In this document: in pieces, positions 1 through 64,000 of the stretch
How positions within the stretch are numbered: position 1 is the first letter of the stretch
Layout of the letters: each line of letters begins with the position of its first letter
Assembly: GCF_003008425.1 (NCBI RefSeq)
Contig: NZ_PXOQ01000007.1
Location: 1,078,419-1,142,418 of the forward strand
Direction: 5' to 3'
Source: Aurantibacter aestuarii
GTDB lineage: Bacteria; Bacteroidota; Bacteroidia; Flavobacteriales; Flavobacteriaceae
Length of the DNA stretch: 64,000 bases
The notes under the pieces: model-generated
The model's input: only the letters and a program-made list of their open reading frames with translations
Database searches by the model: none
Told to the model about the DNA's origin: nothing
Translations under genes and position numbers: made by a program

Positions 1-2
1 AA

Positions 3-353
3 AAAGATGAAGTTACAGTAATGAATGAAGTGACCGAAGAGGTGTCTGATGATGTCGAGTTAAATGATGTCGCTATTGTTGAAGCTACATTTGGAGTGCG
101 TGGTAATTGTGGGATGTGTAAAAACACTATAGAAAAAGCGGCTAAAAGTGTTGAAGGCGTGAAGACAGCCAACTGGGATATGGATAAAAAGATGATTACT
201 GTTAAGTTTGATAATGATGAAACAAATACAGACGATATTCAAAAATCTATAGCAGCTTCTGGGTATGATACTTCAGATTTTAAAGGCGATGATAAGGCGT
301 ACGCAAGCAATGCCAAATGTTGTCAATACGACAGGACTATGGAGATTAATTAA
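3..353 (+). CDS. Heavy-metal-associated (HMA) domain protein, 5' truncated by window edge
   Basis: A small copper/heavy-metal-binding type protein. The visible part has one HMA-like ferredoxin fold with the metal-binding pair Cys-x-x-Cys in GNCGMCKNTIE, followed by the usual EGV and GYDT elements. The C-terminal tail carries a second cysteine cluster (AKCCQYD). The reading frame stays open upstream of the ATG at 21 to the window edge (residues KDEVTV), so the gene probably starts outside, perhaps with an export signal. The acidic Val/Glu-rich N-terminal stretch looks like a linker behind a signal peptide. A strong hairpin terminator follows. The metal and partner are unknown; a periplasmic metal chaperone is an inference. 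Confidence 0.75.
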   Translation, partial: KDEVTVMNEVTEEVSDDVELNDVAIVEATFGVRGNCGMCKNTIEKAAKSVEGVKTANWDMDKKMITVKFDNDETNTDDIQKSIAASGYDTSDFKGDDKAYASNAKCCQYDRTMEIN

Positions 354-376
354 TTTATTAAAGTTTTATATTGTTA

Positions 377-406
377 AAAAACCTAAACCTGTGTTTAGGT
401 TTTTTT
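377..406 (+). terminator. Rho-independent terminator after HMA gene
   Basis: A 12-bp perfect stem (AAAAACCTAAAC / GTTTAGGTTTTT) with a 4-nt loop CTGT, followed by a T-run. It sits 24 nt after the HMA stop codon and just before the next gene. Confidence 0.85.
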
Positions 407-431
407 GTTTCTTTACCAAAAATCAAAAAAA

Positions 432-1034
432 ATGAAATTATTTACACTAGCCGTACTTTTATCTTGTTTTAGTCTAACTGCACAAAACGATTATATATTA
501 GAAGTGGACGGAAAAACGTATGAGGTGGCTTTAGATGCACCTCAAAAACTAACTATTAACGGCAAACAGGTAAATATATCTGTTAAAAAAAAGGATACCT
601 TACTGTTTAATAATCCTTATTTTAGTTTTAAGCATTTAAAAAAACACGACATCTCAAATACCAATTTAGATGAAGGTATTCAACAGTTTATGATGATGAC
701 TGCTGCAGGTTCTGGAGTTATTATACAAACTTATAACGATATGGATCCTGCTATGTTAAAGGAATTAATGTTAAATGAAATGACCAAAGAAAGTATAGGT
801 TATGGGTATTCTGTTAAACGAGAGGATTATACCCGTACATTGTCTAATGGTTTAGAAATGAAAGTTTTAAAGGCTGTATTGGAATATAAAGGCGAAGTAG
901 AAACCTACGAAGTTGCAACTTATTCCAAAAAAGATGAAGGATTTTTAATAGTTACCATGAATACGGTGGACGACTTTGATGTGGAAGGAAAAGACATGAT
1001 TAAATTAGTGTGGAATACTTTAGTGACCAATTAA
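432..1034 (+). CDS. Secreted hypothetical protein
   Basis: A 200-residue protein of unknown function. I start it at the ATG at 432, not the in-frame ATG at 405. From 432 the protein opens with a textbook signal peptide (MKLFTLAVLLSCFSLTAQ, cleavage likely after TAQ), and 405 lies on the preceding terminator T-run. The mature part is mixed alpha/beta with no recognisable motif and no further membrane segment, so it is likely periplasmic or outer-membrane associated. It has its own terminator, shared with the convergent groEL. No family can be named. Confidence 0.7.
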   Translation: MKLFTLAVLLSCFSLTAQNDYILEVDGKTYEVALDAPQKLTINGKQVNISVKKKDTLLFNNPYFSFKHLKKHDISNTNLDEGIQQFMMMTAAGSGVIIQTYNDMDPAMLKELMLNEMTKESIGYGYSVKREDYTRTLSNGLEMKVLKAVLEYKGEVETYEVATYSKKDEGFLIVTMNTVDDFDVEGKDMIKLVWNTLVTN

Positions 1035-1064
1035 AAACTAATCATCTTAAATAGATTACAACAA

Positions 1065-1093
1065 AAAACGCCAAACATTAAGTTTGGCGTTTT
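1065..1093. terminator. Bidirectional terminator between convergent genes
   Basis: Perfect 12-bp stem AAAACGCCAAAC / GTTTGGCGTTTT with loop ATTAA, T-rich on both strands. It lies between the + gene ending at 1034 and groEL ending at 1116 on the minus strand, so it can stop both. Confidence 0.85.
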
Positions 1094-1115
1094 GCTTTTA
1101 TATTAAGATTGATTT

Positions 1116-2854
<1,739 letters not shown>

Positions 2855-3133
2855 TTATATTATAGCCATAATATCATCTTCACGCATCATTAAGTACGTG
2901 TTACCATCTAATTTTAATTCTGAACCAGCATATTGACCGTAAAGAACTTTATCGCCTACTTTTACAGTTAATGGTTCGTCTTTCTTACCGTTACCAATAG
3001 CGATAACAGTACCTTTTAATTGTTTTTCTTGTGCGCTATCTGGAATATATAATCCTGAAGCGGTTTTTGTCTCAGCAGGCATAGGTTCTACCAAAACTCT
3101 ATCTGCTAGAGGTGTAATGTTAACTTTACTCAT
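2855..3133 (-). CDS. groES: Co-chaperonin GroES (Hsp10)
   Basis: Heptameric lid of the GroEL chamber. 92 residues: N-terminal [10 protein letters not shown], a mobile-loop region [14 protein letters not shown], the beta-barrel sequence [19 protein letters not shown] and the C-terminal [10 protein letters not shown] are all typical of the family. It is the first gene of the groES-groEL operon. Confidence 0.97.
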
Positions 3134-3232
3134 TGTTTTAATATTTTATGGTTAATAAACAATTTAATTTGTTTAGGTAATTAATGACTAAAAATGTGCC
3201 ATGAAGCTTACACTGACAAACTTTCAGAAACA

Positions 3233-3258
3233 AAAAATGCCAACTTAAAGCTGGCATT
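3233..3258. terminator. Terminator downstream of secG
   Basis: Stem AAAAATGCCA / TGGCATTTTT around ACTTAAAGC, T-rich on both strands. It lies 25 nt beyond the secG stop on the minus strand, separating it from groES. Confidence 0.75.
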
Positions 3259-3282
3259 TTTATTTATAATTTTAAAAAGATT

Positions 3283-3633
3283 TTACTCTTCGGTATTTTC
3301 TGTGTTTTCTGCAGGTGTAGTTGCTGGTGTTGGAGCTGGAGTAGAAGGTAACTCAATATTTTCTCCTTCTAAAGCTTTAGATTCTGTAGCGACTCTTCCG
3401 CCGTCAATAGCAACATTAGATAATAAAATTAAAGCTAATAATACGGTTGCTAACGTCCATGTACTTTTATCTAAAAAGTCCGTGGTCTTTTTTACACCAC
3501 CTAATTGTTGTGTACCACCGCCACCAAAAGATGAAGATAATCCGCCACCTTTAGGGTTTTGTACCATAATTACTACGATTAATAGAAATGCAACGACTAC
3601 TATTAAAACTAAAAATATTGCAAATGTATTCAT
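3283..3633 (-). CDS. secG: Preprotein translocase subunit SecG
   Basis: Small inner-membrane subunit of the SecYEG export channel. 116 residues with two transmembrane helices (about 5-25 and 58-75). They are joined by the family's conserved loop VQNPKGGGLSSSFGGGGTQQLGG, seen here around residues 28-47. The tail is Pro/Thr/Glu-rich and probably disordered. Two nucleotides separate it from the upstream gene, in an apparent operon with a conserved helical protein and lptE. Confidence 0.93.
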   Translation of the reverse strand: MNTFAIFLVLIVVVAFLLIVVIMVQNPKGGGLSSSFGGGGTQQLGGVKKTTDFLDKSTWTLATVLLALILLSNVAIDGGRVATESKALEGENIELPSTPAPTPATTPAENTENTEE

Positions 3634-3635
3634 TA

Positions 3636-4589
3636 TTAATTATTATTTTTTTCTTGTATTTGTTTAACTGCTTTAATTTGGTCAGCAAAGAAACCACTTT
3701 TTTCTGGATATTTCAAACTTAAAATGTTGTAAGATTGAATGGCTTTCTTATAATTTTTTTGCTCCACATAAATTCGTGCTAAAGTCTCTGTCATAAGTTC
3801 TTCTCGCGGAATCATTTGTGCTTTAGCTAGATTTACAGTGTTTTCGGCATTTTTTTTAGGTTCTAGCTTGTGATTTTTTGCAATAAAAGCTTCTATTAAT
3901 TTGTTTTTTTTGGCTATGCTGCGCTCAATTCTGGAAGGTTTTTTCTCAGGCAAACCTTGAGTTTCTTCCACCTTATTTTTAGTAATACGTTTTATAGGTT
4001 CTGCTTTAGAAAGGCTTAACCACTCGCTAAAGGAATGTGTTTCGTTTTTATCAAACTCTAAAGGGCTGCCAATTTTTAGTTTAGCTTCGGCGTCTTTTGG
4101 CTCGTTGCTAGAAGAATTGTTATCTATACTTTCAATTGAAGAAAGCTCTTGTTTTGTTGTGTTGTCCTCTAGTGTTTTATCAGACTTTTCTTCAAATAAA
4201 TCTGAATTTAAAACAGCTTTCGATGCAGTCAAATGGTTTAAAAACTCCGTTTCATCTGTTTTAGTTTTTGCTGAAACATCTTCAAAATCTACAGTAATAT
4301 CATGCAGTCGTAAGTTGTTTAACTTGATGTTTTCAGAAATACTATTTTGGTTAAATTCTTTAGTCGTTATAAAATCAAAAAGAACACTTCTGTCAGAGGT
4401 GTAAGCAGCAGTTACTTTTAGATTATGGTTATATTTAAAACTATTACTCAACTTTAAAGCTTTTAAATAAAGCGCTCGTGCCGATTGAAAATAAGGGTAA
4501 TCGTCAATAATTTGTTTTAAATCAACGACATGCTCTTCTAAGAGTCTATTAGGGTTTTGTAATATGTAATGAAAAGTTTCGCTGTTCAT
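3636..4589 (-). CDS. Conserved Bacteroidota protein, TPR-like C-terminus
   Basis: 317 residues, no signal peptide and no membrane segment. The N-terminal 80 residues (MNSETFHYILQNPNRLLEEH, then DYPYFQSARALYLKALK) look like a helical repeat. The middle is charged and low-complexity. The C-terminus (ETLARIYVEQKNYKKAIQSYNILSLKYPEKSG, about 265-300) reads as one TPR-type helical pair. It sits between lptE and secG with gaps of 1 and 2 nt, so it is surely cotranscribed. A scaffold role is possible but not shown. Confidence 0.75.
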   Translation of the reverse strand: MNSETFHYILQNPNRLLEEHVVDLKQIIDDYPYFQSARALYLKALKLSNSFKYNHNLKVTAAYTSDRSVLFDFITTKEFNQNSISENIKLNNLRLHDITVDFEDVSAKTKTDETEFLNHLTASKAVLNSDLFEEKSDKTLEDNTTKQELSSIESIDNNSSSNEPKDAEAKLKIGSPLEFDKNETHSFSEWLSLSKAEPIKRITKNKVEETQGLPEKKPSRIERSIAKKNKLIEAFIAKNHKLEPKKNAENTVNLAKAQMIPREELMTETLARIYVEQKNYKKAIQSYNILSLKYPEKSGFFADQIKAVKQIQEKNNN

Positions 4590-4590
4590 A

Positions 4591-5094
4591 TTACCAGTCT
4601 GCTAAAGAGGCATTAAAAATATCTTGGGTTAAACGTTCAAAAATTTCTTCAAAAGCGGTGTCTTTTTGAGCGCCAACTAATTGGCCGGTTCCTGCATAAT
4701 CATAAAAGAAAGAAAAGTTTTTTTCAAAATCTGCATCTTCCTTTTTAGTATTAATGAAATTAACCTTAACCGAAATGGTTAATCTGTTTTGAGCAGCGGT
4801 ACTATTGGCTTGCGCAGTTGTTGGTGATATACGGTATTCTGTAATTTCACCTTCATAAATTAAATCGCCACCAGAATTTACTAAACTTAAATTAGTTTGA
4901 TTTTGAATAAGATCTTGTAATGCCAAAGTGAAATCTCTATCTAAACCAGGCTCTACAAGTAGTGCATTATTTTGAAAATAATTAACCTGAAATGTTTTTG
5001 CGTTACCAACATCTGCCCCAGTAAAAGAGTAGGCGCCACAACCAAGGACAGTTATGGATGTTAGTATTAAAAATATATATTTTAATTGTTTCAT
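4591..5094 (-). CDS. lptE: LptE-like LPS-assembly lipoprotein
   Basis: Outer-membrane lipoprotein expected to plug and assist LptD in lipopolysaccharide insertion. The start at 5094 gives a clean lipoprotein signal (MKQLKYIFLILTSITVLGCG, lipid-bearing Cys19); an upstream in-frame ATG at 5154 would bury it. The mature part, beginning AYSFTG and followed by VNYFQNNA and LTLALQDLIQNQTNL-like segments, matches the Bacteroidota LptE family. Length 167 residues is normal. It follows the sigma-54 activator gene and precedes the TPR-like gene with a 1-nt gap. Confidence 0.85.
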   Translation of the reverse strand: MKQLKYIFLILTSITVLGCGAYSFTGADVGNAKTFQVNYFQNNALLVEPGLDRDFTLALQDLIQNQTNLSLVNSGGDLIYEGEITEYRISPTTAQANSTAAQNRLTISVKVNFINTKKEDADFEKNFSFFYDYAGTGQLVGAQKDTAFEEIFERLTQDIFNASLADW

Positions 5095-5143
5095 ATATGA
5101 AGGTGTTTGGAAACACACATTTTTGATTTGCTTAAAGCTAAAA

Positions 5144-6415
5144 TTACAAGTCAAACTGTTTTATTTTACGATATAATGTACGCTCGCTTATGCCTAATTC
5201 TTCAGCAGCAAGCTTTCTTTTGCCGTTATGCCTTTCTAAAGATTTTTTTATTAATTCCAGTTCTTTATCATGTAAAGATAAGGTTTCTTCTTCTTCAATT
5301 TCTTCAGCAAAATGATATTTGTCTTCTTTTGCTTTTTCGGCTGTTGTTTTTTCAGGAATAGATAAAACCTCTAAAGTGTCTTTGGATAAATCTTCGTACT
5401 CATATTCAGCTTGAGAATTTTCATCATCTTCACCATAAATTTTTTGTATTAAACTCTCATTATCTTTTTGAATATCCTTGGAGCTGCCATTTTTCATTAA
5501 CTCCATGGTTAGCTTCTTTAGATCATTTAAATCGGCTTTCATGTCAAATAAAACCTTATACAGAATTTCGCGTTCACTGCTAAAATCACTTTCAGATTTA
5601 GATTTGTTTATAACAGCAGGTAAGTTAGAGCCTCCAGAAGGTAAATATTCACTTAATTTTTGAGCGGTAATTTGTCTGTTTTCCTCTAATACCGAAATTT
5701 GTTCGGCAACATTACGTAACTGTCTAATGTTACCATTAAAACGGTAATTTTGCAACATTTTAACAGCCTCGTCATCTAATTTAACGGTTGGCATTTTATA
5801 TTTTAATGCAAAATCGCTTGCAAATTTTCTAAATAAAATATGTATGTCTTCCTTACGTTCTCGTAATGGTGGTAAATTAATTTCTATAGTGCTTAAACGA
5901 TAGTACAAGTCTTCTCTAAACTTTTCTTTTTTAATGGCTTCAAACATGTTAACGTTTGTAGCAGCTACAATACGAACGTTTGTTTTTTGTACTTTGCTGG
6001 AACCTACTTTAATAAATTCACCATTTTCCAAAACACGTAATAAACGTACTTGTGTGGTTAGTGGTAATTCGCCTACTTCATCTAAAAAAATAGTACCACC
6101 ATCTGCCACTTCAAAATAACCTTCTCGGGTTGCGGTAGCACCTGTAAAAGCCCCTTTTTCATGCCCGAAAAGTTCACTGTCTATAGTGCCTTCTGGTATG
6201 GCTCCACAGTTTACAGCAATATATTTGCCGTGTTTTCTGTGCGACAAGGAGTGTATAATTTTAGGAATACTTTCTTTACCAACACCACTTTCTCCTGTAA
6301 CCAATACAGAAATGTCTGTAGGAGAAACCTGAATCGCTTTTTCTATAGCACGGTTTAGTCCTGTGCTATTCCCTATAATACCAAAACGTTGCTTAGTTGC
6401 TTGTATAGATTCCAT
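5144..6415 (-). CDS. Sigma-54-dependent transcriptional activator
   Basis: AAA+ enhancer-binding protein that remodels RNA polymerase-sigma54. 423 residues. The central domain begins almost at the N-terminus: Walker A GESGVGKES (41-49), sigma54-contact loop GAFTGA (88-93), Walker B GGTIFLDEVGE (106-116) and an arginine-rich sensor. A charged linker of about 110 residues follows, then a Fis-type helix-turn-helix at the very C-terminus (KLAAEELGISERTLYRKIK). There is no receiver, PAS or GAF domain, so its signal must come from another protein, through the linker or by expression level. Upstream of lptE. Confidence 0.92.
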   Translation of the reverse strand: MESIQATKQRFGIIGNSTGLNRAIEKAIQVSPTDISVLVTGESGVGKESIPKIIHSLSHRKHGKYIAVNCGAIPEGTIDSELFGHEKGAFTGATATREGYFEVADGGTIFLDEVGELPLTTQVRLLRVLENGEFIKVGSSKVQKTNVRIVAATNVNMFEAIKKEKFREDLYYRLSTIEINLPPLRERKEDIHILFRKFASDFALKYKMPTVKLDDEAVKMLQNYRFNGNIRQLRNVAEQISVLEENRQITAQKLSEYLPSGGSNLPAVINKSKSESDFSSEREILYKVLFDMKADLNDLKKLTMELMKNGSSKDIQKDNESLIQKIYGEDDENSQAEYEYEDLSKDTLEVLSIPEKTTAEKAKEDKYHFAEEIEEEETLSLHDKELELIKKSLERHNGKRKLAAEELGISERTLYRKIKQFDL

Positions 6416-6496
6416 ATGTTTTTTAATTCTGAAGTCAAAACTTATAAAAGTTCTAACTATTTATTATTAATGCGATATCATTGGTAAATAAACCAA

Positions 6497-7942
6497 TTAA
6501 TTATTTGAAGAATAGCCTACAGCTTCTCCAATTAAAGTCGCTTTGGTGCAATCTGTAATTTTTACATTTACAAAATCGCCTACTTTATAATTCTCTTTAG
6601 GAAACACAGCTACAATATTATGCTCACTACGTCCAGACCATTGGTCTTCAGATTTTTTCGATTGCTTCTCAATTAATATTTCTATCGTTTTTCCTAAATG
6701 TTCACGAGTTCTAAACTCACTATGTTCTAATTGTAAAGCAATTATTTCACTAAGGCGTCTACTTTTAATTTCTTCTGGAATATCATCTTCCAACTTACGT
6801 TCGGCTAAAGTCCCTGGACGTTCAGAGTATGTAAACATGTAACCAAAGTTGTATTTTACATAGCGCATTAAACTTAAGGTGTCTTCGTGATCTTCTTCGG
6901 TTTCTGTAGGGAAACCAGCAATCATATCTTGACTAATGGCGCAGCCCGGAATAATTTTTTTAATGTTATCTATTAATGTAAAATACTCTTCACGGGTATG
7001 TAAACGATTCATTTCTTTAAGAATACGATTACTACCACTTTGCACTGGTAAATGAATGTGATTACAGATATTTTGATATTTCGCCATAGTTTTAATCACA
7101 TCTATATGCATATCTTGCGGATTAGAGGTCGAAAAACGAATACGCATTTTAGGCTGTGCTTCTGCCACTAAACTTAATAATTTAGCAAAATCTACAGCAG
7201 TAGCTTTTTGCATATCGGTTGCTTTTACGAAATCTTTTTTAAGACCACCGCCATACCATAAATAACTGTCAACATTTTGACCTAATAAGGTAATTTCTTT
7301 AAACCCACGATTCCAAAGGTCGTTAACTTCTTCAATAATACTTTGTGGGTCACGACTACGTTCTCTTCCACGGGTAAAAGGTACCACGCAAAATGTACAC
7401 ATATTATCGCAGCCACGCGTTATACTTACGTAAGCTGTAACACCATTACTTTGTAAACGAACGGGCGAGATATCGCCATAAGTTTCATCTTTAGATAAAA
7501 TGACATTAATAGCATCACGACCTTCGTTAACTTCTGCTAAAAGGTTAGGTAAATCTTTATAAGCGTCTGGTCCTACAACCAAATCGACTATTTTTTCCTC
7601 TTCTAAAAATTTACTTTTTAATCGTTCTGCCATACAGCCCAGAACTCCAACTTTCATTTTAGAGTTTATACGTTTAACTGCATTATATTTTTCAAGTCGT
7701 TTGCGTACCGTTTGTTCTGCCTTATCTCGAATAGAGCAGGTATTCACTAATACTAAATCTGCCTCTTCTAGCTTATTTGTTGTATTGTAACCTTCTTTAT
7801 CTAATATGGAAGCCACAATCTCACTATCGCTAAAATTCATAGAACAACCGTAACTTTCAATAAAAAGTTTTTTAGTGTTTTCTTTTTTGGCTTCTAAAAT
7901 CAGAGCGTCGCCTTGTTTGCTTTCATCTATTGTTTTTTCCAT
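6497..7942 (-). CDS. miaB: tRNA-2-methylthio-N6-dimethylallyladenosine synthase MiaB
   Basis: Radical-SAM methylthiotransferase that modifies A37 of tRNAs reading UNN codons. I use the ATG at 7942 (MEKTIDESKQ); an extra in-frame ATG lies at 7966. It has the N-terminal UPF0004 cluster cysteines (ESYGCSMN, NTCSIRDKA, VLGCMAERLK), the radical-SAM motif RGCDNMCTFC, and a C-terminal TRAM domain ending IGEAVGYSSNN. About 481 residues, normal for MiaB. It is divergent from topA. Confidence 0.95.
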   Translation of the reverse strand: MEKTIDESKQGDALILEAKKENTKKLFIESYGCSMNFSDSEIVASILDKEGYNTTNKLEEADLVLVNTCSIRDKAEQTVRKRLEKYNAVKRINSKMKVGVLGCMAERLKSKFLEEEKIVDLVVGPDAYKDLPNLLAEVNEGRDAINVILSKDETYGDISPVRLQSNGVTAYVSITRGCDNMCTFCVVPFTRGRERSRDPQSIIEEVNDLWNRGFKEITLLGQNVDSYLWYGGGLKKDFVKATDMQKATAVDFAKLLSLVAEAQPKMRIRFSTSNPQDMHIDVIKTMAKYQNICNHIHLPVQSGSNRILKEMNRLHTREEYFTLIDNIKKIIPGCAISQDMIAGFPTETEEDHEDTLSLMRYVKYNFGYMFTYSERPGTLAERKLEDDIPEEIKSRRLSEIIALQLEHSEFRTREHLGKTIEILIEKQSKKSEDQWSGRSEHNIVAVFPKENYKVGDFVNVKITDCTKATLIGEAVGYSSNN

Positions 7943-8048
7943 AGGATCGGTAAAAATCAAAATCATTTCAATTAGTATGCAAAGATAGAATTATTTTAAG
8001 ATTATGACAATATGACAGTTGGTTAAAAAAACCTATTTAACATATTTT

Positions 8049-8080
8049 TTGGAGCATAAATTTTTTTTGATATACCTTTG
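8049..8080 (+). promoter_or_regulatory. Bacteroidota-type promoter of topA
   Basis: Box -33 TTG at 8049-8051 and -7 box TACCTTTG at 8073-8080 with 21 nt between them, fitting the TTG / TAnnTTTG pattern. The topA ATG follows 20 nt after the -7 box, so the leader is very short. This promoter lies downstream of the alternative start at 8019 and so supports the start at 8100. Confidence 0.65.
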
Positions 8081-8099
8081 CACTCACAAAAACTGTAAA

Positions 8100-10619
8100 A
8101 TGGCGAAAAATTTAGTAATAGTAGAGTCACCTGCAAAAGCGAAAACGATAGAGAAATTTTTAGGTAAAGATTTTAAAGTCGAGTCCAGTTTTGGGCACAT
8201 TGCAGATTTACCTTCTAAGGAATTAGGGGTTGATGTTGAAGGTGATTTTGATCCTAAATATGAAGTCTCTACAGATAAAAAAGCACTGGTTAAAAAATTA
8301 AAAGCACTTGCTAAAAAGGCAGAAACTGTTTGGTTAGCGAGTGATGAGGACCGTGAGGGAGAAGCAATTGCTTGGCACTTAGCGGAGTCTTTAGAACTTG
8401 ATAAAGCCAAGACCAAACGTATAGTGTTTCATGAAATCACCAAATCGGCCATACAAAAAGCAGTAGAAAACCCGAGAACGATAGATTATGATTTAGTCGA
8501 TGCACAACAGGCAAGACGCGTGCTAGATAGAATAGTAGGTTATGAATTATCTCCAGTATTGTGGCGTAAAGTTAAAGGTGGTTTATCTGCTGGACGTGTA
8601 CAATCTGTTTCAGTACGTTTAATCGTAGAGCGTGAGCGCGAAATAAACGATTTTAAGCCAGAAGCATCATATAAAGTAGATGCAGAGTTTACAACTACCG
8701 AAGGAGTTTCGTTTAAAGCACGTTTGCCAAAAGCATTTTCAACCAAAAAAGAAGCGCAGGATTTTTTAAATAAAAATGCAGATGCTAAATTTAATGTTGG
8801 GGATTTAACACAAAAGCCAGCTAAGAAATCGCCTGCAGCTCCATTTACAACATCAACATTACAGCAAGAGGCATCTCGTAAATTATATTTTTCAGTAAGT
8901 AAAACTATGACTATGGCGCAACGTTTATACGAAGCCGGTTTAATTACTTATATGAGAACAGATAGTGTAAACTTATCTGATGAAGCTAGAAAAGGGGCAA
9001 AAAATGAAATTGTTTCAGCTTACGGAAAAGAATTTGCTCAAGAAAGAAATTATAAAGGGAAATCTAAAGGTGCTCAGGAAGCTCACGAAGCCATCCGTCC
9101 AACCGATTTTGCAACTCACTCGGTAAATATAGATAGAGATCAAGCTAGATTATATGATCTAATTTGGAAGCGTGCTATTGCATCGCAAATGAGTGACGCT
9201 AAACTAGAGCGTACTAATGTAAAAATTGATGCAAATACGCATAATGAAAACTTTACCGCTAATGGAGAGGTTATTAAGTTTGAGGGTTTCCTTAAAGTGT
9301 ATTTAGAAGGTACCGATGATGAAGATTTAGAGCAAGAAGGTATGTTGCCTGCAATGAAAGTTGGTGAAACTTTACTTAATAAATATATTACGGCAACAGA
9401 GCGTTTTACTCGAGCTCCTTACAGATATACAGAAGCTTCTTTAGTTAAAAAATTAGAAGAGTTAGGTATTGGACGTCCGTCTACTTATGCGCCAACCATT
9501 TCTACTATTCAAAATAGAAATTATGTAGAAAAAGGAAGTGTCGATGGTGTAGAACGTGACTATACTCAATTAGTTCTTGAAGATGGTTCTGTAAAAGACA
9601 ACACGCTAACAGAGAAAGTAGGGTCCGATAAAGGAAAATTAGTACCAACAGATATTGGTATGATTGTAACGGACTTTTTAGTGAATCATTTTGAAAGCAT
9701 TTTAGATTATAATTTTACAGCTAAGGTAGAAGATGAATTTGATGATATTGCTGAAGGAAAACAAGATTGGAAAAAGATGATGAAGTCTTTTTACACTAAA
9801 TTTCATCCTGTAGTGGAAGATGTTCGTGAAAATGCAGATCGTGAATCTGGAGAGCGTATTTTAGGTGAAGATCCAAAAACAGGAAAACAAGTAAGCGTAA
9901 GGTTAGGTAAGTTTGGACCAATGGTACAAATGGGTACGGTTGATGATGAAGAGAAGCCTACTTTTGCAAGTTTAGGACCAGACCAACAATTAGGAACCAT
10001 AACCTATGAGGAAGCAATGGACTTATTTAAACTTCCAAAGGCTTTAGGTCAATACAAAGGTGAAGAGGTAGAAGTTAATAATGGTCGTTTTGGTCCATAT
10101 GTAAAATATGGTAAGAAATTTATTTCATTAGCGCCAGGACAAGATCCCTTAAGTGTGGAAATGGACGATGCTATTGAGTTAATTAAAGAAAAAGAAATTG
10201 CAGATGCTCCTATATACGAATATAAAGGTCATGGTGTAACTAAAGGAAAAGGTCGTTTTGGTCCATTTATTAAATGGAACGATTTATTTATTAATGTAAA
10301 TAAAAAGTATGACTGGGATAATTTAACCAATGCTGAAATTGAAGAGCTTATTGATGCTAAAATCCAAAAGGAAATAGATAAAGTTGTTCATAATTGGGAA
10401 GAAGAAGGTATTCGAGTTGAAAAAGCCCGCTGGGGTAGGCATAATATTCTAAAAGGTAAAACAAAGATTGAATTGCCAAAAACAGTAGATGCTGCTGCTT
10501 TGACTTTAGAAGAAGTAAAAGATATTATCGAAAAAAACGCACCAAAAAAGAAAACAAAAAAGTCGGCTGCTAAAAAGAAACCAGCCGCTAAGAAAAAAAC
10601 AACTACAAAAAAGAAATAA
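8100..10619 (+). CDS. topA: DNA topoisomerase I
   Basis: Type IA topoisomerase that relaxes negative supercoils. 839 residues from the ATG at 8100; the upstream in-frame start at 8019 lies before the promoter and adds no conserved sequence. It has the TOPRIM domain (VESPAKAKTIEKFLG, then SDEDREGEAIAWH) and the active-site tyrosine in GLITYMRTDSVNLS. C-terminal repeat domains follow, each with a GRFGP(Y/F)VK-type motif instead of zinc fingers, and the protein ends in a Lys/Ala tail (about the last 25 residues). The lysine tail is like those in many Bacteroidota TopA proteins and is probably for DNA contact. Confidence 0.96.
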   Translation: MAKNLVIVESPAKAKTIEKFLGKDFKVESSFGHIADLPSKELGVDVEGDFDPKYEVSTDKKALVKKLKALAKKAETVWLASDEDREGEAIAWHLAESLELDKAKTKRIVFHEITKSAIQKAVENPRTIDYDLVDAQQARRVLDRIVGYELSPVLWRKVKGGLSAGRVQSVSVRLIVEREREINDFKPEASYKVDAEFTTTEGVSFKARLPKAFSTKKEAQDFLNKNADAKFNVGDLTQKPAKKSPAAPFTTSTLQQEASRKLYFSVSKTMTMAQRLYEAGLITYMRTDSVNLSDEARKGAKNEIVSAYGKEFAQERNYKGKSKGAQEAHEAIRPTDFATHSVNIDRDQARLYDLIWKRAIASQMSDAKLERTNVKIDANTHNENFTANGEVIKFEGFLKVYLEGTDDEDLEQEGMLPAMKVGETLLNKYITATERFTRAPYRYTEASLVKKLEELGIGRPSTYAPTISTIQNRNYVEKGSVDGVERDYTQLVLEDGSVKDNTLTEKVGSDKGKLVPTDIGMIVTDFLVNHFESILDYNFTAKVEDEFDDIAEGKQDWKKMMKSFYTKFHPVVEDVRENADRESGERILGEDPKTGKQVSVRLGKFGPMVQMGTVDDEEKPTFASLGPDQQLGTITYEEAMDLFKLPKALGQYKGEEVEVNNGRFGPYVKYGKKFISLAPGQDPLSVEMDDAIELIKEKEIADAPIYEYKGHGVTKGKGRFGPFIKWNDLFINVNKKYDWDNLTNAEIEELIDAKIQKEIDKVVHNWEEEGIRVEKARWGRHNILKGKTKIELPKTVDAAALTLEEVKDIIEKNAPKKKTKKSAAKKKPAAKKKTTTKKK

Positions 10620-10659
10620 CTCGTAAGAATTTTTTACTTTCGAGGAAAGTATTTTTTCA

Positions 10660-11826
10660 ATGAATTTTAGTTTCTTAACTCCTGTTTCAGAGGATGTTCT
10701 TATTTATAGGCAATTACTGTCGCCTCAAACGGTAGGCAAGAAACTACAAGTTCATACTAGTGAAGATGGTGTGCCTAGTTTATCTGGAGGGGAAATAGCC
10801 TTGTTAGGCGTCTTAGAAAATAGGAGAGATGCGTCAAAAAAAAACAATCGGCTAAATTTTGACGAAATTAGAAAGTCTTTTTACGCGCTTTTCCCAGGAA
10901 GCTGGAATACAACTTGTGTAGATTTAGGTGATTTAGAACCGGGTGAAACAGTCGAGGATACTTACTTCGCGCTAAAGGAAACAATTTCAATTTTATTAAG
11001 TCAAAAAGTAATTCCTATTGTTTTAGGTGGAAGTCAAGATCTAACCTATGCTAATTATAGGGCTTATGACGCTATTTTACCAATGGTAAATATTGTAAAC
11101 GTAGATGCAAGATTCGATTTGGGGGAAGTATCGGAAGCTATTACCAGTAAAAGCTTTGTAGGTAAAATAATATTAGAAGAACCTTATAATTTATTTAACT
11201 ATGCGACTTTAGGTTATCAAACCTATTTTAATTCTCAAGAAGAAATAGATTTAATGAAGAAGTTGTATTTTGAAGCCTACCGTCTAGGAGAAGTTTCTAA
11301 AGATATTACTTTGGTAGAACCAGTGTTAAGAGATGCGAATATTGTTTCTGTTGATATATCTTCTGTTGAGTCTTCTATTTTAAGTGAAAATCAAAAAATA
11401 AGTCCAAATGGTTTTAGTGGGAAAGAAATTTGCGCAATAGCTCGTTATTCAGGTATTAGTAATAAAGTGTCATCCTTTGGTATCTTTGATTTAAATACAA
11501 CGGGGAACGAAAGTCAAACCGCAATGTTAACAGCTCAAATCCTTTGGTATTTTATTGAAGGTGTAAATGCTAGGATTATTGAAAGTGATTTTGTAGATGA
11601 TAAAACCTATCAAAAGTATATTACTTTAGTCGATGATTTTGAGTTAATTTTTTATAAAAGTTTAAAATCTGGACGTTGGTGGATTGAAATTCCTTTTTTA
11701 TCAAATGTTAACAATAAGTTAAAAAAACACACGTTATTACCTTGTGCAAAAAACGATTATGACATGGCAATCAACAATATAGTTCCAGAAAGATGGTATA
11801 AGGCGCATCAAAAAAATATATTGTAA
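10660..11826 (+). CDS. Arginase/formimidoylglutamase-fold protein with degenerate metal site
   Basis: 388 residues with the ureohydrolase fold, but the manganese ligands are altered. The GGDH motif reads GGSQD (123-127), DAHxD reads DARFD (149-153), and SxDxDxxDP reads SVDISSVESS (230-239). Active arginases, agmatinases and formimidoylglutamases need those His and Asp residues, so this protein is probably not a hydrolase. It lies 40 nt after topA and upstream of gldK. A structural or binding role, perhaps near the gliding apparatus, is inference from position only. Annotation pipelines will likely call it arginase or formimidoylglutamase. Confidence 0.8.
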   Translation: MNFSFLTPVSEDVLIYRQLLSPQTVGKKLQVHTSEDGVPSLSGGEIALLGVLENRRDASKKNNRLNFDEIRKSFYALFPGSWNTTCVDLGDLEPGETVEDTYFALKETISILLSQKVIPIVLGGSQDLTYANYRAYDAILPMVNIVNVDARFDLGEVSEAITSKSFVGKIILEEPYNLFNYATLGYQTYFNSQEEIDLMKKLYFEAYRLGEVSKDITLVEPVLRDANIVSVDISSVESSILSENQKISPNGFSGKEICAIARYSGISNKVSSFGIFDLNTTGNESQTAMLTAQILWYFIEGVNARIIESDFVDDKTYQKYITLVDDFELIFYKSLKSGRWWIEIPFLSNVNNKLKKHTLLPCAKNDYDMAINNIVPERWYKAHQKNIL

Positions 11827-11870
11827 ATTAGCAAATCGTTAACATTTCCGAGCGATTTCGTTTAAATGCA

Positions 11871-11878
11871 TAATTTTG
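11871..11878 (+). promoter_or_regulatory. Candidate -7 box upstream of gldK
   Basis: TAATTTTG matches TAnnTTTG. It lies 115 nt before the gldK start and after the preceding stop. No good TTG box was found at the expected distance, so the call is weak. Confidence 0.35.
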
Positions 11879-11992
11879 TCGATTAAAAGATTGTTTTTTA
11901 AATAAAAAGTTGTTTTTGAAGAATAAAATAAATATGTTTACGCTCTTAAAAAATTAAGAAGCATATAATTTAACCTCGAGTTTTATAAGATT

Positions 11993-13348
11993 ATGAAGAA
12001 ATTTGTATTATTAACAGCAGTTTTAGCGCTATTAGTTAGTTGTGGGAAGTCTAACGACAAAGGACAATTAGTTGGTGTTAAAGGTAAAAAGTGGCATCCA
12101 GAAAAGCCTTATGGAATGACGTTAGTTCCAGGAGGTGCTTTTATTATGGGTAAAGCAGACGACGATTTAGCAGGTGTACAAGATGCTCCAGCTAAAACCG
12201 TAACTGTTCGTGCTTTTTACATGGATGAAACTGAAATCACAAATAGTGAGTACCGTCAGTTTGTTAACTGGGTAAGAGATTCTACAATTAGAACTGCCTT
12301 AGCAGAAATGGCTGATATAGAAGGTAAAACTCCTGGGTCAGGAGATATTGGAGAATTTGCATATAAAGATGCAGGTGATGATGATGATTTGACTCCATAC
12401 GAGGAATACATGCGTGATAATTACGGAAATGATCAAAGAAAATTAAACAATGAGGTTGATTTAATTTTTGAGACAGGAGAATATCCTGATGTTCTATATG
12501 CAGAGGTTATGGATGGAATGTATATTCCTTTAGAAGAATCATATAATGGACAAAGAACTTGGGATGTTAAAAAATTCAAGTTTCAATACTCTTACATGGA
12601 TATAGAGAAAGCTGCTCGTGATAAGAAATTATCTCGTAAGGATGTAATAATTAGAGAGGAAGTTGAGATTTATCCAGATACAACTGCTTGGATTAGAGAT
12701 TTTTCATATTCTTATAATGAGCCAATGCACAATGATTATTTCTGGCATGATGCTTACGGTGCATACCCAGTAGTTGGTGTGTCTTGGAAGCAGGCTAAGG
12801 CTTTTTGCCAATGGAGAACTATGTATCATAATGCTTATAGAAAAGAGAAGAAAAGACATTTCGTGAATTCTTACCGTTTACCAAACGAAGCAGAATGGGA
12901 ATATGCTGCTCGTGGAGGTCTTCAAGCAGCAACGTTCCCTTGGGGTGGACCTTATGCTAAAAACGATAGAGGTTGTTTTATGGCCAACTTTAAACCTTTA
13001 AGAGGAGATTATGCTGCAGATCAAGCTTTATACACAGTTGAAGCAGATGCATTTGAGCCTAATGATTTTAATCTTTATAATATGGCAGGTAATGTTTCAG
13101 AATGGGTTAACTCTTCTTACGATCCTGCTTCATACGAATTTGCTTCAACAATCAATCCTAATGTAAATGATCCTCGTAACGAACGTAAAGTTGTTCGTGG
13201 TGGTTCATGGAAAGACGTGGCTTATTTCTTACAAGTAAGTTCAAGAGATTACGAATATGCAGATTCTGCAAGGTCATTTATCGGTTTCAGAACTGTTCAA
13301 GATTACATGGGGACTGAAGTGACAGCAAATTCAGCTGGAAGACGATAA
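11993..13348 (+). CDS. gldK: Gliding motility / type IX secretion lipoprotein GldK
   Basis: Outer-membrane-associated lipoprotein that forms the periplasmic ring of the type IX secretion system with GldN. 451 residues. The signal peptide ends in lipobox LVSC (Cys17). The body is a formylglycine-generating-enzyme-like (FGE-sulfatase) fold: MTLVPGGAFIMGK, MDETEITNSEYRQFV, YRLPNEAEWEYAARGG, YNMAGNVSEWV and VVRGGSWKD are all visible. An acidic insertion sits around residues 110-210. It is first of gldK-L-M-N, all on one strand with short gaps. Confidence 0.97.
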   Translation: MKKFVLLTAVLALLVSCGKSNDKGQLVGVKGKKWHPEKPYGMTLVPGGAFIMGKADDDLAGVQDAPAKTVTVRAFYMDETEITNSEYRQFVNWVRDSTIRTALAEMADIEGKTPGSGDIGEFAYKDAGDDDDLTPYEEYMRDNYGNDQRKLNNEVDLIFETGEYPDVLYAEVMDGMYIPLEESYNGQRTWDVKKFKFQYSYMDIEKAARDKKLSRKDVIIREEVEIYPDTTAWIRDFSYSYNEPMHNDYFWHDAYGAYPVVGVSWKQAKAFCQWRTMYHNAYRKEKKRHFVNSYRLPNEAEWEYAARGGLQAATFPWGGPYAKNDRGCFMANFKPLRGDYAADQALYTVEADAFEPNDFNLYNMAGNVSEWVNSSYDPASYEFASTINPNVNDPRNERKVVRGGSWKDVAYFLQVSSRDYEYADSARSFIGFRTVQDYMGTEVTANSAGRR

Positions 13349-13409
13349 TTTTAAATTAAATCTACTAATAATTAATAATTAACTTAACAACTAAAAAATT
13401 TAAACAATT

Positions 13410-14045
13410 ATGGCAACATCAAGAGGTTACAAAAAAGCAATGGGATATGCATACGGTATCGGTGCAGCAGTAGTAATATTAGGAGCATTATTTAAATTAA
13501 TGCACTGGCCTGGAGCATCTATCATGCTTATCGCAGGTTTAGGAACTGAAGCATTAATTTTCTTTTTATCGGCATTCGAACCAGTAGGAGAAGATTTAGA
13601 TTGGTCTTTAGTATATCCTGAATTAGCTGGAGGACAAGCTAAAACTAAAAAATTAAAAGAAGAGCCTAAAGATGCAGAAGGCTTATTATCTAAAAAATTA
13701 GATAACTTATTAAAAGAGGCTAAAATCGATGGAGAATTAATGGCAAGTTTAGGAACTAGCATTAAAAACTTCGAAGGAGCTGCTAAAGGAATTTCTCCTA
13801 CAGTAGATTCTATTGCAGCAACTAAAAAATATGGAGAAGAGATGACAGTAGCAGCAGCTCAAATGGAGTCTTTAAACTCTCTATATAAAGTACAAATGGA
13901 GTCTGCTTCTAAGCAAGCAGCTATAAATGCTGAAACTGTTGAAAATGCAGCTAAATTAAAAGAGCAAATGCAATCTTTAGCTTCTAACTTATCTTCATTA
14001 AATGGAGTATATGGTGGTATGCTATCTGCAATGAACAAAAAATAA
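13410..14045 (+). CDS. gldL: Gliding motor inner-membrane protein GldL
   Basis: Proton-channel half of the GldLM motor that powers type IX secretion and gliding. 211 residues. Two N-terminal transmembrane helices (about 10-30 and 35-55) carry the charged residues expected of the motor: Lys29 and His32 near the first helix end and Glu47 in the second. The rest is a cytoplasmic, helical, Ala/Ser/Glu-rich region. It lies 61 nt after gldK and 46 nt before gldM. Confidence 0.96.
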   Translation: MATSRGYKKAMGYAYGIGAAVVILGALFKLMHWPGASIMLIAGLGTEALIFFLSAFEPVGEDLDWSLVYPELAGGQAKTKKLKEEPKDAEGLLSKKLDNLLKEAKIDGELMASLGTSIKNFEGAAKGISPTVDSIAATKKYGEEMTVAAAQMESLNSLYKVQMESASKQAAINAETVENAAKLKEQMQSLASNLSSLNGVYGGMLSAMNKK

Positions 14046-14091
14046 TTAGTTTACTAATTAATATTTATTAACTAAAAAAACTAATTAAATT

Positions 14092-15663
14092 ATGGCAAGT
14101 GCTAATGAATCACCAAGGCAAAAGATGATTAACTTAATGTATTTAGTTCTAATAGCAATGTTAGCATTAAATATGTCTAAGGAAGTTCTTTCTGCTTTTG
14201 GTTTAATGGACGAAAAGTTCGAAAATGCGAATGAATTAATCGCAACTAATAATGAAAAGACTTTAGCTTCTTTAAAATTAAAGGCTGAAGAAAAACCTAA
14301 AGAGTTTGCTGTAGCAGCTAATAAAGCAGAACAAGTAACTCAGCTTTCAAATAAGTTTTATTTATATCTTGAAGGTGTAAAAAGAGACATTATTAAAGGT
14401 GGAGGTTTTGAAGTTGATCCTGAAACTGGACAGTTACCATTTGATCAAATGGACAAAGGAGACTATATTGATGAAAAATGGTTTTCTGGAGATCGTTTAA
14501 GTAAAGATGGTCAAGCTGTAATGGAAGCTATCAATAAGTATAAGGCTGATGTTAAAAAAGTAGTTGGAAATGATGTAAAGTATTCTAAAGCTTTAGAAAA
14601 CTTTGAGAAAAAATTCAACACAGATAATATTAAAGCTAAAGATGGTGCTAACAAATTATGGTTAGATTATCACTTTAAAGGTTTCCCTGCAATTGCTTCT
14701 ATCACAAAAATAACTGCTATGCAGAATGATGTGAAAACTACTGAGGCAAACATGTTTAACTTGTTTTTAGGTAATACTTTAGACGAGGCAGTATCTTTAA
14801 AAAATTACCAAGCTATTGTAATTGCTGATAAGTCTGCATTTTTTGCAGGTGAGAAATTCCAAGGTAAAGTAGTATTAGGTAAATATGCAGACGTAACTCC
14901 TACTAAATTAGTAGTTAACGGTCAGGAAATAGATTTATCTAAAGCTATTGACTCTACGGGTGCAGCACGTTTAGACTTTAATGTTGGTAACGTTGGAGAA
15001 CAAAAAATAGATGGTGAATTTACATTCTTAGAAGATGGTAAACCATTACCAATTAAAATTGTAGGTAACTATGTAGTAGTACCAAGACCAAATTCAGCTA
15101 CGATTTCTGCAGATAAGATGAATGTTGTTTATAGAGGTTTAGATAACCCAATGACTATTTCTTTCGCAGGTGTACCAGATAATAAAGTATCTGCATCAGG
15201 TGCTGGTTTATCTAAAGGTTCTGGAACTGGTAAATATGTAATGAGACCTCAATCTGGTAAAGAAGTAACTATTAATGTTAATGCTACTTTAGATGATGGT
15301 ACTGCTGTTGCAGACAGACAAGTATTTAGAATTAAAGGTATTCCAAAACCAACAGGATCTATTAACGGTCAAACAGGTTCTGCTAACCTACCAAGAAACA
15401 ATGTTTCTATTGGTAAAGTAGGTGCAGAGTTAGAAGACTTCGTTTTTGACTTAGATATTCAGGTAACTGAATTTAAAGTTAAAGTTGAAGGACAAGCAAC
15501 TATTAACTGTTCTGGAAACCGTATGAGTTCAAGAGCTAAAGAGGCTTTACGTAAAGCTCCAAGAGGTTCTTCTGTAATGATTTTTGATATCAAATCTAAA
15601 ATCCCAGGAAACTCTATTAAGTTACCTAACGTATCACCAGTAGTTGTTAATTTAACAAACTAA
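14092..15663 (+). CDS. gldM: Gliding motor protein GldM
   Basis: Inner-membrane motor partner of GldL whose long periplasmic part transmits motion to the GldKN ring. 523 residues. One transmembrane helix follows the basic start (SPRQKMINLMYLVLIAMLALN, about 8-27). A long helical region leads to beta-rich periplasmic domains ending SIKLPNVSPVVVNLTN. Spacing and order within gldKLMN are canonical. Confidence 0.97.
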   Translation: MASANESPRQKMINLMYLVLIAMLALNMSKEVLSAFGLMDEKFENANELIATNNEKTLASLKLKAEEKPKEFAVAANKAEQVTQLSNKFYLYLEGVKRDIIKGGGFEVDPETGQLPFDQMDKGDYIDEKWFSGDRLSKDGQAVMEAINKYKADVKKVVGNDVKYSKALENFEKKFNTDNIKAKDGANKLWLDYHFKGFPAIASITKITAMQNDVKTTEANMFNLFLGNTLDEAVSLKNYQAIVIADKSAFFAGEKFQGKVVLGKYADVTPTKLVVNGQEIDLSKAIDSTGAARLDFNVGNVGEQKIDGEFTFLEDGKPLPIKIVGNYVVVPRPNSATISADKMNVVYRGLDNPMTISFAGVPDNKVSASGAGLSKGSGTGKYVMRPQSGKEVTINVNATLDDGTAVADRQVFRIKGIPKPTGSINGQTGSANLPRNNVSIGKVGAELEDFVFDLDIQVTEFKVKVEGQATINCSGNRMSSRAKEALRKAPRGSSVMIFDIKSKIPGNSIKLPNVSPVVVNLTN

Positions 15664-15706
15664 AATCAACCATCTGATTCTATCATTAAATAAAAAATTA
15701 AAACAG

Positions 15707-16603
15707 ATGAATTTAAAATCATTATTAATTACAGCTTTTTTTACCGTATCATTTAGTGGATTTGCTCAGTCAAATTTATTAAATGCCAAAGATCCTTCGG
15801 AAATTGGGGTAAAGACAGCAGAGCAAATAGCTTTAGACAACGATCACCCTTTAGAATATGGATATGTTGGTGATAGAGATGTGTTATTTTCTCGAATGGT
15901 TTGGGAAAAAGTCGTTCTTGATGAGCGTGTTAATTTCCCATTATATTATCCAATCGATACAAACAATATTGGTAGTGATAGAAGAAGTCTTTTTGATGTA
16001 TTATTTAAAAATTTTAAAGAAGGTAAAATAGAAAGTGCTTATTCTGACTCATACTTTACAGGTAAAAGATCTTTTAAAGAAGTTAGAGAAACTATGGTTG
16101 ATGTAGATACATTAGATATAGGATACGAGCAATTTAACAGTGAAGGAAAAGTAGATCCAGAGTATATTGTTACTACTGAAATCCAATCTGCTAATATTTC
16201 AGCTTACTTTATTAAAGGATTATGGTATTTTGACAAGCGTCAAGGAGAATTAAAATATCGTTTACTTGGGATAGCTCCGGCTGCTCCAGACGTTAACTTT
16301 ATAAATTCTGATGATGCTGCTAGTAAAGAACCAATTCCGATGTTTTGGGTATTTTATCCTGATGTTAGAGATATTTTACATGAGGCTAAAACTTTTAATA
16401 CAAAGAATAGCGCAATGCCTTTTTCTTTTGACCATGTTTTAAATTCTAGACGATTTAATGGTGTGGCATATCAAGAAGAAAATGTATATGGCGATCGTAA
16501 AATTGAAAGTTATATTCCAGAAAATTCTTTAATGCAACTTTTAGAATCTGAACGTATCAAAGAAAAAATTAGAAATTTTGAATTAGATATGTGGCAATTT
16601 TAA
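15707..16603 (+). CDS. gldN: Gliding motility / type IX secretion protein GldN
   Basis: Periplasmic component that joins GldK in the outer-membrane-linked ring of the secretion system. 298 residues with a signal peptide (MNLKSLLITAFFTVSFSGFAQ, cleaved near residue 21). The conserved segments DRDVLFSRMVWEKVVLDERVN and MFWVFYPDVR are present. Last gene of the gld cluster; a terminator follows 17 nt after the stop. Confidence 0.96.
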   Translation: MNLKSLLITAFFTVSFSGFAQSNLLNAKDPSEIGVKTAEQIALDNDHPLEYGYVGDRDVLFSRMVWEKVVLDERVNFPLYYPIDTNNIGSDRRSLFDVLFKNFKEGKIESAYSDSYFTGKRSFKEVRETMVDVDTLDIGYEQFNSEGKVDPEYIVTTEIQSANISAYFIKGLWYFDKRQGELKYRLLGIAPAAPDVNFINSDDAASKEPIPMFWVFYPDVRDILHEAKTFNTKNSAMPFSFDHVLNSRRFNGVAYQEENVYGDRKIESYIPENSLMQLLESERIKEKIRNFELDMWQF

Positions 16604-16620
16604 GGTCACCTATAAATTAT

Positions 16621-16644
16621 AAAACCCACTTTTTAGTGGGTTTT
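16621..16644 (+). terminator. Terminator of the gldKLMN operon
   Basis: Stem AAAACCCACT / AGTGGGTTTT with loop TTTT and a T-run, beginning 17 nt after the gldN stop. Confidence 0.88.
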
Positions 16645-16691
16645 TTTATGCCTTTTATTTTTTGTTAATAGTTAAGTACGTTATAACTTTT

Positions 16692-16739
16692 TACATTACA
16701 TAAAATAGTATTTAATCAATTACTATTTTATGTAATGTA
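16692..16739. repeat. Perfect 19-bp inverted repeat, non-coding
   Basis: Arms at 16692-16710 and 16721-16739 are exact reverse complements (TACATTACATAAAATAGTA and its complement) around a 10-nt loop. No T-run follows on either strand, so it is not a standard terminator. It stands in a 446-nt gene-free stretch (16604-17049) that otherwise holds a second imperfect inverted repeat and two terminators. Confidence 0.7.
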
Positions 16740-16777
16740 CATTTAAAACAAAAATCTGTTTACTGCTATTACTTTGA

Positions 16778-16851
16778 TTTTAAAACTGATTAAATTAATT
16801 CTAAAGGTTTTGTTAACAAGATTCCCAAAAGTAATTTAAATCAGTTTTAAA
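16778..16851. repeat. Second, imperfect inverted repeat
   Basis: About 20-nt arms (centred on TTAAAACTGATTAAATTA at 16780 and TAATTTAAATCAGTTTTAA at 16833) pair with one indel around a loop of about 34 nt. Adjacent to the perfect repeat at 16692; together they could be one folded RNA or a degenerate miniature element. No reading frame or promoter is convincing here. Confidence 0.5.
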
Positions 16852-16997
16852 TGTGGTTTAAAGTTGTAGTTTGAACCACTCATATATGAGAAGTAATATT
16901 AGTTCTTACTCTAATAAGGTTTTAACCCATTTTCTTAATTTTATAGTAGTTCTTCTTCAGAAGGTAGAAGCTTAAGCTTAAAATCTTTTAAATCATA

Positions 16998-17031
16998 AAA
17001 AAAGGAGCTAGATTAAATCTAACTCCTTTTT
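16998..17031. terminator. Terminator of the outer-membrane barrel gene
   Basis: Stem AAAGGAGcTAGATT / AATCTAaCTCCTTT with one mismatch and T-runs on both strands. It lies just beyond the stop of the minus-strand gene at 17050. Confidence 0.75.
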
Positions 17032-17049
17032 ATTTTACGTTCTAAATTT

Positions 17050-19809
17050 TTAATCTATATAATATGGTCCATTACCTCTAGTTTCTCCTTTAGAACCTAG
17101 GCTATTAAACTTCCAGCTAAAATTCAACATGAAATACTGTGTTAAAACAGTACTCTGTCTGTCTTCTAAATAATCTTGTGAAGCTTGTCTGGTTGCGTTT
17201 GTATTTTGGTTTAATAAGTCATAGACCTTTAGTGTCACTAATCCTTGATCTTTTAGCACAGCATAAGAGATTGAAGAATTCCAAAATAGAGCACTTTTTT
17301 GGAATCCATCGGCTATATTAGTGTTATAGGTATAATTTATATCATTTCGCCACTCAAATCTTTTTGGAAAAAAGGTTGCTGTTTCTATATTTAATCTATG
17401 AACAGTAAAATTAATATCTTCAAATGCATCAATATCATAAGTGTTATTTGTTAGACTTAATGTATATCTCGGCTTAATTTCAAACAACTTTAAATAGGAA
17501 TATTCAAAACCAATATTAGGTGCATAGCTTATATTTTTACTGGAGTATTGAACGTCGTTATTAAAATTAACATTCTTATTAAAATTACCATAAATTCCAC
17601 CTCTAAGACGGATTGATTGTAAACTATCAATTTTTATGGTTTTACTATAACTTCCTCCTGCATAACCATTATAATTTCCGTTTACGTTATCGTAGGTCGT
17701 AGTTCTTTTTAACGTTGTTGGGTCTACAAAGGTTCTTGGGACAATATTATTCTCAGTTAATGTTATTCCAGAGTATGTGTAAAAGCCCGAGCGTTCTTTC
17801 CAATCGTAAGCATTATACCCTAAATACATTCTGTGCGAGTTTGTAGGCTCTAAATCTGGATTACCAACAATCGTGTTTAATGGATTAGAAACATCATTAA
17901 AAGGTTGTAATTGAGTTAAATTGGGCGGATTATTATCTAAACCATAATTAAAGTATAAATTAGATTTTCTAGAAATGTTATAATTAAAATAATAATCTAA
18001 TTCTATAGCTTCAAAATCTCTTTTGATATCTATTAACCTTAAATTGTCAACATTTTCTAAAGTTCTAAATACATAGTTTACCCCAAAGGTTGAATTAAAT
18101 TTTTCACTCTTATATCTTATTGAGGCACCAGGACTATTTCTCGTATCTGTATATTCAAAATCCGTACTTAAATCTGGATTAAAGGTATTATTTAAGTTTC
18201 TATCGAATGTACTTTTTACATTTTCATCATTATTTTTTTGAAATCCATATTCTAAATTAAAATACCATTTATCTTTTACAAGTGGTATACTACCTGAAAG
18301 TTCTGTTTCATAATTATTAGATTTACGATCCTCATCTGTAAACTGATCTCTCACAACATCTGGGCTACTTCCAAAAAATAGTGTATTAGAGGTTAAAATA
18401 TCCTCACCGTTAAATGATGAGATATCATTATTAATTTCAGCTTTAATATAAGCACCTTTTGCACCTATTTTTTTGGTTAGCTCCATTCTGTTTCTAAAAG
18501 ATTTTGAAGCATTATCTACAAATGAACTAACTGTAGATTGGTTGGTTAAATTTCTGTTAGCGTCTAAACTAGATTGATTACTAGAATAGGTAGTTTGAGA
18601 TGTAGAATAACTAAATGAAGGTCTGATATTTAAAAATAGTGTTGTGTCTATCTTAATTTCATAATCTAAATTGGCAACATGACTTTGTGTATCATTCTCG
18701 GAATTAGAATCTGTATTAGAAAAGAATGTACCGTCTGAAAGGAAAGTTTGTCTCTGTGAAGATGATGCATCTACAGAATTACTGTTAGAATAAAAATAAT
18801 CTCCAGAAATGTCTCCTTTTTCTCCAACCTTATCTGCATAATTTGCTCCGGCATTTTTAGATGTTGTAATACCTTGACCACCTCCAAATGATCTACCATC
18901 AATTGTAAAAGTTCCATTACTGCTAAAGCTGCTACTGCCTCTTCCAAACATTTTAGAAATCTCCCCAAAACTAAATCCAGGCGAATTAATGTTATTTCCT
19001 CCTGCTAAAACACTTATGCGTTGGTCATTATCAAACCTATTAAATAAACCAGCAAATTCCCATCGTTTATCCGTGCCAGCACCAGCTGCTACACGTCCAA
19101 ATACCCCTTTATTATTTTCTTCCTTAATGGTTAGGTTAATAGTTTTGTTTTGAGTGTCTCCATCTTCTCCAGCATAAGCTTCAGATTTTGTTTTGGTGTC
19201 TACAATCTGAACTTTTTCTATAATTTCTTTAGTTAGATTTTTAGTCGTTATGGTTGGGTCGTTACCAAAAAAGGGCTTCCCATTTACTAAAATCTTATTG
19301 ACGTCTTTACCATTAATTTTTATTTTACCTTCGGAATCAATTTCAACACCAGGTAATTTTTTTAGTAAATCTTCCACAGTGGCATCTTTTTGTGTCTTAA
19401 AAGATTTCACATTAAACTCTAAAGTATCTTTTTTAATAGTAACTGGAGCGGCAGTTTTAATAACCACTTCGTCTAATGCATTACTAACTTCTAGGCTTAT
19501 TTTACCTAATTCTACGATAGGATTAGTTAGATTAATTTTTTTCTTTAGTGTTTGGTAACCAACATAAGAAACAAATAAGTTCAATTCATTTAGTCCTGTT
19601 TTGTCTTCTAATACGAAGGAGCCATCTCGCTCTGTAATTGAATAGGTAACTAGAGTTGAATCTTGTAATGTTTCAACATGAACGGTTGCGGCTTCAAGTG
19701 GTAAATTCTCATCTGCAGAAAATAATGTACCTGAAATTTTAAATGCTTTGGATTGACCAAAAAGAGTTGTTGCAAACAACAAGGCTAAAATAAAAATGCT
19801 ATTCTTCAT
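17050..19809 (-). CDS. Outer-membrane beta-barrel receptor-like protein (CarboxypepD_reg + TonB plug)
   Basis: 919 residues. A signal peptide (MKNSIFILALLFATTLFGQ) leads to a carboxypeptidase-regulatory-like beta sandwich (about 22-110: KISGTLFSADENLPLEAATVHV, VSYVGYQT). Next comes a TonB-plug-like domain (about 125-235: ATVEDLLKKLPGVEIDSEGKI, VLVNGKPFFG), then a long barrel with alternating aromatic strands. This is the Bacteroidota outer-membrane barrel family related to SusC, without a partner SusD gene here. A minus-strand -7 box TAGTTTTG lies at 19867-19874 and a small hairpin (GAGGTA/TACCTC, 19825-19842) sits in the leader. Substrate unknown. Confidence 0.88.
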   Translation of the reverse strand: MKNSIFILALLFATTLFGQSKAFKISGTLFSADENLPLEAATVHVETLQDSTLVTYSITERDGSFVLEDKTGLNELNLFVSYVGYQTLKKKINLTNPIVELGKISLEVSNALDEVVIKTAAPVTIKKDTLEFNVKSFKTQKDATVEDLLKKLPGVEIDSEGKIKINGKDVNKILVNGKPFFGNDPTITTKNLTKEIIEKVQIVDTKTKSEAYAGEDGDTQNKTINLTIKEENNKGVFGRVAAGAGTDKRWEFAGLFNRFDNDQRISVLAGGNNINSPGFSFGEISKMFGRGSSSFSSNGTFTIDGRSFGGGQGITTSKNAGANYADKVGEKGDISGDYFYSNSNSVDASSSQRQTFLSDGTFFSNTDSNSENDTQSHVANLDYEIKIDTTLFLNIRPSFSYSTSQTTYSSNQSSLDANRNLTNQSTVSSFVDNASKSFRNRMELTKKIGAKGAYIKAEINNDISSFNGEDILTSNTLFFGSSPDVVRDQFTDEDRKSNNYETELSGSIPLVKDKWYFNLEYGFQKNNDENVKSTFDRNLNNTFNPDLSTDFEYTDTRNSPGASIRYKSEKFNSTFGVNYVFRTLENVDNLRLIDIKRDFEAIELDYYFNYNISRKSNLYFNYGLDNNPPNLTQLQPFNDVSNPLNTIVGNPDLEPTNSHRMYLGYNAYDWKERSGFYTYSGITLTENNIVPRTFVDPTTLKRTTTYDNVNGNYNGYAGGSYSKTIKIDSLQSIRLRGGIYGNFNKNVNFNNDVQYSSKNISYAPNIGFEYSYLKLFEIKPRYTLSLTNNTYDIDAFEDINFTVHRLNIETATFFPKRFEWRNDINYTYNTNIADGFQKSALFWNSSISYAVLKDQGLVTLKVYDLLNQNTNATRQASQDYLEDRQSTVLTQYFMLNFSWKFNSLGSKGETRGNGPYYID

Positions 19810-19932
19810 AAAGGAAAGAAAATTGAGGTAAACAAGTACCTCTTTAATTGGTTTATTGCTAAAAACGCAAAACTATTTTGTTTAGTGTGAAAAACTGTTA
19901 AACAAAACTTAAAGATATGTTATATTAAAGGT

Positions 19933-19970
19933 CTAACGCCTACTGTGACAGTAGGCGTTAGGTTTTTTTT
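19933..19970 (+). terminator. Strong 13-bp hairpin with T-run on + strand
   Basis: Perfect stem CTAACGCCTACTG / CAGTAGGCGTTAG with loop TGA, followed by eight T on the + strand. On the minus strand, where der ends at 19984 and would need it, the T-run is poor. No + gene ends here, so the orientation is odd. It may still stop der transcription, or may be a palindromic repeat. Confidence 0.5.
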
Positions 19971-19983
19971 ATTTAAATGAAAA

Positions 19984-21291
19984 TTATTTTTTACGCATAT
20001 ATATGCTAATAGGTACGCCGCTAAAATCATAGATCTGTCTCATTTTATTTTCCAAGAAACGTTTGTAAGACTCCGATACATATTGTGGTAAGTTACAGAA
20101 AAATGCAAACTGAGGCTGCGGTGTTGGTAACTGCATAACATATTTGATTTTAACAAATTTACCTTTTAATGCAGGTGGTGGATAATTTTCAATTATAGGT
20201 AAAAGCGTGTCGTTTAACTCGCTGGTTTTAATTTTTTTACTACGGTTGTTATATACTTCTACAGCAGTTTCAATTGCTTTATAAATACGCTGCTTGGTTA
20301 AAGTAGACATAAAAACAATAGGCACGTCTGTAAAAGGTTCTAATTGCTTACGAATATGTTTTTCATATTCTACAGTGGTTTTATGGTCTTTTTCAACCAA
20401 ATCCCATTTATTAACCAAAACAACAATGCCTTTACGGTTGCGTTGCGCTAACCAAAAAATATTTTGCACCTGCCCGTCAAAACTACGGGTAGCATCTACG
20501 ACCAATAAACAAACATCTGCATGCTCAATAGCTCGAACACTTCGCATTACCGAGTAAAACTCTAAGTCTTCTTTAACTTTATTTTTTTTACGAATTCCCG
20601 CAGTATCTACTAAATTAAAGTCGAAACCAAATCGGTTGTACTTAGTATCAATTGCATCTCTGGTAGTTCCAGCTATATCGGTAACAATATAACGATCTTC
20701 TCCAATTAAGGCGTTTATAAAAGACGATTTTCCTGCATTTGGACGACCAACTACAGCAAAACGTGGTAACTCATCTTCAGCTTCCTTTTCTTCTAGCTCT
20801 GGTAAAGCTTCTACTAAGGCATCTAACAAATCTCCGGTACCACTACCATTTATACTTGCAATGGTAAAGTAATTACCAAGACCTAAACTGTAAAATTCAA
20901 CTGCATCTTCTGCGCGTTTGCCATTGTCGACTTTATTAACCACCAAAAAAACAGGTTTGGTAACTTTTCTTAGTAAGCGGGCTACATCTTCATCCATTCC
21001 TGTCACGCCACTTTCTACATCGACCATAAAAATGATAGCATCTGCTTCATCTATAGCTAATTCAACTTGTTTATCTATTTCAGCTTCAAAAACGTCATCA
21101 CTACCTTTAACATATCCGCCGGTATCAATTAAAGAAAATTCTTTACCATTCCAGTCACTTTTTCCATAATGACGGTCACGTGTTACACCGCTAACCGCAT
21201 CTACTATGGCTTCACGACGTTGAATTAATCGGTTAAAAAAAGTGGATTTACCAACATTTGGTCTTCCTACAATAGCTACTATATTATTCAT
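19984..21291 (-). CDS. der: Ribosome-assembly GTPase Der (EngA)
   Basis: Double GTPase required for 50S ribosome assembly. 435 residues from the ATG at 21291 ([17 protein letters not shown]); an in-frame ATG at 21336 adds only unconserved residues. Two G domains are visible, each with a P-loop (GRPNVGKST and GRPNAGKSS), DTGG or DTAG, and NKxD (NKVDNG, NKWDLV). A C-terminal KH-like domain ends [15 protein letters not shown]. Confidence 0.97.
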
Positions 21292-21403
21292 AAGTTTATA
21301 TATTATCTGCATTACATCTCCTGTAAGCGCTTGCAAAGATAGTTTTTAGGATTGATATTGTACTATAATGCTTAAGTTTCTTTAAAATAGGAAGTTAAGC
21401 AAA

Positions 21404-21433
21404 AAAAAACTCTAAAATAAATTAGAGTTTTTT
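21404..21433. terminator. Terminator of the beta-propeller lipoprotein gene
   Basis: Stem AAAACTCTAA / TTAGAGTTTT with an A-rich loop and T-runs on both strands, 28 nt beyond the stop at 21461 on the minus strand. Confidence 0.8.
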
Positions 21434-21460
21434 GGTTGGGTTGGTTAGAGGTAAAGTTTG

Positions 21461-22981
21461 TTAGTTTTCATAAAAACTAACTGTACCACTATCTTCATTA
21501 GAAACCACTAAAAGATCCTTTCCAGTAGGACTTTGTAATGCAGGAATAACTAATAAACCTTCTGGAGCTTCGTCTCCCGTATGTGATAAAATGGTTAAAA
21601 ATTGTGGAGCAATTGGGTTTGTAACATCGTAAACCATAATCTGGTCTGTACGTTCTAAACCAACAAATAAGATATAACGTTGATTTCCTAAATTTAAAAT
21701 CTCGACACTTTCAGGTTCCGCTCCTTTATCATCACTGCGTTTATCTTCATCATTAAATAGAGTAGAAGAGAAAGCTAATGTTTCGGTAGCAATACTGTTT
21801 CCACTATCGTGTAATAAATTCCCGTTGGCAGACCAAACACTAAACGAGCGTGCTCCATAGCTGTAAATCTGGTCCACATCTCCATCATTATCAGTATCTC
21901 CTAGAGTTGTTGTCGTTTTTAATCGACCTAAATTAATTTCATTTTGAAAATCTCCAGATAACGGATAAACTGTAGGATCTAAAGTTAAATCCTCAACACG
22001 AACCTCTTCACTAAACCCACTATAATCTCTAGAATCGCCTTCATTTGCAGAAAATATGTAATCTGTTCCGTTTATATTAGCATAAGCAATTGCATCTGGT
22101 TGGTAAATGCCTTTAACGTTCCAGTTTTTTAATTGTGCAACTAAATCTCTATCACTAGCATCTAAACTGTTTTCTGGTAAGTTGTAATCTTTAAACCCTA
22201 AAGGGTAAATCGCTTCTATGGTTTTGGTAGCTAAGTTTACTTTAGCCATTCCATTATTTTCTTGTAAGGAAACCCACGCAAACATAGAATTTTCTGAAAC
22301 CGTGATATATTCTGGTTCTACGTCTTGAGCTAATGAAGCGTTTGGACCAAATACTCTAAAACCTTGAGCCTCTAAGTCTGACTGCTGGCTATTAAAAGCA
22401 GTAAAATCTAAAGTAGTGACTTGGTCTGTTTCTAAATCTATTATACTTATAGTTCCTAAAGGATCTATAGTATAATCATCATTTGGCTCTCCTTCATTTG
22501 CAGAAATAAGTAGCTTCCCGTCTTTAGAAAAAGTTACCATATCTGGTAAAGCACCAACGGTATAGTTGTTAATTAGAGTATTATCCGCAGTATTATAAAC
22601 TAAAATTTTTCCTGGATTTTGTTTTACAACAGCTTCTACAGCAACAGCCAGTTTGCCATTATAAATAGCTACACTGTTTGGAGCTCCAAAAGCCGATAAG
22701 TTTATAGGAGTTTCTTCAACAGGAGCTTCAATATTTGTAATGGTGTAGTTTGAAATTTGATTGCTTTCAACATTTACAACATATAATTTATTAGTTGTTG
22801 GATCGAATGCTGAAATTTCTGAAGCACCTTCGCCACCAACATTTATGGTCGATTTGTAATTGAAATTAACAGATGTATTTACCGGAGATTGATCTGGTAT
22901 GGCAACAGTATCGTCATCATTTTGACAATTGAAGAGTACACCTAAAGTTAATGTTAAGGCAATTTTACTAAAATGTTTCAT
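21461..22981 (-). CDS. Choice-of-anchor I family beta-propeller lipoprotein
   Basis: 506 residues. Lipoprotein signal with Cys19 (MKHFSKIALTLTLGVLFNCQ) followed by an acidic stretch QNDDDT. The body is repeat-rich: YVVNVESNQISNY, VSANEGEPNDDYTIDPLGTISIID, SANEGDSRDYSGFSEEVRV, GAEPESVEIL and MVYDVTNPIAPQF are typical of the choice-of-anchor I (alkaline-phosphatase-associated propeller) family. Probably surface or periplasm exposed. The enzymatic role is unproven; phosphate scavenging is suggested for relatives but no phosphatase domain is seen here. Confidence 0.85.
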   Translation of the reverse strand: MKHFSKIALTLTLGVLFNCQNDDDTVAIPDQSPVNTSVNFNYKSTINVGGEGASEISAFDPTTNKLYVVNVESNQISNYTITNIEAPVEETPINLSAFGAPNSVAIYNGKLAVAVEAVVKQNPGKILVYNTADNTLINNYTVGALPDMVTFSKDGKLLISANEGEPNDDYTIDPLGTISIIDLETDQVTTLDFTAFNSQQSDLEAQGFRVFGPNASLAQDVEPEYITVSENSMFAWVSLQENNGMAKVNLATKTIEAIYPLGFKDYNLPENSLDASDRDLVAQLKNWNVKGIYQPDAIAYANINGTDYIFSANEGDSRDYSGFSEEVRVEDLTLDPTVYPLSGDFQNEINLGRLKTTTTLGDTDNDGDVDQIYSYGARSFSVWSANGNLLHDSGNSIATETLAFSSTLFNDEDKRSDDKGAEPESVEILNLGNQRYILFVGLERTDQIMVYDVTNPIAPQFLTILSHTGDEAPEGLLVIPALQSPTGKDLLVVSNEDSGTVSFYEN

Positions 22982-23073
22982 TTTTGGTTTTTTAAGTTAT
23001 TTAGAACTCCAAAAATGAACTTTGTATGTGAAGTAAAAGTTAACTAAAAATTATATAACCTTTACTAAATGGT

Positions 23074-23955
23074 TTAGTTATTGTAACCAAACCGTTTTAA
23101 TTGTCTTTCATTACTACGCCAGTTTTTATTCACTTTAACGTATAATTCTAAATGCACTTGTTTGCCGAAGAATTTTTCTAAATCAAGTCTAGCTTCAACA
23201 CCAACACGTTTTATAGCTTCACCTTTATGGCCTATAATGATGCCTTTTTGTGTTTCTCTTTCTACCATTATTACCGCACGCATACGGATAATGTTTTCTT
23301 CTTCAAAAAATTCTTCTGTATCGACTTCTACTGCATAAGGGATTTCTTTTTTGTAATGCATTAAAATTTTCTCACGAATTTTTTCATTTACAAAAAAGCG
23401 TTCTGGTTTATCTGTAAGCTGGTCTTTAGGATAAAAAGCTGGGGACTCTGGTAATAACTCGATAATTTTATCGAACACTTCTTTAACGTTAAAACCTTCT
23501 AAAGCAGAAATTGGATAAATTAATGCATTTGGAACTTTCTCTGCCCAAAGTTGAACTTGAGTTACTAATTCTTCTTGATTTGATTTGTCTATTTTATTTA
23601 AAAGTAATAAAACGGGTATTTTAGAATTTACTATTTTTTTGAAGAATGCCTCATCTTTTAATTCTTTTTCTCCAATCTCTACCATATAAATTAATAAGTC
23701 TGCATCTTCAAATGCCGACTTTACAAAATCCATCATAGAGGCTTGTAACTCGTAAGCGGGTTTTATAATTCCTGGAGTATCGCTTAAAATTACCTGAAAA
23801 TCTTCACCATTTACAATACCAAGAATACGATGTCTTGTGGTTTGTGCTTTAGAGGTAATAATGGAAAGTTTTTCACCTACAAAAGCATTCATTAAAGTGG
23901 ATTTTCCCACATTAGGGTTACCAATAATATTTACAAAACCTGCTTTATGACTCAT
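23074..23955 (-). CDS. era: GTPase Era
   Basis: GTPase that helps mature 16S rRNA and assemble the 30S subunit. 293 residues: P-loop GNPNVGKST (12-20), DTPG (switch II), NKID, and a C-terminal KH domain with GIIIGHKGEAIKRVG, ending in WRSNERQLKRFGYNN. It follows an rRNA/tRNA methyltransferase gene by 27 nt on the same strand. Confidence 0.97.
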   Translation of the reverse strand: MSHKAGFVNIIGNPNVGKSTLMNAFVGEKLSIITSKAQTTRHRILGIVNGEDFQVILSDTPGIIKPAYELQASMMDFVKSAFEDADLLIYMVEIGEKELKDEAFFKKIVNSKIPVLLLLNKIDKSNQEELVTQVQLWAEKVPNALIYPISALEGFNVKEVFDKIIELLPESPAFYPKDQLTDKPERFFVNEKIREKILMHYKKEIPYAVEVDTEEFFEEENIIRMRAVIMVERETQKGIIIGHKGEAIKRVGVEARLDLEKFFGKQVHLELYVKVNKNWRSNERQLKRFGYNN

Positions 23956-23982
23956 AATTCTAATATTTAATAGGTTGCAAAG

Positions 23983-24441
23983 TTACGACCTTGGTTTGTT
24001 TATTCCTCTATCGTACATCACAATACTTCCTGCAACCGCAACATTTAAGCTTAATTGTGATTTAAATTTAATTAAAAAATGCGATTTTTCTATGGCTAGA
24101 CTAGACAATCCGTGATCTTCAGCCCCTAAAAGATAGACACAGCGTCTGGGATGATGAAAAGTTTCTAAAGATTCTGCCTGTTCTGTTAACTCTACACCAA
24201 CTATACGTGCCCCTTTTGGGATGTTATTTAAAAACTCTTCAACTGTATCATAATGAAAATAAGGCATAGATTTTACAGCGTTATGTGTGTCGCAAGCTTG
24301 TTTTGCATATCTGTTTCCAATAGTAAATATAAAACTGGCACCTAAATTTTGAGCGCTTCGCCATAAAACACCTAAGTTTTCCGGAGTTTTTCCATTTTGA
24401 ATACCTATTCCAAAATATTCGTTTTCGAAATTATCTATCAT
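23983..24441 (-). CDS. SpoU/TrmH-family RNA 2'-O-methyltransferase
   Basis: SPOUT-fold methyltransferase acting on rRNA or tRNA ribose. 152 residues, a short catalytic domain without an N-terminal extension. Motif 1 NLGVLWRSAQNLGASFIFTI, motif 2 LLGAEDHGLS and motif 3 SLNVAVAGSIVMYDR are all present. Exact substrate cannot be told. A minus-strand -7 box TATTTTTG (24446-24453) sits only 4 nt before the ATG, so the transcript may be leaderless. Divergent from the next gene. Confidence 0.88.
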   Translation of the reverse strand: MIDNFENEYFGIGIQNGKTPENLGVLWRSAQNLGASFIFTIGNRYAKQACDTHNAVKSMPYFHYDTVEEFLNNIPKGARIVGVELTEQAESLETFHHPRRCVYLLGAEDHGLSSLAIEKSHFLIKFKSQLSLNVAVAGSIVMYDRGINKPRS

Positions 24442-24548
24442 TTTACAAAAATATATTATTAATTGAATAAGTTCCTTGGCATATGGCAGGTTTTCGTTTG
24501 AATTTTTTAAATTACAATGATAGAAACTTTTAACGAATTGAAATTTAT

Positions 24549-25145
24549 ATGAGTACTGAAACTGAAAACTACTGGTCTAACAGATATACCGAAAATGAGA
24601 CCGGTTGGGATATTGGTTATGTGTCTACACCATTAAAAACCTATTTTGATCAGTTAGAACATAAAACGTTAAAGATTTTAATTCCTGGAGCAGGAAATGC
24701 TTACGAAGCAGAATATGTTTTTAAGCAAGGTTTTAAAAACGTTTTTGTGTTAGATATTTCTGAGATTCCGCTTAATGATTTTAAAAAAAGAAATCCAGAT
24801 TTTCCTGAAGCACAACTTATACACGAAGATTTTTTTGAACATAAAGCAACTTATGATTTGATTATTGAACAAACCTTTTTCTGTTCATTTCCACCATTAA
24901 AGAAATCTCGAGCATCTTACGCCAAACAAATGTTTAATCTTTTAAATCCGAAAGGAAAATTAGTTGGTTTATGGTTTAATTTCCCGTTAACCAACAGTCT
25001 AGAAAAACGCCCTTTTGGAGGAGATAAAAACGAATATTTAAGTTATTTTAAGACTTATTTTAAGGTGAAGACGTTTGAACTGTGTTATAATTCTATTCCA
25101 GAAAGAAAAGGGAAAGAGTTTTTTGGAGTATTAAATAAAAAATAA
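24549..25145 (+). CDS. TPMT-family S-adenosylmethionine methyltransferase
   Basis: 198 residues of class I methyltransferase in the thiopurine S-methyltransferase family: WSNRYTENETGWDIGYVSTPL at the N-terminus, SAM-site LIPGAGNAYEAEY, FVLDIS and a later EQTFFCSFPP. In bacteria such proteins often methylate tellurite, selenite or small thiols; the substrate is not evident. It is monocistronic with its own terminator. Confidence 0.85.
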   Translation: MSTETENYWSNRYTENETGWDIGYVSTPLKTYFDQLEHKTLKILIPGAGNAYEAEYVFKQGFKNVFVLDISEIPLNDFKKRNPDFPEAQLIHEDFFEHKATYDLIIEQTFFCSFPPLKKSRASYAKQMFNLLNPKGKLVGLWFNFPLTNSLEKRPFGGDKNEYLSYFKTYFKVKTFELCYNSIPERKGKEFFGVLNKK

Positions 25146-25147
25146 AA

Positions 25148-25175
25148 AAAGGCTAAAACAATCGTTTTAGCCTTT
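25148..25175. terminator. Bidirectional terminator between convergent genes
   Basis: Perfect 12-bp stem AAAGGCTAAAAC / GTTTTAGCCTTT with loop AATC, right after the methyltransferase stop and before the protease stop on the opposite strand. Confidence 0.85.
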
Positions 25176-25198
25176 AGTGGTTTGGTTAATTAATTAAA

Positions 25199-28039
25199 CT
25201 ATTTCTTTAGAAACTTAATAGTTTGATTACTTTGATTTGATTTTAAGCTTAAGAAATACATGCCATTGGATAAGCCAGATACATTTAGATTTAAATCATT
25301 TTTGGAATTAATTGATTTTGAAAAAATACGTTGACCTAACATATTTGTAATGTATAATTGAGTTGGTAGTTTTCCATTTTCAGTTCTAATAAATAGTTCG
25401 TCTTTAACTGGGTTTGGAAAAACATTAAAATTTTGACTCAATTCATTTTCTTCTACACTTAGCGTATTTTGTGTTCCAAATTGATAAGCACCTTGAATAC
25501 CCGTAAAATCTCCTGTTAAAGTCACATGATTACCAAAAGCACCAACGGTTAATGGTACAATATCTACAGCAGGTAAAATGCTTTGAGGTCCAGAATTAGA
25601 ATCTCTTATAGCAAATAAATCGGCTCTAGTTTCGGTGCCTCCAGCATTGGCAACAGCAGTTTCCCATCCAGCAATTTCAGCTTCTGTAAAGTAAAAAGTA
25701 ATGGTGTTATTTCCACTTGTTGTTGCGTTGTCTGAAACTATATAGAATGATTTATCCATGACCAAAGATTGGGCAGACCCACCATTATAAATTTGTGCAC
25801 TTGTACCAGCTCTGGTAAGTGTTGTAGTTACACAGCCATAATCAAACCCAGAGTTGTTACTTAAAGTAGACATTACATGTCCTGAAACGGCATCAAATAG
25901 ATGTATAGTACCAGAGTTTGTTAAACTTGTAGTTGTAGAATTACCTGTATTTACAGTGGTTTGTATATTTGCGTTACCTTGAGCAGTTACGCTTAAGTTA
26001 TCTATAGCAGCACCGTAACCCCAGTTTGTAGTATCTGTATAGAAAAAAGAAATTAAAACATTGTTTTGTCCTGCGTAAGCCGATAAATCTACAGCATGAC
26101 TAGTCCACCCTGTAACAGGTAGTTCTCCACCTACAGTGGTCCAGGTTGCTCCATTATCTGTAGAAGCCTGAACAAATAAATCGTTGTTATACGTACCATT
26201 ATCATCTTCATAGTTATAATCAAAATTTAAACTTGCACCAATGTAGTTTGTGAAATCAAACGTGGAAGTTATAGCAATACGTTCAGAACTCATATCACAA
26301 TTACAATTATCGTCATTTACATACACAAAATTTGTAGCGTTTCCAGAAGCATCAAAATATTGTGAAGATGCAGTTGTAGCATTGCCTATGGCAAAATCAT
26401 CTCCAGTAGCAGCACCACTAGTTACTGTAAAAGCAGATAAATCACCTTCAAAATCATTACTAAATAAAGTAAATGTTGTATTGTTTGGTGTGTAATCATC
26501 ATCAATTATAGTAAGGTTGTAAGTCGATTGAGTTCCTAATTGAGCGTCTCCACCATTAGCATTAAGAGCTAAAGAAATTTCAATGGTTTCATTACCTTCA
26601 ACAAATGAGTCATTATAAACTCTTAAAGTAACGTTTTGATTTGTTCCATCGTTAGCTAAAAAGGTCACAGCATTACTTAATAATTCAAAGTCTTCATTAT
26701 TTGTAGCTGTGCCACCAGTAACACTTAATGTAACATCGGCATTTTGCGAAGCAGGTTGAGCAATTCTAATTTCTAAAGTGATATCTTGAAAACTACAATC
26801 AGTACTTTCGTTAATAGGCTGAGAATAGCTTACGGCATTTACATATGGCGCGTCTGGGTTATTATCGTCAACACCACAATTTGGCATATTTGCACCTATT
26901 GCTGCAATTAATTGATCACTTCTTCCATAAGAACCATTATCACAACCACCTGTATTATGAATAGCAACTACTAAATGGTCTGCAAATCTAATTACAGGAG
27001 ATCCTGAACTTCCGCCTTCAGTATCGGCTTGGTATTCTACTCTTGAGCCTGGAGCGCCAGTACCTGCACTAGATATTCTTGCAAACCCATTTGGATCTGG
27101 ATCAACATCAGAAACTACTGCAATTTCTTTGCGTCGTCCTCCTGGATGCTGTGGAATATAAATACGCTCTCCTGTAGTTACAGGAACAGATGATAAACTT
27201 AAATAGCCGTAAGTTGGTACAGGATTAACTGGTAAGGTTACTAAAGTAAAGTCTAAAGTTGCGTCTGTTTGCACAAATGCTGCAGAAGTAGCCACTAGGT
27301 CAGATGCTTCATCTACAGTTCCCGTGCAAGAATTGTACTGAAAATTAAATAAAAAGTCAGTGTTGTTTGCATCAGCTGCGCTTCCAATACAGTGGTTATT
27401 TGTCATGACACTTCCATCACAACCTAATAACCAACCGGTACATAAACCGCCACCGCCAATTAATAAACGGCAAACAGCTTCTGCTTTTCGTCCCATCTCT
27501 GTTCCATCATAACAAACAATAGCTTCTTTATCGTCTGCACTACAAATACTTTGCTGGTATAAGGCATTATCTAATTTTTCAAAAGCCGCATTAATTTTTT
27601 CTGGAGTATGACCGTAGGCTACTCTGTCTATATTAAATCCATAGTTTGATGATGTATTAGAAGTTTTAAACAATTGTAAAACTATGGTGTCTCCCCATAA
27701 CGTTCCAGTCCAAAATTCACTAATCATTTCTTGGTTAGCACCAACAATTTTTCCTTTTTCAGAATAGATATATTCTTCTTTAGTTGTTGGGTTATATATT
27801 TTTAGGAAATCTCCTTTTGCTAAATCAAAATCGGTAATATGTAGTTTGATGTAGGCAGAACCTTTGTTGGTGAAGGTTTTAGAGAATACTTTACCAGACG
27901 ATTTCTTAATATAATCTTTAGTGACAGAAATATTAATAGCAAATTCATCTGCAATCTGTAAGCGTTTTTGTCCATTTTGTGAGATGGCTAAATGCACTGA
28001 AAAAGCAATTAAACAAGTAAAAAGTAATTTTAGTTTCAT
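25199..28039 (-). CDS. T9SS-secreted trypsin-like serine protease with Calx-beta and sorting domain
   Basis: 946 residues, exported through the type IX system. Signal peptide (about 1-20). The protease domain has the triad His216 (TNNHCIG), Asp263 (TLDFTLVTL) and Ser345 (GGSSGSP), with many cysteines, like lysyl-endopeptidase-type enzymes. A Calx-beta-like domain follows (about 405-515: NADVTLSVTGGTATNNEDFEL), then a jelly-roll/MAM-like segment with STDNGATWTTVGG. The C-terminal about 75 residues are a type A sorting domain (FNVFPNPVKDELFI to FLSLKSNQSNQTIKFLKK). The P1 specificity (perhaps Lys) is inference. Confidence 0.9.
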   Translation of the reverse strand: MKLKLLFTCLIAFSVHLAISQNGQKRLQIADEFAINISVTKDYIKKSSGKVFSKTFTNKGSAYIKLHITDFDLAKGDFLKIYNPTTKEEYIYSEKGKIVGANQEMISEFWTGTLWGDTIVLQLFKTSNTSSNYGFNIDRVAYGHTPEKINAAFEKLDNALYQQSICSADDKEAIVCYDGTEMGRKAEAVCRLLIGGGGLCTGWLLGCDGSVMTNNHCIGSAADANNTDFLFNFQYNSCTGTVDEASDLVATSAAFVQTDATLDFTLVTLPVNPVPTYGYLSLSSVPVTTGERIYIPQHPGGRRKEIAVVSDVDPDPNGFARISSAGTGAPGSRVEYQADTEGGSSGSPVIRFADHLVVAIHNTGGCDNGSYGRSDQLIAAIGANMPNCGVDDNNPDAPYVNAVSYSQPINESTDCSFQDITLEIRIAQPASQNADVTLSVTGGTATNNEDFELLSNAVTFLANDGTNQNVTLRVYNDSFVEGNETIEISLALNANGGDAQLGTQSTYNLTIIDDDYTPNNTTFTLFSNDFEGDLSAFTVTSGAATGDDFAIGNATTASSQYFDASGNATNFVYVNDDNCNCDMSSERIAITSTFDFTNYIGASLNFDYNYEDDNGTYNNDLFVQASTDNGATWTTVGGELPVTGWTSHAVDLSAYAGQNNVLISFFYTDTTNWGYGAAIDNLSVTAQGNANIQTTVNTGNSTTTSLTNSGTIHLFDAVSGHVMSTLSNNSGFDYGCVTTTLTRAGTSAQIYNGGSAQSLVMDKSFYIVSDNATTSGNNTITFYFTEAEIAGWETAVANAGGTETRADLFAIRDSNSGPQSILPAVDIVPLTVGAFGNHVTLTGDFTGIQGAYQFGTQNTLSVEENELSQNFNVFPNPVKDELFIRTENGKLPTQLYITNMLGQRIFSKSINSKNDLNLNVSGLSNGMYFLSLKSNQSNQTIKFLKK

Positions 28040-28100
28040 AAATTAATAGGTTTGGGATTTATTAAAATTTTGTTAAAAATAACTAAAAAGATGAATAAAA

Positions 28101-28128
28101 AAAAACCGAAACACATGTTTCGGTTTTT
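28101..28128. terminator. Terminator of the rhodanese pair
   Basis: Stem AAAAACCGAAACA / TGTTTCGGTTTTT with a very short loop and T-runs on both strands, just beyond the stop at 28150 of the minus-strand rhodanese. Confidence 0.8.
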
Positions 28129-28149
28129 ATAATTGCTTAGCAATCAATA

Positions 28150-28515
28150 CTAGTTACTTATCCATTTAGAATAACCACCATCTAAATCATAAATTTTAGT
28201 AAACCCTAAATCTTTCATTTTTTTAGCACACTTAGCACTTCGTCCACCTTTTTGACAAAACAAAATCACAGGTTTAGACTTATCTAATTCCAATACTTTT
28301 GTGTCAAAATCTTCATCAAAAAAATCTATATTTTGTGCGTCGTATATAGAACCCGCTATAAATTCTTCTTTAGTTCTAACATCTAACAGTTGTACATTAT
28401 CTCTTTTTAGAATTACTTCTACCTCATCTTGCGAGACCAAGTGAATTTCACCTTTAGATAGATTCGAACAAGAAATTAAAGTAATGCAAATAACAGAATA
28501 GATATAATATTTCAT
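28150..28515 (-). CDS. Rhodanese-like lipoprotein
   Basis: Sulfurtransferase-fold protein anchored by lipid. From the ATG at 28515 it has a lipoprotein signal (MKYYIYSVICITLISCS, Cys16); an in-frame start at 28554 would overlap the upstream gene and hide it. About 121 residues: LLDVRTKEEF, then the active loop FCQKGGRSAKCAKKM with the catalytic Cys, and the C-terminal YDLDGGYSKWIS. Adjacent to a second, cytosolic rhodanese with 1 nt between them, so one transcript. Confidence 0.85.
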   Translation of the reverse strand: MKYYIYSVICITLISCSNLSKGEIHLVSQDEVEVILKRDNVQLLDVRTKEEFIAGSIYDAQNIDFFDEDFDTKVLELDKSKPVILFCQKGGRSAKCAKKMKDLGFTKIYDLDGGYSKWISN

Positions 28516-28516
28516 T

Positions 28517-28825
28517 TTAAACTGTCGTTTTACCTTTCCATTCCATAAAACCACCTAATAGATTGTAAGTGTTTTTAAATCCAATCTGATTCATTACAGC
28601 ACATGCCTGAGCACTTCTGGCTCCGGAGCGACAATACACAAAATAGGTTTTTGTTTTATCTAAAGTCTCCACATCGTCTATAAAACCTTGTCCTTTATGT
28701 ATATCTATATTTTTGGCATTAGGAATAAACCCTTCATTTACTTCATCTTCAGTTCTTACATCTAAAATAACTGCATTTTCTGTGTTGTTTAACTTTTCAG
28801 CCCACTCGTTTTGACTTAAATCCAT
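28517..28825 (-). CDS. Cytosolic rhodanese-domain protein
   Basis: 102 residues, a single rhodanese domain with no signal: VILDVRTEDEVNEGFIPNA, the active-site loop YCRSGARSAQAC with the persulfide-forming Cys, and LLGGFMEWKGK at the end. First of a two-gene unit with the lipid-anchored copy. Probably a sulfur carrier or transferase; partner unknown. Confidence 0.88.
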   Translation of the reverse strand: MDLSQNEWAEKLNNTENAVILDVRTEDEVNEGFIPNAKNIDIHKGQGFIDDVETLDKTKTYFVYCRSGARSAQACAVMNQIGFKNTYNLLGGFMEWKGKTTV

Positions 28826-28923
28826 CGTGATATTTTTATTTCATTTTTAATGATTGCAAAAATACATTAATTATACCAAAATGTTAAAAAACATACAATT
28901 TTGATTTTTTCTTTCGAAAAAAT

Positions 28924-28954
28924 TTGAAAACCGAACCAATCGTCAGTATATTTG
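28924..28954 (+). promoter_or_regulatory. Promoter of the trp operon
   Basis: TTG at 28924-28926 and TATATTTG at 28947-28954 with 20 nt between: a near-ideal Bacteroidota promoter. Transcription should begin about 28958-28961, only a few nt before the leader-peptide ATG at 28964. Confidence 0.75.
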
Positions 28955-28963
28955 TCACTAACT

Positions 28964-29011
28964 ATGAAGAACATTTTTTTAAATAACTGGTGGTGGAACT
29001 TTCGAAACTAA
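28964..29011 (+). CDS. trpL: trp operon leader peptide with three consecutive Trp codons
   Basis: A 15-codon reading frame, MKNIFLNNWWWNFRN then TAA. Codons 9-11 are TGG TGG TGG. It lies between a consensus promoter and a hairpin terminator, 130 nt ahead of trpE: the arrangement of a classical translation-coupled attenuator. Stalling at the Trp codons when charged tRNA-Trp is scarce would favour an alternative RNA pairing. The start is only about 5 nt from the expected transcript start, so the message may be leaderless. Confidence 0.85.
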   Translation: MKNIFLNNWWWNFRN

Positions 29012-29015
29012 CGAT

Positions 29016-29076
29016 TCGTGAGTAAAACCATTGTATACTATATATAAGGCTTATCTTTCACGATAAGCCTTTTTTG
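29016..29076 (+). terminator. trp attenuator: terminator hairpin and candidate antiterminator
   Basis: The terminator is a perfect 10-bp stem AAGGCTTATC (29046-29055) / GATAAGCCTT (29062-29071), loop TTTCAC, with a T-run. The segment TCGTGA at 29016-29021, just after the leader stop, is complementary to TCACGA at 29058-29063, which spans the terminator loop and the start of its 3' arm. Pairing there would break the terminator, as expected of an antiterminator. Exact alternative structures need folding. Confidence 0.75.
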
Positions 29077-29141
29077 TTTTACAATTTAAAAAGAAATAAA
29101 GGTTCTATATTTAAAACTAATCTGAAATAAAATCAGAGAAA

Positions 29142-30536
29142 ATGAAAACATTTCAATTAAAAACACATTTTAAAAAAATACTTGCAGACACCATTACGCC
29201 AGTAAGTATCTATTTAAAAATACGCGATAAATTTCCTAATAGTATATTATTAGAAAGTAGCGATTATCATGCTAACGATAATAGTTTCTCTTATATATGC
29301 TTTAACCCGATAGCGACTATTAAAGTGGAAAACGAAGAGGTTACTCAAAATTTCCCAGATCATAGTACAACTACGGTAAGTGCAGACAATGTTACAGCGC
29401 AAATTCAGGAGTTTACCCAGCGTTTTAAAGCAGATGATAGTCAGGATTTTAAATTTATAAATAATGGTATTTTTGGCTATACCGCTTATGATGCTGTAAG
29501 ATATTTTGAAGATATCTCTATCTCAAAAAAAGCCAACTCTATTACAATTCCAGACATGCAATATGCGGTTTATCAAAACATTATTGCCATTAATCACTTT
29601 AAAAATGAAGCCTATATTTTTTCTCATACCTATCAAGGAGAAAGTAATGTAGAAGAGGTCTTTCAACTTATTAAATCTAAAAACTTTGCCACTTATAATT
29701 TTGAAACTAGTGCAGAGATTCAATCTAATTTAAGTGATGCCGAGTATAAATCTCATGTAGAACAAGCTAAAAAACATTGTGCACGTGGCGATGTATTTCA
29801 ATTGGTGTTGTCGAAAAAATTTAGTCAAGAATTTAAAGGTGACGAGTTTAACGTGTATCGCGCTTTAAGAAGTATTAATCCATCGCCGTATTTGTTTTAT
29901 TTCGATTATGGCAATTTTAAGATTTTTGGAAGTTCGCCTGAAGCGCAATTGGTCGTTAGTAAAGGTATTGCCGAAATTCATCCCATTGCAGGAACCTTTA
30001 AACGAACAGGAAACGATGAAAAAGATGCTGAGCTTGCTAAAAAATTAGCCTCAGACCAAAAAGAAAATGCAGAACACGTCATGTTGGTGGATTTAGCACG
30101 AAACGATTTAAGTCGTCATGGCAGCAATGTCAAGGTAGAAACCTATCGCGAAGCGCAATTTTTCTCTCATGTCATCCATTTGGTAAGTAAAGTAACAGGA
30201 AAAGTACATGCAAACACACCAACTATGCAGGTCGTGGCAGATACCTTTCCAGCGGGTACCTTAAGTGGAGCGCCAAAACATAAAGCTATGCAGCTTATAG
30301 AAAAGTATGAAAAAACAAATCGCGCATTTTATGGTGGAGCTATAGGGTTTATGGATTTTAAAGGTAATTACAATCATGCTATAATGATTAGAACATTTTT
30401 AAGTAAAGACCACCAGTTACATTGGCAGGCAGGAGCAGGTATTGTCTCAAAATCCAGTCCGGAAAGTGAGTTACAAGAAGTCTATAACAAATTAGGCGCA
30501 TTAACTAAAGCTATAGATTTAGCAAAAGATATTTAA
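29142..30536 (+). CDS. trpE: Anthranilate synthase component I
   Basis: Makes anthranilate from chorismate, first step of tryptophan synthesis. 464 residues. The feedback-inhibition element LLESS is present (about residue 37), and the chorismate-binding half has the family segments FQLVLSKKFS, SPSPYLFYFDYG-like NPSPYLFY, PIAGTFKRT, LVDLARNDLSR, TFPAGTLSGAPK and AGAGIVSKSSPESE. First structural gene of trpE-G-D-C-F-B-A, after the attenuator. Confidence 0.96.
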   Translation: MKTFQLKTHFKKILADTITPVSIYLKIRDKFPNSILLESSDYHANDNSFSYICFNPIATIKVENEEVTQNFPDHSTTTVSADNVTAQIQEFTQRFKADDSQDFKFINNGIFGYTAYDAVRYFEDISISKKANSITIPDMQYAVYQNIIAINHFKNEAYIFSHTYQGESNVEEVFQLIKSKNFATYNFETSAEIQSNLSDAEYKSHVEQAKKHCARGDVFQLVLSKKFSQEFKGDEFNVYRALRSINPSPYLFYFDYGNFKIFGSSPEAQLVVSKGIAEIHPIAGTFKRTGNDEKDAELAKKLASDQKENAEHVMLVDLARNDLSRHGSNVKVETYREAQFFSHVIHLVSKVTGKVHANTPTMQVVADTFPAGTLSGAPKHKAMQLIEKYEKTNRAFYGGAIGFMDFKGNYNHAIMIRTFLSKDHQLHWQAGAGIVSKSSPESELQEVYNKLGALTKAIDLAKDI

Positions 30537-30542
30537 ATTTAT

Positions 30543-30626
30543 GGCGTTACCACAAGGGTCAGGCTTCCGGCTATATCTTTTTTAGGTTTACCCCATAAAA
30601 AAGGATACCGCCTTAATCCTTAACGC
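30543..30626. repeat. Dispersed Flavobacteriaceae-type repeat in trpE-trpG spacer
   Basis: An element of about 84 nt bounded by GCGTTA near its left end and TAACGC at its right end. It contains ACCACAAGGGTC, ATATCTTTTT, CCCCATAAAAAAGGAT and AATCCTTAACGC. I recall very similar intergenic sequences in many Flavobacteriaceae genomes; only one copy is seen here. Lying in an operon, it is transcribed and may fold through the terminal and internal complementary parts. Confidence 0.5.
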
Positions 30627-30651
30627 AAGTTTTAAGTTTAAAAGTAAAAAA

Positions 30652-30705
30652 GTTTGTCACTTCGAGTGAATTCGACGATAGGAGAATTCGTATCGAGAAG
30701 TAATC
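30652..30705. repeat. REP-like imperfect palindrome in trpE-trpG spacer
   Basis: Contains GTCACTTCGAGTGAATTCG and AGAATTCGTATCGAGAAGT, which are imperfect reverse complements around ACGATAGG. The GTCACTTCGAG / CGAGAAGTG type of palindrome is common between genes of flavobacteria. Together with the element at 30543 it fills the 235-nt spacer. Confidence 0.55.
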
Positions 30706-30771
30706 AAAAGCATAATAATTTAGATAAAATAATAGTTTTCTTTCCTTAGGAAAGTGTTAGATATAGAAAAA

Positions 30772-31338
30772 ATGACAAAAGTATTAGTTATAGATAATTA
30801 CGATAGTTTTACCTACAATTTAGTCCATTATTTGGAAGATTTAGATTGTGAAGTAACCGTAATAAGAAACGATAAATTAACTTTAGACGAAGTGGACACT
30901 TACCAAAAAATCCTACTATCGCCAGGACCAGGTATTCCTGACGAAGCAGGACTTTTAAAAGCCATTATTAAACAATATGCCTCTACAAAAAGTATCTTAG
31001 GTATTTGTTTAGGGCAACAAGCTATTGGTGAAGTTTTTGGAGGGACACTCATAAACTTGGAAGAAGTATATCATGGTGTGGCCACATCAACCGAAGTGAT
31101 TGTTGAGGATGAAATCTTATTCAAAAACATGGATAAAACTATTGAAGTTGGACGTTACCATTCTTGGGTTGTGCATCCAGATTTACCAGAAGAATTAGAG
31201 GCTACTTCAATAGACAGTAATGGGCAAATCATGTCTTTACGTCATAAAATTTATGATGTACGTGGCGTTCAATACCATCCAGAAAGTGTTTTAACCCCAA
31301 ATGGAAAACAAATTTTAGAGAATTGGGTAAACAGTTAA
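30772..31338 (+). CDS. trpG: Anthranilate synthase component II (glutamine amidotransferase)
   Basis: Supplies ammonia from glutamine to TrpE. 188 residues from the ATG at 30772 (MTKVLVIDNYDSFTYNLVHYL); an in-frame GTG at 30754 would add six unconserved residues. The class I triad is visible: Cys in GICLGQQ, and His and Glu in YHPES. The oxyanion-site LLSPGPGIP is also present. Confidence 0.96.
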   Translation: MTKVLVIDNYDSFTYNLVHYLEDLDCEVTVIRNDKLTLDEVDTYQKILLSPGPGIPDEAGLLKAIIKQYASTKSILGICLGQQAIGEVFGGTLINLEEVYHGVATSTEVIVEDEILFKNMDKTIEVGRYHSWVVHPDLPEELEATSIDSNGQIMSLRHKIYDVRGVQYHPESVLTPNGKQILENWVNS

Positions 31339-31486
31339 TGTAAAAATTTGAAAATGTGCTATTGCAAGAATGTCTTTCTAAAAATTAATAATAAACCAAT
31401 TTAAAGTAATTGTTATTATGAAATAAGTAAGAGTTCAAATTAATTAAAAAGCCAAAGACATACTGCCAAAAGCTAACAGCAAAATA

Positions 31487-32479
31487 ATGAAACAGATATT
31501 AAATAGACTTATAAATCAAGAAAGTATTTCGGCAGAAGAAGCCAGAAATGTCTTAGTTAATATTTCAGAAGGACAATATAATCAAAGTCAGATAGCCTCA
31601 TTTTTAACCGTTTACATGATGCGTAACATTACCTTGGAGGAACTTCAGGGTTTTAGAGATGCGCTTTTAGACCTGTGTATCCCTGTAGATATTTCAGAGT
31701 TTAACGCAATCGATTTATGTGGTACAGGAGGCGATGGAAAAGATACCTTTAATATATCAACCTTAGCCTCGTTTATTACGGCAGGTGCAGGTGTAAAAGT
31801 TGCAAAACATGGTAATTATGGAGTGTCGTCAGCATCAGGGTCATCAAACGTTATGGAAGCTTTAGGTGTAAAATTCACTAATAATATAGATGTTTTAAAG
31901 AACACTATAGATAAAGCTGGTATTTGTGTCATGCATGCACCACTTTTTCACCCAGCTATGAAAAATGTGGCGCCAATCCGAAGAGAACTTGGTGTAAAAA
32001 CATTTTTTAATATGTTGGGACCTATGGTAAATCCTGCATTTCCAAAAAATCAAATGGTTGGTGTTTTTAATTTAGAATTACAACGTTTGTATGGGTATTT
32101 GTACCAGAATACAGATAAAAATTACAGTATTGTTCACGCTTTAGATGGTTATGATGAAATCTCATTAACCGGAAAAACTAAAATTATTACCAATAGTTCT
32201 GAAGTTATGTTAGAACCTTCAGACTTAGGTTTAAAACAAATACAACAATCCGACATATTTGGAGGAGATTCTGTAGAATCTTCAGCAAACATATTTAAAA
32301 ACATTATTTCAGGGCAAGGTACAGAAGCGCAGAATAATGTGGTGTGTGCTAATGCTGGTTTAGCTATTGCAACTGTAAACAACATTTCACATAAAGATGG
32401 TTTTGAATTAGCTAAACAAAGTTTAGAAAGTGGAAGAGCAAAACAGAGTTTAGAAAAATTAATAGAATTAAGTAAATAA
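31487..32479 (+). CDS. trpD: Anthranilate phosphoribosyltransferase
   Basis: Joins anthranilate and PRPP. 330 residues: an N-terminal helical domain, the PRPP site DLCGTGGDGKDTFNISTL, KHGNYGVSSASGSSNVMEALG, and HPAMKNVAPIRRELGVKTFFNMLGP-type segments. The trpG-trpD gap of 148 nt holds another short-repeat spacer (CCAAAGACATACTGCCAAAAGC near 31450). Confidence 0.96.
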   Translation: MKQILNRLINQESISAEEARNVLVNISEGQYNQSQIASFLTVYMMRNITLEELQGFRDALLDLCIPVDISEFNAIDLCGTGGDGKDTFNISTLASFITAGAGVKVAKHGNYGVSSASGSSNVMEALGVKFTNNIDVLKNTIDKAGICVMHAPLFHPAMKNVAPIRRELGVKTFFNMLGPMVNPAFPKNQMVGVFNLELQRLYGYLYQNTDKNYSIVHALDGYDEISLTGKTKIITNSSEVMLEPSDLGLKQIQQSDIFGGDSVESSANIFKNIISGQGTEAQNNVVCANAGLAIATVNNISHKDGFELAKQSLESGRAKQSLEKLIELSK

Positions 32480-32556
32480 GTAGTCGGCAGTAAACAGTAC
32501 ACAGTTAGCGGTCAAATTGCAACTGAGTGCTGAAGACTGAAGACTGAAGACTGAAT
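32480..32556. repeat. Heptamer tandem/inverted repeat in trpD-trpC spacer
   Basis: The left half repeats CAGT every 7 nt (GGCAGTAAACAGTACACAGT). The right half repeats the complement as (GAAGACT)3 within CTGAAGACTGAAGACTGAAG. The two halves are therefore complementary and can form a long imperfect hairpin. A worn relative lies after trpC (about 33350-33376, GTTGGCAGTATTCAGT). Confidence 0.65.
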
Positions 32557-32557
32557 C

Positions 32558-33343
32558 ATGGATATATTAACAAAAATAGTAAACGATAAACGCATAGAAG
32601 TTAATTTGCGCAAGGCGTTAATTCCAACCAAACAATTGGAGCAATCCATTTTATTTGAGCGTGAAACTGTATCGTTAGCCCAAAACTTAAGAGAAAGTGA
32701 TACTGGAATTATTGCAGAGCATAAACGTAGGTCGCCATCAAAGCAAGTTATTAATCATAATTTAAATGTTTTTGATGTGGCTAAAGGTTATGAAAAAGCA
32801 GGAGTAAGTGGAATGTCTGTTTTGACCGATGGAAAATACTTTGGCGGAAGTTTAGACGATTTACTTACCGCAAGAGCCAGTTGTAACTTACCTTTGTTGC
32901 GTAAGGAGTTTATAATAGACACCTATCAGATTCTAGAGGCGAAAGCTTATGGTGCTGACGTTATTTTATTAATTGCAGCAATTTTAACAAAAGAAGAAAT
33001 TAAAACATTTTCAGAATTTGCAAAAAGTTTAAAATTAGATGTTCTTTTAGAAGTTCATAATTTAGAAGAATTGCAAAAATCGATTATGCCAAGTTTGGAT
33101 ATGTTAGGTGTAAATAATAGAAATTTAAAAACTTTTGAAGTGAGCTTAGATACCAGCAAACAAATAAGTGAGCATATACCAAGCGACTTTGTAAAGGTGT
33201 CTGAAAGTGGTATTAGCAGTATTGAAGCAATTAAGACTTTACAACCATTTGGGTATAAAGGATTTTTAATTGGAGAAAATTTTATGAAAACCGATAATGC
33301 AGGACAAAGTGCTTCAGATTTTATTTCTGAATTAAGTAAATAG
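32558..33343 (+). CDS. trpC: Indole-3-glycerol-phosphate synthase
   Basis: Fourth enzyme of the pathway, a (beta/alpha)8 barrel. 261 residues: IIAEHKRRSPSK near the N-terminus, SVLTDGKYFGGS, PLLRKEFIIDTYQI, LLEVHNLEEL, LGVNNRNLKTFEV and VSESGI are the standard active-site stretches. A separate polypeptide, not fused to TrpF. Confidence 0.96.
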   Translation: MDILTKIVNDKRIEVNLRKALIPTKQLEQSILFERETVSLAQNLRESDTGIIAEHKRRSPSKQVINHNLNVFDVAKGYEKAGVSGMSVLTDGKYFGGSLDDLLTARASCNLPLLRKEFIIDTYQILEAKAYGADVILLIAAILTKEEIKTFSEFAKSLKLDVLLEVHNLEELQKSIMPSLDMLGVNNRNLKTFEVSLDTSKQISEHIPSDFVKVSESGISSIEAIKTLQPFGYKGFLIGENFMKTDNAGQSASDFISELSK

Positions 33344-33439
33344 TCCTTTGTAGGTAGTTGGCAGTATTCAGTAAAAATTACCAGGTTAAAATCATTTAAA
33401 ACCTATAACAAAACGAAAAGACCTTAAATAATAAAAACT

Positions 33440-34084
33440 ATGAAACTAAAAGTATGCGGAATGAAACAAGAGAACAACATCTTAGATGTTGCAGATCTTC
33501 AACCAAATTATATGGGCTTCATTTTTTATGAAAAGTCACCAAGAAATTTTAACGATGAAATTCCAGAGTTGCCAGATGGCATTCAAAAAATAGGTGTATT
33601 TGTAAATGCCACTTTAAACTTTGTGGTTTCAAAAATTGAACAACATCAATTACAAGGCGTTCAGTTACATGGCGACGAATCTCCAGAATTCTGCGAGCAG
33701 TTAAAAGCATACGATGTTTTAGTGATTAAGGTGTTTTCAATGAAAAATCAATTCGATTTTAAAGTGGTAGAACCATATCAGGAATTTTGTGATTATTTCT
33801 TATTTGACACTAAAGGAAAAGAACCAGGTGGAAATGGCTATACCTTTAATTGGAATTTATTAAAGAAATACAATTTAAAAACACCATACTTTTTAAGCGG
33901 AGGTTTAGGTATGGAAAACATGGACGATTTATTATTATTTCTAAAACGCCCAGAATCTAGATTGTGTTGTACTTTAGATATAAACAGTAAATTCGAATCT
34001 GTCCCTGGATTTAAAGACATTACAAAAGTGAAGGCATTTAAAAACATGTTAATTAAAAACGGTTATCAAAACCATGACTTATAA
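33440..34084 (+). CDS. trpF: Phosphoribosylanthranilate isomerase
   Basis: Amadori isomerase, third step of the pathway. 214 residues. It has the catalytic Cys in KVCGMKQ (about residue 5), [20 protein letters not shown], and the catalytic Asp in [14 protein letters not shown], with SGGLG in the phosphate site. It overlaps trpB by 11 nt, implying coupled translation. Confidence 0.95.
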
Positions 34085-35255
34085 TATAAACGATAAAGGC
34101 TATTATGGCGAGTTTGGCGGGGCTTATATTCCAGAAATGCTCTATCCAAATGTAGAAGAACTTCGTCAGAATTACTTAAAGATTATGGCAGAGCCTTCTT
34201 TTAAAGAAGAATTTGATCAATTATTAAAAGATTATGTCGGTCGCCCGTCACCTTTATATTTCGCCAAACGCTTAAGCGAAAAATACAACACGAAAATCTA
34301 CTTAAAACGGGAAGATTTAAATCATACCGGAGCACATAAGGTCAATAATACCATCGGTCAAATACTAATGGCACAGCGCTTAGGTAAAACCCGAATTATA
34401 GCTGAAACTGGTGCAGGACAACATGGTGTTGCCACAGCAACTGTTTGTGCGCTTATGGGTATGGAGTGTATTGTGTATATGGGAGAAATTGATATTGCCA
34501 GACAAGCTCCTAATGTGGCGCGTATGAAAATGCTTGGCGCTAAAGTAGTGCCTGCAACCTCAGGTAGTAAAACGTTAAAAGATGCTACTAATGAGGCTAT
34601 TAGAGATTGGATTAATAACCCGGTAGATACACATTATATTATTGGTAGCGTTGTAGGACCGCATCCATATCCAGATATGGTAGCGCGTTTTCAGGCGGTA
34701 GTTTCCGAAGAAATTAAATGGCAATTAAAAGAAAAAGAAGGTACAGAAAAGCCGGATTATGTTATTGCTTGTGTGGGTGGCGGTAGTAATGCAGCAGGTG
34801 CCTATTATCATTATTTGGAAGATACCGATGTAAAACTTATTGCAGTAGAAGCTGCAGGTAAAGGAGTTCATTCTGGAGAAAGTGCTGCTACATCTGTTTT
34901 AGGTAAAGAAGGTATTATTCACGGAAGTAAAACCTTATTAATGCAAACCAAAGACGGACAAATTACAGAACCATATTCTATTTCGGCAGGGTTGGATTAT
35001 CCTGGAGTTGGTCCTATGCATGCTCATTTATACAAAACTGGTCGTGCAGAATTTGTGGCAATAACAGATGATGAAGCGATGAGTTCTGGGTTGGAATTAA
35101 GTGCATTAGAAGGCATTATTCCAGCTATAGAAACCTCACATTCTTTAGCCGTTTTTGAACAAAAGACATTTAAACCAGACGATATTGTTATTGTTAATTT
35201 ATCTGGTCGTGGCGATAAAGATTTACAGAATTATATTGATTATTTCAAATTATAG
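34074..35255 (+). CDS. trpB: Tryptophan synthase beta chain
   Basis: PLP enzyme joining indole and serine. 393 residues: [12 protein letters not shown], the PLP-lysine motif [12 protein letters not shown] (Lys about 88), [13 protein letters not shown], the phosphate-binding [10 protein letters not shown], the substrate-channel segment [14 protein letters not shown] and [10 protein letters not shown] at the end. Its start lies inside the end of trpF. Confidence 0.98.
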
Positions 35256-35256
35256 C

Positions 35257-35449
35257 GTCATGCTGAACTTGTTTCAGCATCTCAACAAATTATGAAATCA
35301 AATGAAACATATCGTTTTATCAAGCCATTTCATGAGAAAAGCTTTTAAAATTTGGCTTAAAGATTGGACATTAAATTTAGTAAAAGAGAAGACTGCAAAT
35401 TTAGAAACTAAAATACTTAATAAGAACCTGAAACAAGTTCAGGTTGACG
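35257..35449. repeat. Inverted pair of REP-like palindromes in trpB-trpA spacer
   Basis: Copy 1 at 35257-35282 contains GCTGAACTTGTTTCAGC and copy 2 at 35426-35449, in reverse orientation, contains CCTGAAACAAGTTCAGG. Each is a small palindrome; the stem-closing G-C pairs differ between copies in a compensated way. This is a bounded REP pair, and the 140 nt between holds an open frame of 51 codons (35302-35457) that runs into copy 2 and is probably not a gene. Confidence 0.65.
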
Positions 35450-35548
35450 AAAATTGAAAAAACGTTAATCTCAACTTGTTTATTCAGTATTAAATAAAAC
35501 TAAAATAGATTCCTAATCTTGTTTTTTAAGACAGGAACAACAAATAAA

Positions 35549-36316
35549 ATGAACAGAATTAACCAAAAATTACAAGAAAACAAAAAACTATTATCCATAT
35601 ATTTTTCTGCAGGTTATCCAAACTTGGATGATACAGTTTCCATTATAGAAAACCTAGAAAAAAATGGTGTAGATATGATAGAAATTGGCTTGCCATTTAG
35701 CGATCCTTTGGCAGACGGACCAACCATTCAAGAAAGTTCTACAGCAGCATTAAAAAATGGTATGACAACCGAAGTTTTGTTTGATCAATTAAAAGATATT
35801 AGAAAAACGGTTACAATTCCATTAATCATTATGGGCTATTTTAACCCAATGTTACAATATGGCGTTGAAGCTTTTTGTAAAAAATGTCAGGAGATTGGTG
35901 TAGACGGATTAATTATTCCGGATTTACCGGTAGATGTGTATAATGAACAATACAAAGCTACTTTTGAAAAATATGGATTAATTAACGTGTTTTTAATTAC
36001 GCCACAAACCAGCAATGAGCGTATTCATTTTATAGATTCCATTTCAAATGGCTTTATTTATATGGTAAGTAGTGCAAGTGTAACAGGTAGTGGTTCTGGT
36101 TTTGGTAACGAGCAAACCGATTATTTTAAGCGTATAGCAGAATTAAATTTAAATAACCCGCAAATTGTAGGTTTTGGTATTAAGGATCACGATACATTTA
36201 CTCAGGCCACTAAACATGCTAAAGGCGCAATTATAGGTTCCGCTTTTATTAAACACTTAACACAGCATGGAGCAATTAAAATAGATGCATTTACAAAATC
36301 TATTCTAAAGGCTTAA
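35549..36316 (+). CDS. trpA: Tryptophan synthase alpha chain
   Basis: Cleaves indole-glycerol phosphate and passes indole to TrpB. 255 residues from the ATG at 35549 (MNRINQKLQ); the frame opens upstream at a TTG (35519) without conserved sequence. Catalytic Glu in MIEIGLPFSDPLADGP, catalytic Asp in GLIIPDLP, plus GFGIKDH and GSAFIK in the phosphate site. Last gene of the trp operon, 293 nt after trpB. Confidence 0.96.
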   Translation: MNRINQKLQENKKLLSIYFSAGYPNLDDTVSIIENLEKNGVDMIEIGLPFSDPLADGPTIQESSTAALKNGMTTEVLFDQLKDIRKTVTIPLIIMGYFNPMLQYGVEAFCKKCQEIGVDGLIIPDLPVDVYNEQYKATFEKYGLINVFLITPQTSNERIHFIDSISNGFIYMVSSASVTGSGSGFGNEQTDYFKRIAELNLNNPQIVGFGIKDHDTFTQATKHAKGAIIGSAFIKHLTQHGAIKIDAFTKSILKA

Positions 36317-36411
36317 CAAAGTTTAACAGATAAGGTGCTGATTTTAAGATGGTTTTCTGATAATTCTATAAGTTTATTTGTAATTTAGAGTAAACAATAA
36401 AAAGAAAAATT

Positions 36412-36555
36412 ATGGGAACTATAAAAGATAATAAAAAGTTTAAAACGAAAGTAGAACAAACCAATCCAACCAACCCTACAGCAAACGTTAACCAAGAAAC
36501 AAACAAATTTGATATAGATAAGGCAACTATAAAAAAGCAGCAAAATAAAAGCTAA
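36412..36555 (+). CDS. Small basic Lys/Asn-rich protein (47 aa)
   Basis: ATG at 36412 after an A-rich leader, stop TAA at 36553-36555. It starts MGTIKDNKKFKTKVEQ and ends KKQQNKS: lysine- and asparagine-rich, no membrane segment, no cysteine. It is bounded by its own gap after trpA and by a strong terminator 22 nt downstream, which makes it a likely real short gene. Function unknown. Confidence 0.55.
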   Translation: MGTIKDNKKFKTKVEQTNPTNPTANVNQETNKFDIDKATIKKQQNKS

Positions 36556-36576
36556 TCTTTTTTTGCCTCAATCTAG

Positions 36577-36611
36577 AAAAAGCCTAAATTATTAAGTAAT
36601 TTAGGCTTTTT
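36577..36611 (+). terminator. Terminator of the 47-aa gene
   Basis: Stem AAAAAGCCTAAATTA / TAATTTAGGCTTTTT, perfect over 15 bp, loop TTAAG, T-run. It ends 13 nt before the trmL start. Confidence 0.88.
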
Positions 36612-36623
36612 TATATAAAAAAT

Positions 36624-37076
36624 ATGGCTTTAAATATTGTTTTAATAGAACCTGAAATTCCAAACAATACCGGAAACATAGGAAGACTGGCATTGGCTTC
36701 TGGAAGCAATCTTCATTTGGTGAAACCTTTCGGTTTCGAATTAAGCGATAAACGTTTAAAACGTGCAGGTTTAGATTACTGGCAACATCTTAATGTCATT
36801 TATTACGAAAACACCGAAGCGTTTTTTGCTAAAAATAAAGATGAAAAAATGGTATTTCTTTCCAGTCACGGGACAAAGCACCACTGGGATATTCAATATG
36901 AAGATGATTTGTTCTTAATATTTGGAAAAGAATCTGTGGGACTACCAAAAGAACTCATTCAAAGTCAATCCGAACATTTATTTAAAATTCCATTATATAG
37001 TAAAGAAATTAGAAGTTTAAATTTAGCCAACGCTGTTGCTATTTGCGTTTATGAAGGATTAAAAAAAATTAGGTAG
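36624..37076 (+). CDS. trmL: tRNA (cytidine/uridine-34 2'-O) methyltransferase TrmL
   Basis: SPOUT methyltransferase that methylates the wobble ribose of certain tRNA-Leu. 150 residues, the minimal family size: LNIVLIEPEIPNNTGNIGRLA at the start, the knot motifs LIFGKESVGLPKEL and IPLYSKEIRSLNLANAVAICVYE at the end. Confidence 0.93.
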   Translation: MALNIVLIEPEIPNNTGNIGRLALASGSNLHLVKPFGFELSDKRLKRAGLDYWQHLNVIYYENTEAFFAKNKDEKMVFLSSHGTKHHWDIQYEDDLFLIFGKESVGLPKELIQSQSEHLFKIPLYSKEIRSLNLANAVAICVYEGLKKIR

Positions 37077-37113
37077 ATATAACCTGCCTAATTTAATTGT
37101 TAAGTCTTTTTAT

Positions 37114-37275
37114 TTAAAGTGTTCTTTTTAAAGCTTTATATAAATTACATAACAAAATTATGCTTGAAGGAAATAAAACAAAAATTTTTACTGGTACTGA
37201 ATTAAAGTCCGCATCAATTATATAAAAATATAATATGGTGAAAAATGCAATTAAAATTGATTTGTTTTTTTTCAT
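37114..37275 (-). CDS. Small membrane protein, two TM helices (53 aa)
   Basis: A minus-strand frame in the otherwise empty 428-nt gap between trmL and the EF-hand gene: ATG at 37275, stop at 37114-37116. The protein begins MKKNKSILIAFFTILYFYII and has a second hydrophobic stretch IFVLFPSSIILLCNLYKAL, with a basic tail. Two helices, positive ends, sensible start. Function unknown. The rest of this gap shows only AT-rich upstream DNA. Confidence 0.5.
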   Translation of the reverse strand: MKKNKSILIAFFTILYFYIIDADFNSVPVKIFVLFPSSIILLCNLYKALKRTL

Positions 37276-37504
37276 GAAAATCTCTTAATTTTAAATAAAC
37301 CTGAATAAAATATCACCTACATCAAATATTTTTCAAATGCTAATATAATTAAGAAGTGTAAATATCACAAACGGACTCTTTTATGAGTTATAAAAGATTT
37401 CAAGTTTATTTTAAAAATAATAAATTTTTATATTAAACCTTTTATTACATTTAATGTCTTATTGATATAACAAAAGGTAAAACTTAATTAAAAAACTTAT
37501 AAAG

Positions 37505-37846
37505 ATGAAAAACGTATTAAAATTTGGAATTTTTGCTTTGGCTTTATCTGCTATGACATTTGCTAACGCTCAAGAAAAGAAAAAACCATCTCCAGAAAAG
37601 GTATTTAAAAAAATCGATGCCGATAATAATGGTGAAATATCATTAGAAGAATGGAAAAATAAAAAAATGAAAAATGAGACTAAAGAAGAGATGGTAGAGA
37701 AGCGTTTTGCTAAAATGGATGCAGATGGCAACAAATCTTTATCTATGGACGAGCTTAAAAAGGCTATGGCTAAAATGGAAAAGCAAAAAATGAAGCGTCA
37801 GGCTAAAAAAGCAAAAGAAGAAATGAATGATGAAGACGACGAATAG
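37505..37846 (+). CDS. Secreted EF-hand calcium-binding protein
   Basis: 113 residues. Signal peptide MKNVLKFGIFALALSAMTFANA, cut before QEKK. Two EF-hand loops: DADNNGEISLEE (about 38-49) and DADGNKSLSMDE (about 70-81), each with Asp at 1, 3 and 5 (Asn in places) and Glu at 12. The tail is Lys/Met-rich and ends acidic. Calcium binding is inferred from the loops; a periplasmic location is likely. Confidence 0.88.
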   Translation: MKNVLKFGIFALALSAMTFANAQEKKKPSPEKVFKKIDADNNGEISLEEWKNKKMKNETKEEMVEKRFAKMDADGNKSLSMDELKKAMAKMEKQKMKRQAKKAKEEMNDEDDE

Positions 37847-37864
37847 TCTAAATCTTAATTTTAT

Positions 37865-37899
37865 AAAAAAAGCATCACAATTTATGTGATGCTTTTTTG
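37865..37899. terminator. Bidirectional terminator between convergent genes
   Basis: Stem AAAAAAGCATCACA / TGTGATGCTTTTTT around ATTTA, between the EF-hand gene and the VF530-like gene. Confidence 0.85.
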
Positions 37900-38111
37900 C
37901 TTTTTAGATAGCGTAGATAAAAATTTTCAACTTTGGTTCGAGCCCAAGGTGTCCGTCTTAAAAATTTTAAACTAGATTTTAATGTTGGATTGTTTTTAAA
38001 ACAATTTAAATTAAGTTCTAATCCAAGGTATTCCCAGCCATAAAATTCATGTAATTCTGTTAGCATATCGGCTAATTTAATACCATGAAGCGGATTGTTT
38101 GGCTGAGTCAT
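37875..38111 (-). CDS. VF530-family (DUF2132) putative DNA-binding protein
   Basis: 78 residues matching the short VF530 family: [52 protein letters not shown]. Relatives have a small helical fold thought to bind DNA. Its ATG overlaps the lipB stop by one base, so the two are translated together. Its extreme 3' end overlaps the terminator hairpin. Confidence 0.85.
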
Positions 38112-38821
38112 TAAGCGTTTAGAGATTTAAATTCTGCTTCAAAAAGTGTCGCAAAATGTTTTAATAATTTGGCTTTTACATCTTCTTCGTCAACGCTTTC
38201 CACGCCTAATTCAACATTTAAAGACGCTACAGCTTTCCCTCTAATACCACATGGGATAATGTTATCAAAATAGCCCAGATTAGAATTTACGTTTAAAGCA
38301 AAACCATGCATAGTAACCCAGCGACTTGCTCTTACGCCCATAGCACAAATTTTTCGAGCAAATGGCGTGCCTACATCTAGCCAGACACCAGTTTCTCCTT
38401 CGCTTCTGGTGGCTTTCAAACCATAGTCATTTAAAGTTAAAATAATCACTTCTTCTAAAAACCGAAGGTACTTATGGATATCTGTAAAAAAATTATCCAA
38501 ATCTAAAATAGGATAGCCCACAATTTGTCCTGGTCCATGATAAGTAATGTCACCACCACGATTTATTTTATAAAATGTAGCACCTTTTTCGGCTAGCTGT
38601 GCTTCGCTTAATAATAAATTAGAAAGATCGCCACTTTTACCTAAAGTATATACATGAGGATGCTCTACAAAAAAGAAATAATTTGAGGTTTCTAAACCCG
38701 CATTTTCTCTTCTGTTTTTTATTTTAGTGTCTAAAATAGATTTAAAAACAGCTTCCTGATAATCCCAGGTCTCTTTAAAATCTTTAGATCCTAAATCTTT
38801 TATGTAAATTGTTTTATTCAA
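38111..38821 (-). CDS. lipB: Octanoyl-[acyl-carrier-protein]:protein N-octanoyltransferase LipB
   Basis: Transfers octanoate to lipoyl domains, first step of lipoate assembly. 236 residues: [25 protein letters not shown], the catalytic Lys in [17 protein letters not shown] and the catalytic Cys in IIPCGI. The N-terminus is a little longer than in the E. coli enzyme. Followed by the VF530 gene and preceded by a lipoprotein gene. Confidence 0.95.
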
Positions 38822-38824
38822 ATT

Positions 38825-39637
38825 TTATTGTTCTAAAAAAACATTAAGACTAGAGATGTCAGGGTTTTCTATTAATTCTAAAAACTTTAATTTTAAGGTT
38901 AGTGTTTTGCCATCTTCACTTATAACAGCATCTTTGTGAGTAGTAGAGGTTATTTTTTTTGGAAAATGATAAACGATATTATAAGTCATTAAATCAAAAG
39001 CTTCTTTAAACGCGTCACCCATTTCAGAAATTTCGGCATTAACATCTTCAATATCTGTGGTGGTTTGCTCTTTTTCTTCATCGTTTTCAGGAGCGGTATA
39101 AATTCTTGAAAACGTATTGTTTTTGTAAGTGAAAGTAACATGTTCTAAAGCACCTTCAGAAGATTTTGCAATCGCACTTTCATTTATTTTGTCGTACTGC
39201 GGATTGTCTTTATTACTAATAGCTTTTGCTGAGTTAATGCGTTCTAAAGCATTAGGCAAATCTTCAATTGTTGTAAATGTGGAGCCAAAACCCATAATCA
39301 TTTCATTGGTGGCTTCATTCATTTTTATTTTTAAAATGATGTCTTTTAGTTTTTTAATTTTCTCTTGTTCTTCAAGAGGTAATTTTGAGATGCTGTCTTG
39401 TTTTCCAACAATTAAATCGTTGTAATATAATACACTATCTACTGGAGCGCTCATTTTTTTATTAGGATCTCTTTTTTTTCCTTCGGCTTCTTGAATAGTT
39501 CTTAACATGGTAGACATGTCATAACTCATAATAAACTCTCCAGAACCATCTGGTTTTATAGTAATTTCTTCAGTAAAACTACAGCTAGACATTAATACAA
39601 TTACTAAAATGCCAAATAGAAGTTGAATTTTTTTCAT
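38825..39637 (-). CDS. Hypothetical lipoprotein
   Basis: 270 residues. Lipoprotein signal MKKIQLLFGILVIVLMSSCS (Cys19). The following FTEEITIKPDGSGEFIMSYDMSTM repeats a beta-hairpin-like segment; the rest is charged, helical and beta mixed, ending SSLNVFLEQ. 3 nt before lipB, so cotranscribed. No recognised family; in other Bacteroidota similar exported proteins are annotated as hypothetical. Confidence 0.65.
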   Translation of the reverse strand: MKKIQLLFGILVIVLMSSCSFTEEITIKPDGSGEFIMSYDMSTMLRTIQEAEGKKRDPNKKMSAPVDSVLYYNDLIVGKQDSISKLPLEEQEKIKKLKDIILKIKMNEATNEMIMGFGSTFTTIEDLPNALERINSAKAISNKDNPQYDKINESAIAKSSEGALEHVTFTYKNNTFSRIYTAPENDEEKEQTTTDIEDVNAEISEMGDAFKEAFDLMTYNIVYHFPKKITSTTHKDAVISEDGKTLTLKLKFLELIENPDISSLNVFLEQ

Positions 39638-39665
39638 AAATACATCGTAAAATACAAAGATACAA

Positions 39666-39824
39666 TTATCTATTGGGATTATTTAATATGATGAGTGCAG
39701 CAATAACTCCGGGAATCCAACCCAAGCACCATAAAATAAAAACAATTAATATAGAACCACAGCCTTTATCTAAAACGGCTAAAGGTGGACAAATTATAGA
39801 TAGAATGACGCGCCAAAAACTCAT
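39666..39824 (-). CDS. YqaE/Pmp3-family small membrane protein
   Basis: 52 residues, ATG at 39824, stop at 39666. The family pattern is clear: SIICPPLAVLDKGCGS then a second hydrophobic run with LWCLGWIPGVIAALIIL. Two membrane helices. In other organisms Pmp3 proteins respond to salt or cold stress and membrane potential. It is too short for ordinary ORF calling and lies opposite a longer meaningless + frame. Confidence 0.9.
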   Translation of the reverse strand: MSFWRVILSIICPPLAVLDKGCGSILIVFILWCLGWIPGVIAALIILNNPNR

Positions 39825-39887
39825 AAGGGGTTTGTTTGATGTTGAACAATTGTTGGTCTACAAAAGCTTAAATATGTTACAAAATAC

Positions 39888-39895
39888 TATCTTTG
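39888..39895 (+). promoter_or_regulatory. Candidate -7 box of lysS
   Basis: TATCTTTG fits TAnnTTTG and lies 29 nt before the lysS ATG. The TTG partner is not at the right distance (only at 39853), so the call is moderate. Confidence 0.4.
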
Positions 39896-39924
39896 CCTCT
39901 TATTTAAATTTTTATTTTTAACAC

Positions 39925-41619
39925 ATGTCGCAATTATCTGAAGTTGAATTAGTAAGACGAGAAAAATTAAAGCAATTAAGAGTTTTGGGGATCAATCCTT
40001 ATCCAGCCGATTTATTTCCAGTAAAAGATACTTCCAAACAGGTTAAAGAGCAGTTTGAAGAAGGAAAACAGGTTACTATTGCTGGTCGTTTAATGACACG
40101 TCGTATTCAGGGAAATGCAAGTTTTGCAGAACTTCAAGATAGTGAAGGTCGCATACAAGTATATTTTAATAGAGATGAAATTTGTCCAGGAGACGATAAA
40201 ACCAAATACAATACCGTTTATAAAAAATTATTAGATATAGGTGATTTTATTGGTTTAACAGGAGAATTATTTACCACTAAGGTTGGTGAAAAAACGGTTT
40301 TAGTTAAAGAATTTACCTTGTTAAGTAAAGCTTTAAAGCCCTTACCACAACCACGTGAAGATGCAGATGGAAAAGTACATGATGCTTTTACAGATCCTGA
40401 AGCAAGATACAGACAGCGTTATGTGGATTTAGTGGTTAACCCTAAAGTCAAAGACGTTTTTGTAAAGCGTACGAAGTTATTTAACGCCATGCGTGACTTT
40501 TTTAACACTGCAGGATATTTTGAAGTTGAAACACCTATTTTACAACCTATTCCTGGTGGTGCAGCAGCACGTCCATTTATAACACATCATAACAGTTTAG
40601 ATATACCGTTATATATGCGTATTGCTAACGAGTTATACTTAAAACGCTTAATTGTTGGCGGATTTGATGGGGTTTACGAGTTTTCTAAAAATTTCCGTAA
40701 TGAAGGGATGGACAGAACACATAATCCAGAATTTACAGCAATGGAAATTTATGTAGCGTATAAAGACTACAACTGGATGATGGATTTTTGTGAGCGTTTA
40801 TTAGAATATTGCGCAATTGCTGTTAACGGAACTGCCGATGTAACTTTTGGAGAACATAAAGTTAGTTTTAAAGCGCCGTATAAGCGTATTACTATGGCAG
40901 ATTCTATTAAAGAATTTACTGGATTTGATATTACAGGAAAAACAGAAGATGAAATTCGTCAGGCAGCTAAAGATATGCATATTGCTGTAGATGAAACTAT
41001 GGGTAAAGGAAAGTTAATAGATGAAATTTTTGGCGAAAAATGCGAAGGAAACTACATTCAGCCAACTTTTATTACCGACTATCCAAAAGAAATGTCGCCA
41101 CTTTGTAAAGAGCATAGAGATAATCCAGAATTAACCGAACGTTTTGAATTGATGGTTTGCGGTAAGGAAATTGCCAATGCTTATTCAGAATTGAATGATC
41201 CTATAGATCAACGTGAGCGTTTCGAGCACCAATTAAAATTAGCTCAAAAAGGAGACGATGAGGCTACTGAATTTATAGACCACGATTTTTTAAGAGCGCT
41301 AGAATATGGGATGCCTCCAACATCTGGTATGGGAATAGGAATGGACCGTTTAATCATGTATTTAACAAACAATCCGTCTATACAAGAAGTCTTATTTTTC
41401 CCGCAAATGCGACCAGAGAAAAAACCATTACAAATTAGTGAAGATGCGAAAGCAGTATTAGAAATGCTTAAAAAATCTGGTCAAACAGAATTAGATGTTT
41501 TAAAAACAGCATCTGGTTTAAGCAATAAAAAATGGGATAAAACCATTAAAGAATTAACCAAAAACAACGTTGCAAAAGTTGAAAAAACAGATGAAGGGTT
41601 GTTCGTGGAGGTCATTTAA
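39925..41619 (+). CDS. lysS: Lysyl-tRNA synthetase (class II)
   Basis: Charges tRNA-Lys. 564 residues: an N-terminal OB-fold ([26 protein letters not shown]), class II motif 2 around [18 protein letters not shown] and motif 3 [15 protein letters not shown]. The C-terminal extension of about 70 residues after motif 3 ([27 protein letters not shown]) is longer than in the E. coli enzyme; it looks like a small winged-helix-like appendix. Confidence 0.96.
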
Positions 41620-41623
41620 ATAA

Positions 41624-41643
41624 ATTCCTGCGCAGGCAGGAAT
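41624..41643. repeat. Small palindrome after lysS
   Basis: ATTCCTGC gcag GCAGGAAT: 8-bp perfect arms, 4-nt loop, GC-rich against the background and with no T-run. A palindrome of this type is frequent between flavobacterial genes. It lies directly before the terminator at 41655. Confidence 0.6.
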
Positions 41644-41654
41644 CTCATGTTAAA

Positions 41655-41685
41655 AAAAAGGAATTACTTATCGTAATTCCTTTTT
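41655..41685 (+). terminator. Terminator of lysS
   Basis: Stem AAAAAGGAATTAC / GTAATTCCTTTTT, loop TTATC, followed by T-rich DNA. Confidence 0.85.
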
Positions 41686-41762
41686 CTATTCTAAAAACAA
41701 ATCCTACAAAACATACAATTATTCTATTTCAAAACGCTATAAACTTATTACCTTTACATGTT

Positions 41763-42818
41763 ATGAATGTAGATTACATTATTGTTGGTTGCGGTTTAGC
41801 GGGAATAGCATTCTGTGAGCAGTTAAAAACGCATCATAAATCGTTTGTGGTTTTTGATAATGATTCACAACAAGCTTCAACTGTTGCTGGTGGACTTTAT
41901 AATCCGGTGGTTTTAAAACGTTTTACGGCGGTTTGGAAAAGCGAAGAACAATTAAAATTGGCGTTACCGCTTTATGCAAAAATTGAAAAGGACTTACAGC
42001 AAACATTCGACTATAAAGTACCTGTACATCGCTTATTTAAAAATCTTGAAGAGCAAAATGATTGGTTCACAGCTTCGGACCAGCCGCGTTTAGAACATTA
42101 TTTGTCTACAACCTTAATAAAAAATAACAATAACTCAATTAATGCAGATTTAGGATATGGTGAAGTGCTTCAAACGGGTCGAATAGATACTAAAGCATTA
42201 ATTTCAGCTTATAAAAAAGATTTAAAACAAAAAGAGATTTTAATAGAAGAAGCTTTTCAATATGAAAAATTAGAATCTGATGGACAAACTGTTCAATATA
42301 AAGACATAACTGCCAAACAGATAGTATTTGCAGAAGGTTATGGTTTAAATCACAATCCGTTTTTTAATTATTTACCATTAAACGGAACCAAAGGAGAATT
42401 GTTAACTATCAAAGCACCCGATTTAAATTTAAACGAAGTCGTAAAATCTAGTGTGTTTTTAATTCCATTAGGAGAGGACCTATATAGGGTAGGATCTACC
42501 TATAACTGGAGCGACAAAACCAATTTACCAACCGAAGAAGCTAAAACTGAATTGCTGGAAAAATTAAAATCGATTATAACTTGTAATTTTGAAGTGGTAA
42601 AGCAATCCGCAGGAATTAGACCAACTACTGTAGACCGAAGACCTTTTGTGGGCGAACATTTAGAGTTTAAAAACCATTACGTATTAAACGGTTTAGGTAC
42701 GCGTGGTGTTATGATTGCGCCTTTCGTCGCTAAAGCCTTATTTGACCATATCGAGCATGGTAAAAAAATAGACCAAGAGATATGGATTCATCGGTTTAAG
42801 AAGTATAAATATGTTTAG
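41763..42818 (+). CDS. FAD-dependent oxidoreductase (DAO family)
   Basis: 351 residues. The N-terminal dinucleotide-binding motif VGCGLAGIAFCEQL (about 9-22) and FDNDSQQASTVAGGLYNP place it in the glycine/D-amino-acid oxidase-like fold. The C-terminal IRPTTVDRRPFVGEH and LNGLGTRGVMIAPF are the FAD-closing segments of this family. The substrate is unknown; it shows some likeness to thiazole- or amine-oxidising ThiO/DadA-type enzymes. Monocistronic, convergent with the DUF983 gene. Confidence 0.85.
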   Translation: MNVDYIIVGCGLAGIAFCEQLKTHHKSFVVFDNDSQQASTVAGGLYNPVVLKRFTAVWKSEEQLKLALPLYAKIEKDLQQTFDYKVPVHRLFKNLEEQNDWFTASDQPRLEHYLSTTLIKNNNNSINADLGYGEVLQTGRIDTKALISAYKKDLKQKEILIEEAFQYEKLESDGQTVQYKDITAKQIVFAEGYGLNHNPFFNYLPLNGTKGELLTIKAPDLNLNEVVKSSVFLIPLGEDLYRVGSTYNWSDKTNLPTEEAKTELLEKLKSIITCNFEVVKQSAGIRPTTVDRRPFVGEHLEFKNHYVLNGLGTRGVMIAPFVAKALFDHIEHGKKIDQEIWIHRFKKYKYV

Positions 42819-42821
42819 AGT

Positions 42822-43214
42822 TTAAGCTTTATTAGTTTTGTCTAAATTTTTATCATAACTCATAAATAAGTTAATCCAAATATTTCTTGATAATCTTATA
42901 ATAATAGGATACAATACAATCATAGTGGCAACAATTACTATAAATGCGGTAGTTAATGTAGAATTTAAAAACAAGTAGCTAATTACAAAAGCAGCCACAG
43001 CAAACGCAATTCCAACGCCATAACTTACATACATAGAGCCATAAAAAAAAGAAGGTTCAATTTTGTATTTGGTGTTACAGTGGCTACAACGCTCATGCAT
43101 TTCAAAAAGTTGAGTTACCGCATAAGGGTTTGGATTTTTATACATGGATTCGTTATGACATTTAGGGCAAACCCCTTTTATAATTCCGTAAACTTTAGAC
43201 CCTTTTTTAAACAT
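42822..43214 (-). CDS. DUF983 membrane protein with two zinc-ribbon Cys pairs
   Basis: 130 residues from the ATG at 43214 (MFKKGSKVYG); an in-frame ATG at 43235 lies upstream. Cys pairs VCPKCHNE and RCSHCNTK (about 16-45) suggest a zinc ribbon. Two membrane helices follow (VSYGVGIAFAVAAFVISYLFL and FIVIVATMIVLYPIIIRL). The DUF983 family is widespread in Bacteroidota and of unknown function. Divergent from the ABC-F gene. Confidence 0.85.
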   Translation of the reverse strand: MFKKGSKVYGIIKGVCPKCHNESMYKNPNPYAVTQLFEMHERCSHCNTKYKIEPSFFYGSMYVSYGVGIAFAVAAFVISYLFLNSTLTTAFIVIVATMIVLYPIIIRLSRNIWINLFMSYDKNLDKTNKA

Positions 43215-43313
43215 ATAATTTATGTACTTTTGCAAACTTAAATACTAAGTTTTTAACCATTACAAAGTTACATAATATCAAAATGCTATTAGGTAACAAA
43301 AGTCACCTTTATT

Positions 43314-45224
43314 ATGTTAAACATTCATAATTTATCTATTTCATTTCAGGGCGAATATTTGTTCGAGGATATTACCTTTAAATTAGTGCCTGGTGATAGA
43401 GTAGGTTTAATTGGTAAAAATGGGGCAGGGAAATCGACCATGCTAAAAATTCTGTCGAAAGAACTGGAACCCGATACGGGGCAAATTGCTGGCGATAAAG
43501 AACTAAAAATTGGGTTTCTAAAACAAGATATCGACTTTGTTTTAGGTCGAACGGTTCTAGAAGAATCTTATCAGGCATTTACTGAAATTAAAGCTTTAGA
43601 AAAGCAGTTAGCTGAAATTAATACACAATTGGCAGAACGAACCGATTATGATAGCGAAAGCTATAATCAGTTAATGATAGATTTAAACGACTTTCAGCAC
43701 CAATATGAAATTTTAGGTGGTTACAACTACCAAGGTGAAACCGAAAAGATTTTACAAGGTTTAGGTTTTAAACGTGAAGATTTCGATAAATTGACGGATA
43801 CTTTTTCAGGTGGATGGCGTATGCGTATTGAGCTGGCAAAACTGTTACTTCAAAATAACGACTTATTATTACTCGATGAGCCAACCAACCACTTAGATAT
43901 AGAAAGTATCATTTGGTTAGAAGGGTTTCTAAAAAACTATTCTGGAGCGGTAGCCATAGTATCTCACGATAAAATGTTTTTAGATAATGTAACTAACCGT
44001 ACTATAGAGATTTCTTTGGGGCGAATTTACGATTATCCAAAACCTTATTCTAAATATTTAGTGTTGCGTGAAGAGTTACGCGAGCAGCAATTGGCTTCTC
44101 AAAAAAATCAGCAAAAACAAATAGAACAAACCGAAAAACTTATTGAGAAGTTTCGTGCCAAAGCCAGTAAAGCAACTATGGCACAGTCGCTTATAAAAAA
44201 ACTAGATAAAATAGACCGTATAGAAGTCGATGAGGACGATAATAGTGTCATGACTTTAAATTTTCCTATCTCGGTAACTCCAGGAAAAGTTGTGGTAGAG
44301 GCTGAAGGCGTATCTAAAAGCTATGGAAAAAAAACGGTGCTGTCTAAAGTAGATTTAATGATAGAACGCGACATTAAAACCGCGTTTGTGGGGCAAAATG
44401 GACAAGGGAAATCAACATTAGCTAAAATTTTGGTGGGCGATTTGGATTATGAAGGTGAACTAAAACTTGGTCATAATGTGCAAATAGGTTATTTCGCTCA
44501 AAATCAAGCTGAATATTTAGATGGTTCTAAAACCGTTTTAGATACGATGATTGACGCCGCAAATGAAACCAATAGAAGTAAAGTTCGTGATATTTTAGGG
44601 TCATTTTTATTTAGAGGTGACGAAGCCGAAAAATACGTGCGTGTACTTTCGGGAGGAGAACGTAACCGCTTGGCTTTAGCAAAACTAATGCTTCAGCCAT
44701 TTAATGTGTTGGTTATGGATGAGCCAACCAATCACTTAGATATTAAATCAAAAAATGTATTAAAAGATGCCTTACAGCGTTTTGAAGGGACTTTAATTTT
44801 AGTGTCTCACGATCGTGATTTTCTTCAGGGATTAACACAAACAGTTTATGAGTTTAAGGATAATAACATTAAGGAATACTTAGGTGATATCGATTTTTAT
44901 TTGGAACAACGTAATGTGGAGAACCTTCGTGAAGTTGAAAAACGAACCGTTATAAAGGAAACACCAAAAGAAAAAAACAAGCAATCTTACGAAGACCAGA
45001 AAAAGCTTAAATCTTTAAATAATAAATTAAGCAATACCGAGTCTAAAATCAATCAACTTGAAAAAGAAATTAAAGAAATTGATGTAGAATTGGCAACCAA
45101 TTATGATGAGGTGGTTTCCAGACCCGATTTTTTTGACAGCTATCAAGCCAAGAAAAAAGACTTGGAAGCACTAATGGCTTCTTGGGAAGAAATTACTTTG
45201 GCCTTAATGGAACTGGAAGACTAA
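43314..45224 (+). CDS. ABC-F family ATP-binding protein
   Basis: Soluble two-domain ATPase acting on the ribosome. 636 residues with no membrane segment. Domain 1: Walker A GKNGAGKS, signature FSGGWRMRIELAK, Walker B LLLLDEPTNHLD. Domain 2: GQNGQGKST, LSGGERNRLALAK, LVMDEPTNHLD. A charged linker (about 240-300) and a coiled-coil C-terminus (about 560-630) are typical of the Uup/YdiF-like subgroup. Confidence 0.95.
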   Translation: MLNIHNLSISFQGEYLFEDITFKLVPGDRVGLIGKNGAGKSTMLKILSKELEPDTGQIAGDKELKIGFLKQDIDFVLGRTVLEESYQAFTEIKALEKQLAEINTQLAERTDYDSESYNQLMIDLNDFQHQYEILGGYNYQGETEKILQGLGFKREDFDKLTDTFSGGWRMRIELAKLLLQNNDLLLLDEPTNHLDIESIIWLEGFLKNYSGAVAIVSHDKMFLDNVTNRTIEISLGRIYDYPKPYSKYLVLREELREQQLASQKNQQKQIEQTEKLIEKFRAKASKATMAQSLIKKLDKIDRIEVDEDDNSVMTLNFPISVTPGKVVVEAEGVSKSYGKKTVLSKVDLMIERDIKTAFVGQNGQGKSTLAKILVGDLDYEGELKLGHNVQIGYFAQNQAEYLDGSKTVLDTMIDAANETNRSKVRDILGSFLFRGDEAEKYVRVLSGGERNRLALAKLMLQPFNVLVMDEPTNHLDIKSKNVLKDALQRFEGTLILVSHDRDFLQGLTQTVYEFKDNNIKEYLGDIDFYLEQRNVENLREVEKRTVIKETPKEKNKQSYEDQKKLKSLNNKLSNTESKINQLEKEIKEIDVELATNYDEVVSRPDFFDSYQAKKKDLEALMASWEEITLALMELED

Positions 45225-45306
45225 GTCTTTAAATATTAAGGTTTCTTTAACGTTTACGCTTTAAACTATCGGTAATTTTGTAGTCTAATACTTCAAAAGA
45301 CCATTC

Positions 45307-46446
45307 ATGCGTAAAATCATACTTTCAGTTCTTGGAATACTATTTATTATAGGTGCTTTCTATGTAGCAAAATCTTTAATTTCAAGCAAAAATAGACCGA
45401 AACCAGTCGTACAAAAAGTAGTAAAAACGGTATTTGTAGATACGGTAAAAAATAAAACCATTGAAATTGTAATTCCCGCAAATGGTAGCTTAGTCGCTCA
45501 AAATCGTATCGAATTATTTTCTGAAGTGCAAGGTGTTTTTAATGGCGGTAGTAATGCTTTTAAGCCTGGTCAGAAATTTTCAAAAGGACAAGCTTTAATT
45601 CGTATTAATTCTGGCGAATATTACGCTAGTGTACAATCCGCAAAAAGTAATCTATACAATTCTATAGCCGCTATTATGCCCGATTTGCGTTTGGATTTTC
45701 CTAATGTATTTCAAAAATGGCAAAACTACTTGAATCAATTCGATTTAAACAAAACAACTCCGGCATTACCTAAAGTCGATTCAGATAAGGAAAACTATTT
45801 TATTACAGGTCGAAGCATTGTAAGCAATTATTATAATGTGAAAAATTTAGAAGAGCGTTTATCTAAATACAACATTTATGCACCTTTTAATGGTGTTTTA
45901 ACCGAAGCATTAGTAACTAAAGGAACTTTAGTGAGAAATGGTCAAAAATTAGGTGAATTTATAGATCCTTCAGTTTATGAAATGGAAGTGGCTATAAGTA
46001 AAACTTATGCCGATTTATTAAAAGTAGGAGAAACAGTTCAATTAAATAATATTGATACTAATAAGACTTACAAAGGTGAGGTTGTTCGAATTAACGGTAA
46101 TATAGATGCCACCACACAAACCATTACTGTTTTTATTGAAGTTAAAGATGAAGGTTTAAAAGAAGGCCAATATCTGGAAGCTAAGTTAAATGCAAAAGAT
46201 GAGCCGGATGCTATTGAAGTAGACCGTAATTTGTTATTAGATAATAACAAAATGTTTGTGCTAAAAGACAGTTTGTTAGATGTCATAGAAGTGAAACCAG
46301 TACATTTTACAGATACCAAAATGGTTGTAAAAGGTATTCCAAATAATACCATTATTTTAAAACGACAAGTGCCAGGTGCTTATGCAGGGATGTTAGTAAC
46401 ACCTTATGAAGAGAAAAAGAACGCCACTAAACCTGCTAAAAACTAA
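45307..46446 (+). CDS. RND efflux periplasmic adaptor (HlyD/MFP family)
   Basis: 379 residues. An N-terminal membrane helix (about 3-22) anchors it; then a barrel-sandwich/lipoyl-type half (GSLVAQNRIELFSEVQGVF), a short helical hairpin, the other half (YNIYAPFNGVLTEALVTKGTLVRNGQKLGEFID) and a beta-barrel. No Cys lipobox, so helix-anchored. Its stop codon overlaps the transporter start by one base (TAATG). First gene of a three-part pump. Confidence 0.92.
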   Translation: MRKIILSVLGILFIIGAFYVAKSLISSKNRPKPVVQKVVKTVFVDTVKNKTIEIVIPANGSLVAQNRIELFSEVQGVFNGGSNAFKPGQKFSKGQALIRINSGEYYASVQSAKSNLYNSIAAIMPDLRLDFPNVFQKWQNYLNQFDLNKTTPALPKVDSDKENYFITGRSIVSNYYNVKNLEERLSKYNIYAPFNGVLTEALVTKGTLVRNGQKLGEFIDPSVYEMEVAISKTYADLLKVGETVQLNNIDTNKTYKGEVVRINGNIDATTQTITVFIEVKDEGLKEGQYLEAKLNAKDEPDAIEVDRNLLLDNNKMFVLKDSLLDVIEVKPVHFTDTKMVVKGIPNNTIILKRQVPGAYAGMLVTPYEEKKNATKPAKN

Positions 46447-49400
46447 TGAGGAAAATAATAACATATTTTATAAAACACCATGTCGCGGTAAATATCTTTA
46501 TTCTGGCATTTGTGGTTTTTGGTTTAGTGGGTTGGTTCTCATTAAAATCGTCTTTCTTTCCATTAGTAGATTCTAAAATTATAAATGTAGCCATTACCTA
46601 TCCGGGAGCTTCTCCTCAGGAGATTGAAGAAGGTATTGTACTTCAGATTGAAGATAATCTTAAAGGTTTGGAAGGTGTCGATCGTGTCACTTCAGTATCC
46701 AGAGAAAATAGCGGAACCATTACCGTAGAAATTGAAAAAGGCGAGAATATAGATTTCATGCTTTTGGAAGTTAAAAATGCGGTAGATCGTGTGCCTTCAT
46801 TTCCAACAGGCATGGAGCCTTTAGTGGTTTCAAAACGTGATGAGGTTAGACAAACCATTTCATTTGCTATAAGTGGGGACAATATTCCTTTAGCCACATT
46901 GAAACAATTAGGGCGACAGGTTGAAAATGATTTACGGGCAATAGATGGTATTTCTCAAATTGAAGTTACTGGTTATCCTGCAGAGGAAATTGAGATTGCT
47001 GTAAATGAAACCGATTTACTGGCTTATAATATTACGTTTAACGACGTGTCACAAGCGGTTAGCACGGCAAATATTCTGGTTACTGGAGGAACTATTAAAA
47101 CCGATGCTGAGGAGTTTTTAATTCGTGCCAATAACAAATCTTATTATGGCGATGAATTGTCAAACATTATTGTTAAAGCAAGTGCAGATGGAAAAGTAGT
47201 ACGTTTAAAAGACGTTGCTGTGGTTAGAGACCGTTTTTCAGAAACACCTAATGCGACTTATTTTAATCAGCAATTGGCAGTTAATGTCACCGTAACAAGT
47301 ACAAATAATGAAGACTTGGTGTCTTCGGCAGAAAAAGTAAAAGAGTATATAGAAACCTATAATGCCAAATATAACAACGTACAACTTAATGTGGTAAGAG
47401 ATTTATCTATCACACTTAAACAACGAACAGCACTATTAGCAGAAAACGCTGTTGTTGGGATGTTGTTGGTATTATTATTTTTATCCTTGTTTTTAAATAC
47501 TAGATTGGCTTTCTGGGTAGCTTTTGGTTTGCCAATTTCATTCTTAGGAATGTTTATTTTTGCAGGTCAGTTTGATGTAACTATTAACGTATTGTCGCTT
47601 TTCGGGATGATTATTGTTATTGGAATTTTGGTCGATGACGGGATTGTTATTGCCGAAAATATTTATCAGCACTACGAAAAAGGAAAAACACCTATTCAAG
47701 CAGCAATAGACGGAACCATGGAAGTTATTCCTCCAGTGGTATCTGCTATTATTACAACACTCTTAGCCTTTTCATTATTTCTCTTTTTAGATAGTAGAAT
47801 TGGGGAGTTTTTTAGTGAGGTTTCGGTAATTGTTATTTTAACCTTAGTCGTTTCTTTAGTCGAGGCTTTAATCATTTTACCAGCGCATTTAGCACATTCT
47901 AAAGCATTAAGAAAACAAACGGTTGAGGAAAATCCTTCTAAAATTAAGCTGTTTTTTAATAAAATGCGAGTTGTAAATCAATTCGGAGACTCTATTATGA
48001 GTTTCCTAAGAGATAAAGTGTATTCTCCAGCTTTAAATTTTGTATTAAAGTTTAAAATGTTGTCTTTAGGCATATTCGTCGGGCTTTTAATCTTAACATT
48101 TGGCTCTATGGGCGGTGGTATTATTGGGGTGACGTTATTTCCAAGTATTGCAAGTGATACGGTAACTATTGAGTTGGAAATGCCAAACGGAACCAACGAA
48201 AAAGTGACCGATTCTATCATTTCTATGATTGAAGAAAAATCGTTTATCGTTAATAAAGAACTAACGGAAGAATATTTAAAAGGTACTGGAAAAGAGTTAT
48301 TTGAAAATACCATTTTAACCTTAAGTAGTAGTTCTAGCGCACGTTTACAAATAAATATGTTGCCAGGAGAAGAACGCCCGGATGCCATAAAATCCGATTT
48401 AGTAGCTAACCGATTACGGGAACTAGTTGGTCCGGTTATAGGTACAGAACGTTTAAATTTTGGTTCTGGTGGGAATTTTGGAGGTAGTCCGGTTTCAGTA
48501 TCATTACTAAGTAATAATATAGATGAATTAAAAGCTGCAAAAGTAGAGTTAAAATCGGTTTTAGAGAGTAATCCGCTTTTAAAAGATGTGTCTGATAATG
48601 ATCCTGCAGGAATTAAAGAAATCAGACTTGAGCTAAAAGAAAGCGCTTATTTATTGGGCTTAGACTTAAGAACTATTATGTCTCAAATTCGTGCTGGATT
48701 TTTTGGTGTTCAAGCACAACGTTTCCAGAGAGGACAAGATGAAATTCGTGTTTGGGTTAGGTATGATAGAGAAAACAGATCTTCTATTACAGACTTGGAC
48801 GACATGAGAATTGTTGCGCCAAACGGCGAGCGTGTTACTTTAAAAGATATTGCAACTTACGATATTGTTCGTGGTGATGTAGCTATTAATCACTTAGAAG
48901 GACAGCGTGAAATACAAGTGTCTGCCGATTTAAAAGATCCTAGTTCTAGTGCAACCGATATTTTGGCAGATATTAAATCGAACACCATAAAAGACATTCA
49001 ATCGAAATATCCAACCATTACAGCGTCTTTTGAAGGGCAAAATCGTGAAGCTAGTAAATTATCAAGTTCTATTGGTTATGCGGGATCTATCATTTTAGCT
49101 TTAATATATATAACTATTGCTTTTACATTTAGAAGTTATAGTCAGCCTATTTTATTGTTGTTATTGGTGCCATTTAGTTTAACTGCGGTAGCTTGGGGAC
49201 ATTGGTTATTAGGTTTTCCTGTAAATATATTATCGTTGTTAGGTATTATCGCTTTAATAGGGATTATGGTTAATGATGGCTTAGTGTTTATAGGTAAGTT
49301 TAACACCAATTTAAAAGAAGGCTTAAAGTTTGATGACGCTTTGTTGGAGGCAGGAAAATCTCGATTTAGAGCTATATTTTTAACCTCTTTAACTACTATT

Positions 49401-49643
49401 GCAGGGTTAGCACCATTATTATTAGAAAAAAGCCGACAAGCACAATTTTTAAAACCTATGGCTATTTCAATATCTTTTGGTATTGCTTATGCCACAATAC
49501 TAACCTTGTTGGTTTTACCTTTATTTTTAGCTTTCAGTAATAACATTAAAACTGGTGCTAAATGGTTAGCTACCGGTAATAAAGTAACAAAAGAAGAAGT
49601 AGAACGTGCTATTAAAGAACAAAAAGAAGATGATGAACATTAG
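46446..49643 (+). CDS. RND-family efflux transporter (AcrB/MdtBC-type)
   Basis: Inner-membrane proton-driven pump. 1065 residues with twelve predicted helices and two large periplasmic loops. Visible: FPLVDSKIINVAITYPGASPQEIE, the helix-4 motif GILVDDGIVIAEN with the proton-relay aspartate pair, and the repeat equivalent GIMVNDGLVFIGKFN. The second half has one Asp where the first has two. The substrate cannot be predicted. It ends inside the start of the TolC-like gene. Confidence 0.94.
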   Translation: MRKIITYFIKHHVAVNIFILAFVVFGLVGWFSLKSSFFPLVDSKIINVAITYPGASPQEIEEGIVLQIEDNLKGLEGVDRVTSVSRENSGTITVEIEKGENIDFMLLEVKNAVDRVPSFPTGMEPLVVSKRDEVRQTISFAISGDNIPLATLKQLGRQVENDLRAIDGISQIEVTGYPAEEIEIAVNETDLLAYNITFNDVSQAVSTANILVTGGTIKTDAEEFLIRANNKSYYGDELSNIIVKASADGKVVRLKDVAVVRDRFSETPNATYFNQQLAVNVTVTSTNNEDLVSSAEKVKEYIETYNAKYNNVQLNVVRDLSITLKQRTALLAENAVVGMLLVLLFLSLFLNTRLAFWVAFGLPISFLGMFIFAGQFDVTINVLSLFGMIIVIGILVDDGIVIAENIYQHYEKGKTPIQAAIDGTMEVIPPVVSAIITTLLAFSLFLFLDSRIGEFFSEVSVIVILTLVVSLVEALIILPAHLAHSKALRKQTVEENPSKIKLFFNKMRVVNQFGDSIMSFLRDKVYSPALNFVLKFKMLSLGIFVGLLILTFGSMGGGIIGVTLFPSIASDTVTIELEMPNGTNEKVTDSIISMIEEKSFIVNKELTEEYLKGTGKELFENTILTLSSSSSARLQINMLPGEERPDAIKSDLVANRLRELVGPVIGTERLNFGSGGNFGGSPVSVSLLSNNIDELKAAKVELKSVLESNPLLKDVSDNDPAGIKEIRLELKESAYLLGLDLRTIMSQIRAGFFGVQAQRFQRGQDEIRVWVRYDRENRSSITDLDDMRIVAPNGERVTLKDIATYDIVRGDVAINHLEGQREIQVSADLKDPSSSATDILADIKSNTIKDIQSKYPTITASFEGQNREASKLSSSIGYAGSIILALIYITIAFTFRSYSQPILLLLLVPFSLTAVAWGHWLLGFPVNILSLLGIIALIGIMVNDGLVFIGKFNTNLKEGLKFDDALLEAGKSRFRAIFLTSLTTIAGLAPLLLEKSRQAQFLKPMAISISFGIAYATILTLLVLPLFLAFSNNIKTGAKWLATGNKVTKEEVERAIKEQKEDDEH

Positions 49644-50946
49644 GACTTTTTTAATTTTATTATGCAGTTGCTTTTTGCAAATAGGTATTGCTCAAGAATT
49701 AATTTCGCCACAGCAAGCGGTAGATTTAACATTAAGCAACAATTACGGCATAAAAATTTCAAATCAGGATGTGGAACTGGCAGAAAATAATGCAAAATTG
49801 TTAAACTCAGGGTTTTTGCCAACCCTAACAGGAAATGCGGGATCTACTTTTAATATTGACAATACCGAAGCAGAATTTTCCGATGGTCGGGTAACAAAAC
49901 TAACCAATGCTGAAAGTTCTCGTTATAATGCGTCATTAAACCTAAACTACATCTTATTTGATGGTTTGGGGAGAGCTTATAATTATAAGAGATTAAAAGA
50001 ACAGTATAACTTAACGGAATTACAGGCAAGAGAGACTATAGAGAATACCATTATCCAGCTATTTACAGTCTATTACGATGTGGCAAAATTTTCGGAAAAC
50101 TTGGAGGCACAAGAGGAAACGTTATTAATCTCTAAAGACCGTTTAACTAGATCCGAATATCAGTTTGAGTATGGGCAGAATACCAAATTAGTTGTTTTAA
50201 ATGCTCAGGTAGATATTAATAATGATAGTATAAGCATTATAACCACAAGACAACAACTTAACAACACTAAAAGAGATTTAGCTTTTATTTTAGGGCAAAG
50301 TGATAATAATTTCGATGTTTCTACCAATTTTGAACTGAATGGACTTTTAGATAAAAGCACACTTCTAGAGCAAAGTAAAACTAAAAACATAGCACTATTA
50401 CAAACCGAAAAAAATATAGATATTAATGAGCTAACTATTAAAGCCAATCGTTCTGGGTATTTGCCTACGGTAGGTTTGGTGGGGACTTATGGCTGGAATA
50501 GAAATAATAACAATGCAGCTTCGTTTGTGGCAGTATCTACTAATACAGGTCTATCTGGAGGCATAAATTTAAGCTGGAATTTATTTGATGGCGGAACAAC
50601 CATCACACAAGTAAAAAATGCTAAAATCAATTTAGATACTCAAAAGCTGTTAAAAGAGCAATTGCTTCTGGATATTGAGCGTAATTTTAATAATGCGTGG
50701 GACGATTATACCAACAAGCTTCTTATTTACAAAGTACAATCTGAAAACATACGTACAGCAAAAAGTAATTTTGAGCGTACCGAAGAAAAATTTAAAATAG
50801 GACAAGTTAACTCTATCGAATTTAGACAGGCACAATTAAACTTATTAAATGCAGAGCTCTTACAAACTCAGGCAAAATATGATGCTAAACTGTCGGAATT
50901 AGTCGTGTTGCAATTAAGTGGGGAATTATTAAACACAGCGTTTTAA
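49630..50946 (+). CDS. TolC-family outer-membrane efflux protein
   Basis: Outer-membrane channel for the adjacent pump. 438 residues starting at the ATG at 49630 (the next codon is also ATG); it overlaps the transporter end by 14 nt. Signal peptide MNIRTFLILLCSCFLQIGIAQ. Two copies of the helical TolC repeat, with long amphipathic helices ending in IGQVNSIEFRQAQLNLLNAELL. Confidence 0.93.
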   Translation: MMNIRTFLILLCSCFLQIGIAQELISPQQAVDLTLSNNYGIKISNQDVELAENNAKLLNSGFLPTLTGNAGSTFNIDNTEAEFSDGRVTKLTNAESSRYNASLNLNYILFDGLGRAYNYKRLKEQYNLTELQARETIENTIIQLFTVYYDVAKFSENLEAQEETLLISKDRLTRSEYQFEYGQNTKLVVLNAQVDINNDSISIITTRQQLNNTKRDLAFILGQSDNNFDVSTNFELNGLLDKSTLLEQSKTKNIALLQTEKNIDINELTIKANRSGYLPTVGLVGTYGWNRNNNNAASFVAVSTNTGLSGGINLSWNLFDGGTTITQVKNAKINLDTQKLLKEQLLLDIERNFNNAWDDYTNKLLIYKVQSENIRTAKSNFERTEEKFKIGQVNSIEFRQAQLNLLNAELLQTQAKYDAKLSELVVLQLSGELLNTAF

Positions 50947-50947
50947 G

Positions 50948-51130
50948 ATGTTAGAGCATTTTTTTCAGTGTCCATATTGTTGGGAAGATATTTCGATGCT
51001 TTTAGATCGAAGTGTTCGAGTACAAACCTACGTAGAAGATTGTGAGGTATGTTGTAATCCTATTGAGCTAACACCTCAATTTGAAGACAACGAGTTAGTT
51101 AGCTTTAGAGCCGAAAATATTGAGCAATAA
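50948..51130 (+). CDS. CPxCG-type small zinc-ribbon protein
   Basis: 60 residues, 1 nt after the TolC-like stop. Cys pairs QCPYCWED and DCEVCCNP form a four-cysteine zinc site; no other feature. This Cys-rich CPxCG protein is common in gammaproteobacteria and Bacteroidota and has no established function. It may only be a passenger of the efflux operon. Confidence 0.85.
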   Translation: MLEHFFQCPYCWEDISMLLDRSVRVQTYVEDCEVCCNPIELTPQFEDNELVSFRAENIEQ

Positions 51131-51144
51131 TTTAGTAAAAATAT

Positions 51145-51174
51145 TTGTTTTTTTAAAAAAGCATCGTATATTTG
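51145..51174 (+). promoter_or_regulatory. Promoter of tRNA-fMet
   Basis: TTG at 51145-51147 and TATATTTG at 51167-51174 with exactly 19 nt between, the best promoter match in the window. Transcription would start about 51178-51181, with a leader of about 56 nt before the tRNA. Confidence 0.8.
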
Positions 51175-51236
51175 CAGTCCACAATAATCGTATCGGCATT
51201 ATGAACCGAATTAAAAACAAAAATTGTGATATAAAT

Positions 51237-51309
<73 letters not shown>

Positions 51310-51323
51310 CAAGGTTGAAAAAC

Positions 51324-51357
51324 AGCGTTTTAAGAGCAATTTTAAAACGCTTTTTTT
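51324..51357 (+). terminator. Terminator between tRNA-fMet and integrase
   Basis: Stem AGCGTTTTAA / TTTTAAAACGCT with loop GAGCAA and eight T. The integrase ATG at 51358 immediately follows the T-run, so transcripts from the tRNA promoter should not reach the integrase, and no ribosome site fits between. Confidence 0.8.
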
Positions 51358-52689
51358 ATGAGTAAATATTTGATTGAGTACACAATTGAGGACAATATTA
51401 TGAGTGACCCTATTCGCTTTAAATACAACAACATAATTGACAGCTTAGTTAAAAAAGTAGATATTTCCCCTAAAGATTACAAGGATAAAAAAAACTTAAA
51501 TAAACGCTGGGTTGTATATTTTCGATACCAAACAGCTAGTTCTGATAAGAAAAAAAAATATTCTAAAGCTAGTTATAAAATAAACAGCCAATACATTGAA
51601 GTTAATAGGATAAACGACCATAAAGAAAAAATTAAGCATATAGAATTTTTGAAAAATGCTATAATTTTTCAATTGAAAAACGATACACGTTTTGTATTAA
51701 CACTTGTTTACGGAAAGGAAGAAGCAATTAAGCGTTATCCTAATGCTTTTAGTAAACATAGTGATGTTACTGAACCTACAACAGTAGAAAATGCCTTAGA
51801 AAAGGTATTAGCCACTAAAAAAGACTTATCAAGCACATACTACAACGACCTTAAGTCTATTAAAAACAGATTTATTAAATATGTTGGTTCTAATAAAAAT
51901 GAGCCGACCAGCTATTTAACCAAAAAAATAATTGTGAGTTTTTTAAACGATGTTACAGTTGGTAAGTCTTCAAGAACTTACAATAATATTAAAACTAATT
52001 TAAAGACACTTTTAGAGGGGTTAAAAGACTTAGATTATATCGAACGTAATTTTTTAGACGGTGTAAAGAACAAACAGACAAAAGCAAAACGTAATGTAGC
52101 ATTTACTATTGAACAAAAGGAATTTATTTTTAAAGAAGCTAAAAAACATGATGAACTATTATATTTTTTTCTGCTACATGTATATTACGAATTAATGCGC
52201 CCTCAAACAGTTGTTAGAATTAAAGTAAAGGACATTGACTTAAAGAGCATGATGTTTAAAACTAATACTAAAACTGGTAAATTTAATAAGTTAATATTAA
52301 AGCCACTACATGACGAATTTTACAGTAAACTAAATCTATCTAGCGCAAACAAAGAACATTATATTTTTGGCTTAAATAATTTTATTACTGAATGGAGTGC
52401 TAAAGATGAAAACAGACGACAAAATTATACAGACCGATTTAAGAAAATAATTAAAGATCCTTATTTTAAAAATTCTGAATACACTATTTATAGTTTAAGG
52501 CATACCGCTATTGGCGTTGCGTTTAAAAATAAGTGTCAAGAACTACAGCAACAAAAGGTTTATAATTATAAAAAAGAAGCTGTTAAATGGATCATGCAAT
52601 TTACAGAGCATAAAACAGAAGATGAAACTTTAATTTATTTACGTGGTATTAGTACAGATATTGTAGAGGATTGGAGTAATTATTTGTGA
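51358..52689 (+). CDS. int: Tyrosine-type site-specific integrase
   Basis: 443 residues. The N-terminal part (about 1-140) is an arm-binding/unknown region rich in Lys and Tyr; a SAM-like core-binding domain follows (about 150-240). The catalytic domain has Arg in ELMRPQTVVRIKVKDID, the box SLRHTAIG with His and Arg, and a terminal Tyr in HKTEDETLIYLRG. I keep the ATG at 51358, but it follows a terminator T-run; 51400 (MSDPIRF) is the plausible real start. It is the only + gene of the element. Confidence 0.9.
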   Translation: MSKYLIEYTIEDNIMSDPIRFKYNNIIDSLVKKVDISPKDYKDKKNLNKRWVVYFRYQTASSDKKKKYSKASYKINSQYIEVNRINDHKEKIKHIEFLKNAIIFQLKNDTRFVLTLVYGKEEAIKRYPNAFSKHSDVTEPTTVENALEKVLATKKDLSSTYYNDLKSIKNRFIKYVGSNKNEPTSYLTKKIIVSFLNDVTVGKSSRTYNNIKTNLKTLLEGLKDLDYIERNFLDGVKNKQTKAKRNVAFTIEQKEFIFKEAKKHDELLYFFLLHVYYELMRPQTVVRIKVKDIDLKSMMFKTNTKTGKFNKLILKPLHDEFYSKLNLSSANKEHYIFGLNNFITEWSAKDENRRQNYTDRFKKIIKDPYFKNSEYTIYSLRHTAIGVAFKNKCQELQQQKVYNYKKEAVKWIMQFTEHKTEDETLIYLRGISTDIVEDWSNYL

Positions 52690-52712
52690 TATTTTAATTT
52701 TTTATTAATAAA

Positions 52713-52743
52713 AAAACGCCGTTTAATTTAAACGGCGTTTTTA
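52713..52743. terminator. Terminator after integrase
   Basis: Palindromic stem AAAACGCCGTTTAA / TTAAACGGCGTTTT, T-rich on both strands. It separates the + integrase from the minus genes that end here. Confidence 0.85.
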
Positions 52744-52744
52744 A

Positions 52745-52894
52745 TTATTTTTTATTTTTCTTAATTAAATATAAAACTGCGCTTATACATCCAAAGGCTA
52801 AAATTAAATACTGTACAATTAAGAACTTATCTTCTTTATCTAAGATTTGAATTAGTATCAAAATAATGAACAGCACTACAATAATAATTCTCAT
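52745..52894 (-). CDS. Small two-helix membrane protein (49 aa)
   Basis: ATG at 52894, stop at 52745. Begins MRIIIVVLFIILILIQIL, then a charged turn DKEDK and a second helix FLIVQYLILAFGCISAVLYLI, ending in Lys-rich KKNKK. Likely inner membrane; holin-like in size and shape, though without a lysin beside it. It lies 11 nt beyond the lipoprotein gene, so probably one transcript with it. Confidence 0.6.
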   Translation of the reverse strand: MRIIIVVLFIILILIQILDKEDKFLIVQYLILAFGCISAVLYLIKKNKK

Positions 52895-52905
52895 AAATTA
52901 ATCTT

Positions 52906-53562
52906 TTAGTGGTTGCCTAGACAAGCGTCATAATCATGAAATGCATCTTCTGAGCACATTATAAACAATACCATGGCTGACCCAGCACCAGTTACTAGAC
53001 CTACACCACTTGTAAAAACGCCAACAACGGCAGACATTCCCATTGATACAACCCAATTTCTTTTACATCTACCAAGGGCTGAATCATAAGCGTTTTCACA
53101 AGGTCCAGCTGGAACATTTGCAGAAAGTCTGTTGTATTCGTTATTAACCTCTCTGATAAAATCATCTTCAATTTCCTCTATACTCTCAAATCCAGAATCA
53201 ATTATAAATTGAGAAATGATATCCTTACTCTCAATCATTAACGTTGATATTTCGACTGATTTTACGATATTTGAATCTGATAAAAATTGTTCTAGTTGAG
53301 AGTATTCTAAGTCAATAGGAATGTTAGACAAATAATTCATATCAATAGATTTTTCTTCTGATATTAATGAATAAACTTCCAAGCTTTTTGCTACGTGAAT
53401 TTTAGCAACTTCTTGCAGAGTTAAAGTATTTCTCTGGTTAGCATTGAATAAATTTATCTTATCATTAGAAATAACAGATTCATTTTGTAAAACATCATCG
53501 TTTTTACTACAAGAAATAAATAAAGTTAAAATAATTAACAAAGAGCTAAATTTTGTTTTCAT
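52906..53562 (-). CDS. Prophage-borne lipoprotein, possible lysogenic conversion gene
   Basis: 218 residues. Lipoprotein signal MKTKFSSLLIILTLFISCS (Cys18), acidic helical body (about 25-150), then PAGPCENAYDSALGRCKRNW with two Cys, a Gly/Ala/Val-rich hydrophobic segment (MGMSAVVGVFTSGVGLVTGAGSAMVLFIMC, about 175-205) and Cys/His-rich end. It is separated from the phage operon by a terminator and expressed in the prophage, so it may be a host-surface modifier (superinfection exclusion or toxin-like). No family recognised. Confidence 0.65.
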   Translation of the reverse strand: MKTKFSSLLIILTLFISCSKNDDVLQNESVISNDKINLFNANQRNTLTLQEVAKIHVAKSLEVYSLISEEKSIDMNYLSNIPIDLEYSQLEQFLSDSNIVKSVEISTLMIESKDIISQFIIDSGFESIEEIEDDFIREVNNEYNRLSANVPAGPCENAYDSALGRCKRNWVVSMGMSAVVGVFTSGVGLVTGAGSAMVLFIMCSEDAFHDYDACLGNH

Positions 53563-53673
53563 AAATTATATATTTTAAAATTCATTTAAAATTAAATTTA
53601 GGAAAATAATTAAATTTGTTTTTAACAAAAATTTAATATTATGCTTTTAATAATTTTTTGAAGAAAAAAAAAT

Positions 53674-53697
53674 ACCGCCCATTACAGGCGGTTTTTA
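53674..53697. terminator. Terminator after polyvalent ATPase gene
   Basis: Stem ACCGCC / GGCGGT around CATTACA with A/T runs on both sides; on the minus strand it follows the stop at 53720 and ends with a long T-run. Confidence 0.75.
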
Positions 53698-53719
53698 ACA
53701 AACTAATCAAACTAACAAA

Positions 53720-56359
53720 CTATACGATTTCGTAATTAATTTCTTTTAATGGTATAGCGTTGCTATTTTCGTCTATAAGCGAGAAGCTGGCAACGTTTAA
53801 TTTTGTTTCATGTATTGGCGTTGTTGCATATCTGTTTTTATCATGGTACAGATAATTTTCGGTAAAATCGTTTTCTTTTTCAATAAACGTAATTATATCG
53901 CCGTCAAACTCTGCGTCGCTTCCACCTCGCATTTTACCGCTACTGGTTAATTGAAAAATGATAACGAATAATTTACCTTTAAACTTTTTGCGTAAATCAT
54001 TATCCAGATCAAAACCTTTTAGGTATTGCCAAAGCTTTTTCATACTATCAACAAAAATGACATCTGCATTTTCAATATCTTTTAAAAAATCGTTTATATT
54101 TTCCCTTGAATAGTTAGGCGCATAAATTAACTCTTTTGCTTTATCACTTAAAAATTGGTCTGCCTTTTTTTCAAACAAATAACTTTCTGGGTGTTCCTCT
54201 AATGAAGCAAAGAGCGTTTTATAACCACTTTCAGAAAAGGCGTTCATCATTTTAAAAACTGCTGTTGTTTTACCAGAACCAGCTGGCGCACTTAAAGTCA
54301 TAACTGCGCTTTCATGTTCTTGTATTTCAACTTTACCTAAAAAATCTTGTAAATCTTTGTGTTCCGGTAACAACTCAAAAAATTGGCGTTGTTGGTTGTT
54401 ACTTCTATTAGATAAAGAGCCGTTTAAACCTTTTTTAAGATTATTTTTAGGAACTGAATTTGATTTTTTTGTATTTTTGTTTTTAGAAAGTGATATTTTT
54501 CCACCGTCAGATGTTTTGCTGATTACCAGCGCATCGGGAGATTTATCACTTTCTTTTTTTGTTTTACCTATTTCGTAAGTTTTAAAATGAGTTTCACGAT
54601 TTTTGTAAAGAACTATTGAAATTCTTACGTGTCGTTGTTTGTTATCAATTACAACTTTCGATTTAAAGTTTAGGTACCCTAAAACGTCTTTTTTATCGGT
54701 TGGTTTTGGGTTCCCGAAATTGTTGTATGTCGAACTTTTTATTAATTCTTCTATTTTTTTAACTACAACAACTTTTTCCGAATAAATAGGCTTTAATAAT
54801 TTGCCTTTAGCTTTACTTACAAACTCAATATTTTTAAGGAAGTTTGAAGCTGGAATTTTTTTGCCTTTTAAATGTGTTTCGTAATACGTTTTTAAAAATT
54901 CTCGTAATTCTGAAACCGTCATTTTTTTAAAATCTTCAGTAGAAAAATTTAATTGTTTGTTAGCACCAAATAAGCCGTATTGCCCATTTTCATCTACTTT
55001 TGTTTTTTTCTGTTTTAGTTTGCTTGCAATTTTTTTTGAAGCTTTTATAGTCGCCTTTTTAACTGGCTCAGGTTCTTTTTTTTCTTTTGCTGAAGCTTTT
55101 AAACTTTCTAAATATTTTGGGTTTCCGTTTTCGTCGTACTGGAGAATAAAATCTGTTAATTTTTGAGCCTGTGTGCAAGCACGCATTACGAACTTATTAT
55201 CGTCTTTTATGTGTGTTAAGACGCTGTTCCAATTTTTAATGTATTCAGCATGATTTTTGTTATTATGAAAAATAATACCAGCTTCTGCACTTAAAAAAAC
55301 TGCGCCCCATTCGGCTATTAATTCTTCAAAAGCGTATTTTTTAGAGCCAAAACGACCAGTAAAATCTCTATCTAATCTGCTGGCTAATCCTGTAGAGTGA
55401 GATAATTCATGTAAAAATGTTCTGTAATAGTCTTGCGGTGTTTCAAAATCTACCAAATGTGGCATTTTTATTAAATCTCGCATAGGACTAAAACTAGCCT
55501 TGTCGCCACCAAAACTATAGCTAGGTGCTGGTTTCGGATAATTTTCTATAATAGCTTCTGGAATTTCTAAAACTTTGTTGTTTTTGCTTGTTGGCAATTC
55601 TTCTTCTATATATCCAATTTTAAAATTATCTAAATCAAAATCAATATTTTCAATGTCTGAACCGTTAAAAACATTATAATATTTAAGTATTGGTAATTCT
55701 TGAATAAGCATAGGGTTTATGTTATTCTTTTTAGCAAATTCACTAGCTTTTTTTGCGTTGTAAGTTCCAAAGTCTATATTTCTATCTGCTAATTGTATTT
55801 TGTATAAAACAGTAAAATAAACAACTGGAGAACCTTTTGAGCCTTTTTTTAGTTTACCGTTGTGTTTTTCTATCTGTTTAAATGTTAGAAAAAATGGATT
55901 TGGTAAAGGCTCAAAAGTGCTTAACAAAAACACGTTTACACCTCTATATCTTTTTTTGCTATCAAAATTAAATGGTATTAAATATCCAGTACCGTAGGCT
56001 TTAGCTTTCCACTTTTTTTTGTAACCAGTTCCAGAAGCTTCTTTTATTAAATTAAGCATACGTTTAGTTATCATATCGTAAATTTCAGACGGCGAAACTG
56101 CTTTAGCTAAACCAAAATCTTCATCTTCTTTGTCTGCTTTAGCTAAACCACTTAAAACATCTTTACTAGGGATTTCAAAAGCTTTGTTTATGGTTTCAAT
56201 TTCAAACTTTTTAGCATCTGGATTTTTTTCTAAAAGTGATTTAATTTTATTACTATAAAAAAATTGTTCGTCGGTTTTAAGTTGTTCGCATAATTCAATA
56301 AGATCTTCTCTATTTATTGCGCCGTTTAAACTGTTGTATTTTGAAATCGAATTTAGCAT
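53720..56359 (-). CDS. Polyvalent protein: ArdC-like/zincin metallopeptidase fused to RecA-like ATPase
   Basis: 879 residues, the largest gene of the element. About 90-190: an ArdC N-terminal domain (NPFFLTFKQIEKHNGKLKKGSKG). About 300-365: a zincin with HELSH (317-321) and FEELIAE downstream, as in mobile-element ArdC metallopeptidases. About 460-600: further domain resembling polyvalent-protein-associated modules. About 680-860: P-loop ATPase with APAGSGKTT (691-699), Walker B DVIFVDS (766-772) and FQLTSSGKMRGGSDAEFDGDII. The ATPase looks RecA/RadA-like, not a packaging ATPase. Ends the main minus-strand operon. Confidence 0.85.
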   Translation of the reverse strand: MLNSISKYNSLNGAINREDLIELCEQLKTDEQFFYSNKIKSLLEKNPDAKKFEIETINKAFEIPSKDVLSGLAKADKEDEDFGLAKAVSPSEIYDMITKRMLNLIKEASGTGYKKKWKAKAYGTGYLIPFNFDSKKRYRGVNVFLLSTFEPLPNPFFLTFKQIEKHNGKLKKGSKGSPVVYFTVLYKIQLADRNIDFGTYNAKKASEFAKKNNINPMLIQELPILKYYNVFNGSDIENIDFDLDNFKIGYIEEELPTSKNNKVLEIPEAIIENYPKPAPSYSFGGDKASFSPMRDLIKMPHLVDFETPQDYYRTFLHELSHSTGLASRLDRDFTGRFGSKKYAFEELIAEWGAVFLSAEAGIIFHNNKNHAEYIKNWNSVLTHIKDDNKFVMRACTQAQKLTDFILQYDENGNPKYLESLKASAKEKKEPEPVKKATIKASKKIASKLKQKKTKVDENGQYGLFGANKQLNFSTEDFKKMTVSELREFLKTYYETHLKGKKIPASNFLKNIEFVSKAKGKLLKPIYSEKVVVVKKIEELIKSSTYNNFGNPKPTDKKDVLGYLNFKSKVVIDNKQRHVRISIVLYKNRETHFKTYEIGKTKKESDKSPDALVISKTSDGGKISLSKNKNTKKSNSVPKNNLKKGLNGSLSNRSNNQQRQFFELLPEHKDLQDFLGKVEIQEHESAVMTLSAPAGSGKTTAVFKMMNAFSESGYKTLFASLEEHPESYLFEKKADQFLSDKAKELIYAPNYSRENINDFLKDIENADVIFVDSMKKLWQYLKGFDLDNDLRKKFKGKLFVIIFQLTSSGKMRGGSDAEFDGDIITFIEKENDFTENYLYHDKNRYATTPIHETKLNVASFSLIDENSNAIPLKEINYEIV

Positions 56360-56361
56360 GA

Positions 56362-56829
56362 TTAGAATGTGTAGTTTTTGCCTAAAGCGTTTATAGTTGG
56401 TTTGATTTGTATGTTTTGGTAATTACTAAATAGTTCAGTTATTACTTTAATAGAAACAGAAGTTAATGGAACATTAAAATCTATTTCTGGTGTTGTGTAT
56501 GTAGAGTTTGCTAATATTTCTATCTCGCTTAAATTTGGTGTTGCGTAACCTATATACAAACCTTTTGGTGTATAAAAGTCTAAGCGAGTTAAAGTAATTT
56601 TACCAGCGGTTTTAAGTACTAAATCTAATGCGCTGTTGTTTGTTATGTTTAAACTTACTTTACCACGTATAAGCTGGCTGTTAAAACCTAAATTTGAAAG
56701 TTTATTTAAGTTATAGGTTAAGTTGTTTAAGGCTAATTTATAGTCGTTTATTACTCTTGAAACTTTGTTTTTTGCTAAAAAATAAACTCCAGAAACCGTA
56801 AGCGCAGATATTATTAAAATATTTTTCAT
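56362..56829 (-). CDS. LEA14-like membrane-anchored protein
   Basis: 155 residues. N-terminal helix MKNILIISALTVSGVYFLAK (anchor), then a beta-sandwich with alternating hydrophobics: LIRGKVSLNITNNSALDLVL, TRLDFYTPKGLYIGYATP, TYTTPEIDFNVPLTS. The pattern resembles the LEA14/WHy type 2 domain. 2 nt before the ATPase gene and overlapping the spanin-like gene by 4 nt. Function unknown. Confidence 0.6.
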   Translation of the reverse strand: MKNILIISALTVSGVYFLAKNKVSRVINDYKLALNNLTYNLNKLSNLGFNSQLIRGKVSLNITNNSALDLVLKTAGKITLTRLDFYTPKGLYIGYATPNLSEIEILANSTYTTPEIDFNVPLTSVSIKVITELFSNYQNIQIKPTINALGKNYTF

Positions 56830-57455
56830 AAAAACAAGTTTTTTAAATAATGTCTAAGCAATAAATAAATAGCAAAAACAACTATTAAGATGATTAAGGT
56901 TTTAGTTAAAAATGGCGAACCACTTTTTTTTGTGGTTTTTGATTTACTATTTTTTTGTTGTTCCAGAACAGTTTTAAATTGTTTGTTTTGAGTTTCTAAT
57001 GCTTTTAGTTTAACTTCTATAGCTTCGGTTTGCTTCCTGGTTATTTCCAATTGACTTTCAAAAAAACTTATTTTTGTTTCTAATTCTTTACTATAGGTTT
57101 TAACGTTGCTAGTCTGGAAATTTACGTTTGCACCATTAGTTTTAATTAAAGTGTTGCCAACTTGCACAAATTTTTCTTTTCCAAATTCCGCAGTAATAGA
57201 ACCGTCTATAGTTGTGTTTTCGGTTTCGTCTGTTTTTTCTGTTGTTGTTGCCTGTTGGTTTGTAGAAGCTTCGTACTTTTTAATTGAATTTTCAATTTTT
57301 GTTAATTCATTTAAAAAGGCTTCGTTTTGCTTCGTTTCATTTGTGTTTACGGTTTCTTTAGTATAGTAATTTTCTTGTAACCAGTCTTTTTTTACAGTCT
57401 TACAACTGCAAAGTAGAAGCAAAGCTGAAAGCGTTATTTTGGATAGATTTTTCAT
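56826..57455 (-). CDS. Candidate unimolecular spanin
   Basis: 209 residues. Lipoprotein signal MKNLSKITLSALLLLCSCK (lipobox LCSC, Cys18) for the outer membrane, a central Thr/Glu-rich and coiled-coil region (about 110-175, with LETKISFFESQLEITRKQ), and a C-terminal transmembrane helix FLTKTLIILIVVFAIYLLL (about 182-200) for the inner membrane. One chain joining both membranes is the architecture of a unimolecular spanin, the last lysis step. It sits beside an M23 peptidase gene. Confidence 0.6.
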   Translation of the reverse strand: MKNLSKITLSALLLLCSCKTVKKDWLQENYYTKETVNTNETKQNEAFLNELTKIENSIKKYEASTNQQATTTEKTDETENTTIDGSITAEFGKEKFVQVGNTLIKTNGANVNFQTSNVKTYSKELETKISFFESQLEITRKQTEAIEVKLKALETQNKQFKTVLEQQKNSKSKTTKKSGSPFLTKTLIILIVVFAIYLLLRHYLKNLFL

Positions 57456-57457
57456 AA

Positions 57458-57964
57458 TTAAGAAACAAAAGGTGTTGGATCAATTAAAACGCCTTTTTTA
57501 TAAATTTCTACGTGTACGTGTGGCGTTATTGAAGTACCGTATTTTTGCTTAATATCGTCTGCATAACAAACAATTTCGCCTTTAGAAAATGAAACGTTAA
57601 CGTTGTTGTTGTATTTAACATACATTATCTTGGCTTTGTAGTCTTTAAATCCACCAACGCCTTGTAATTCTATTAATTGGTGTGCTTTATCTCCAGCAAC
57701 ATAGCCGTAACGATTTACAACGCAGTCAAACGGTGTTTTTATAGCGTCGTTTTCATTAGCCACTAAATCAATACCTCTATGGTAGCGTCTTGTACCGTCT
57801 GCGTTATAACCTCTATTTGCGCCAAAGTGTCCGCAACCTTTAGGGTCGCACTCTCTTATATCGTTATTAGCTGTTATATTCGCGAATTTTGCGCTATTGC
57901 TTTTTGAAAATGCTTTTTTCATAATTAATAAAACTAATGCTGTTGTTATTATTGCTTTTTTCAT
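57458..57964 (-). CDS. Membrane-anchored M23 peptidase
   Basis: 168 residues. N-terminal hydrophobic segment (about 3-15). Zinc ligands visible: HRGID (His62, Asp66) and HVH (His149, His151), with the LysM-free M23 beta-fold between. The enzyme cuts peptidoglycan cross-bridges. The N-terminal anchor suggests either membrane retention or export. Two nt from the PAS-like gene, adjacent to the candidate spanin: a lysis or entry module. Confidence 0.88.
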   Translation of the reverse strand: MKKAIITTALVLLIMKKAFSKSNSAKFANITANNDIRECDPKGCGHFGANRGYNADGTRRYHRGIDLVANENDAIKTPFDCVVNRYGYVAGDKAHQLIELQGVGGFKDYKAKIMYVKYNNNVNVSFSKGEIVCYADDIKQKYGTSITPHVHVEIYKKGVLIDPTPFVS

Positions 57965-57966
57965 AA

Positions 57967-58518
57967 TTAATCGAAAATTGGTTCGTTAGGTATCCATATT
58001 CCAGCAGTTCCAATAACATAACCAGAATTACCAAAAAGCGGATATTTATACGATTTACCCCAGCCAAAATCTTCTATATATTCGTCGAAAATGATTTTTT
58101 TTCGAGCCTTTATAACTTCAAAGTCATTATCTAAAATCATTTGTATAAATTTTTCGTCGCCTAAAGCTTCTCCACGAGTACCAATAAAAGTGATTGGATT
58201 TATTTTTAATGGGTTTAAAATTTTGGTTTTAAACTCTTTATTTACAAACAAAACTGTACTATTAAGGTCTTTTATCCAAAATGGAAACGGTATGTCTGAC
58301 GATGCTAATTCTATTGTATTTAACCTATTTTCGACCTCGCTTAGTTTGGCTCTTATTTCGGTTTCTGCATCTTTACAACCTACGTATTTGTCGATATAAT
58401 TATCTTCACGTTTTACCGTTAAATCCCAAACGCCGATAAATTGACCTAAAGCACCAGCTGTTATAAGTACAATTACAATTTCTTTCCAATTAGCAATAAG
58501 ACTTTCTTTAAATGTCAT
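57967..58518 (-). CDS. Membrane protein with PAS-like domain
   Basis: 183 residues. One N-terminal helix (ANWKEIVIVLITAGALGQFIG, about 9-29), a coiled-coil linker (TEIRAKLSEVENRLNTIELA), then a PAS-like fold: FPFWIKDLNSTVLFVNKEFKTKIL, IGTRGEALGDEKFIQMILDNDFEVI and YPLFGNSGYVIGTAGIWI, which read as the strand-helix-strand order of a PAS sensor. A sensor domain in a phage operon is unusual. Ligand and role unknown. Confidence 0.65.
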   Translation of the reverse strand: MTFKESLIANWKEIVIVLITAGALGQFIGVWDLTVKREDNYIDKYVGCKDAETEIRAKLSEVENRLNTIELASSDIPFPFWIKDLNSTVLFVNKEFKTKILNPLKINPITFIGTRGEALGDEKFIQMILDNDFEVIKARKKIIFDEYIEDFGWGKSYKYPLFGNSGYVIGTAGIWIPNEPIFD

Positions 58519-58530
58519 GTAATTTGTTTT

Positions 58531-59697
58531 TTAAAATCCACCGCTTTGAATTACCCAGCCTTTAGCTTCTAAAGACGTTTTAAATGCTGAACTAGGAAAT
58601 GAAAACCCTTTATAAGTATATATCCCATTTGTTAAACCATTGGTGTCTAATATTTCTAAATTTGCTGTGTGTTGGGCAGAGTCAATAACTGTAGCTGTGA
58701 AATTTAATGACTTTAGATTAGGACAATTACTAATATCTATTAAGTTTCCAGATAGATTAAGGTTTCTAGCGTCTAAAGCTTCTAAACTTGGTAAACCAGA
58801 TAAGTCTAAGCTAGTTAAACCAGTAGCAAATAAGCTTATTGTTTTAACTGTATTGCTATTAAGGTTTGTACCGTCTAAAGGGTTTGCGTTAAGTATTATT
58901 GTTTCTAAATTTGTGTTTTGTGAAAAATCTAAATTTGGAATACTGTTACTGCTTAAATCTAAAGTCTTTAATGAGGCACAAGGACTTGGATCAAAATTGG
59001 TTAAGTTTGTTGATATTAATGATAAATCGACTAATTGATTAAAAGGTGTGATGTTAAAGGTGTTTAGTGTTACCCCTGTAATATTTAATTTTTCTAAATC
59101 TGTACAGTTAGAAATATCTAAATTATTAAGAGTTGGAATATTGGCTAAATTCAATGTTTTTAAAACGGTTTGACTTGTTAAATCTAAATCCGTTAAACCA
59201 TTAATACTGTAAAGCTCTAATTTATCTATAACGGTACAGTTTGTAAGGTTTAAGCTATTTATTAAAATTGTGTCTAGGACAACATTTTTTAAAGCTGTAT
59301 TTGAAGAAAGATCTAAACTATAACCATTTGTAAAGTCTGAAAAGCTACTTAAATCTATTTCTTCTAAATTGGGTTGATTGCTTAAATCTAGTCCTGTGTT
59401 AAGTTCGCAACTTGATAAATGTAAAACCTTTAAAGCAACAGCGTTACTAAAGTCTAAAGAAACAAAAGGATTGTCTTTAGCATAAAGCCGTTCTAGGTTT
59501 ACATAGTTAGTTAGGTCTAAACTTGTAACGCCATTATTTCCCATAAATAAATCTTGTGGAGAATAAAGGTTTTGAACAGCTAAACCAATTGCACCAGCTA
59601 CAACGCTTGGTGTTATGCTTTCTGGAGTATTATATTGTGATAAATTATCAAATACTCTATCTACAATAGCCTGTATGTTTGGGTTCTGTGTACTCAT
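58531..59697 (-). CDS. Leucine-rich-repeat protein of the prophage
   Basis: 388 residues, about 13 tandem repeats of 21-24 residues, such as NLVDLSLISTNLTNFDPSP and LKTLDLSSNSIPNLDFSQN. The consensus LxxLDLSSN is the BspA/classical LRR type. N-terminal 60 residues are helical; the C-terminus (TYKGFSFPSSAFKTSLEAKGWVIQSGGF) is a distinct cap. No signal peptide, no sorting domain, so it is not a T9SS surface protein; a virion binding role is inference. Confidence 0.8.
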   Translation of the reverse strand: MSTQNPNIQAIVDRVFDNLSQYNTPESITPSVVAGAIGLAVQNLYSPQDLFMGNNGVTSLDLTNYVNLERLYAKDNPFVSLDFSNAVALKVLHLSSCELNTGLDLSNQPNLEEIDLSSFSDFTNGYSLDLSSNTALKNVVLDTILINSLNLTNCTVIDKLELYSINGLTDLDLTSQTVLKTLNLANIPTLNNLDISNCTDLEKLNITGVTLNTFNITPFNQLVDLSLISTNLTNFDPSPCASLKTLDLSSNSIPNLDFSQNTNLETIILNANPLDGTNLNSNTVKTISLFATGLTSLDLSGLPSLEALDARNLNLSGNLIDISNCPNLKSLNFTATVIDSAQHTANLEILDTNGLTNGIYTYKGFSFPSSAFKTSLEAKGWVIQSGGF

Positions 59698-59699
59698 AA

Positions 59700-60068
59700 T
59701 TAATTAAAATTTTGATTAAATTCATTAGAAAACAAACCGCTTAACTCGATTATAGCGATTTTTACGGTAGTTTCTTTTAAACTGTTGTCTGGTGTGGTTA
59801 ATTTTATTGTAGAACTGTTTAAACGTTCTAATTTTGTTTCTGGTAGTGGTTTATTAATTAGCAAAACCGTTGCGTTTGCTGGAAACTTAAAATTTGCAAT
59901 TCCATAAAACACATTTTCGCTTTGTCTTATCCATTCAATACCAAAACCTAAATCGTTTTTTAATACTGTTACGATAGGATTTTCTTGATTTTTTTGCGTT
60001 AAGTTAGCAACGTAATCGGCTGTTTGCTTAACTGTTGTTGCTTTGTTGTTTGTTACTTTTCCTATCAT
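59700..60068 (-). CDS. Small beta-rich putative structural protein
   Basis: 122 residues, no signal. The centre (ENVFYGIANFKFPANATVLLINKPLP) and C-terminus alternate hydrophobic and polar residues as in beta-sandwich capsid or spike proteins. Its start overlaps the lysozyme end by 41 nt. No family recognised; a minor capsid or spike-base role is a guess from position. Confidence 0.55.
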   Translation of the reverse strand: MIGKVTNNKATTVKQTADYVANLTQKNQENPIVTVLKNDLGFGIEWIRQSENVFYGIANFKFPANATVLLINKPLPETKLERLNSSTIKLTTPDNSLKETTVKIAIIELSGLFSNEFNQNFN

Positions 60069-60699
60069 TTTTTTGCTTGTTAATCATGTATAAACTGAAA
60101 CCCACGATGCCTAAAAAAAAAAGTCCGTAACTGGCTTTTTTTCCGTACTTGCTTGATAGGTTTATTAAATCTTCATAAAATGGCTTTAATCTATTGAGCC
60201 AACCCTGTAAAAATTTTGGTTGGTTTAAATTTTTATAAAACCGCTCTCGATTACTTAAAATGCCGTCAAACAACTTGTATTGGTTAACCGAATTAATGGC
60301 ACTTACTGTTTGGTTTCCTATTATTCCGTCAACACTTAGTCTTAAATTAAAACGCTCGTTTAAGGTTTGTTGCGTTATTTTACCAGCACTATAAACGCCA
60401 GCGTTAACTGCATGGTCGGCAATAATTGTGGCTACTTCTTCATTATTGATCTGGTCGCCTTTTATTTTATCCCAATAATTAGCTTTGTAGATGCTTATTG
60501 CGATTTGGTCGGTTATGGCTTTCATGTCTGAAACGCTTGGCGGATAACCTAACCATGTTTCGTAAACTTTGGCTGAAATACCTTTATTAGTACCTACGTT
60601 TTGCCCTAAGCTGTTGTAGTTTCCTGTATCGGCAGTTAAGTTTTGATAACCGCCCTCTAATCGTAGAACAATTGAAATGAAACGGTTAAAATTTGCCAT
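60028..60699 (-). CDS. GH108-type lysozyme with C-terminal membrane anchor
   Basis: 223 residues. Catalytic Glu15 in RLEGGYQNLTADTGN, followed by the glycosyl hydrolase 108 fold and a putative peptidoglycan-binding-3-type segment (NLRLSVDGIIGNQTVSAINS, about 115-135). At the C-terminus a hydrophobic helix ASYGLFFLGIVGFSLYMI (about 190-207) and a basic tail. A lysozyme held by a C-terminal helix fits a virion-membrane enzyme rather than a freely released endolysin. Cotranslated with its neighbours. Confidence 0.85.
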   Translation of the reverse strand: MANFNRFISIVLRLEGGYQNLTADTGNYNSLGQNVGTNKGISAKVYETWLGYPPSVSDMKAITDQIAISIYKANYWDKIKGDQINNEEVATIIADHAVNAGVYSAGKITQQTLNERFNLRLSVDGIIGNQTVSAINSVNQYKLFDGILSNRERFYKNLNQPKFLQGWLNRLKPFYEDLINLSSKYGKKASYGLFFLGIVGFSLYMINKQKNDRKSNKQQSNNS

Positions 60700-60702
60700 A
60701 CC

Positions 60703-61125
60703 TTACAATTTAGCTTTTACAACGTTTCTTTTTTCTTCCTTAGCTACTAAAGCTACAGAACCAACCAGTAATAAAGCGCAAATGCCTAAAGGTATCCAGA
60801 TGTTTGGTTTACGTTTAGTGTAATTTAGTTCCACTTCGTCTAATTGTTCTACTGGAAAAACAATTTGCTCTTTAGCTGGATTTGCTTTTACCTCAATAGT
60901 TTTATTTTGATACGTTACACTTACTGGCGACGCATAAACAATATCTTCTATTGTAAAAACTCCGTCTATGTCTGTATAAGCATATCTATTGTTTTCAATT
61001 TTAGAAACTAATGTTGCGCCTACTGCTGGCGTTCCGTCTGGGTGTATTAATTGACCTTTAAATGTTCCTCTAGGTAATATACCTACTCCAGTATTTTCTG
61101 TAAAACTTGCTGTTGTATTATTCAT
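60703..61125 (-). CDS. Carboxypeptidase-regulatory-like domain protein with TM tail
   Basis: 140 residues. An N-terminal sandwich (about 15-80: GTFKGQLIHPDGTPAVGATLVSK, YTDIDGVFTIEDI) resembles carboxypeptidase-regulatory/CNA-B-like modules, then NIWIPLGICALLLVGSVALVA (about 108-128) as a membrane helix and a Lys-rich tail. Location in the series of single-helix proteins points to a membrane-linked virion or receptor part. Function unknown. Confidence 0.65.
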   Translation of the reverse strand: MNNTTASFTENTGVGILPRGTFKGQLIHPDGTPAVGATLVSKIENNRYAYTDIDGVFTIEDIVYASPVSVTYQNKTIEVKANPAKEQIVFPVEQLDEVELNYTKRKPNIWIPLGICALLLVGSVALVAKEEKRNVVKAKL

Positions 61126-61136
61126 GTAAAATTTAT

Positions 61137-61682
61137 TTAAAATGAAAATCCAGATTGATTGACAATAGCTTTAACTACTTGGTAAACTTCTCCGTCGCTT
61201 GGCGATAATTCAGATTTTAACCAATAGACTAAATTCCTTTTTTCGTAACTATCAAACCACGACCACGCACCAGTTGGTGGCGAATTGTTACCGTTATAAT
61301 CTTTAGTTCCAAAAGCATTATAAACTCTTATAAAATCGGCTGTATTTACCAGCTTTTTAAATACGTTTAAAACCGCTTCTTCGTCTGTACCATATAACGG
61401 CTCTTTAGAGTTAAAAGCGTCTAAAAGCTGTTGTGCATAGTTGTTGGCTTGTTGTTGGCTAATTGTAGCACCGTTGGTACTTCCGCCTGTTCCGTTAACT
61501 TCATCGTCTATTTCTTCTCCAGCAACCTTGTCGGCTACCTTATTAACCACTTTATAACCTAAATAGACAAGTAATAAAGCACCAGCAACCTTGTAGGTAT
61601 TTGGGTTTGAAAGTAGATTAACCGCTTTATCTCCTGTTTTTTTTGCGGTTTCTTTTAGTTTTTGCTTATCTATTTTTTTCAT
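61137..61682 (-). CDS. Single-helix membrane protein with annexin-like repeat
   Basis: 181 residues. Basic N-terminus, one helix (YKVAGALLLVYLGYKVV, about 30-46), a Gly/Thr linker, then a helical domain LLDAFNSKEPLYGTDEEAVLNVFKKL with GTDEEAV recalling an annexin-type repeat, ending WLKSELSPSDGEVYQVVKAI. Sequence and fold are not recognised beyond that; membrane-linked. Confidence 0.6.
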   Translation of the reverse strand: MKKIDKQKLKETAKKTGDKAVNLLSNPNTYKVAGALLLVYLGYKVVNKVADKVAGEEIDDEVNGTGGSTNGATISQQQANNYAQQLLDAFNSKEPLYGTDEEAVLNVFKKLVNTADFIRVYNAFGTKDYNGNNSPPTGAWSWFDSYEKRNLVYWLKSELSPSDGEVYQVVKAIVNQSGFSF

Positions 61683-61688
61683 AATTGG

Positions 61689-61883
61689 TTAAAAGAATTT
61701 TTTAATTAAGCCCCAATGTTTATTAAGCTGTGTATCGGCTTTAGTTGGGTTTTTTGCTAATTCCGCTAACTTTTTTAAAGTGCTTGGATTTAGATTTTTT
61801 ATAACGTTTAAGGCGTTTGCCTTGTCGTTAAGTTCAAGCTGGTTTTCAGCTTCAATTTCAATAGTAATATTAGTTTGTGGCAT
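61689..61883 (-). CDS. Small helical hypothetical protein (64 aa)
   Basis: 64 residues overlapping the previous gene's end by 14 nt (start 61883, upstream stop 61870), so translationally coupled. Charged N-terminus, helical middle NALNVIKNLNPSTLKKLAELAK, basic end HWGLIKKFF. No membrane segment. Unknown function. Confidence 0.55.
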   Translation of the reverse strand: MPQTNITIEIEAENQLELNDKANALNVIKNLNPSTLKKLAELAKNPTKADTQLNKHWGLIKKFF

Positions 61884-62688
61884 GAGTTTGTTTATTTGTT
61901 AATTGCTTAATTAAAACATCTAAAAACGCTTCGTCCGAATAAAGTTTATCTAAAACTCTATGAACTATTGTACAGTAACTGTCGTCTATTCCGTCGTTTT
62001 TAATGTAGTTTAAAAGCTTCGTTTTAGCTTCTGAATAATGTTCTAAAGGTGCTTGTTGTTGGTGCTGTTGTTGCGAACCGTTTAAGCCTTTTCTATTTAT
62101 TATTTTGTCGCCTAATTCTGGTAAAATTGTAGCAAAAATTGAAGCGACACTATCTGAAATAACTGGCTTGCTGTTCATGGTAATTTGATTGCTCAAATTC
62201 ATATTTTCACGTTCCAGCCGTTTAATTTCAGTATCTTTATTTATCGCTTCTAACTCTAATTTTGCAACCTTTCGTTTAGCATCTTCAAATTGTACGGATT
62301 TGCTATACATATCCATAACTTGCATATTCATACCGCCTAACATACCGTTGTTTTCATTTGCTTGCATAGTGTTGTTGTTTGTGTTGGTAGTTGTTAAAGC
62401 TGTTGTTGGCTCGTTGTTGGTTTTTAGCTTACTTTTTAGTCTTACTTCGTGATTATCTACATAAACCGAACTAGAACCGTTAGAACGCTTTAAATAAACC
62501 GTTATATCTGGATAACCTTTTTCAGAAATATGGTTTAAATAATCTTCAACCGTTTCAAAACCCAAAGACTTCATTTCGCTAAGGCTTGTAAATTTACACG
62601 CCCAACAGTCATTGGTATTGTCTTTTATAGCAATACCTAATTTGTTGTTTTTGGACTCGTTAACTTTTTTGATTATTTGTTCTAACAT
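61870..62688 (-). CDS. Prophage hypothetical protein with coiled coil
   Basis: 272 residues. N-terminal globular part (about 1-90: LGIAIKDNTNDCWACKFTSL, KGYPDITVYLKRSNGSSSVYV), a Thr/Asn-rich linker, a helical coiled-coil stretch (about 130-170: KRKVAKLELEAINKDTEIKRLER), then a Gln-rich linker and a helical end. No membrane segment. Unrecognised; a capsid-scaffold or assembly role cannot be judged. Confidence 0.5.
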   Translation of the reverse strand: MLEQIIKKVNESKNNKLGIAIKDNTNDCWACKFTSLSEMKSLGFETVEDYLNHISEKGYPDITVYLKRSNGSSSVYVDNHEVRLKSKLKTNNEPTTALTTTNTNNNTMQANENNGMLGGMNMQVMDMYSKSVQFEDAKRKVAKLELEAINKDTEIKRLERENMNLSNQITMNSKPVISDSVASIFATILPELGDKIINRKGLNGSQQQHQQQAPLEHYSEAKTKLLNYIKNDGIDDSYCTIVHRVLDKLYSDEAFLDVLIKQLTNKQTHATN

Positions 62689-62703
62689 AATTACAGTTGG
62701 TTA

Positions 62704-62973
62704 TTAGCAGTTTTCAGCCTGTAGGGTCTGGTATGCTATAGAAACATTGTTTTGCGTTGCGTTACCGCTAGTCAAAAAATGGATCTGTTCTAATTCTAAT
62801 GAGAAAACGGTGTTACTGGCGTCAATTCTAAAAATTTCATTGGTTTTAAGGGTTTGACCAAAAACAACAACGTCGTTTGTACCGTTGTTTACAATTGAAG
62901 CCTGTAACACGTTTTCAATAAACTCATTAGAGTTATTATAAATTCTGTGTGTATTTAAACGTGATTTTCGCAT
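62704..62973 (-). CDS. Small beta-rich protein (89 aa)
   Basis: 89 residues, overlapping the upstream 122-aa gene by 19 nt. Beta-sheet type pattern (VLQASIVNNGTNDVVVFGQTLKTNEIFRIDASNTVFSLEL), no Cys cluster except near the end. Capsid-accessory like in look, with no recognised family. Confidence 0.5.
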   Translation of the reverse strand: MRKSRLNTHRIYNNSNEFIENVLQASIVNNGTNDVVVFGQTLKTNEIFRIDASNTVFSLELEQIHFLTSGNATQNNVSIAYQTLQAENC

Positions 62974-63323
62974 ATACAGTCGTCTGATTTGTGAACTAAA
63001 ACCACCTCTAAAACTAAGTCCGAAGCTAAAGCCGTATTTGTACTTAACTTAAATAATACTCTACTATCTTTAACTTTTAAAGGCGAAATACCTCTTTTAG
63101 TAAATTCTAGTTCTGGCGAAGCTTCCCATTGTTTTACGTTAATACCAACAAACGGTTTACCGTCTATATTGGTTAACTCTGCCTTAACATTGGCATTATC
63201 TAAAACCGATTTGTCCGCAATTGTTACCATTGCCGAAATTATTTCGCCATTATTATTAACAATTGACTCGGACAATTGTGTTTGACCAGCCGTTAGGGTT
63301 ACATTTACATTTGTTGTTTTCAT
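62955..63323 (-). CDS. Small beta-rich protein (122 aa)
   Basis: 122 residues, starting shortly after the internal terminator at 63338. Strands such as VNVTLTAGQTQLSESIVNNNGEIISAMVTI and RVLFKLSTNTALASDLVLEVVLVH alternate as in a single jelly roll; two Cys and a His at the C-terminus (DDCICENHV). Possibly a penton or minor capsid protein, by position only. Confidence 0.5.
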   Translation of the reverse strand: MKTTNVNVTLTAGQTQLSESIVNNNGEIISAMVTIADKSVLDNANVKAELTNIDGKPFVGINVKQWEASPELEFTKRGISPLKVKDSRVLFKLSTNTALASDLVLEVVLVHKSDDCICENHV

Positions 63324-63337
63324 GTGATTTGAGATAA

Positions 63338-63376
63338 AAAAAAGCCTACCTATACAAATTATAGATAGGCTTTTTT
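63338..63376. terminator. Internal terminator after the 195-aa gene
   Basis: Stem AAAAAAGCCTACCTATA / TATAGATAGGCTTTTTT with one mismatch and a CAAAT loop. On the minus strand it lies just past the 195-aa gene and before the 122-aa gene, so the first gene can be made in excess. Confidence 0.75.
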
Positions 63377-63398
63377 AATTATTGATTGGTCTTTTGGT

Positions 63399-63986
63399 TT
63401 ACGCTTGGATTGTATAACCTCTTAATGCTATACGCACAAAGTCATCGTTTCCAGCTGTAGCAATAGCTTCTGGAAGTTTACCTACAATATCAATTTCAGT
63501 TTCCGATTTGATAATTGGCATATCTGCAATATCAAATTCTTGGTCTAAATTGTTTTGAGTTGCGTTTTGGTTAATTAATGCGCTAAATTGAGCATCAACT
63601 AAATTACCTCTACCTTGTTGCGAGATTGTTAACTCTCCGTTTACTAAACCAGCTGGCGCAACGTCGCTATAATCTGCGGTTGCTACTGTTTTGTTGTCTG
63701 CTGTAGCTTCTTTAGCATAATGAGCCGACACAGCACATAAGATTAAAGGCTTACCAGCTTCTAAAGCTTTGTTGTTAAACGTTTTTACGCCAACTTCTTT
63801 AGTTATTCCACTTTTAACGAACTCTATATTCGTACCAGTTACTTTTGCTGTTACTATGTGAGTAACAGGAACTAAACGCACTTCGCCACCACTTAAACCT
63901 AAAGTAGATTTGTATGTAGGATCTTTTTGTAAAAATTTTTCAATAGCCATTCCAGCCATTAATTTTTCATCTTGTAAATTTTTCAT
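63399..63986 (-). CDS. 195-aa protein, candidate major capsid protein
   Basis: 195 residues, no signal or membrane segment. N-terminal helix (MKNLQDEKLMAGMAIEKFLQ), then a beta-rich body; the C-terminus DIVGKLPEAIATAGNDDFVRIALRGYTIQA is beta-strand-like. Mostly non-charged Ala/Val/Asn composition. It is followed by its own terminator, unlike the rest of the operon, as expected for a highly expressed structural gene. No homologue can be named; the ATG lies 14 nt from the window edge, so the upstream operon is not seen. Confidence 0.5.
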   Translation of the reverse strand: MKNLQDEKLMAGMAIEKFLQKDPTYKSTLGLSGGEVRLVPVTHIVTAKVTGTNIEFVKSGITKEVGVKTFNNKALEAGKPLILCAVSAHYAKEATADNKTVATADYSDVAPAGLVNGELTISQQGRGNLVDAQFSALINQNATQNNLDQEFDIADMPIIKSETEIDIVGKLPEAIATAGNDDFVRIALRGYTIQA

Positions 63987-64000
63987 CTTTTATTGTGTTA

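Follow-up and report, generated by a model that had tools for sequence, protein, structure and literature searches.

A divergent Bacteroid-trp leader RNA ahead of the trp operon of Aurantibacter aestuarii, with a region 2 that matches the top of its terminator

The window analysed here, a stretch of 64,000 nucleotides from the genome of Aurantibacter aestuarii, contains the operon trpEGDCFBA preceded by a compact region (28924-29075) in which inspection of the sequence reveals a promoter, a leader reading frame, a terminator and, past the leader stop, a complementary segment. The locus raises the question of whether these parts make up a ribosome-mediated attenuator and how such a device could operate with a start codon that lies only about 5 nt from the expected 5' end of the message. 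A preliminary description had listed a promoter, a 15-codon peptide, a 10-bp terminator and a complementary segment just after the stop, all of which we located. Ribosome-mediated trp attenuation, also proposed there, fits every part found, and the element is a genuine trp attenuator of an already known kind.

An attenuator of the Bacteroid-trp type

All parts of the element and the trp genes lie on the plus strand. The promoter, of the Bacteroidota type (28924-28954), consists of a TTG (28924-28926), which we take to be the -33 element, and, after 20 nt, the -7 element TATATTTG (28947-28954). The leader peptide MKNIFLNNWWWNFRN is encoded by 15 codons and a TAA stop (28964..29011, with ATG at 28964-28966 and TAA at 29009-29011), and homologous leaders support its assignment. 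It contains three adjacent Trp codons, TGGTGGTGG (28988-28996), a putative sensing site marked by its conservation. The intrinsic terminator that follows (29046-29075) has a 10-bp stem formed by AAGGCTTATC (29046-29055) and GATAAGCCTT (29062-29071), a 6-nt loop, TTTCAC (29056-29061), and a T-run that ends at 29075. It emerges from folding and from the consensus fold, and a terminator search recovers the same 10-pair stem (one found, against a mean of 0.1 in shuffles); for the 120-nt leader the folding energy is -26.9 kcal/mol (z -3.34), with one of 200 shuffles as good.

The first gene under the presumed control of this element is trpE (29142-30536), whose best NCBIfam match is TIGR00564, anthranilate synthase component I, at 435 bits (cut-off 517.7). 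Then follow trpG, trpD, trpC, trpF, trpB and trpA in this order (30754-36316), assigned by NCBIfam matches; trpG, D, C, B and A each reach an NCBIfam cut-off, and the best match of TrpF, 149.6 bits, falls short of its cut-off (215). On the minus strand (28150-28825), a pair of adjacent rhodanese-like reading frames, recognised by eye from their translations, is divergent from the operon.

Comparison with homologous loci shows that the arrangement is conserved beyond chance. Eighty relatives, all titled as flavobacterial genera or Bacteroidetes, were fetched by their TrpE, and two with contigs starting 26 and 168 nt upstream of trpE (L056 and L058) were set aside. In each of the 78 homologous loci that have enough upstream DNA, a leader with two or more Trp codons in succession precedes an intrinsic terminator that lies before the first structural gene, as in the window. 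A lack of conserved Trp codons or hairpin in close relatives had been named beforehand as evidence against attenuation, and the opposite is found, both being kept in 78 of 78. When the window and these relatives are aligned (79 sequences, alignment A1), TGGTGGTG, the core GTGA of the segment termed region 2 below, and the loop letters TCAC are invariant. WWC replaces WWW in two of the 78 relatives (L021, L072), and one terminator pair, A-U in the window, reads G-C in its 78 relatives.

The preliminary description had named a Bacteroidota leader motif, Bacteroid-trp, and this is indeed the family concerned. With cmscan, the window matches RF01692, Bacteroid-trp, over the full model length with 38 bits (E 0.0044 for 311 bases), below the cut-off of 49 bits; an Rfam scan of the whole window at cut-off returns a tRNA only, no T-box reaching its threshold. 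Of 20 homologous trpE loci tested, 17 exceed the RF01692 cut-off (the misses are L021, L030 and L064), and the same-genus locus L172 has no match above it. Because the window stays under the cut-off while most of its homologues pass, we file the element, as judged from sequence, under the Bacteroid-trp leader RNAs as a divergent homologue and not as a listed member. An unrelated or new motif had also been considered and was dropped in view of these scores.

The Rfam model and the window agree in their occurrence before trp genes of Bacteroidota and in the alignment of AUG, UGG run, hairpin and terminator 5' arm. The model ends at that arm, however, so that the window adds the terminator loop, the 3' arm and the predicted helix between region 2 and the terminator top. 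In its main text, the founding paper names Bacteroid-trp once, in Table 1 (Weinberg et al. 2010, PMC2864571). For another species, Flavobacterium psychrophilum, the relevant passages report that Bacteroid-Trp is conserved, likewise upstream of the trp operon, and liken it to the E. coli leader (PMC6414381), and strong clues of leader-peptide attenuation ahead of amino acid operons are described (PMC9723704); the passages on the trp leader in these two papers contain neither an antiterminator nor a distance from transcription start to AUG. Since Bacteroid-trp had already been placed before the trp operon of that species (PMC6414381), we regard the system in the window as ordinary.

Distribution within the class and the phylum

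We built a survey model from alignment A1 (79 sequences) and applied it to 396 genomes of the class, of which it matched 77, at 80 places including the window. At 59 of the 79 non-window places a leader with two or more successive Trp codons is present, and trpE, trpB or trpD lies downstream in 57 of these, the DNA ending too soon in the other two (L110, L120). One further place (L119) has trpE and no leader recognised by our script, and 19 of the 79 have neither a recognised leader nor a trp gene, one of them (L126) with only 71 nt of downstream DNA. Among the 40 nearest relatives 29 match, and within the same family the figure is 25 of 25 with the window's own genome counted; at least one of these 25 (G419, L205) lacks both a trp gene and Trp codons and consists of a terminator. 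The window's own genome contains a further weak match (C3, E 5.8e-4), again a terminator, located behind another reading frame.

In a survey of the phylum, 63 of 392 genomes matched. Among the genomes listed, three of the same family were without a match, and a same-family match in another (G728, L201) has neither a trp gene nor TGGTGG. The matches outside the class, in two genomes (L198, L199), consist of a hairpin and a T-run, with neither TGGTGG nor a trp gene in the stretch examined; as the model is tuned to Flavobacteriaceae, these numbers cannot be read as absence of the element outside the class.

The gene that follows the attenuator varies. It is trpB, with trpE about 1.2 kb further on, in L096, L104, L114, L123, L129 and L130, and trpD and trpF in L105, L107-L109, L112, L116, L118, L127, L132, L137 and L144. 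From this varied position we conclude that the attenuator stayed with the trp operon through rearrangements. In one genome (L203, G420), two tandem matches (92-216 and 225-359), each with TGGTGG and a T-run hairpin, precede trpE and perhaps represent a duplicated attenuator.

A different case is found in two genomes of a family (f2) of the same order, where the model match (L202:200-362 and L208) precedes an aspartokinase gene. The gene downstream of L202 has AA_kinase and ACT domains, and the gene start at L208 was set by eye. The leaders, translated by eye as MILSNLKKGKKQYLRPMS and MILSNLKKAKKQNLRRTS, are rich in lysine and without Trp codons, and the two elements share the TATATTTG box and a GUCGUGA:UCACGAC module. 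This element may be a lysine attenuator. L202 has no RF01692 match, and the window's genome, searched ahead of its three aspartokinase-like genes, revealed no relative of the lysine type.

Predicted pairing of region 2 with the terminator top

Four nucleotides past the leader stop lies TCGTGAG (29016-29022), which we term region 2 and which is the predicted 5' strand (UCGUGAG) of an antiterminator. It complements TTCACGA (29057-29063), including one G.U pair; this target, region 3, covers most of the terminator loop together with the initial 2 nt of its 3' arm and stands out by its invariance and covariation. The complementary segment of the preliminary description is thus present, but its partner is the loop with the top of the 3' arm, and not the 5' arm.

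When the full leader is folded free of ribosomes, the minimum free energy (MFE) structure contains a 1:2 hairpin, the pause or anti-antiterminator hairpin (28989-29032; 28989-29006 pair with 29015-29032), at a position that resembles the consensus hairpin of Rfam. The Trp codons are then paired with 29027-29032 and region 2 is hidden. With a ribosome placed on the Trp codons and masking the 5' part, a transcript ending at 29062-29066 is predicted to fold UCGUGAG:UUCACGA around an inner antiterminator hairpin (29028-29049), in which CC (29028-29029) pairs with GG (29048-29049) and UUGUAUA (29031-29037) with UAUAUAA (29041-29047). The predicted antiterminator engages bases from 6 of the 10 pairs of the terminator stem. 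After completion of the 3' arm, the terminator is the MFE structure in each case tried, even with a stalled ribosome, and antitermination must therefore be kinetic or use contacts beyond nested folding.

We favour the following process. Transcription would begin some 5 nt ahead of the leader AUG, at which a ribosome would initiate without the help of a Shine-Dalgarno site. With ample Trp-tRNA, this ribosome would reach the stop (29009) and cover region 2, as follows from an assumed footprint of 12 nt, so that the terminator could form. When Trp-tRNA is scarce, it would stall on UGG UGG UGG, the 1:2 hairpin would be opened and region 2 set free to catch the loop and the upper 3' arm of the terminator during their emergence; the inner hairpin would hold the foot of the 5' arm, and the polymerase would continue into trpE. 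That the element is a ribosome-mediated transcription attenuator of trpEGDCFBA, homologous to Bacteroid-trp and working in this manner, is a reading in which we have high confidence.

Taken alone, the region 2 helix of the window is weak (shuffle p 0.08, and 39% of swapped partners are as good), and the case for this pairing is made by its conservation and covariation in relatives. From the 79 close sequences of A1, RNAalifold yields a consensus fold with the terminator only, as region 2 and the loop are nearly invariant among them, and no covariation was seen for the 1:2 hairpin. This near-invariance was the reason for adding distant elements, on which the covariation rests.

The extended set comprised 178 elements (the window, its 78 relatives, 59 survey elements and a further 40, each of which has a trp gene downstream). 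Two places with TGGTGG, no recognised leader and no trp gene (L149, L158) were dropped from the helix and distance counts, and places without TGGTGG were excluded, namely other non-leader survey places and such cases among L198-L202, L205 and L208. We sought the best helix between the terminator top, taken as the loop with 6 nt on either side, and the stretch that follows the Trp run, at most 40 nt long. This resulted in 55 distinct helices with a mean score of 16.3, compared to a mean of 12.24 (sd 0.37, maximum 13.8) for permuted terminators, and none of 10,000 permutations reached 16.3; an earlier set of 58 had given 16.35 against 12.64. The permutation ignores relatedness and is not a phylogenetic test, and swaps between near relatives can score like true partners, an effect that makes the contrast smaller. 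In 39 of the 55 helices the centre is located 19-23 nt past the Trp run, as compared to 12% for shuffled regions (the shuffles for helix and distance kept single-base and not dinucleotide content).

The helices themselves are diverse. Besides UCGUGAA:UUCACGA there are UCGCGA:UCGCGA (L206) and GUCGUAA:UUACGAU (L172), and in L101, with AACGUGA:UCACGUU, the terminator arms change along with the helix. Weak helices occur in L106, L110, L113, L145 and the window. In L172, of the same genus, an A-U pair takes the place of G29020-C29059 of the window, where the C lies in the unpaired terminator loop; the L172 loop, TTTAC instead of TTTCAC, is one nucleotide shorter, so that the loop may have lost a base instead of exchanging one, and the pairing is kept either way. 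Loop and 3' arm together are targeted by 27 of the 55 helices, 5' arm and loop by 17, both arms by 4, the 5' arm only by 4, the loop only by 2 and the 3' arm only by 1. The GGCAAC:GUUGCC helix of L105 and L144 targets the 5' arm, and the best helix in the group of elements before trpD often uses that arm. The check for covariation suggested in the preliminary description thus came out in favour of the pairing at the level of the class: as far as these comparisons of sequence reach, region 2 covaries with the terminator top across Bacteroidia. In the literature searched, mostly open-access texts without supplements, we found no description of an antiterminator of this kind.

Of the other possible explanations, the most serious is a classical antiterminator, in which antitermination is due to the inner hairpin and to pairing with the 5' arm, the match of region 2 to the loop being incidental. 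The weakness of the window helix and the CC:GG pairs that hold the foot of its 5' arm would agree with this, as would the minority of helices directed at the 5' arm, alone or with the loop. We nevertheless consider it improbable, as the loop with the 3' arm is the most frequent target, the invariant TCAC of the loop consists of letters that a terminator does not need, and L172 differs from the window in both loop and region 2 and yet keeps the pairing. It is extremely unlikely that we are dealing with a plain constitutive terminator behind a chance short reading frame, with no response to tryptophan. Model matches that are not attenuators do exist, as the survey places with neither leader nor trp gene illustrate, but they are unlike the trpE relatives, every one of which has a leader with consecutive Trp codons, and a mere terminator is at odds with a region 2 that covaries and keeps a constant spacing.

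Attenuation might also be combined with a role in trans of the terminated leader RNA or its peptide, as for rnTrpL and peTrpL of Sinorhizobium meliloti. Like rnTrpL, the RNA released at the terminator would be a small mRNA that is nearly leaderless, and the three codons ahead of the Trp run, which mostly encode N, H or N, and T (N in 74, H or N in 70 and T in 70 of 79 sequences), change in part synonymously. Their conservation fits constraints on the RNA or on initiation equally well, however, and the window itself has Asn, not Thr, directly before the Trp run, so that we hold such an additional role to be quite unlikely. Attenuation in cis by the process set out above remains our preferred reading.

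The predicted, nearly leaderless start and its meaning

In F. psychrophilum, the promoter box TAnnTTTG is found at -12 to -5 (PMC9723704), and on this basis transcription in the window is predicted to start at about 28959, leaving a 5' UTR of about 5 nt. The distance given in the preliminary description is thus borne out as a prediction from the position of the -7 box. The same description saw a difficulty in stalling on an almost leaderless message; this is no obstacle, as predicted UTRs of 0-6 nt also occur in other Bacteroidia and rnTrpL of S. meliloti starts at its ATG.

Among the close relatives, the box lies 7-22 nt ahead of the leader start in 76 of 78, with a predicted UTR of at most 6 nt in 10 of these 76. 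In the class survey, 42 of the 59 elements with a leader have the box, and the predicted UTR is 0-6 nt in 19 of them. For all leader elements counted (157, with L181-L197 and L203-L207 left out), the box is present within 40 nt in 137, and the predicted UTR is at most 6 nt in 39 of these, four having 0; all such figures derive from starts predicted from the box, not mapped, in related species that are not independent. The 20 elements without TAnnTTTG were not scored, and several of them have CATATTTG or AATATTTG at a similar place, as judged by eye. The distance from the -7 box to the leader start falls into two groups, 4-10 and 13-23 nt, with 11-12 nt in 2 of 137 and a single case at 30. This may reflect clade structure or a real avoidance, and we make no claim on it because clades cluster inside the peaks. 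Leaderless mRNAs make up 5.5% in F. psychrophilum (PMC9723704), and about 3.7% of 5' UTRs in Bacteroides thetaiotaomicron are shorter than 10 nt (PMC7366714), figures taken from the passages concerned and based on definitions that differ from our counts. The box positions indicate that a very short predicted start recurs among related bacteria.

The trp attenuator of E. coli has a Trp-rich leader and mutually exclusive 1:2, 2:3 and 3:4 pairings, with region 2 pairing to the 5' arm of the terminator. The window has a leader of this type and may share the scheme, but its region 2 would for the most part pair with the loop and the upper 3' arm, and no match to TrpR was found in the window's genome. 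A closer parallel for the start is trpL of S. meliloti (rnTrpL), a leaderless trp attenuator that begins at its ATG (PMC7298713). According to the passages available, it also has a Trp leader before trpE, and attenuation is reported there and predicted here; it differs in that its 5' end is the ATG itself instead of about 5 nt ahead of it, in belonging to a different phylum, and in reported functions in trans that are only hypothesised for the window element. Further trp attenuators are described for Corynebacterium (PMC1262725) and Streptomyces (PMC4833913), in passages that do not give start distances.

An element of this type was to be expected at the locus, and its value lies in completing the Rfam picture with terminator, antiterminator and distances; what is added to the Rfam model is an antiterminator supported by covariation and the recurrence of very short predicted starts. 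The pairing of region 2 with the loop supplies the exact bases for compensatory mutation. We can imagine, with a confidence just short of even, that the trp attenuators of Bacteroidia form a subtype of their own, in large part with an (almost) leaderless start devoid of a Shine-Dalgarno site, and with an antiterminator about 21 nt past the Trp run that captures the loop and the upper stem rather than simply sequestering the 5' arm. The locus offers a test case for a regulatory peptide whose start would lie a few nucleotides from the 5' end, in bacteria that seldom use Shine-Dalgarno sites and where initiation must come soon enough to control an RNA polymerase about 110 nt downstream.
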